Virus record (IMG/VR): IMGVR_UViG_3300033816_000847
Location: 1-20,713 of that record
Length of the DNA stretch: 20,713 nt
DNA from: a virus
Reading direction: 5' to 3' (one strand)
Below, piece after piece: positions 1 to 20,713 of this stretch (position 1 is its first letter; every line of letters begins with the position of its first letter). Made by a program: the position numbers and the translations under genes. Under the pieces are notes generated by a model. That model searched no databases and was not told where the DNA came from. It was given only the letters and a program-made list of their open reading frames with translations.

Positions 1-2
1 AT

Positions 3-284
3 TTCAGCCCTGGGTGGACTAATAGTCGCTATATGCAGTCAGTCGCTCGTTGTAAGTTTCCTAACCGTTTTCCTGCTATCTGCCATGTTGATGGGACCAG
101 TCGAGTACAGACGGTACCGCGAGATGGTTCAGGAATCCGAGAACTGTTAGAAAAATGGTTTGTTTTAACGGATTGCCCTATGTTGCTTAATACAAGTTTA
201 AATATTAAGGGTGAGCCTATAGTAAACGATCGAGTAGATGCGGATAGATTTGAAAGTAAATACAACGTGAAGGTATTTTCATGA
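3..284 (+). CDS. NodU/TobZ-type carbamoyltransferase, C-terminal fragment (5' end outside window)
   Basis: The frame is open from base 3 and ends in TGA at 282-284, so only about 93 C-terminal residues are visible and the true start lies upstream. They contain the signature of the carbamoyltransferase C-terminal domain: SRYMQSVARCKFPNRFPAI, then HVDGTSRVQTV, then LLNTSLNIKGEPIV. Family members use carbamoyl phosphate and ATP, through a carbamoyl-adenylate, to carbamoylate a hydroxyl group, usually on a sugar or antibiotic. The stop overlaps the ATG of the next gene (ATGA), so the two are probably co-translated. The next two genes are also nucleotide-handling enzymes, which suggests a small-molecule tailoring cassette. 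The substrate cannot be read from the sequence. The family call is firm; the N-terminal Kae1-like domain cannot be checked here. Confidence 0.87.
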   Translation, partial: FSPGWTNSRYMQSVARCKFPNRFPAICHVDGTSRVQTVPRDGSGIRELLEKWFVLTDCPMLLNTSLNIKGEPIVNDRVDADRFESKYNVKVFS

Positions 285-700
285 CAAAACGTATACTTAT
301 AATGGGTCTGCCAGGCGCAGGTAAAACCACCCTTGCTATAAATTTATTAAATTATTTTTCTCCTGATGCATTATGGTTAAATGCTGATGAAATACGTAGG
401 AAATTCAATGATTGGGATTTCAGTGAAGCGGGTAGACTACGACAAAGTAAAAGAATGCGAGAAATTGCAGACACATCTAATCGTGATTTTATAATAGCTG
501 ACTTTGTATGTCCGCTTAAAGAAATGCGAGATATATACGACCCACATTTTTTAATTTGGGTAGATACAATTACAGAAGGTAGATACAAAGATACAAATCA
601 AATATTTGTGGCTCCCGACAAATATGATATCAGAGTAACTGAACAAGACGCAGGTAAATGGGCAAAAACTATCTATGAACAAATATCACATAAGATTTAA
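281..700 (+). CDS. Adenylylsulfate-kinase-like P-loop kinase
   Basis: This 139-residue protein has a P-loop at residues 9-17 (GLPGAGKTT). It follows the APS-kinase pattern: LNADEIRRKF (like DGDNIR..L), then IIADFVCPL (like AFISPYR), then a C-terminal DTNQIFVAPDKYDIRV (like the P..PDI.idT end). Classical CysC proteins are about 200 residues and have an RDPKGLYKKA-type lid segment; here that segment is missing and the protein passes directly from WVDTITEGRY to DTNQIF. It may therefore phosphorylate something other than adenylylsulfate. Its ATG overlaps the upstream stop by 4 bases, with a weak GAAGG before it. It overlaps the next gene by 26 bases. The P-loop kinase fold is secure; the substrate is not. 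Confidence 0.8.
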   Translation: MTKRILIMGLPGAGKTTLAINLLNYFSPDALWLNADEIRRKFNDWDFSEAGRLRQSKRMREIADTSNRDFIIADFVCPLKEMRDIYDPHFLIWVDTITEGRYKDTNQIFVAPDKYDIRVTEQDAGKWAKTIYEQISHKI

Positions 701-1250
701 TCATCAGCATAACAACAGTGGCCAAGTATGGCGTGTATTCGAAAATGAAACTGAATACTTGGTTGAACATTTAGATATCCAGGTGCCTGTTAAAGATAAA
801 GTGACTATAGAAAATAATATAGAAAAATGGAATGTATATTGTGAAGGATATCTCTCAATTATGAACAATACAGCTAAAATAACAAATACGCCAATATTTG
901 ATTGGCGTAAACCCACAGTGCAAATGTTAGGCCGTTGGCAACCTTGGCACGCCGGGCATCGTGCGTTATTTGACCGTGCAATAAAGAAAACTGGACAAGT
1001 ATGTATTATGATTAGAGATTGCCAAGGCTGGAATCATAGTAATCCATTCGATCTTGAACAAGTTAAAAATTATATTCGTGCAGATTTAGATCCAGAATAT
1101 AAAGGTATGTACGAAATTATTGTAGTACCTAACATTGTGAATATAACATATGGTCGCGATGTTGGCTATTTGATTGAACAAGAAACCTTTGATGATGCCA
1201 CGCAGGCAATATCGGCCACTGCTATTAGAAAGCAAATGGGTGCGGAATGA
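675..1250 (+). CDS. Cytidylyltransferase-family nucleotidyltransferase with a small N-terminal domain
   Basis: The C-terminal part of this 191-residue protein is a nucleotidyltransferase of the HxGH superfamily. GRWQPWHAGH at residues 86-95 is the nucleotide-binding motif, and ISATAIRKQMG from 179 is the second signature (ISSTxIR type). This family includes NMN and pantetheine-phosphate adenylyltransferases, glycerol-3-phosphate cytidylyltransferases and ATP sulfurylase. Such enzymes transfer NMP from an NTP to a phosphorylated small molecule. Residues 1-75 form a separate, probably beta-rich region (IRFN, VWRVFENETEYLV, KWNVYCEGYL) that I cannot name. The start at 675 lies inside the upstream kinase gene; I kept it because the beta-rich segment begins at once. 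Next to a carbamoyltransferase and an APS-kinase-like gene, activation of a sugar or acid for later transfer is plausible but unproven. Confidence 0.82.
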   Translation: MNKYHIRFNHQHNNSGQVWRVFENETEYLVEHLDIQVPVKDKVTIENNIEKWNVYCEGYLSIMNNTAKITNTPIFDWRKPTVQMLGRWQPWHAGHRALFDRAIKKTGQVCIMIRDCQGWNHSNPFDLEQVKNYIRADLDPEYKGMYEIIVVPNIVNITYGRDVGYLIEQETFDDATQAISATAIRKQMGAE

Positions 1251-1690
1251 AAGAGAAATTTAAACGTGCGTTTATGCAAACTGCTCAGACTTTTGCAGCT
1301 CTTAGTCATGCTCGCAGATTGAAGGTAGGTTGTATCATTGCCAAACACGATAGAATAATTAGTATTGGCTATAACGGTATGCCAGCGGGATGGGACAACG
1401 ACTGTGAAGACGAATGTAAGTGGCCCAATGGAGAAATAGTAGGACTTACGACAAAGCCTGAAGTCTTGCATGCCGAAACCAATGCAATCGCAAAACTGGC
1501 ACGATCAAATGAAAGCGGAGAAGGCGCCAGTTTGTTTGTTACTCACAGTCCCTGTTTGGAATGTGCTAAATTAATTTATCAAAGCGGGATAACCGATGTC
1601 TATTACAGTCAAAGTTATCGAGACACTGCCGGGATTGATTTTTTGAAAAAGTCTAACGTTTTAATTGTGCAATTGCCGCTTGAAGATTAG
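1247..1690 (+). CDS. Deoxycytidylate (dCMP) deaminase
   Basis: The 147-residue protein shows the zinc-dependent deaminase motifs: HAETNAI (His75, catalytic Glu77) and SPCLECA (Cys103, Cys106). The early segments HARRLKVGCIIAKHDRIIS and GYNGMPAGWDN, plus the extra Cys/Asp region before the HAE motif, are typical of dCMP deaminases rather than cytidine deaminases. The enzyme turns dCMP into dUMP, the substrate of the thymidylate synthase encoded at 8398-9315, so it feeds dTTP synthesis during phage replication. Its ATG overlaps the previous stop (ATGA). Its last 38 bases (1653-1690) are also coding, on the other strand, for the end of the next gene. T4 phages carry an equivalent gene (cd). Confidence 0.93.
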   Translation: MKEKFKRAFMQTAQTFAALSHARRLKVGCIIAKHDRIISIGYNGMPAGWDNDCEDECKWPNGEIVGLTTKPEVLHAETNAIAKLARSNESGEGASLFVTHSPCLECAKLIYQSGITDVYYSQSYRDTAGIDFLKKSNVLIVQLPLED

Positions 1691-2777
1691 TTGTAAGTTC
1701 ATTCCATACTAAATCTAAAAATTCTTTGCTGTAAAACCAGTTGTAATTATATTCAAGAACTTCCTGCATATCTAACAGCATCTGTTCGAGTTCATCGTTT
1801 GATTTTTCACAAATACCCTTAAGAATATTTACAACTACCTTTAAACGAGTCAATGGATCTTCGATAGCATCATAATTTTCATCCCACCATCTGTTAAAAG
1901 TCTTAAATCCGTAACTTTTTAAATACTGTAGATTATTAGCACAACCTAACAACAAAAACGGTTGCTTACTCACTATTGGTTTAAAAACTTTTTCAGTTAG
2001 ATGCAATTTTTTATCAAAAAAACAAGTCTCGGTAACCAAATAAACAAAACTTTCCATACAGGCCGGAATACAACTTAGTGTCTGACTGTTATTTGGAATT
2101 GTTTCTAAGCCAAAGTTATCAATACGTAACGGAAAATTTATATTGTCTAATATTCCTTTAACCTCATCTAAATAACCAGGATTAAATTGATATACGTAAT
2201 TTTCGTCTGTTAAAAAATCTTTATAGGATCCATATTCAGGGCAATTATGACTAAAGCTTACATTACCAAATTTTAAAATGTCATGCCTTTGTAGTTCAGA
2301 TACTAAAATAGTTCGATACATTCTTGCACCGCCGGTAATACGATTAAAAGAAATGTATTTTTTCTTTATTTTTCGTTGTTCTATTGGTATTAAATCTGTA
2401 CAATATTGATAGCCTCTATACCAATCTGCCGCGGCAAATGCATGGAAAAAATAATAACAATCGGCAAAATTAAATTCTTCTAAGAATGTATTTTTAGTTT
2501 GACTATTTTTTTCTGTGTTAAGTACTATAGTTGATCTTGGTTGACCTGAATCATCTTTATAATTACGTACATGTTGAAATAGTTCTCTGTTAAAATTTGG
2601 TATAATTGGTTCTTGATCGTAACAAAAAAATAGCGGGCCGTATCCCCCAATATTAATTGACTCGGCATTATCAATTTTAGTTGATCCAAATGGATGCAGA
2701 TGAACGAGTCTGGGTTGTGGTACCAATGTTTTTAGATAAGAAAATATATTTTCGTAATGACTGTGAATATTATACAT
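1653..2777 (-). CDS. Putative glycosyltransferase (fucosyltransferase-like TEK motif)
   Basis: I do not recognise this 374-residue protein with certainty. The best clue lies around residues 242-279: ESFVYLVTETCFFDKKLHL followed by TEKVFKPIVSKQPFLLLG. This resembles the C-terminal nucleotide-sugar site of GT10-like fucosyltransferases and other GT-B enzymes (E-x-n-TEK, then a hydrophobic stretch ending in Gly). The N-terminal half has FFCYDQEPI near 50-58 and an aromatic YYFFHAFAAADWYRGY at 108-123. No signal peptide or membrane segment is visible. It converges on dCMP deaminase with a 38-base coding overlap and diverges from the next gene with overlapping start codons (2775-2778). No Shine-Dalgarno sequence is obvious. 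The sugar genes nearby support the call, but the role could differ. Confidence 0.5.
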   Translation of the reverse strand: MYNIHSHYENIFSYLKTLVPQPRLVHLHPFGSTKIDNAESINIGGYGPLFFCYDQEPIIPNFNRELFQHVRNYKDDSGQPRSTIVLNTEKNSQTKNTFLEEFNFADCYYFFHAFAAADWYRGYQYCTDLIPIEQRKIKKKYISFNRITGGARMYRTILVSELQRHDILKFGNVSFSHNCPEYGSYKDFLTDENYVYQFNPGYLDEVKGILDNINFPLRIDNFGLETIPNNSQTLSCIPACMESFVYLVTETCFFDKKLHLTEKVFKPIVSKQPFLLLGCANNLQYLKSYGFKTFNRWWDENYDAIEDPLTRLKVVVNILKGICEKSNDELEQMLLDMQEVLEYNYNWFYSKEFLDLVWNELTTNLQAAIAQLKR

Positions 2778-4623
2778 GTTTGATGTTTTTTATTACGGCT
2801 CTAAGCCCGATAAATTTGAATTTGAGAAATATGCAAGTAGTTTAGAGGATGCTGCGGAAAAAAGTAGAACTCGATATTACTGGTATATTTATGGCGGTAA
2901 CGATTACACTAATTTTGATTTTAGTTGGCGTCCTGCTCCTTGGGAAGCCCATCAAACGCATTGTTTTGGTACACAATGGCAACGTTCCGGAGGTGCTTAC
3001 TTTGCTAATAAAGATACCGTGCAAAATAAAGAATGGCATTTTAGAACAGAACAAAAAGTCACACGCTGTGTTGAGAAAGCAAAATGGATAGTTCCTGCAA
3101 ATATAGACGACAGTAAATTTGATTACAGTTGGCATCCAGACGAATTAGAAGAAGATTATGAATACCATTTTCCCACATTGTGGCAACGGGACGGAGGCCC
3201 TGTATATCCAGGTACTGCTGGCATCAAATATGTAAATGCACAACACATACGTAATGGTGCTACACGAATCTTTTATATGGATTTCTTAAACGACGGAAGT
3301 GCAGAACAATTTGCCAGAATACAACAACAACACCCTGACGCAAAAAGTACCAGGTATGTTGATAGCCATTTAAACGTGTTCAAGCGTATTGCAAATTTAG
3401 CCACGACAGAATTTGTTTGGATTACGAGTAGCTTTTGCGATTACTCAAAATTTGATTTTACTTGGCACCCTGCTCCCGAGCAACGAGAAATGATACATGT
3501 GTTTCCTACATCTTGTAACAAATGGTATCCTCAAAAAAGAGGCGATACTTTTTATGTTCATGTGCCGTCATTGCGAACACAATTGTATGAATTAGAATTA
3601 TTAGATTGGTTTAATGTGATTCATTACTGCACAGATCAAATTGTTTCAATTGATGTACCAATAATAGAATACCGGCAAGATAGTTTAGTTCCGACTGTAC
3701 AAGAGTACAAATTTAATTTTCCATACGCTATTTTTAAATTAGATACGCTTCCAACTGATCCAGTATTTACTCCTCCGTGCATGTGGCACCCTAAGGATCG
3801 TATTGCCGAAGCGTTAAATATATCAGGTAGTACAAGTGTAATACCAAGAGAAGCTCAAGCGCATATTAAAACACAATTGTATGATTATCCATACGTTTTA
3901 CGACGTAAAGAAAATGCATATACAGATAAAGAATTAGATATTGTTTATATAAGTAACGGTGAACCTGATGCTGAACGTTGGTATGATCATCTTTTGGTAA
4001 CCATGAACCATAAACATTCTACACAACGTTTAAAAAGAGTACAGAATGTAAACGGACGAACGGCTGCATATCATGCAGCCGCCTCGGCAAGTACCACGGA
4101 CTGGTTTTTCGCTGTATTTGCAAAATTAGAAGTGTTGGGCAGTTTTGACTTTGGTTGGCAACCTGATTATTGGCAAGAACCTAAACATTATATATTCCAT
4201 AGTCGTAATTGCTTAAACGGACTCGAATACGGGCATATGGGTGTTATTGCTTATAATAAAAGACTGGTGTTGGAAACTTTAGAATCCGGATTAGATTTTA
4301 CACTTAGTCAAAAACACACAGTAATACCTGAGCTCAGTGCTATTGCCTATTTTAATGCCGATCCCTGGATGACCTGGCGCACAGCATTCAGAGAAGTTTT
4401 AAAATTAAAATTGTTCATGGAAACAAGTCCTACCATTGAAACAGAACATAGATTAGACACTTGGTTAACCGTAGCCAATGGAGATAACGCAGAGTGGTGT
4501 TTACGTGGAGCGAAAGACGCTATTAATTATTACAATGAAGTAAATGGTAACAATAATAAACTAATGTTAAGTTTTGATTGGCCTTGGTTGTCTCAAAGAT
4601 TTAAGAATCTATATAATGTTTGA
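2776..4623 (+). CDS. Large protein with four FDxxWxP modules, possible multi-domain glycosyltransferase
   Basis: This 615-residue protein carries a repeated module. FDFSWRP (residues 47-53), FDYSWHP (115-121), FDFTWHP (226-232) and FDFGWQP (457-463) are each followed about 10 residues later by an aromatic/His-Phe patch (HCFGTQWQ, YHFPTLWQ, HVFPTSCN, YIFHSRN). Copies 3 and 4 are preceded by matching blocks: a hydrophobic strand with an acidic residue (RIFYMDFLNDG; LDIVYISNGEPD), then an Arg/Val segment, then A.L..T.F.W or AAAS.STTDWFF. That layout resembles the start of a GT-A (GT2-like) domain, so repeated or degenerate glycosyltransferase domains are plausible. The C-terminal part (WRTAFREVLKLKL, then a Trp-rich end) matches no family I can name. 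The ATG overlaps the start codon of the divergent gene, and the 3' end overlaps the aminotransferase by 23 bases. Confidence 0.62.
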   Translation: MFDVFYYGSKPDKFEFEKYASSLEDAAEKSRTRYYWYIYGGNDYTNFDFSWRPAPWEAHQTHCFGTQWQRSGGAYFANKDTVQNKEWHFRTEQKVTRCVEKAKWIVPANIDDSKFDYSWHPDELEEDYEYHFPTLWQRDGGPVYPGTAGIKYVNAQHIRNGATRIFYMDFLNDGSAEQFARIQQQHPDAKSTRYVDSHLNVFKRIANLATTEFVWITSSFCDYSKFDFTWHPAPEQREMIHVFPTSCNKWYPQKRGDTFYVHVPSLRTQLYELELLDWFNVIHYCTDQIVSIDVPIIEYRQDSLVPTVQEYKFNFPYAIFKLDTLPTDPVFTPPCMWHPKDRIAEALNISGSTSVIPREAQAHIKTQLYDYPYVLRRKENAYTDKELDIVYISNGEPDAERWYDHLLVTMNHKHSTQRLKRVQNVNGRTAAYHAAASASTTDWFFAVFAKLEVLGSFDFGWQPDYWQEPKHYIFHSRNCLNGLEYGHMGVIAYNKRLVLETLESGLDFTLSQKHTVIPELSAIAYFNADPWMTWRTAFREVLKLKLFMETSPTIETEHRLDTWLTVANGDNAEWCLRGAKDAINYYNEVNGNNNKLMLSFDWPWLSQRFKNLYNV

Positions 4624-5701
4624 TGCAATCTACAATGGTTTCTACTTCGCAGTCTGACAATTCTGGATAGATAGGCAAACTAAGACATTCTCTGGTAAAC
4701 GAGGCTGTTTCTGTAAATCTATCTTCTACGTGATCTACATAATGAAAGCCTACTTCTAAATCGTATAAGGCATCTTGATAATGAATTTTAGTTTCAATTC
4801 CGTTTTGAGCCAGTCTTGATTGCAATGCAGTTCTTTCGTGTGTCCTAATTACAAACTTGTGCCAGGCATGTGTAACATGTTCGTTAGGAACAAGTACATC
4901 TACGTATTGATATAGATTGTCTATGTAATAGTTAGCTATCTCTGTTCTACGTCGTTGCCATGCATCAAAATGTTGAAGTTTAATTAACATTTGGGCACAA
5001 TCAGCTTCGTTCATTTTACTATTAGTACCTGGTTGATCGTGTAGAGGTTTTCCGTTGTCTCTTAGAGACATAACTCTTTCGTAAATTTTAAAATCGTCAG
5101 TGAGTATCATGCCTCCCGATCCGTAGTTATTTAAATTCTTTGTTGGATCAAAACTTAATACACTAATGTCACCCATCTTGCCGCTGGGTATGTCTTTGTA
5201 ACAAGCACCAAAGCTTTGAGCAGCATCTTCGATAATAAGTAAACCATCATTAAAAAATTCAGTTTGGATTCTAAATTGATCCCAATCAATGCAATTTCCG
5301 AACAAATTTACATACATTACTGCACCTACACTTCGGTCAAGTTTGTATTGATAAGAACTTAGATCCATTAATCCTTTGTAATCTATATCACAAAATACCG
5401 GTGTGTAACCGTTCATTAATACACTATTGATCGTTGCAGCAAAACTTATGGTAGGAATAAGAACAGAATAAGGAGGTTGATGCATTGCTGCCAATTGAGC
5501 AAATATCAAAGCCTGTGTACCTGAATTGACAGCTACAGCATAAGCTCTATTGCACCGGCGTGCTATTTTTTCTTCAAAATGTTTTGTGTATTCGCCGTCA
5601 AGAACTCGTCCTGTGGAATATATTCTATCAGTAATATCTAAAATTTCTTCTCGTAGATTTTTGTACTGTCTATTGATACCAAAGAACGGAATGGTATTCA
5701 T
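4601..5701 (-). CDS. DegT/DnrJ/EryC1/StrS-family PLP-dependent sugar aminotransferase
   Basis: The 366-residue length suits the family. Motifs in order are NSGTQAL (59-65, phosphate binding), IPTISFAATINSVLMNG (82-98), IIEDAAQSFGA (156-166, with Asp159 facing the PLP pyridine nitrogen), then VLSFDPTKNLNNYGSGG (181-197), in which Lys188 is the expected Schiff-base lysine. The end (HYQDALYDL, then LSLPIYPEL) fits the usual small domain. These enzymes transaminate a keto group on a nucleotide-linked sugar. The ATG overlaps the stop of the SDR gene by 4 bases (5698-5701), so the two are co-translated and may supply and use the same keto-sugar. The 3' end overlaps the convergent 615-residue gene by 23 bases. 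Confidence 0.93.
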   Translation of the reverse strand: MNTIPFFGINRQYKNLREEILDITDRIYSTGRVLDGEYTKHFEEKIARRCNRAYAVAVNSGTQALIFAQLAAMHQPPYSVLIPTISFAATINSVLMNGYTPVFCDIDYKGLMDLSSYQYKLDRSVGAVMYVNLFGNCIDWDQFRIQTEFFNDGLLIIEDAAQSFGACYKDIPSGKMGDISVLSFDPTKNLNNYGSGGMILTDDFKIYERVMSLRDNGKPLHDQPGTNSKMNEADCAQMLIKLQHFDAWQRRRTEIANYYIDNLYQYVDVLVPNEHVTHAWHKFVIRTHERTALQSRLAQNGIETKIHYQDALYDLEVGFHYVDHVEDRFTETASFTRECLSLPIYPELSDCEVETIVDCIKHYIDS

Positions 5702-6666
5702 AACTTATGTTGCCAATATGAAGAAGATTGTAACCAATCAATGTATTTTTCAAATCCTTTTTTGACATCAATTGTCGGGGTAAAATTAAAATCTTGTTGT
5801 GCTCGTTGAATACTTAATCTACCACGACTGGGAAAACTTAAATCTCTATCAGCAATTCTAATTGATCCTTTACCAACAATATTGGTTATTAGTTTTGCAG
5901 CATCTGCTAATGTTATTGTGTCAGGATTACTACGAGTAATATTGTAAATTTTATTAGTAGCATTGGGGCTTAAAATAGCATCCACAATGCCTTGTGCAGT
6001 ATCATGTACATGAGTAAAATCAAGTCTTTCATTGGCACCACGTACAACTAATTCTTGATTTCTGAGTGCAGCTAATGCGAATTTACTCACAACACGATCA
6101 TCAACATCCCATTCGCCGTATACTGCACTTGGACGAATGATAACATATTCTATGTTGTGTCGTTTACAATAATCCTCGACTAATTTTTCTCCCATGTACT
6201 TCATTATACCGTACTGACCTTGTGGTTGACAAACAGCATCTTCAGTAATACCAGATTCAAAGTCGCCATACACCATGCTTGAACTGATATACACAAATCT
6301 GCGAACTTTATATGTGACAGCAGCTTCCAATAAGTTTATCAATCCAGTTACCATGACCTGGCTTGCAGTTACAGGATCTTGTTGTACTACCTTTTGTCTT
6401 GGAAAACTGGCAAGATGTACGATACATTTAATATCAAAAATACCAATATGACTTTTAATTGTTTCTGTATTTCTGATGTCCACAAACAAAGGTGCAAAGC
6501 CTGATCTATTGATTCTACCTTTAATCAAGTAATCAAGTTCATCGTTGGGTATGAAGCCGTAGTCTGTTCTTGAATCTACGCTGTAACAATCTACACCCTT
6601 ATCTCGTAAGAGTTTAATAACATTGTGTCCAATAAAACCAGCTCCGCCGGTGATAAATGTTTTCAT
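5698..6666 (-). CDS. NAD-dependent nucleotide-sugar epimerase/dehydratase (extended SDR)
   Basis: The 322-residue protein begins with the Rossmann NAD-binding motif GGAGFIGHN (7-15). It has the active-site serines in YISSSMVYG (126-134) and the catalytic YGIMK (Tyr152, Lys156). IRPSAVYGEWD and LDFTHVHDTAQGIVDAI are the usual substrate-side segments of extended SDRs. Such enzymes make 4-keto or epimerised NDP-sugars; the exact reaction cannot be read. It is joined by 4-base ATGA overlaps to the aminotransferase downstream and to the 75-residue gene upstream. A dehydratase or epimerase next to a DegT aminotransferase is the usual pairing for an amino-sugar. Further glycan or DNA decoration is inference. 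Confidence 0.92.
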   Translation of the reverse strand: MKTFITGGAGFIGHNVIKLLRDKGVDCYSVDSRTDYGFIPNDELDYLIKGRINRSGFAPLFVDIRNTETIKSHIGIFDIKCIVHLASFPRQKVVQQDPVTASQVMVTGLINLLEAAVTYKVRRFVYISSSMVYGDFESGITEDAVCQPQGQYGIMKYMGEKLVEDYCKRHNIEYVIIRPSAVYGEWDVDDRVVSKFALAALRNQELVVRGANERLDFTHVHDTAQGIVDAILSPNATNKIYNITRSNPDTITLADAAKLITNIVGKGSIRIADRDLSFPSRGRLSIQRAQQDFNFTPTIDVKKGFEKYIDWLQSSSYWQHKL

Positions 6667-6890
6667 TTATACTTTAAGGTAAAATAGGTTGCGGCTTCGG
6701 GTGTAAGATCTCCATACACAATGACCTTATAACCATAGTTGTATGGATCCACAGATACCTTGTATTTTGGATCTCTGCAATGTTGCATGATCCACCTACC
6801 CTGTTCAGAGTTTTGCCAATCACAAAGTGGTGTGGCAGCGTATATTTCAGGATCTTCAACATCACCTAAGTTGAACTCATGGAAAATCAT
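6663..6890 (-). CDS. Small conserved-looking phage protein, function unknown
   Basis: This 75-residue acidic protein has no membrane segment and matches no family I can name. Visible features are an acidic start (FNLGDVEDPEIYAATPL), a WQNSEQGRWIMQHC segment, and an end alternating aromatic and hydrophobic residues (YNYGYKVIVYGDLTPEA), which suggests a small alpha/beta fold. It is in frame with its operon: its ATG overlaps the radical SAM stop (6887-6890) and its TGA overlaps the SDR start (6663-6666). This 4-base coupling on both sides is the reason I prefer it to the overlapping 63-residue frame at 6674-6865. From memory, similar short proteins occur in marine T4-like phages. Confidence 0.75.
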   Translation of the reverse strand: MIFHEFNLGDVEDPEIYAATPLCDWQNSEQGRWIMQHCRDPKYKVSVDPYNYGYKVIVYGDLTPEAATYFTLKYK

Positions 6891-8401
6891 AAGTTATACA
6901 AGTGTCTTGCTTCGGCTAATTCGGGTATATAATCTATTAGATTTGATTTTCTTGAAATATCAAGTTTATCATTGATACTGTAAAATTTTTCTAACATCAC
7001 CGGATCACATTTGTAATTGGGATTAGAGTAGTAATCAAGTAAAAGATCAACCATTGATTTTATTGACCTACCATTCATGTAATATATTTTGGTTTTTTGA
7101 CATTGTATCATTGACTGCACTACAAGATCAGGGCGTGGGTGATTATACGGCATGAATATATTATCAAATCCACCGGCTACCTGTACTAATAGACCGCTCC
7201 CTAAATATTCTTGATCAAAAAATTCAAAAACCTCGTGTATTCTTGTAATACTGTACATAGAAAATACAGTTTGTAATGCTATTTTGTGTCCTCTATCTCT
7301 AAGCATACGTCCATTTTGGACAATTGTATCAAAATCTGATTTCCATCTAATGTAGTCATTTACTTTACCATAACCATCGTAACTAAATGAAAAACAAACA
7401 TCAGTAAAATTATCCAATAGGCTAATTAATTTTTTTGAAAAAAACATACCATTTGTGCCAATGTTTAATTCGAATGATGTCTTACCTTGTGCTATACACT
7501 TTTGTAAAAAAGAATAAAATTCTGGCATTATTGTTGGCTCTCCGCCGCCTACATAAATTCTCTCCAACGTATCAAAATTTATAATATCAAAAGAAGTATT
7601 TCTGTAATTTCCTAACTTTTCTGTAACTAAAGGTATGTTAATCTTTTTCCATTCTTTTTCTATAAGTGTGCTATGAAAATCGTCGCATGTTCTGCACATT
7701 ATATTACAAGTTGAACTTGGTCTAATTTCATAATAAACTGGATTAGTAATTTTAAAAAAATCATCTACTGAATTTAGGCCTAAGCGTTGAGTCCATTCCA
7801 GTGTTTCAAATTGTCGCGTACTTTCCTGTCCTTCATTTTCTCTATCGTAGCAGTCATGACATCTTTCTGGCATTTGTATTCCCTGTGCCATGTTGTTTCT
7901 TATTTCTATATATTTTTTATTTGTTTGCCATTCAGACGTGTGGCCAATTTTATCAATAGGAACAAAGTTTTTTGGGCAAATTGTAGTATCCTGCCAGTTG
8001 TCAATTAAAGCAAGAAAAGGATAAAAACAAAAACTTTTGTTATGCGTTAAAAATTTTTTCCATTGTAAATAACTTTGTACATTTTTATTTTCTTTAAATG
8101 TAACATTGGTTTTATTATTTTCTAAGTCTATAAAAAATCGCACTGTAGTAACAAAAGTTTTATAATGTGGGTAACTTTTAATGTTTTGATCGGCCAAAAT
8201 TATACGATCAAAATTATTAGAAACCTTAATTAGATCACCAGGGTGGATGTCTACTACACTCGTGTGATAAATGCCGTCATCAATTGTGTCAGGTAATGGC
8301 ATTGCTAATAGGCCATTTTTTTCATACTTTAAGTTTTTTGCTAAAATACTTGCACGTAAGTCTGTATCTCTGGTTTCGTTTCCGATAAGTAATATTTTCA
8401 T
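6887..8401 (-). CDS. Radical SAM enzyme with an N-terminal cysteine-rich (twitch-type) region
   Basis: The 504-residue protein has the radical SAM [4Fe-4S] motif CNIMCRTC (Cys232, Cys236, Cys239), preceded by YYEIRPSST. It is followed by YVGGGEPT, the GGE motif that binds the SAM amino group, and by LNIGTNGMFF. Before the core are FCFYPF (Cys125), ICPKNF (Cys142) and MPERCHDCYDRENEGQESTR (Cys181, Cys184). This layout matches the radical SAM proteins described as carrying an N-terminal twitch domain, which could hold an auxiliary cluster. Residues 1-110 may be a separate module. The substrate is unknown; choices include a sugar, a nucleotide or a peptide. Its ATG overlaps the ThyA stop (8398-8401) and its stop overlaps the next small gene, so it sits between nucleotide and sugar genes. 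Confidence 0.88.
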   Translation of the reverse strand: MKILLIGNETRDTDLRASILAKNLKYEKNGLLAMPLPDTIDDGIYHTSVVDIHPGDLIKVSNNFDRIILADQNIKSYPHYKTFVTTVRFFIDLENNKTNVTFKENKNVQSYLQWKKFLTHNKSFCFYPFLALIDNWQDTTICPKNFVPIDKIGHTSEWQTNKKYIEIRNNMAQGIQMPERCHDCYDRENEGQESTRQFETLEWTQRLGLNSVDDFFKITNPVYYEIRPSSTCNIMCRTCDDFHSTLIEKEWKKINIPLVTEKLGNYRNTSFDIINFDTLERIYVGGGEPTIMPEFYSFLQKCIAQGKTSFELNIGTNGMFFSKKLISLLDNFTDVCFSFSYDGYGKVNDYIRWKSDFDTIVQNGRMLRDRGHKIALQTVFSMYSITRIHEVFEFFDQEYLGSGLLVQVAGGFDNIFMPYNHPRPDLVVQSMIQCQKTKIYYMNGRSIKSMVDLLLDYYSNPNYKCDPVMLEKFYSINDKLDISRKSNLIDYIPELAEARHLYNL

Positions 8402-9315
8402 ACTGCCATTGTAGCCTTTATAGGATCATGGTGACGATAATCATGTAATTGAATATCATCGATACTAAACTTAGTTATATCTTTAATAGCAGGGTTTAAC
8501 CAAAGAGTTGGAGCAGGTAATGGTTCACGTTGCAATTGTTCTTTTACCTGCTCTACATGATTCAGATATACATGAGCATCGCCGAGTACGTGAACGAACT
8601 CACCTACTTGCAGATCACACACCTGTGCTATCATGTGTGTGAGTAGACTATAGCTCGCGATGTTAAAGGGAACGCCTAAAAACATATCGCAGGATCTCTG
8701 ATACATCTGACATGACAACCGTCCGTCTGCTACATAAAACTGTGCAAAGCAATGACACGGGGGCAGAGCCATGGCATCTAATTCGCCTGGATTCCATGCA
8801 GATAATATATGCCTGCGTCCGTGTGGGTCCGCCCGTATACCTTCAATCAAATTCTTGAGTTGGTCAATTTCTTTTACTTCAACTGCATTACCTACTCTTC
8901 GATAAGTAGAGCCAAAGCTGTCAGTAAATGATCCATTTGCTTCTCGTTCTTTAATACTGCGCCAACGACGCCATTGTACACCATACACACGACCCAAATC
9001 ACCTTCATATTTGGCTTTGGGCTTCCAATAAGGCGCCAGTGCATTAGGCGTCCAAATAGTTACAACACCATCTTTCGTACCGTGTGTTATCTCAGCAAGT
9101 CTGCGTTCGTCACCGCTGCCTTCTATCATCCAAAGTAACTCACCAATAACAGCTTTCCAGGCCAGTTTCTTTGTAGTTACTGCCGGGAATCCTTTTGATA
9201 AGTCATAACGTTGCTGCATACCAAATTTTGATACGGTGCCTACGCTCGTACGATCGTCTCTGCGTGTTCCTGTTTCTAAAACATCACGCAATGCATCTAA
9301 GTATTGTTTTTCCAT
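8398..9315 (-). CDS. thyA: Thymidylate synthase (ThyA type)
   Basis: The enzyme methylates dUMP to dTMP using methylene-tetrahydrofolate. At 305 residues it is longer than the 264 of E. coli ThyA, because of an insertion of about 26 residues (around 121-147) between QWRRWRS and IDQLKNLIEGI. The catalytic cysteine is Cys187 in ALPPCHCF. YQRSCDMFLGVPFNIASY holds Asn218, aligned with the Asn that selects dUMP; dCMP hydroxymethylases of T4 type have Asp there, so this is a true thymidylate synthase. It starts directly after the DHFR stop (TAA then ATG) and overlaps the radical SAM gene by 4 bases. With dCMP deaminase and DHFR it completes dTTP supply and folate recycling. Confidence 0.97.
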   Translation of the reverse strand: MEKQYLDALRDVLETGTRRDDRTSVGTVSKFGMQQRYDLSKGFPAVTTKKLAWKAVIGELLWMIEGSGDERRLAEITHGTKDGVVTIWTPNALAPYWKPKAKYEGDLGRVYGVQWRRWRSIKEREANGSFTDSFGSTYRRVGNAVEVKEIDQLKNLIEGIRADPHGRRHILSAWNPGELDAMALPPCHCFAQFYVADGRLSCQMYQRSCDMFLGVPFNIASYSLLTHMIAQVCDLQVGEFVHVLGDAHVYLNHVEQVKEQLQREPLPAPTLWLNPAIKDITKFSIDDIQLHDYRHHDPIKATMAV

Positions 9316-9825
9316 TTAAAAAGGTCTAAAAATGTCTACATTTTTGTATACACTAAAGTTTAACATTTTATCTGCGCTTGGTCTACTACTTGTGATACGC
9401 ATACCAATCATAAATGCTCGCATATCAATTCTGGTATCAGAAAAAGCAGCACCCTTTCTATGAGTTACATATGCATAGTCTATTAGATTTTTACAATCCA
9501 TTATTATTTCTGGTCCACCTAATATAAAAATGTTCTTTTTAGGAAACAACGATTGTAAATCGCGTATTTGATTTTTATAGTCTCCGGATAATCTTCGAAC
9601 AGACGGATATCCATCGATGGGCTTGTTACTAATTACACAGTTTATACGGTCGGGCAATGGTTTACGCATTTTAGGATCATCCCAAGTACGCCTGCCCATT
9701 ACCACGACTTGATTTTGAGTGTGTTCTCGAAACCACGCCATGTCTTCGGGATCAACAGACCATGGCAACGTGCCACGGTTACCAAATGTGCCCACTTGGT
9801 CCGTTGCAAATATTGTACAAATCAT
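9316..9825 (-). CDS. Dihydrofolate reductase
   Basis: The 169-residue protein has the normal DHFR length and order: GTLPWSVDPEDMAWF (18-32, with Asp28 aligned to the substrate-protonating Asp27 of E. coli), VVMGRRTW (41-48), and IFILGGPEII (99-108, the cofactor-binding GG). It reduces dihydrofolate, the by-product of the thymidylate synthase encoded directly downstream, to tetrahydrofolate with NADPH. Its stop touches the thyA start, and its ATG overlaps the preceding stop by 4 bases (9822-9825). T4 carries the equivalent frd gene near td. There is no obvious Shine-Dalgarno sequence, so translation probably depends on coupling. Confidence 0.95.
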   Translation of the reverse strand: MICTIFATDQVGTFGNRGTLPWSVDPEDMAWFREHTQNQVVVMGRRTWDDPKMRKPLPDRINCVISNKPIDGYPSVRRLSGDYKNQIRDLQSLFPKKNIFILGGPEIIMDCKNLIDYAYVTHRKGAAFSDTRIDMRAFMIGMRITSSRPSADKMLNFSVYKNVDIFRPF

Positions 9826-10163
9826 AAATTTTTTAGAATGTTATCTGTAGCCGGCTGTACTACTTTAGCTACTGCCTTGACACTTATATAAAAATCAATA
9901 TCACTTATTATATGATCTAAGGCGCTCAATTTTTTCTTAATCAATTTTTCAAGTTCATTGGGATCATTACCTTCATCCAGTAATTCTTTAATATTGATAC
10001 TAACTTCAGTGCCGTCAGTTAAATTAACGCTCATACTTTCCAGCATAGCAATAGGAATTTCTTTTTTCTCTACTGATTTTAAAATAGATTCCCATTTTGC
10101 TTTGCTGTCTAAGTTAAGCCGCTTGCTTTTTGTTCGAGGTTTTTTTGGTTTTTGTTCCGGCAT
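9822..10163 (-). CDS. Basic-tailed phage protein, function unknown
   Basis: The 113-residue protein starts with a strongly basic segment (PEQKPKKPRTKSKR) and continues into a helical region (KAKWESILKSVEKKEIPIA), then SVNLTDGTEVSINIKELLDEG and VVQPATDNILKNL. I recognise the general pattern from marine T4-like phages but know no function. Its ATG lies 50 bases inside the upstream gene; no other plausible start codon is nearer the upstream stop at 10114, so the long same-strand overlap appears real. It is coupled to DHFR by a 4-base overlap. The basic N-terminus could contact nucleic acid, but nothing more specific can be claimed. Confidence 0.75.
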   Translation of the reverse strand: MPEQKPKKPRTKSKRLNLDSKAKWESILKSVEKKEIPIAMLESMSVNLTDGTEVSINIKELLDEGNDPNELEKLIKKKLSALDHIISDIDFYISVKAVAKVVQPATDNILKNL

Positions 10164-10812
10164 CTTCGGCTCTTGGATTTAAACTTTCTGCTTCGGCTTT
10201 GAGACGTGCAGCCTCGGCTAATAATTGTTGTGCAGTTGATTCCATTTTTTGAGCTTGTTCAACTCTTTGAGCAGCGAGATCACTGTCGCTTAACATACCA
10301 GTTAGCATGTCGGCTGCGCTGGTATTACCTTGAGCTTCACGAGTACGGCGTTCACCAATTTCTTGAATTTCTGCTCGTCGAGGTTGGTTCATTGCTGTAT
10401 TGTTTTTCTTGCCGGTCATTCCTCGATTGGCATCAAGATTTTGCAACTTCTCTAATGCTTCTTGACCTTTTGCCATTTCATCAAGGATATCATTTAGTTC
10501 ATCTAAACGAACACTACTTGTTGTTGTTGGCGTAACCAATACTTGATTGGTAGGAACTTTTTTCATTAGGCCGTTTCTGTGTAAACTTTCCAAACAGTTG
10601 GTTCCGTCGGACATTACTGTTCTAAAAAGCACATCAGCAATTTCGACTGCGGCTTGTCCTTGTGGACTTTCCACCGCCCGCATAATTTCATCGTGAACCA
10701 TGCGTGGCAGTAGATCACTGTAAACTACCAATGCCATGTGCTCTAAATCTGGTATTTTTCTAAAAACAATCACACATCGTTTGTCGTTGTGTTTGCCAAC
10801 GTGTTTTAACAT
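10114..10812 (-). CDS. Phage protein with coiled-coil-rich C-terminal half, function unknown
   Basis: The 232-residue protein has a compact N-terminal part (VGKHNDKRCVIVFRKIPD, then VVYSDLLPRMVHDEIMRAV, then LFRTVMSDGTNCLESLH) and KVPTNQVLVTPTTTSSVRL. A long helical, Ala/Glu/Gln-rich tail follows (about 155-215), suggesting a coiled coil, with a basic end KTKKTSNKKQAA. I know of similar proteins in marine T4-like phages but no demonstrated function. The start is well supported: AAAGGAG lies 7 bases before the ATG at 10812. A 16-base gap separates it from the upstream gene, and the next gene starts within its last 50 bases. Confidence 0.78.
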   Translation of the reverse strand: MLKHVGKHNDKRCVIVFRKIPDLEHMALVVYSDLLPRMVHDEIMRAVESPQGQAAVEIADVLFRTVMSDGTNCLESLHRNGLMKKVPTNQVLVTPTTTSSVRLDELNDILDEMAKGQEALEKLQNLDANRGMTGKKNNTAMNQPRRAEIQEIGERRTREAQGNTSAADMLTGMLSDSDLAAQRVEQAQKMESTAQQLLAEAARLKAEAESLNPRAEDAGTKTKKTSNKKQAA

Positions 10813-10828
10813 TTTGAATCTCCTTTAT

Positions 10829-11050
10829 TTAATTTGAATCAGCAATATCCTGCGAGTCAGACACTGTCTGCGCTGATTTTAGTGCTCCGCTTGCCTCTAA
10901 GAATTGGATTAGTTTTTGATAAACTGCGCCAACTTCTGACATTTCTTCTGGTCTAATCGCACCGCGTTCGGCGGACGCACGAATTAGATTCAGTAATAGA
11001 ACTAAATCAGATAAGGCTAAACTTGGGGGTTGAGGTTGTTCTGTTTCCAT
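10829..11050 (-). CDS. Small helical phage protein, function unknown
   Basis: The 73-residue protein begins with a Pro/Gln-rich segment, then LALSDLVLLLNLIRASAERG, AIRPEEMSEVGAVYQKLIQF and a Ser/Asp-rich tail. The arrangement suggests two or three amphipathic helices. The ATG at 11050 is preceded by GGAG at good spacing (GGAGAAGCA). A perfect 20-base palindrome ends 10 bases upstream of the start, so this gene may have its own regulated transcription start. It is followed after 16 bases by the 232-residue gene. I associate this pattern with marine T4-like phages, without a function. Confidence 0.75.
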   Translation of the reverse strand: METEQPQPPSLALSDLVLLLNLIRASAERGAIRPEEMSEVGAVYQKLIQFLEASGALKSAQTVSDSQDIADSN

Positions 11051-11060
11051 TGCTTCTCCG

Positions 11061-11080
11061 TAAATAACTATAGTTATTTA
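11061..11080. promoter_or_regulatory. Perfect 20-base palindrome, candidate operator
   Basis: TAAATAACTATAGTTATTTA reads the same on both strands without a mismatch. It lies in the 55-base gap upstream of the gene starting at 11050, ending 10 bases before the start codon and next to GGAG. It could be a binding site for a dimeric regulator, a hairpin in RNA, or part of an AT-rich late promoter. No other copy was noticed in the window. Confidence 0.6.
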
Positions 11081-11105
11081 CTCTGATTGATAGCAATAGA
11101 ATTTT

Positions 11106-11396
11106 TTATTTTGAATAGTTATGAGAATTGATTTGATCAAGGCACAAGCTAAACATACTGGCTTCGCCGGGTAGTTCAAATGCAGCACAAGCGTTTAATA
11201 CAATAGAACCGCTTTCGGTTGGATAATACAAATCACCTAACCAAAAACGGCCTTCAAAATTCTCCCAAATCCAATCTGCTATTTGTTTATATGAACTCAT
11301 TAGATCAAATTTGACCTGTACAAAATGAGGTGGGCAACGATCCATCTCTCTAAGTCCATGCACAGTTAACGGATTGGCTTCGCCGTCACGTAACAT
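11106..11396 (-). CDS. Small phage protein, function unknown
   Basis: The 96-residue protein contains DRCPPHFVQVKFDLMSSYK, then DWIWENFEGRFWLGDLYY and LNACAAFELPGEASMFSLCL. The density of aromatic residues and the alternation of hydrophobic positions suggest a small globular alpha/beta domain. No membrane segment or catalytic motif is visible. Its start lies 11 bases inside the preceding gene. The similar kind of protein I recall is from marine T4-like phages, always unannotated. Confidence 0.73.
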   Translation of the reverse strand: MLRDGEANPLTVHGLREMDRCPPHFVQVKFDLMSSYKQIADWIWENFEGRFWLGDLYYPTESGSIVLNACAAFELPGEASMFSLCLDQINSHNYSK

Positions 11397-11673
11397 TTTT
11401 ATTTGACTCGGTTTCGTCGGTTACAACAAGAATCTTTTGTTGATCAGCACTAATACTACTATCAGGGCGCACAATACGATCTTGCAAGAACTTGTTGGAT
11501 TGTTCGATCCATGTGCTTAGAATTTCTCGTTGCCCGGTTACCTCTACTATCTCGGCAGCACGAGTAATGTCTTCAAGAACATCTTCTGTAAGTAACAATC
11601 GTTCTTGTAATTCAGCAATAAGTTGTTTTACTTTTTTACTGGCTTTGATTTCTTCAAGATTGACTGGTTCCAT
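11386..11673 (-). CDS. Small helical phage protein, function unknown
   Basis: The 95-residue protein looks mainly helical: VNLEEIKASKKVKQLIAELQ, then LLTEDVLEDITRAAEIVEV and STWIEQSNKFLQDRIV, followed by a polar tail. No known domain is seen. The ATG at 11673 follows the methyltransferase stop by 8 bases, and TAAGG at that stop can serve as a weak ribosome-binding site. It overlaps the next gene by 11 bases. Function unknown. Confidence 0.7.
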   Translation of the reverse strand: MEPVNLEEIKASKKVKQLIAELQERLLLTEDVLEDITRAAEIVEVTGQREILSTWIEQSNKFLQDRIVRPDSSISADQQKILVVTDETESNKNVT

Positions 11674-11681
11674 TATGGGCC

Positions 11682-12272
11682 TTAAAAGTTTGATAATGCT
11701 ACTGTATTACTATAACTATAAACTATTTTCCAATTATTGTCAATTAACCAAGGAACCGCAGTTGCGCCTTTACCATGCCACCTATCATTTTGTAAAAATG
11801 TGTCATCAAGATGAACTATACAACAGTCTGCGGCATAAGGTACAATAAGCTGCGCCTGAGTTAAATGTGCTTTTTCGCTGTTCTCATTGGTCATATCAAT
11901 GTCGAATTCTTTATATCTCTGTATCTGTCCTTGAACCCACCAAGGAGGATTATTTGGATCGTAATTGTAATCGAAGTTATCAAGATAAGCATAACAAATT
12001 TTTTCGTTCAATGTTGAAAATACAGAACTTAAAAATTCTTCGCCAGTAAGCATATAAGCATGACTGTTTGATATAACGTCGGCGTATCTTTTAGCCACTC
12101 CATACGCTTCTGGATCAAAGTCCACAGCATAATGATTAAATTGTTTACAGCCCACTACAAGTCCAGCAAAGAAATCTGTAGATCCTTCGCCTCGACCACA
12201 TCCAATTTCTACAATAGCACCTTGTAGAGAATCTATATGATTCAGAATATAATATTGACTTCGGACTCCCAT
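11682..12272 (-). CDS. Class I SAM-dependent methyltransferase-like protein
   Basis: The 196-residue protein has the Rossmann motif I (AIVEIGCGRGEGST, residues 19-32) and an acidic motif II (HYAVDFDPEAYGVA), as in class I SAM methyltransferases. CYAYLDNFDYNYDPNNPPWW and IVHLDDTFLQNDRWHGKGA could form the active-site face; the second carries two acidic residues in an LDDT loop. No target-recognition domain of a DNA methylase and no NPPY/DPPY motif is present, so a small-molecule or protein substrate is more likely. Its ATG overlaps the upstream stop by one base (TAATG). The substrate is unknown. Confidence 0.78.
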   Translation of the reverse strand: MGVRSQYYILNHIDSLQGAIVEIGCGRGEGSTDFFAGLVVGCKQFNHYAVDFDPEAYGVAKRYADVISNSHAYMLTGEEFLSSVFSTLNEKICYAYLDNFDYNYDPNNPPWWVQGQIQRYKEFDIDMTNENSEKAHLTQAQLIVPYAADCCIVHLDDTFLQNDRWHGKGATAVPWLIDNNWKIVYSYSNTVALSNF

Positions 12273-12664
12273 TAGTTGGCGAAATCTTTCTTGAGAGTTT
12301 TAAAAGTTTCAGCTTTGGCTTTATTATGTACAATTCGTTCTAAACGAGCAACCTCTTTGGCTTCAAACTGTTCGCGACGTTTGTCACTCATGGCACCTAT
12401 TAGATTATCGTATTTTCTTGCCCATTGAATGCCATCTAAAAAGTTTTCAACATCACTCAATGAACCTGTAAACAAACAAGCATCGCGACTGTATACGGGT
12501 AGTTGATTGTCTTTGGGATATAAAGCAATTGGATCTATGGTACTGTCACCAAAACCTGAGTGAGGTCGTCGGCCCAATCTAAAACCAAAGAAGTTGGCCA
12601 GTTCGCGCACACGATCTATACGTTCAATCATATCCATGCCAACAGCTACACCTACGTGTTTCAC
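12272..12664 (-). CDS. Phage protein, function unknown (GTG start)
   Basis: The frame stays open upstream to a TTG at 12679, but I prefer the GTG at 12664. It overlaps the preceding stop by 4 bases (GTGA), the junction type used by its neighbours, and GGAAG lies a short distance upstream. The protein is then 130 residues: KHVGVAVGMDMIERIDRVRE, a middle with FRLGRRPHSGFGDSTIDPIA, then LFTGSLSDVENFLDGIQWA, and a basic helical end (MSDKRREQFEAKEVARLER). No known domain is recognised. The stop overlaps the methyltransferase start by one base. Confidence 0.7.
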   Translation of the reverse strand: MKHVGVAVGMDMIERIDRVRELANFFGFRLGRRPHSGFGDSTIDPIALYPKDNQLPVYSRDACLFTGSLSDVENFLDGIQWARKYDNLIGAMSDKRREQFEAKEVARLERIVHNKAKAETFKTLKKDFAN

Positions 12665-12879
12665 AGTTCTTTCTTCCAATCAAAACCAACATAATATTCC
12701 ATTAATATTTCCATTGCATTACGATATCGATAGTTGTGCTCAAGGTCTTGCCGTTGATAATCACGCAGTTCCTTTGCGGATTCTAAATTCTCAATGTCTG
12801 AACAAAGACCTTTGTAGTCTTGGATAAGCAGACTTTTGATTAATCCGTCTACCGCTTCGTCATTTAATTCTACTATCAT
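12661..12879 (-). CDS. Small acidic phage protein, function unknown
   Basis: The 72-residue protein is mostly helical and acidic: MIVELNDEAVDGLIKSLLIQ, then YKGLCSDIENLESAKELRDY, ending in MEYYVGFDWKKEL. The VELNDE-type beginning is familiar from marine T4-like phages, but I know of no function. The ATG at 12879 overlaps the stop of the GTG-start membrane-protein gene upstream (ATGA). Its own stop overlaps the GTG of the next gene. Function unknown. Confidence 0.73.
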   Translation of the reverse strand: MIVELNDEAVDGLIKSLLIQDYKGLCSDIENLESAKELRDYQRQDLEHNYRYRNAMEILMEYYVGFDWKKEL

Positions 12880-13049
12880 CGGGCCATCCTTTCCTTTCTA
12901 CAGGCTTCCTTCATTGCATTGGTATAGTCAGGACTGATTTCTGCTATACTACAATCAATAGTGCGCTCTTTAACAGGATAAGTTGCAAAAGCTACAACTA
13001 CACCAATCGCAATAGCAATAGCAACTAAAATAAATTCTTTGGTTATCAC
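12876..13049 (-). CDS. 57-residue single-span membrane protein with GTG start
   Basis: This short gene fills what would otherwise be a 166-base gap. It begins with GTG at 13047-13049, overlapping the upstream TGA as GTGA, and ends with a TGA overlapping the next ATG as ATGA. The protein starts MITKEFILVAIAIAIGVVVA, a single strongly hydrophobic segment of about 17 residues after a short charged start. It continues with KERTIDCSIAEISPDY and ends KEACRKERMAR. The two cysteines (32 and 50) lie in the soluble tail around a C.IAEISPDY....CRKER pattern that I recall from small membrane proteins of marine phages. If the short N-terminus is inside the cell, the tail faces the periplasm and the cysteines could pair. 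Confidence 0.78.
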   Translation of the reverse strand: MITKEFILVAIAIAIGVVVAFATYPVKERTIDCSIAEISPDYTNAMKEACRKERMAR

Positions 13050-13312
13050 TTAATATCATCCTTCTTTAGAATGTCAAACACTTGTTCGTCGTGCTTCTTA
13101 AAATCGGCCCAGGTATTTTTTGCACCCCACCATAAGAACATCAACATGGCACCTACAACTGCTCCTATAGCTATGGTCCAAAATGTATCGCGGGTAGGAC
13201 CTTCGCCGGCTGTAAGTCCTGCAAAAAAACAAAATGATGTTGTAAAAAGAACTAACTCAGGCCAACCGCACTTGCTCGCAAACCATTTTAAAAAACGCCA
13301 TGTTCGTTTCAT
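13046..13312 (-). CDS. Small two-span membrane protein
   Basis: The frame is open from 13357, but the start at 13312 is better: AAAGGA lies 6 bases upstream and the ATG overlaps the VWA-gene stop by one base (TAATG). The protein is then 88 residues. A basic start (KRTWRFLKWFASKCGW) precedes a hydrophobic segment PELVLFTTSFCFFAGLTAG, a polar loop, and a second segment FWTIAIGAVVGAMLMFLWW. A charged tail follows (KKHDEQVFDILKKDDIK). It is likely an inner-membrane protein with both ends in the cytoplasm. Its stop overlaps the GTG of another small membrane protein, so the two are produced together and may interact. Confidence 0.8.
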   Translation of the reverse strand: MKRTWRFLKWFASKCGWPELVLFTTSFCFFAGLTAGEGPTRDTFWTIAIGAVVGAMLMFLWWGAKNTWADFKKHDEQVFDILKKDDIK

Positions 13313-14559
13313 TATCGTCCTTTCGCAGCTTCTTCGTAGTGTGCCCAAATACCCCACGGTGGTTCACATCCAGGGTTGCCTTTGATGATCCAAACTGTTT
13401 CGCAGTATTGTTCATCGCCCCATGAATCATACGGCATGCCGTCAGTAAACATGATGAATTTTTTAGGTTCAATGTTTTCTTGTTTCATGAATTCCCAATT
13501 GACTTCAAAGTCTGTACCTCCGCCACCTTGGGGTTCGTAAGTCATAATGTCATCTATATTGTCTGAAGTATAAGTCTTTACATTGTACACTTCGGTATCA
13601 AAGCACCACAGTGTAATCTTGTACTCGTCGAACGCCTCCATGATGCCTTTAATCTCGCCCAAGAATGCCTTGCTATCTTCTTCACTAATGGATCCGGATT
13701 GATCCATGGCAATACAGATGTCAATCATGTCTCCGGGCTTGAGTCCAGGCATGATAGCATCCATATGCCAACCTCTACGACTTGGTCGAGCCCAAGTGTA
13801 GTCATTTTTAATTACGGCTGTAATCTGTTGTTGCAGCAGTTCCTTCCAACCAATAACTGGTTCAGTGATGTCTTTGAGCAGACGCTTAACACCCGAAGGC
13901 AAATTGCCCGCACCCGCCGCCTGTGCAGCACTAATCACTGCTCCTTTGATTTCATCGCGGATAGCCTGTGCTTCTTCCTTGCTTAGTTTAGGCTTACCCG
14001 AACCATCTTCGTTATCACCGTCACCATCTTCTTCAAGATGGTCGTCGAGGATCATTTTCTCCAATTGACTAATGTCTATCTTGTCTGAATTCTCATATAG
14101 GTAATTATAAACTTCTTCGTAGCTCCAACCTTTAAATTTATTATCAAACAAGATTGGTACCACACTGATTTTTTCACCAATACGTTGTTCGACCAAGTCT
14201 TGATTAACGCAGTAGTCGGCAGCAATATTACTCAGTCGTGGCATACGGTCGCCACGCCGTCCCATGTGATCATAAACCGCATGCAAGATCTCGTGCCCCA
14301 CAAGAAATTCGAGCTGTTTTAGCGGCATCTTGTTTACAAACTCACTATTATAATAGAACTTACGCCCGTCAGTTGCAGCGGTTCCGCACCATTCATCTGC
14401 ATTAGTTAGCGTCATACGGGTAGCTAACTGTCCAAAAAACGGCGCCTTTAGTAGCAAGCCAATACGAGCAGTAGTCAGTTTCTCACGAGCCGCAGCATCA
14501 GTGCGCGGATCGGTTACAGTTACAACTTTTTCTTTGTCAATTACAGTAGATGCTGTCAT
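13312..14559 (-). CDS. Metallopeptidase-like / VWA-domain protein (DUF2201-type), partner of MoxR ATPase
   Basis: The 415-residue protein has two domains. The N-terminal one has a zinc-peptidase motif in FLVGHEILHAVYDHMGR (HEILH, residues 89-93, Glu90 as possible base) followed by NIAADYCVNQDLVEQRIG. A charged linker (about 171-190, rich in Asp, Glu and Gly) leads to a VWA-like domain with MIDAS residues: AMDQSGSIS (Asp286, Ser288, Ser290), then GGGGTDF and IMFTDGMPYDSW. This is the DUF2201 architecture (peptidase-like plus VWA), often encoded with a MoxR ATPase, and one is encoded at 14989-16092. The pair may remodel or insert cofactors into a target complex, by analogy with MoxR/VWA systems. 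AAGGAG precedes the ATG, and a near-consensus sigma-70 promoter lies at 14587-14615. Confidence 0.9.
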   Translation of the reverse strand: MTASTVIDKEKVVTVTDPRTDAAAREKLTTARIGLLLKAPFFGQLATRMTLTNADEWCGTAATDGRKFYYNSEFVNKMPLKQLEFLVGHEILHAVYDHMGRRGDRMPRLSNIAADYCVNQDLVEQRIGEKISVVPILFDNKFKGWSYEEVYNYLYENSDKIDISQLEKMILDDHLEEDGDGDNEDGSGKPKLSKEEAQAIRDEIKGAVISAAQAAGAGNLPSGVKRLLKDITEPVIGWKELLQQQITAVIKNDYTWARPSRRGWHMDAIMPGLKPGDMIDICIAMDQSGSISEEDSKAFLGEIKGIMEAFDEYKITLWCFDTEVYNVKTYTSDNIDDIMTYEPQGGGGTDFEVNWEFMKQENIEPKKFIMFTDGMPYDSWGDEQYCETVWIIKGNPGCEPPWGIWAHYEEAAKGR

Positions 14560-14586
14560 GTGTTATGCTCCTTAACTATATGTATT

Positions 14587-14615
14587 ATTATAGCGTGTTC
14601 TGGATTTATAGTCAA
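14587..14615 (-). promoter_or_regulatory. Sigma-70-type promoter for the VWA gene
   Basis: Read on the reverse strand: TTGACT at 14615-14610, a 17-base spacer, and TATAAT at 14592-14587. This is 5/6 and 6/6 to consensus at the ideal spacing. The start would fall about 7 bases further, giving a leader of roughly 20 bases with AAGGAG before the ATG at 14559. The spacer begins TATAAATC when read with the T of the -35 box, one base off the T4 late-promoter consensus TATAAATA, so late use is also conceivable. The -35 overlaps the stop codon of the upstream gene. Confidence 0.8.
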
Positions 14616-14932
14616 ACGATCCATTTAAGAGTGACGTTACTAAGGACCGTGTCATCTTTAACATATATGTATTGATGGTTTGGATAACCTTTATCCACAT
14701 GCCAACACCATGGCGGATTGAATGGTTCATATCCTTTACAACTGATTGCGGTGCTACCATATAAATCTCGTTCGCAACTTACACCGTACTGCTCAATCAT
14801 CCAAGATCTTAGCACATGAAAATTTCTATAATGAGATCTGTTAAGATCAAAATTGACTTGTATACGCAAACGATAACGCCACAGATAATGCCCTGTATGT
14901 CTCTTGTCTAATTGTTCAACAAAATATTTCAT
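14612..14932 (-). CDS. Small aromatic-rich phage protein, function unknown
   Basis: I start this gene at the ATG at 14932 (106 residues). The open frame also extends to a GTG at 14977, but that would run through the hairpin and T-run that look like the terminator of the MoxR gene. The protein has KRHTGHYLWRYRLRIQVNF, then FHVLRSWMIEQYGV, then YEPFNPPWCWHVDKGY and YIYVKDDTVLSNVTLKWIV, rich in Tyr and Trp. No family is recognised. No Shine-Dalgarno sequence is seen before the ATG (it is preceded by the T-run), so expression may be weak or depend on read-through. Confidence 0.68.
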   Translation of the reverse strand: MKYFVEQLDKRHTGHYLWRYRLRIQVNFDLNRSHYRNFHVLRSWMIEQYGVSCERDLYGSTAISCKGYEPFNPPWCWHVDKGYPNHQYIYVKDDTVLSNVTLKWIV

Positions 14933-14935
14933 AAT

Positions 14936-14969
14936 AAAAAAAGGGGTCTTACGGACCAAGTCCTGCCCC
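14936..14969 (-). terminator. Probable intrinsic terminator after the MoxR gene
   Basis: On the reverse strand, 20 bases after the MoxR stop, an imperfect hairpin (outer GGGG/CCCC at 14966-14969 and 14943-14946, inner GGAC/GTCC or alternatively GGTC/GACC) is followed at once by seven T (14942-14936). The two inner pairings are mutually exclusive, which might allow partial read-through. Confidence 0.6.
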
Positions 14970-14988
14970 TGCCTCACACGCGACTCAA

Positions 14989-16092
14989 TTATTTAGACGA
15001 ACCGGCTGCTGCAAGAACATACTTGCCGTAACGCTGATGGAACTCATCGAAGCTTGGCATCTTGCCTGGAACCATTGGCAGATTGTATGTAGTCAACGCA
15101 ACTCGCGCACCCATGACAGTGACTTCGGTAGTAAAGTTATCCATCATGAACCGCAGGAAGTTGTCGGCCATCTTATGGAACTCGGCGATCTTGTCTTTAT
15201 TCTTGGTGTGAAAGTCTTGTAACTCGTAGCACATACTGGTGGTCAGCGAATACATAGCCGACACTTCTTTGGTCTTGAGTTCTTTAACCTTGCCTGCAAG
15301 AATGTCTTCGGGCTTTGGCAGCGAACCAGCCACTTTGCGATGAGCCATAAACTTGTGTGCAATACCCTCGCCTACGCAGCCTGCAACAAGATCCGTTAGT
15401 TCTGACGCGGGCATGTCTGTGTCTTTGCAAAAGTCACTTGCAAAGGTCCACGAACGCGGTGTAGCAAACGAACGACTGTTACTACGCGGATCAAAGTCAA
15501 ACATGTCACTCTTAGCGAACGACAGATAACCAACAACATCCGCATGGATTTTGTTCTTAACAGCCCATGTCTGCCAGGATTCAAAGTCTGGACGGACCTC
15601 CAAGTGTACAAAGCGATTGGCAAGTGGACTTGGCATACGATATGTAACGCCTTTGTCCGAATCTCTATTACCCGCTGCAACCATTACGACATTGTCTGGC
15701 AATCGATACTTGCCAATACGACGATTCAAAATTAGTTGATATGCTGCGGCTTGCACTGCGGGTGCAGCCGAATTCATCTCATCCAGGAGTAATACTACAA
15801 TCGGATACTGTGCCGCAAGTTCTTCATCAGGCAAGTCAATTGGCGGTGCCCAATCCATAAGACCCTTGTCTTTGTTATAGAATGGAATGCCGCGCATGTC
15901 TGTAGGTTCCATCTGCGAAAGACGCAGGTCAATCATGTACCCGCCGAGCTCGCGACAAATGTCAGCGATTACCTCGCTTTTACCAACACCTGGTGGTCCC
16001 CAAAGGAACATAGGTCGTTTGTGTTTAAACGACCTTAGGATACGACTACGAGCCTCTTCGGGCGTAACCGTACGGGTTTCTGTAACTGCCAT
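14989..16092 (-). CDS. MoxR-type AAA+ ATPase
   Basis: The 367-residue protein has Walker A GPPGVGKS (32-39), Walker B VVLLLDEMNSA (99-109), sensor 1 VAAGNRD (138-144) and a conserved arginine in SPLANRF (Arg160), in the order found in MoxR/AAA_5 ATPases. NSAAPAVQAAAYQLILNRRI is the usual helix after Walker B in this group. MoxR ATPases work as hexamers with a VWA-domain partner, and such a partner is encoded at 13312-14559. AAGGAG (16100-16105) lies 7 bases before the ATG. A TATAAT at 16124-16129 and a hairpin just upstream suggest an independent transcript. In T4-like marine phages MoxR genes are common, with no proven role. Confidence 0.93.
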   Translation of the reverse strand: MAVTETRTVTPEEARSRILRSFKHKRPMFLWGPPGVGKSEVIADICRELGGYMIDLRLSQMEPTDMRGIPFYNKDKGLMDWAPPIDLPDEELAAQYPIVVLLLDEMNSAAPAVQAAAYQLILNRRIGKYRLPDNVVMVAAGNRDSDKGVTYRMPSPLANRFVHLEVRPDFESWQTWAVKNKIHADVVGYLSFAKSDMFDFDPRSNSRSFATPRSWTFASDFCKDTDMPASELTDLVAGCVGEGIAHKFMAHRKVAGSLPKPEDILAGKVKELKTKEVSAMYSLTTSMCYELQDFHTKNKDKIAEFHKMADNFLRFMMDNFTTEVTVMGARVALTTYNLPMVPGKMPSFDEFHQRYGKYVLAAAGSSK

Positions 16093-16123
16093 TTATATTC
16101 TCCTTGTCAACGTGTGAAACAAT

Positions 16124-16129
16124 ATTATA
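16124..16129 (-). promoter_or_regulatory. Probable -10 element for the MoxR gene
   Basis: TATAAT on the reverse strand, 32 bases before the ATG at 16092. The expected -35 region falls inside the hairpin arm (CAGACG at 17-base spacing) and matches the consensus poorly, so an activator or phage-modified polymerase may be needed. Confidence 0.5.
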
Positions 16130-16144
16130 GTACAATCGCGAATA

Positions 16145-16174
16145 AGCGTCTGTCGCTTTTACACAACAGACGCT
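16145..16174 (-). terminator. Strong hairpin between two reverse genes, likely terminator
   Basis: A perfect 9-base stem, AGCGTCTGT (16145-16153) with ACAGACGCT (16166-16174), has a 12-base loop and starts 8 bases after the stop of the 131-residue gene. The reverse-strand tail is only TATT, so this is not a classical T-rich terminator. It could also stabilise the 3' end of the transcript or act on the MoxR promoter, whose -35 region it covers. Confidence 0.55.
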
Positions 16175-16181
16175 CATTTTA

Positions 16182-16577
16182 TTACAGACCGTTCTTCTCG
16201 CGCCATTCATCTGCTTTAACAGCCTTGTCAGCCATCCATGCATCAAAGAACTTGGCAGCATCCATGCCAGGCTTCAATTCAGCTGGCACTCGCTTGGCTT
16301 TGGTTGCGACTACTTTAGTAGTCTTAGCAGCCTTAACCTTGACAACAGCAGGCTTTGCAGCCTTAGCAGCACGAGCCGGTTTAGTAGCAGTCATACCCAC
16401 CGTAGCCAAGTATGCAACGGCAGCATCCTTGTCCATTGCATTGGGTAGTGCAACAATGTTAATCTCAGTGCAACCAAAACGCTCAAGTGCCTTAGCACGA
16501 TTAGCGTCGTTAGCAAATTTGTAAACAACAGCACCATTCTCAACGCAAGTGCCTGCAAAAGTAAAAGTCTTAGACAT
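16182..16577 (-). CDS. Two-domain phage protein with Ala/Lys-rich linker, function unknown
   Basis: The 131-residue protein has an N-terminal domain (TFTFAGTCVENGAVVYKF, then NRAKALERFGCTEINIVALP, about 1-62) and a C-terminal helical piece (GMDAAKFFDAWMADKAVKAD). Between them lies a low-complexity linker (about 64-100) made almost only of Ala, Lys, Val, Thr and Pro, like the basic tails of histone H1-like proteins. Nucleic-acid binding is possible. The ATG at 16577 has AGGAG 7 bases upstream, and a good extended -10 promoter lies at 16624-16652. I recall proteins with this N-terminal pattern in marine T4-like phages. Function unknown. Confidence 0.78.
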   Translation of the reverse strand: MSKTFTFAGTCVENGAVVYKFANDANRAKALERFGCTEINIVALPNAMDKDAAVAYLATVGMTATKPARAAKAAKPAVVKVKAAKTTKVVATKAKRVPAELKPGMDAAKFFDAWMADKAVKADEWREKNGL

Positions 16578-16623
16578 GTACTCTCCTATAAATTACGGGT
16601 TAAATTAACTACACAACACATAC

Positions 16624-16652
16624 AGTATAGCAAAATGGGTCTTTTTAGTCTA
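16624..16652 (-). promoter_or_regulatory. Extended -10 sigma-70-type promoter for the 131-residue gene
   Basis: On the reverse strand: TAGACT (16652-16647), a 17-base spacer ending in TGC, then TATACT (16629-16624). The TGn just before the -10 makes an extended -10 element, which compensates for the 4/6 match of the -35. The promoter starts at the very stop codon of the upstream gene (16650-16652). Confidence 0.68.
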
Positions 16653-16997
16653 CCGTTTTTTGAGCTTCTTTTTTTGTTGCTTTTTAGCAACATTTGTGGG
16701 TGTTGCTAAAGGTGCAACTTTTGTTGCATTTTTCATAATATGGAACAAATCTGTTGCTTTTTTAAAATTAAAATTTGGATGCTTATACATATAGTCAATT
16801 TTGCGCTCTAAAACTTGCAAAACTTCTAACAAGTCCATTTTTGTTGCAAAATCGCTATCCATTAGTATTTTGTTAACATCATGCTTGTCTAACATGTACT
16901 CTACCCATTTTGTTGTAGCGGGTATTTTGTAATATTGAACTATTGCTTTATTGCTATTGCGAGTTGCATATTTTGTAATATATGTACGAGCTTGCAT
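16650..16997 (-). CDS. Small basic phage protein, function unknown
   Basis: The 115-residue protein is basic overall and ends in a lysine-rich tail (AKKQQKKKLKKR). The middle (YYKIPATTKWVEYMLDKHD, then KMDLLEVLQVLERKIDYMYK) appears helical. The ATG at 16997 has a strong Shine-Dalgarno AAAGGAGG 6 bases upstream. No known domain is recognised. The DNA of this gene is unusual for many GTTGC/GCAAC words and two small perfect hairpins near its 3' end (16675-16692 and 16713-16728). Function unknown; nucleic-acid contact through the tail is a guess. Confidence 0.75.
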   Translation of the reverse strand: MQARTYITKYATRNSNKAIVQYYKIPATTKWVEYMLDKHDVNKILMDSDFATKMDLLEVLQVLERKIDYMYKHPNFNFKKATDLFHIMKNATKVAPLATPTNVAKKQQKKKLKKR

Positions 16998-17023
16998 ATA
17001 GCCTCCTTTTAACGAGACTGTAC

Positions 17024-17029
17024 ATTATA
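17024..17029 (-). promoter_or_regulatory. Probable -10 element for the 115-residue gene
   Basis: TATAAT on the reverse strand, 27 bases before the ATG at 16997. A TTGCAC lies 17 bases upstream as a weak -35 (first three bases match). It sits in the only gap between two genes here, and the gene has a strong ribosome-binding site. Confidence 0.5.
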
Positions 17030-17058
17030 TGCAAAACGCGAATTATGTGCAACGGTTG

Positions 17059-17424
17059 TTAAAGTTGTAAGTTGTCCAGGTATTGTTGAAGATTGTCGGC
17101 GTGCAATTTAAGCAGTACAGTTTCTTGCTCGCCCAATAGAATTAATTTATCTGGTTTTTCAATATAATAGGGACAAGTAAATAGCCGGCTTAGTTGTATA
17201 AGGGTACGATTACGCAAAGGTTCGCTTAAACTGCATTCGTATAAAGGAATTTTTGTAAACTTCTTAATAAATTGCCAACCAGATTTGCTTAGTCGTAAAC
17301 TGTTTGGATCGGTGGGGTTCCACCACCAAACTTTGATATACTGTGGATATTCGGTGGCACTATGATCACCTGCTTGTAGTATACCTTCGGTGTAACTTTG
17401 TTGATTACGGGTAGATTTGATCAC
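17059..17424 (-). CDS. Phage protein with WWW motif, function unknown (GTG start)
   Basis: The 121-residue protein has a striking YIKVWWWNPTDPNSLRLSKS at about 29-48, then LYECSLSEPLRNRTLIQLSR and FTCPYYIEKPDKLILLGEQE, ending in LHADNLQQYLDNLQL. The start is uncertain: the frame has a stop only three codons before the GTG at 17424, and no ATG occurs before the conserved-looking part. GTG inside the end of the upstream gene (20-base overlap) is therefore the only practical choice. No Shine-Dalgarno sequence is at proper spacing, so coupling is likely. No family is recognised; I recall similar unannotated proteins in marine T4-like phages. Confidence 0.72.
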   Translation of the reverse strand: MIKSTRNQQSYTEGILQAGDHSATEYPQYIKVWWWNPTDPNSLRLSKSGWQFIKKFTKIPLYECSLSEPLRNRTLIQLSRLFTCPYYIEKPDKLILLGEQETVLLKLHADNLQQYLDNLQL

Positions 17425-17692
17425 CTTGTTTCATTAGGACCACAGTGAATTTGTCCGTTTTAAAAAGGGTGTTAAGTTTTTTGCAAAGATTAATAGCATG
17501 TCCACTATTGCTAAACGAAACCTTCTTGTATTTTGGTCCTGGATAGTGTAATAAGGTGTGATGTGTTTTTAAATTGATAGGCGCATTGTCGTAAAAAACT
17601 GCCCAAATACCTTCTGAGCTCAGCACTTGGTCACTCTTGTAGTTAGTTTTATTTACATGCTCTAACAACACAGTTGGTTTGGGTCTTGCCAT
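17405..17692 (-). CDS. Small basic phage protein, function unknown
   Basis: The 95-residue protein has ARPKPTVLLEHVNKTNYKSD, then EGIWAVFYDNAPINLKTHH, then YPGPKYKKVSFSNSGHAINL and LFKTDKFTVVLM. The last two segments give a KYKK.SFSN.GHA.NL..KLN pattern that I remember from many marine T4-like phages, always as hypothetical. It is basic and probably an alpha/beta fold. AAGGA lies 9 bases before the ATG at 17692, and a late-promoter-like GATAAATA lies at 17712-17719. Confidence 0.78.
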   Translation of the reverse strand: MARPKPTVLLEHVNKTNYKSDQVLSSEGIWAVFYDNAPINLKTHHTLLHYPGPKYKKVSFSNSGHAINLCKKLNTLFKTDKFTVVLMKQGDQIYP

Positions 17693-17711
17693 TGCTTGAT
17701 CCTTGATTATG

Positions 17712-17719
17712 TATTTATC
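17712..17719 (-). promoter_or_regulatory. Candidate T4-type late promoter
   Basis: GATAAATA on the reverse strand differs in one base from the T4 late consensus TATAAATA. It lies 20 bases before the ATG at 17692, so a transcript starting about 6 bases further would have a short leader containing the ribosome-binding site. A single 8-base match in an AT-rich genome is weak evidence alone. Confidence 0.35.
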
Positions 17720-17736
17720 ATAGTAAACGGCGTATT

Positions 17737-17949
17737 TTATTTAAAGCCGCCACCGTCCATAAACGTTTGGGCATTTGCTACGGGTTCTGATTCGGCTTGC
17801 GTTTCAGCCAAGTTTGCCAAAAGTATATAAATGTCGGCATGTAGATTTCTTGCCTCATCTGCATTAAGCACCAATTGCTTGGCGCCGGTTTGATTCATTT
17901 GTTGCACTTTGTTGTTGAAATTTCGAAATGCCAGACTAAGTTTCTGCAT
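17737..17949 (-). CDS. Small helical phage protein, function unknown
   Basis: The 70-residue protein looks entirely helical until its end: LSLAFRNFNNKVQQMNQTGA, then LVLNADEARNLHADIYILLA, then a polar tail ending in MDGGGFK. Its start lies 14 bases inside the upstream gene. It is the last gene of the exonuclease operon, followed by a 44-base gap. The pattern is familiar from marine T4-like phages without known function. Confidence 0.75.
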   Translation of the reverse strand: MQKLSLAFRNFNNKVQQMNQTGAKQLVLNADEARNLHADIYILLANLAETQAESEPVANAQTFMDGGGFK

Positions 17950-18412
17950 TGGTCAGTTCCTTGAGTTTGATCGTTATGTCTTCTTCGTTTTGATAAGGTC
18001 CACAAAATTGATATCTGGTGATAGTGATACGTTTTGGACAAAAATGTTTGCTCCATACGTTATTAGAAAGTATCAAGTAATAACCGGCACAATATTGACT
18101 CTTACTTTTTTCTGTTTTTGTATAAATGGGTATACGATTTTTAACATCATAAACCACGTTATAACTTTTACCTGAGATAGGAAATCCGTAAACTTTACTG
18201 GTACTATTTTTTTGTGATTTGGCTGTTGATGAAAATTTTATATTATATTTTTGTTTTAGAACTTTAACACTCGGGAAAAATTCTCTTTGTTCATTGTGAA
18301 CGTAAACAACACCACCATGATTAACTGCCTGTATGGTTGCTATTTTTTCACCTTGGTTTTCAACTACCCAAAATTTATTTTTAACTACTGGTTTGGCGAT
18401 TGGGGTGGTCAT
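17936..18412 (-). CDS. Basic phage protein, function unknown
   Basis: The 158-residue protein has a beta-rich N-terminal part (KFWVVENQGEKIATIQAVNH, then GGVVYVHNEQREFFPSVKVL). A lysine-rich C-terminal part follows (YDVKNRIPIYTKTEKSKSQY, CAGYYLILSNNVWSKHFCPK), with ITRYQFCGPY near the end. Three cysteines occur in the C-terminal half (CAGYY, HFCPK, QFCGPY) but with no zinc-finger spacing I can defend. It is coupled to the upstream gene by ATGA (18409-18412). I recall this architecture from marine T4-like phages as hypothetical. Its place in the exonuclease operon is compatible with a role in DNA metabolism, which is inference. Confidence 0.77.
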   Translation of the reverse strand: MTTPIAKPVVKNKFWVVENQGEKIATIQAVNHGGVVYVHNEQREFFPSVKVLKQKYNIKFSSTAKSQKNSTSKVYGFPISGKSYNVVYDVKNRIPIYTKTEKSKSQYCAGYYLILSNNVWSKHFCPKRITITRYQFCGPYQNEEDITIKLKELTNAET

Positions 18413-18690
18413 TTTTTTGCTAATGTATGATGTGTTACAATTTTTCCTAATTCTTGACCGAGATCCTGACTGTCTCCTATAACATACATATCATCCTCGT
18501 TGCCGTAACCTTGCGATACCCTAATCACATATCCGCCATGGGCGGTATGTACATCAAAGGATATTTTTTTGTTTGGTAATTTTTTATCTATTCCGTATGC
18601 ACCCGCACCTAAATCAATTTGTGATATTTGTCCTATACTTAAAGGACCTAAAGTTGCTGCCGATGATCCTGCCATGGTGTATGTGCTCAT
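18409..18690 (-). CDS. Small phage protein, paralogue of the next gene upstream
   Basis: The 93-residue protein carries, at about 42-85, KISFDVHTAHGGYVIRVSQG followed by DDMYVIGDSQDLGQELGKIV. This matches in order and spacing the segment 36-81 of the protein encoded at 18687-18956 (hydrophobic strand, H.A.GG, a polar turn, YxI, D, then a helix). The first 40 residues (Gly/Ser/Ala-rich) differ. Start and stop are both in ATGA overlaps with neighbours. No known domain can be named. Confidence 0.76.
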   Translation of the reverse strand: MSTYTMAGSSAATLGPLSIGQISQIDLGAGAYGIDKKLPNKKISFDVHTAHGGYVIRVSQGYGNEDDMYVIGDSQDLGQELGKIVTHHTLAKK

Positions 18691-18956
18691 ATCTTCATTT
18701 GTTCCAACATGATTGCCTGTGCTACTTGTTTTGCAAAGTCTTGGTCTTCGTGAATCATGTACAAGGTATTTTCGTGTCTATCTGTTTTTTCGTTGTATTT
18801 TCTTGATTCAAAAATGTGACCGCCTACTGCTCGATGCAATGTAAAGTTTAATCCCTCATTTCTTAAATGATCTCTTGATGATACTACTGTTTCTTTAAGC
18901 ATTATAGGTTCTTCTTGTTGCAACCAATTGCGTATGATTCGTCGTAACCAATTCAT
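18687..18956 (-). CDS. Small phage protein, tandem paralogue, function unknown
   Basis: The 89-residue protein has a basic amphipathic start (NWLRRIIRNWLQQEE), then the shared domain: GLNFTLHRAVGGHIFESRKY (35-54) and ENTLYMIHEDQDFAKQVAQA (62-81). The neighbour at 18409-18690 has the same domain, so the pair probably arose by duplication. The Trp/Arg-rich N-terminus could bind membrane or nucleic acid and is missing from the neighbour. It is joined to genes on both sides by 4-base overlaps (18953-18956 and 18687-18690). Confidence 0.76.
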   Translation of the reverse strand: MNWLRRIIRNWLQQEEPIMLKETVVSSRDHLRNEGLNFTLHRAVGGHIFESRKYNEKTDRHENTLYMIHEDQDFAKQVAQAIMLEQMKI

Positions 18957-19297
18957 TGTTTATTTTCCTGTTGTTGACACAATACCTTCATCATTTCAAA
19001 CTTGTCATTTAATTCTTTTAGTCCAGGGTGTCTGGCCATTAGTGATTGTAATCGTGATTCTTCTTCCATTTTTTTAATAGACCAATCCATGGCTTGTTGT
19101 GCCATTGGACTCAACAAGATATCGGCGGTAGTTTCAACAGAGAACCATGCCACTCCATTATACACTTCCATGGTATTCGAGCTGGTATTGTACCGCAACA
19201 TCCCGGCACTTTGTGCACCTGGACTCATTGGAGGTACATTACTGTAGCCAGCGCCAATTTGTATATGATTACTACTACTATGAATATTTTTTATCAT
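18953..19297 (-). CDS. Small protein with tail-fibre-like RYNT...YNGVAW motif
   Basis: The frame is open from 19387, but the ATG at 19297 overlaps the upstream stop as ATGA, matching the other joints of this operon; it gives 114 residues. Residues 32-51 read GMLRYNTSSNTMEVYNGVAW, the pattern G.(I/L)RYNT......Y.G..W found at the ends of many phage tail-fibre and structural proteins. The second half is helical (MDWSIKKMEEESRLQSLMAR, then HPGLKELNDKFEMMKVLC). It is too short to be a fibre by itself. It may be a small virion component or have borrowed the motif; its place in a DNA-metabolism operon is odd. Confidence 0.75.
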   Translation of the reverse strand: MIKNIHSSSNHIQIGAGYSNVPPMSPGAQSAGMLRYNTSSNTMEVYNGVAWFSVETTADILLSPMAQQAMDWSIKKMEEESRLQSLMARHPGLKELNDKFEMMKVLCQQQENKQ

Positions 19298-19668
19298 ATG
19301 TATTCTGCTAACAAAATTGCAACCACAAATCCAATAAGTAGATAAGTGATAGCGTGAATCAATTGATCCACACCAATCCAGAACCAAAAAGCATCTGCAT
19401 CAGTGGATAATCTAACTGTTACTCTACGATGTGCTAAATCTACTGTATAGTGAATTACAGCATCAAATACTGCTAACATAACGCAGGCTTGCAACCCCAA
19501 AAAATGCATAAGGATCACATAAGTTAAAGCACCATGTAGACCAGCATGTTGCAATCCGCCCAGTCTACCAAAGTGTCCTTTGTCCTTGAGCATTCTATCG
19601 CTTTGCCAGCAAAAGTCTGCCAAGAAATGTTTTACAAACAACAAGGCCAATATGAGCCATGTTGTCAT
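19294..19668 (-). CDS. DUF3307-like membrane protein
   Basis: The 124-residue protein has several hydrophobic segments and the residue pattern of DUF3307 proteins: FVKHFLADFCWQSDRMLKDK (11-30; H.laDf..Q...m...K), then a histidine pair in LQHAGLHGALTYVIL, then FDAVIHYTVDLAHRR and WIGVDQLIHAITYLLIGF. About four membrane segments are likely (1-18, 42-58, 60-78, 96-120). The conserved His and Asp residues lie in or beside membrane spans, suggesting a functional site. The family has no proven activity. It is coupled to the exonuclease upstream and to the fibre-motif gene downstream by ATGA overlaps. Confidence 0.83.
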   Translation of the reverse strand: MTTWLILALLFVKHFLADFCWQSDRMLKDKGHFGRLGGLQHAGLHGALTYVILMHFLGLQACVMLAVFDAVIHYTVDLAHRRVTVRLSTDADAFWFWIGVDQLIHAITYLLIGFVVAILLAEYI

Positions 19669-20654
19669 CCGGGATATTCCGCGCCCAATAGTTCAGCGTA
19701 GTTTGAACTATGTTCACTAAGTCTGTTTAGTTCATATTTGCCGCAGAACTTCAAGAATTGAGCACCTACCATTGGTCTACTTTGCTTGACTGCACCTACT
19801 GCTATAGTCTCTGCGATTTTTGCTTTAATCTCTGCAGGTTGTGCAGAGAGATCAACAAGCACTCTATTACGTTCGTAGTCATCTAACACTCGATGTTCCA
19901 CACCGTTATGGTCTGTCCATCGCTGAAGCATAAGGTTATTCCAAGCATATCCTTTTTTATGTTGGTCAGCAAAAGCTTCAGTGAGACCAATTTTGTTCTT
20001 GCTACCCTTGGTCCTAACACCCGGATAAGCGGAAAAGATATTATCTGTTGGATCGCCGCGCATACACTTCTCAAACAGGATCCACTGCGGATCAGGGATA
20101 CGCTTGGGTTCCTTAGTCTTTTTATCAATTACTGGCTTACCTTTCTTGTCAAGAATGCCCTCTAACGTGTGGAGTTCGTCGGCAACACCGTTATATTGCT
20201 GGACGTTCGGCGCAAGAAGTTGATAGAAGTCAGTGTCTGAGGATATGATAACATGGTCGTCATTGGGGTGGGCTTGTATAAAGCCGGCAATAAGATCATC
20301 TGCTTCAAGTTCCGGGTGTTGAAGAACTGTGCAATTAGTCTTTTCTGCGAGGAACGTTTTAAGGTTATCAAACGCTTCCCAAAATAGTTTGTCCTCTTCC
20401 TGCTCTGATTCAGTGAGGGCCGCACGAGCGACTGCACGATTCTTTTTGTACGGCTCGTAATAATCTTTTCGCCATGACCGTCCTTCCAAACAAAATACCA
20501 CGTGATCGGCTTTCTGATCCCGCCAAGCCTTATTAACCGAACCAAGGGTAACATGGATAGCGAATCCTAATTTATCCCAGGTGTCCGATTGACGGTGAGC
20601 TGAATGACGAGCACGAAAGAATGTGTTTGCGGTGTCTACAATTAGATATCTCAT
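19665..20654 (-). CDS. 5'-3' exonuclease / RNase H (FEN family, T4 Rnh type)
   Basis: The 329-residue protein carries the metal-binding acidic residues of the FEN family in order: LIVDTANTFF (Asp7), the DNA-binding GRSWRKDYYEPYKKNR (58-73, close to the WRRDFAYYYKKNR of T4 RNase H), ELEADDLIAGF (Glu117, Asp119, Asp120), VIISSDTDFYQLL (Asp140, Asp142) and CMRGDPTDNI (Asp201, Asp204). T4 RNase H is 305 residues. The enzyme removes RNA primers and flaps from lagging-strand fragments at the phage fork. It opens a seven-gene coupled operon. Two overlapping promoters lie directly upstream, and no Shine-Dalgarno sequence precedes the ATG at 20654. Confidence 0.95.
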   Translation of the reverse strand: MRYLIVDTANTFFRARHSAHRQSDTWDKLGFAIHVTLGSVNKAWRDQKADHVVFCLEGRSWRKDYYEPYKKNRAVARAALTESEQEEDKLFWEAFDNLKTFLAEKTNCTVLQHPELEADDLIAGFIQAHPNDDHVIISSDTDFYQLLAPNVQQYNGVADELHTLEGILDKKGKPVIDKKTKEPKRIPDPQWILFEKCMRGDPTDNIFSAYPGVRTKGSKNKIGLTEAFADQHKKGYAWNNLMLQRWTDHNGVEHRVLDDYERNRVLVDLSAQPAEIKAKIAETIAVGAVKQSRPMVGAQFLKFCGKYELNRLSEHSSNYAELLGAEYPG

Positions 20655-20660
20655 GCAGTA

Positions 20661-20699
20661 ATATTAGCATATTATAACAACCGTGTCAAGTGCGGTAAA
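20661..20699 (-). promoter_or_regulatory. Overlapping promoters for the exonuclease operon
   Basis: Two candidates lie within 39 bases of the reverse strand. The first is TTTACC (20699-20694), 17 bases, TATAAT (20676-20671) with TGT before the -10. The second is TTGACA (20689-20684), 17 bases, TAATAT (20666-20661) with TGC before the -10. The second would start transcription at or next to the ATG at 20654 and the first about 10-15 bases before it, so the messages would be leaderless or nearly so. Confidence 0.68.
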
Positions 20700-20713
20700 A
20701 GAAATTCTGCCCA

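Follow-up and report, generated by a model that had tools for sequence, protein, structure and literature searches.

A probable MoxR/VWA remodelling pair in a phage genome, with a conserved terminator and a separate promoter for the VWA gene

The viral DNA IMGVR_UViG_3300033816_000847 (20,713 nucleotides, the window) encodes a MoxR-type AAA+ ATPase and a VWA protein with a peptidase-like motif, which raises the question of whether the two proteins act as one machine, on which target, and what the separation of their genes means. The domain content of both proteins bears out that this is the known MoxR-VWA pairing, as claimed in the preliminary description of the locus, and the 106-residue ORF, the terminator-like hairpin and the near-consensus promoter said to split the pair are all present in the sequence (Table 1). 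The two proteins probably constitute a single machine, similar to NorQD or CbbQO, which would remodel a target with the participation of a zinc-peptidase-like target-binding domain. The direct basis of this reading is the domain content, the conservation of motifs, the co-occurrence of the genes, the fold similarity to NorQ and the conserved terminator and promoter.

Table 1. Features of the MoxR-VWA locus in the window
Feature	Positions	Strand	Basis
MoxR-type AAA+ ATPase, 367 aa, N4 gp24 family, phrog_1297	14989-16092	minus	Pfam, PHROGs, AF2 model
DUF2201 zinc-metallopeptidase-like + VWA/MIDAS protein, 415 aa, N4 gp25 family, phrog_1314	13312-14559	minus	Pfam
Optional ORF between VWA and MoxR genes, 106 aa	14612-14932	minus	tblastn in relatives
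Terminator-like hairpin and T run after MoxR	14936-14969	minus	sequence, conservation
Near-consensus sigma-70-type promoter of VWA, TTGACT-17-TATAAT	14587-14615	minus	sequence, conservation
Inverted repeat GTCTGT-N12-ACAGAC upstream of MoxR, at 3' end of preceding gene	16148-16171	minus	
P4, small ORF, 88 aa, one predicted TM segment, start overlaps VWA stop	13046-13312	minus	
P5, small ORF, 57 aa, GTG start, one predicted TM segment	12876-13049	minus	
Lys/Ala-rich ORF upstream of MoxR, 131 aa	16182-16577	minus	

The MoxR protein carries Walker A, Walker B (DE) and sensor-1 (Asn) motifs, also seen in every one of the 94 distinct full-length MoxR proteins. It scored 36.4 bits against Pfam AAA (cut-off 21.2) and 25.7 bits against AAA_3, a near miss by 1.3 bits of the cut-off of 27; AAA_3 is the model that we take to be typical, not defining, of MoxR proteins. 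The match to phrog_1297 had an E value of 9.6e-101. The best PDB match of the AF2 model (pLDDT 85) was NorQ, with a Z of 15.1 and rmsd of 3.5 over 223 residues. NorQ chains ranked first in both Foldseek and VIA-align, followed within 1-2 Z by dynein and Clp AAA+ modules, and the nearest solved folds included NorQ alone, NorQ with the NorD VWA domain, and CbbQ. Most likely, the MoxR protein would assemble into a hexameric ring driven by ATP.

The VWA protein exceeded the cut-offs of PF13203 (136.1 bits) and PF09967 (57.9 bits), and the integrity of its HEILH motif (residues 89-93) and MIDAS site (D286-S288-S290, T349, D373) was confirmed at the residue level. HExxH and DxSGS were present in all 99 distinct full-length VWA proteins of relatives, and H89, H93, H98, D115, N119, D286, S288, S290, T349 and D373 were invariant over 18 diverse phage VWA proteins. 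What does not vary in the pair are the residues of the metal site and of the MIDAS, which sharpens the question of its target. Homologues lacking HExxH or MIDAS, which the preliminary description had named as evidence against its proposal, proved rare for the former and absent for the latter among 21 named phages: HExxH was found in 19, the catalytic Glu being missing from Atu_ph07 (Gln instead) and the V5 record, and MIDAS DxSxS was kept in all 21. The suspicion raised by these two phages, that loss of the Glu is a common theme, was largely withdrawn, as the V5 relative slur16 and a V5-like IMG/VR contig have HExxH. The V5 record may itself hold lesions or errors, since its C-terminal reading frame also differs from that of slur16.

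Structure comparison assigned the VWA fold to residues 275-413, with MDN1-MIDAS and NorQD among the matches; the VIA-align rows cover mainly these residues and thereby do not place the N-terminal fold, which is no sign that this fold is new. A NorD-like VWA 'finger', the beta-stabilised element that enters the ring pore in couples of the NorQD type, was not identified in the single-chain model (pTM 0.56). Searches with the VWA sequence returned no credible relative in the PDB and no family in NCBIfam. The protein is labelled an HNH endonuclease in phrog_1314 and many RefSeq records, but such an identity is highly improbable: Pfam detects a DUF2201_N metallopeptidase domain and a VWA-like domain, with no HNH family among its matches up to an E value of 0.1. 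The label, contradicted by the domain content, was rejected, which corrects a misleading annotation in many records. In the proposed machine the VWA protein would be the adaptor of the MoxR motor. Its C-terminal MIDAS site would bind the target, the zincin-like domain at its N terminus would bind and perhaps clip it, and ATP hydrolysis would remodel the target protein complex; besides the HExxH of that domain, H98 and D115 are candidate ligands of a putative zinc.

The two genes travel together. Relatives of the VWA and MoxR proteins were detected in 747 and 823, respectively, of 50,697 phage records, and of 22 regions from named phages 21 had both genes, the exception being phiTY18, with no VWA match within 5 kb. 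In 152/152 informative IMG/VR loci the VWA gene had the orientation of MoxR and lay downstream of it (160 were examined, and the eight with no VWA match end at most 456 bp from MoxR and hence are not informative). The pair is kept over very different phages, namely N4-like podoviruses, V5-like myoviruses, jumbo phages and a cyanophage; it is widespread and already described, and this genome adds one more phage example. Mirror-tree co-evolution (23 loci) was discarded as evidence for the pair: although the raw correlation was highest for MoxR-VWA (0.94), two other pairs surpassed its partial correlation of 0.361, so that the test was not discriminating. Two tblastn scans of bacterial genome contigs with single phage proteins found no bacterial relatives; of 14 control genomes, Thermotoga maritima and Deinobacterium chartae carry PF13203.

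The separation of the genes is in itself nothing special, because 11 of the 21 named phages also have ORFs between them or carry them on opposite strands. The genuinely new detail of the locus is regulatory and consists of the conserved terminator and the separate VWA promoter. The hairpin (14943-14969) is followed by seven T (14942-14936), and the 40 nt preceding them have a dG of -10.2 kcal/mol; a simple terminator scan omitted it because its stem is interrupted. In 22/26 close and 34/83 distant relatives such a terminator-like hairpin lies no more than 80 nt from the MoxR stop codon, against 60 of 2000 random windows. The VWA promoter (14615-14587) matches the consensus at 11 of 12 positions. 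Promoter-like sites in the window occur at chance level (23 observed, 21.5 expected), so this site proves little taken alone and it is its conservation that makes the case: a promoter with at least 10/12 matches lies within 75 nt 5' of VWA in 23/25 close and 23/36 more distant relatives, compared with 46 of 1220 random windows. Such a promoter or terminator thus occurs in 3-4 % of random windows. The promoter count left out loci whose VWA match began away from residue 1, and duplicate VWA, MoxR or upstream sequences were counted once in the motif, TM-ORF, promoter, upstream-repeat, tblastn and terminator counts. The earlier claim of separate promoters for MoxR and VWA is supported.

The 106-aa intervening ORF has no family in Pfam, PHROGs or NCBIfam and no Shine-Dalgarno sequence upstream of its ATG. 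By tblastn it was detected in 17/25 distinct pairs at a VWA identity of at least 84 %, 4/8 at 70-84 % and 12/72 below 70 %. It is optional, near relatives such as L002 being without it.

In the phage group the terminator would end the MoxR transcript and the strong host-type promoter would drive VWA, so that motor and adaptor are probably transcribed separately and their ratio or timing could be set independently. The two promoters offer a handle for timing experiments. A bolder interpretation, which we regard as doubtful, is that the adaptor-peptidase and the motor are deliberately decoupled: the terminator would stop the MoxR transcript and the near-consensus host promoter would make VWA alone, probably early, whereas MoxR would depend on a promoter with a poor -35 motif overlapping the conserved inverted repeat. 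The VWA protein would then come first, with a motor-independent job (to bind or clip some target of host or phage origin), and would become part of a remodelling machine only once MoxR arrives.

As to the target of the probable MoxR/VWA machine, virion components are tentatively ranked first, just above phage replication and nucleotide enzymes, and host proteins follow as the least favoured. The preliminary description had suggested the host envelope or a membrane complex; a host-directed device of this kind, in which the VWA-peptidase would bind and cleave or disable a host protein or membrane complex, appears unlikely. The two small TM ORFs on which the suggestion relied do follow VWA in the window, overlapping head to tail through their start and stop codons; E. 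coli RavA-ViaA is reported to act at respiratory membrane complexes (PMC3893208), and the strong host-type promoter would permit early expression. However, the ORFs do not go with the pair. For distinct pairs followed by 1 kb or more of DNA, tblastn found P4 in 10/19 at a VWA identity of at least 84 %, 1/4 at 70-84 % and 1/62 below 70 %; the figures for P5 were 10/19, 2/4 and 1/62. The proposed survey of their co-occurrence thus gave a negative answer, an outcome that the preliminary description had itself named as refuting its proposal. Counting small TM ORFs of every kind, 11 of the 86 distinct loci with enough downstream DNA had one within 900 nt behind VWA, versus 42 of 621 control windows. 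No TM segment was predicted in either the MoxR or the VWA protein. The membrane-complex hypothesis was therefore rejected as a general feature, and the neighbouring membrane proteins are incidental to the pair. PADLOC gave no match for the VWA protein, which also speaks against a host-directed device, and only sub-domain AAA matches for MoxR; membership of a defence system was rejected.

Iyer and colleagues, whose 2021 survey describes the MoxR/metallopeptidase-vWA pair in jumbo phages, proposed a virion-assembly chaperone, with Acidianus two-tailed virus as a precedent (PMC7824862). Such a chaperone and processing peptidase, folding, remodelling or cleaving head or tail proteins, is plausible, though less likely than not. 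The pair follows annotated structural genes in 121Q and XaC1, and in S-TIM5 one small ORF separates it from a virion structural gene on its downstream side. MoxR also appears in virion mass spectrometry: the phAPEC6 account lists gp265c, an 'ATPase' of 49.52 kDa (PMC7247149), matched in mass by the MoxR protein of its close relative 121Q (49.51 kDa), and the PA5oct MoxR record bears the note ESI-MS/MS. Nevertheless, thymidylate synthase is in the same phAPEC6 list and the PA5oct RNase H also has an MS note, so the detection of MoxR may be carry-over; VWA is unmarked in the PA5oct record and in the phAPEC6 passages on the virion (PMC7247149). Moreover, N4 gp24/gp25, core genes of N4-like phages, are reported as middle, not late, transcripts (PMC4193335), which weakens a role in virion assembly, and none of the window ORFs compared with Pfam or PHROGs matched a structural family.

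The neighbours with a match include DHFR, thymidylate synthase and 5'-3' exonuclease, and they suit another explanation, that the pair may help phage enzymes of replication or nucleotide metabolism to mature or to acquire their metal, by analogy with NorQD or CoxDE acting on metalloenzymes. This we consider rather unlikely. A dCTP deaminase gene adjoins the pair in N4 and Axy04, thymidylate synthase is annotated about 5 kb or less downstream in 121Q, S-TIM5, Vibrio 2.275.O and XaC1, and N4 gp30 has been called a thymidylate synthase (PMC2784036). On the other hand, none is annotated near the pair in Atu_ph07, PA5oct, V5, G, Phosso, SCTP-2, LIT1 or phiYS40, and its presence in 5 of 13 annotated regions is a raw count, uncorrected for chance linkage. 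The parts of the literature covered by our search contained no experimental study of a phage MoxR-VWA pair and named no target.

Compared with known phage systems, the window pair has the same two-protein domain architecture as that of Atu_ph07 (ASV44729.1 / ASV44728.2; PMC7824862), to which it is homologous across 92-93 % of both proteins at 37-38 % identity. The Atu_ph07 genes are neighbours and their VWA product lacks the catalytic Glu, whereas the window protein retains a full HExxH and a terminator and a promoter come between the genes. N4 gp24/gp25 are likewise homologous, with the same order and strand and with HExxH and MIDAS present; gp25 shares about 25 % identity with the window VWA protein and, unlike here, the two genes are directly adjacent. 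Of the named phages, Pseudomonas phage PA5oct has the MoxR most similar to that of the window (50 % identity), and its VWA protein, at 45 %, is one of the nearest. There, too, ORFs lie between the two genes and an RNase H gene is found upstream, but the intervening ORFs number four, one of them a putative homing endonuclease. Among the cellular systems NorQ/NorD, CbbQ/CbbO and RavA/ViaA, the AAA+ fold of the window protein is nearest to NorQ and CbbQ, and a VWA domain with MIDAS is common to all; the zincin-like N-terminal domain of the phage protein presumably stands in place of the N-terminal regions of NorD, CbbO or ViaA.

Relatives of the MoxR ATPase and of the VWA protein were found by tblastn (E 1e-5) in 823 and 747 of 50,697 phage records, respectively, all below 60 % identity; close relatives came from IMG/VR, with up to 98 % (MoxR) and 96 % (VWA) identity among distinct pairs. 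In an IMG/VR sample of 160 loci from two scans, on contigs of up to 355 kb, MoxR was detected in every locus and VWA in 152, all eight misses being loci that end at most 456 bp from MoxR. Gene order and strand were identical in all 152 loci with both. In the 105 distinct pairs, 16-3661 bp separate the MoxR stop from the VWA start, with at most 150 bp in 35 of them.

Features of the MoxR-VWA locus in the window, a whole virus record of 20,713 bases
Feature	Position	Strand	Pfam
MoxR	14989-16092	minus	AAA
Hairpin and T run, after MoxR	14969-14936	minus	
Intervening 106-aa ORF	14932-14612	minus	
Promoter TTGACT-17-TATAAT	14615-14587	minus	
VWA gene	14559-13312	minus	DUF2201_N (putative metallopeptidase) and DUF2201 (VWA-like)
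Small ORFs, head-to-tail overlaps	after VWA	minus	

The placing of MoxR and VWA under separate promoters was supported by conservation in the relatives. A VWA promoter scoring 10/12 or better stood in 23 of the 25 upstream regions from close relatives and in 23 of the 36 from more distant ones, versus 46 of 1220 random windows. The terminator-like hairpin with its T run followed MoxR in 22 of the 26 close loci and in 34 of the 83 distant ones, versus 60 of 2000. These contrasts are somewhat generous since the random windows were not all intergenic. Both elements were kept with or without the intervening ORF. Their conservation suggests that MoxR and VWA are probably transcribed separately by design throughout this group, a modestly special feature; the record of phage V5 also carries separate annotated sigma-70 promoters ahead of each gene group.

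An inverted repeat, GTCTGT-N12-ACAGAC, lies at 16148-16171, with 55 nt between it and the start of MoxR, and takes the -35 position of a promoter whose -10 is good. In 22 of the 25 close upstream regions the repeat recurred with its spacer of exactly 12, and it stood at no other site in those loci. Since it tracks the preceding gene (both present in 23 cases, neither in 34, the gene without the repeat in 2), it may be the 3' hairpin of that gene or an operator. The gene (16182-16577, minus strand; present in 61 of 160 loci) encodes 131 aa, including a long stretch rich in Lys and Ala that gives an impression of histone H1 tails; no confident family match was found in Pfam, PHROGs or NCBIfam.

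The preliminary description stressed that an unrelated 106-residue gene splits the pair. The ORF does sit there in the window, but the split is not special. The ORF was present in 17 of 25 distinct pairs at VWA identity of at least 84 %, in 4 of 8 at 70-84 % and in 12 of 72 below 70 %, and a near-relative locus, L002 (MoxR 98 %, VWA 95 %), is among those lacking it. Of the 21 named phages in which both genes were found, ten have no ORF between them (N4, Atu_ph07, 121Q, S-TIM5, Phosso, XaC1, Kashira, D468, 2L372D and phiYS40, the last with a weak VWA match, E 1e-5), seven have one to nine (PA5oct, G, SCTP-2, Vibrio 2.275.O, LIT1, Axy04, At2) and four carry the genes on opposite strands (V5, slur16, 4MG, K54_rec4). 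In a 22nd region, from phiTY18, MoxR was present with no VWA match within 5 kb.

Homologues that had lost HExxH were few: HExxH and DxSGS were kept in 99/99 distinct full-length VWA proteins, and HExxH in 19 of the 21 named phages. Atu_ph07 has HQILH and V5 (locus L165, DQ832317.1, 3015-4367 minus) has HGVGH, in contrast to HEVGH in its relative slur16; close to the C-terminus the V5 and slur16 reading frames also differ, and the V5 record may carry a lesion or an error at these places. Across 18 diverse phage VWA proteins H89, H93, H98, D115, N119 and the five MIDAS residues were invariant and E90 nearly so; D115 or H98 is a candidate third zinc ligand. The label 'HNH endonuclease', given to this protein by phrog_1314 and many RefSeq phage records, is unsupported by its Pfam domain content.

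An envelope or membrane-complex role, earlier drawn from the two one-transmembrane ORFs after VWA (P4, 88 aa; P5, 57 aa), is unsupported because each occurred in 10 of the 19 nearest relatives and in only 1 of 62 distant ones. Small transmembrane ORFs of any kind were enriched near the pair in near relatives (6/18 versus 11/125 in the control) and not beyond them (3/64 versus 29/467).

Two other targets were weighed. Replication or nucleotide enzymes are a candidate favoured by the raw neighbourhood of the pair, both in the window and in N4, Axy04 and several jumbo phages; Pfam-matched neighbours in the window include DHFR, thymidylate synthase, 5'-3' exonuclease and deoxycytidylate deaminase, besides a radical SAM protein and two sugar-nucleotide-type enzymes. 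Virion assembly has been proposed: the available text of PMC7824862 puts forward such a chaperone role for the jumbo-phage pair. Structural genes neighbour the pair in 121Q and XaC1 and lie near it in S-TIM5, and the PA5oct MoxR record carries the note ESI-MS/MS. The phAPEC6 virion list, in the available part of PMC7247149, includes by mass spectrometry an 'ATPase', gp265c, of 49.52 kDa, which fits the 121Q MoxR (49.51), a putative identity based on mass match; neighbour masses also fit (thymidylate synthase 35.51/35.51; gp566 25.03 vs 25.02). However, the mass-spectrometry lists, as far as available, hold thymidylate synthase and RNase H along with MoxR, and their passages name MoxR but not VWA. 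N4 gp24/gp25, the homologues of the pair, are middle genes, which also speaks against assembly, and are listed as core genes in the available text of PMC4193335.

A few kb upstream of MoxR, a gene of ~330-355 aa for a 5'-3' exonuclease, RNase H or DNA-polymerase-I-like protein is found in the window (19665-20654) and in PA5oct, Atu_ph07, Phosso and SCTP-2 (loci L164, L163, L169 and L170), a shared synteny that groups them. Elsewhere in the window, at 4601-8401, a DegT-type aminotransferase, an NAD-dependent epimerase and the radical SAM protein follow consecutively (Pfam), possibly a sugar or surface-modification cassette.

The pair, its domain fusion and a proposed chaperone role are already published for jumbo phages (PMC7824862, available text). 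Neither a conserved split of the pair into two transcription units nor a tested function for a phage MoxR-VWA pair was found in the literature searched, relative to which the probable conserved two-unit transcription appears new.

AlphaFold2 models were obtained for MoxR (pLDDT 85, pTM 0.75) and VWA (pLDDT 78, pTM 0.56). The VWA fold occupies the C-terminal 140 residues, 138 of which align with 6snk_B at Z 12.4 and rmsd 2.8; its Foldseek matches include MDN1-MIDAS and NorQD. The MoxR model is nearest to NorQ and CbbQ (9qh7_E, 223 residues aligned at Z 15.1 and rmsd 3.5), dynein modules being near-equal matches (Z 14.6). For NorQD, the available text of PMC9976466 proposes that the MIDAS site binds the target while the VWA finger enters the ring pore; by analogy, the phage pair would work on the same principle.
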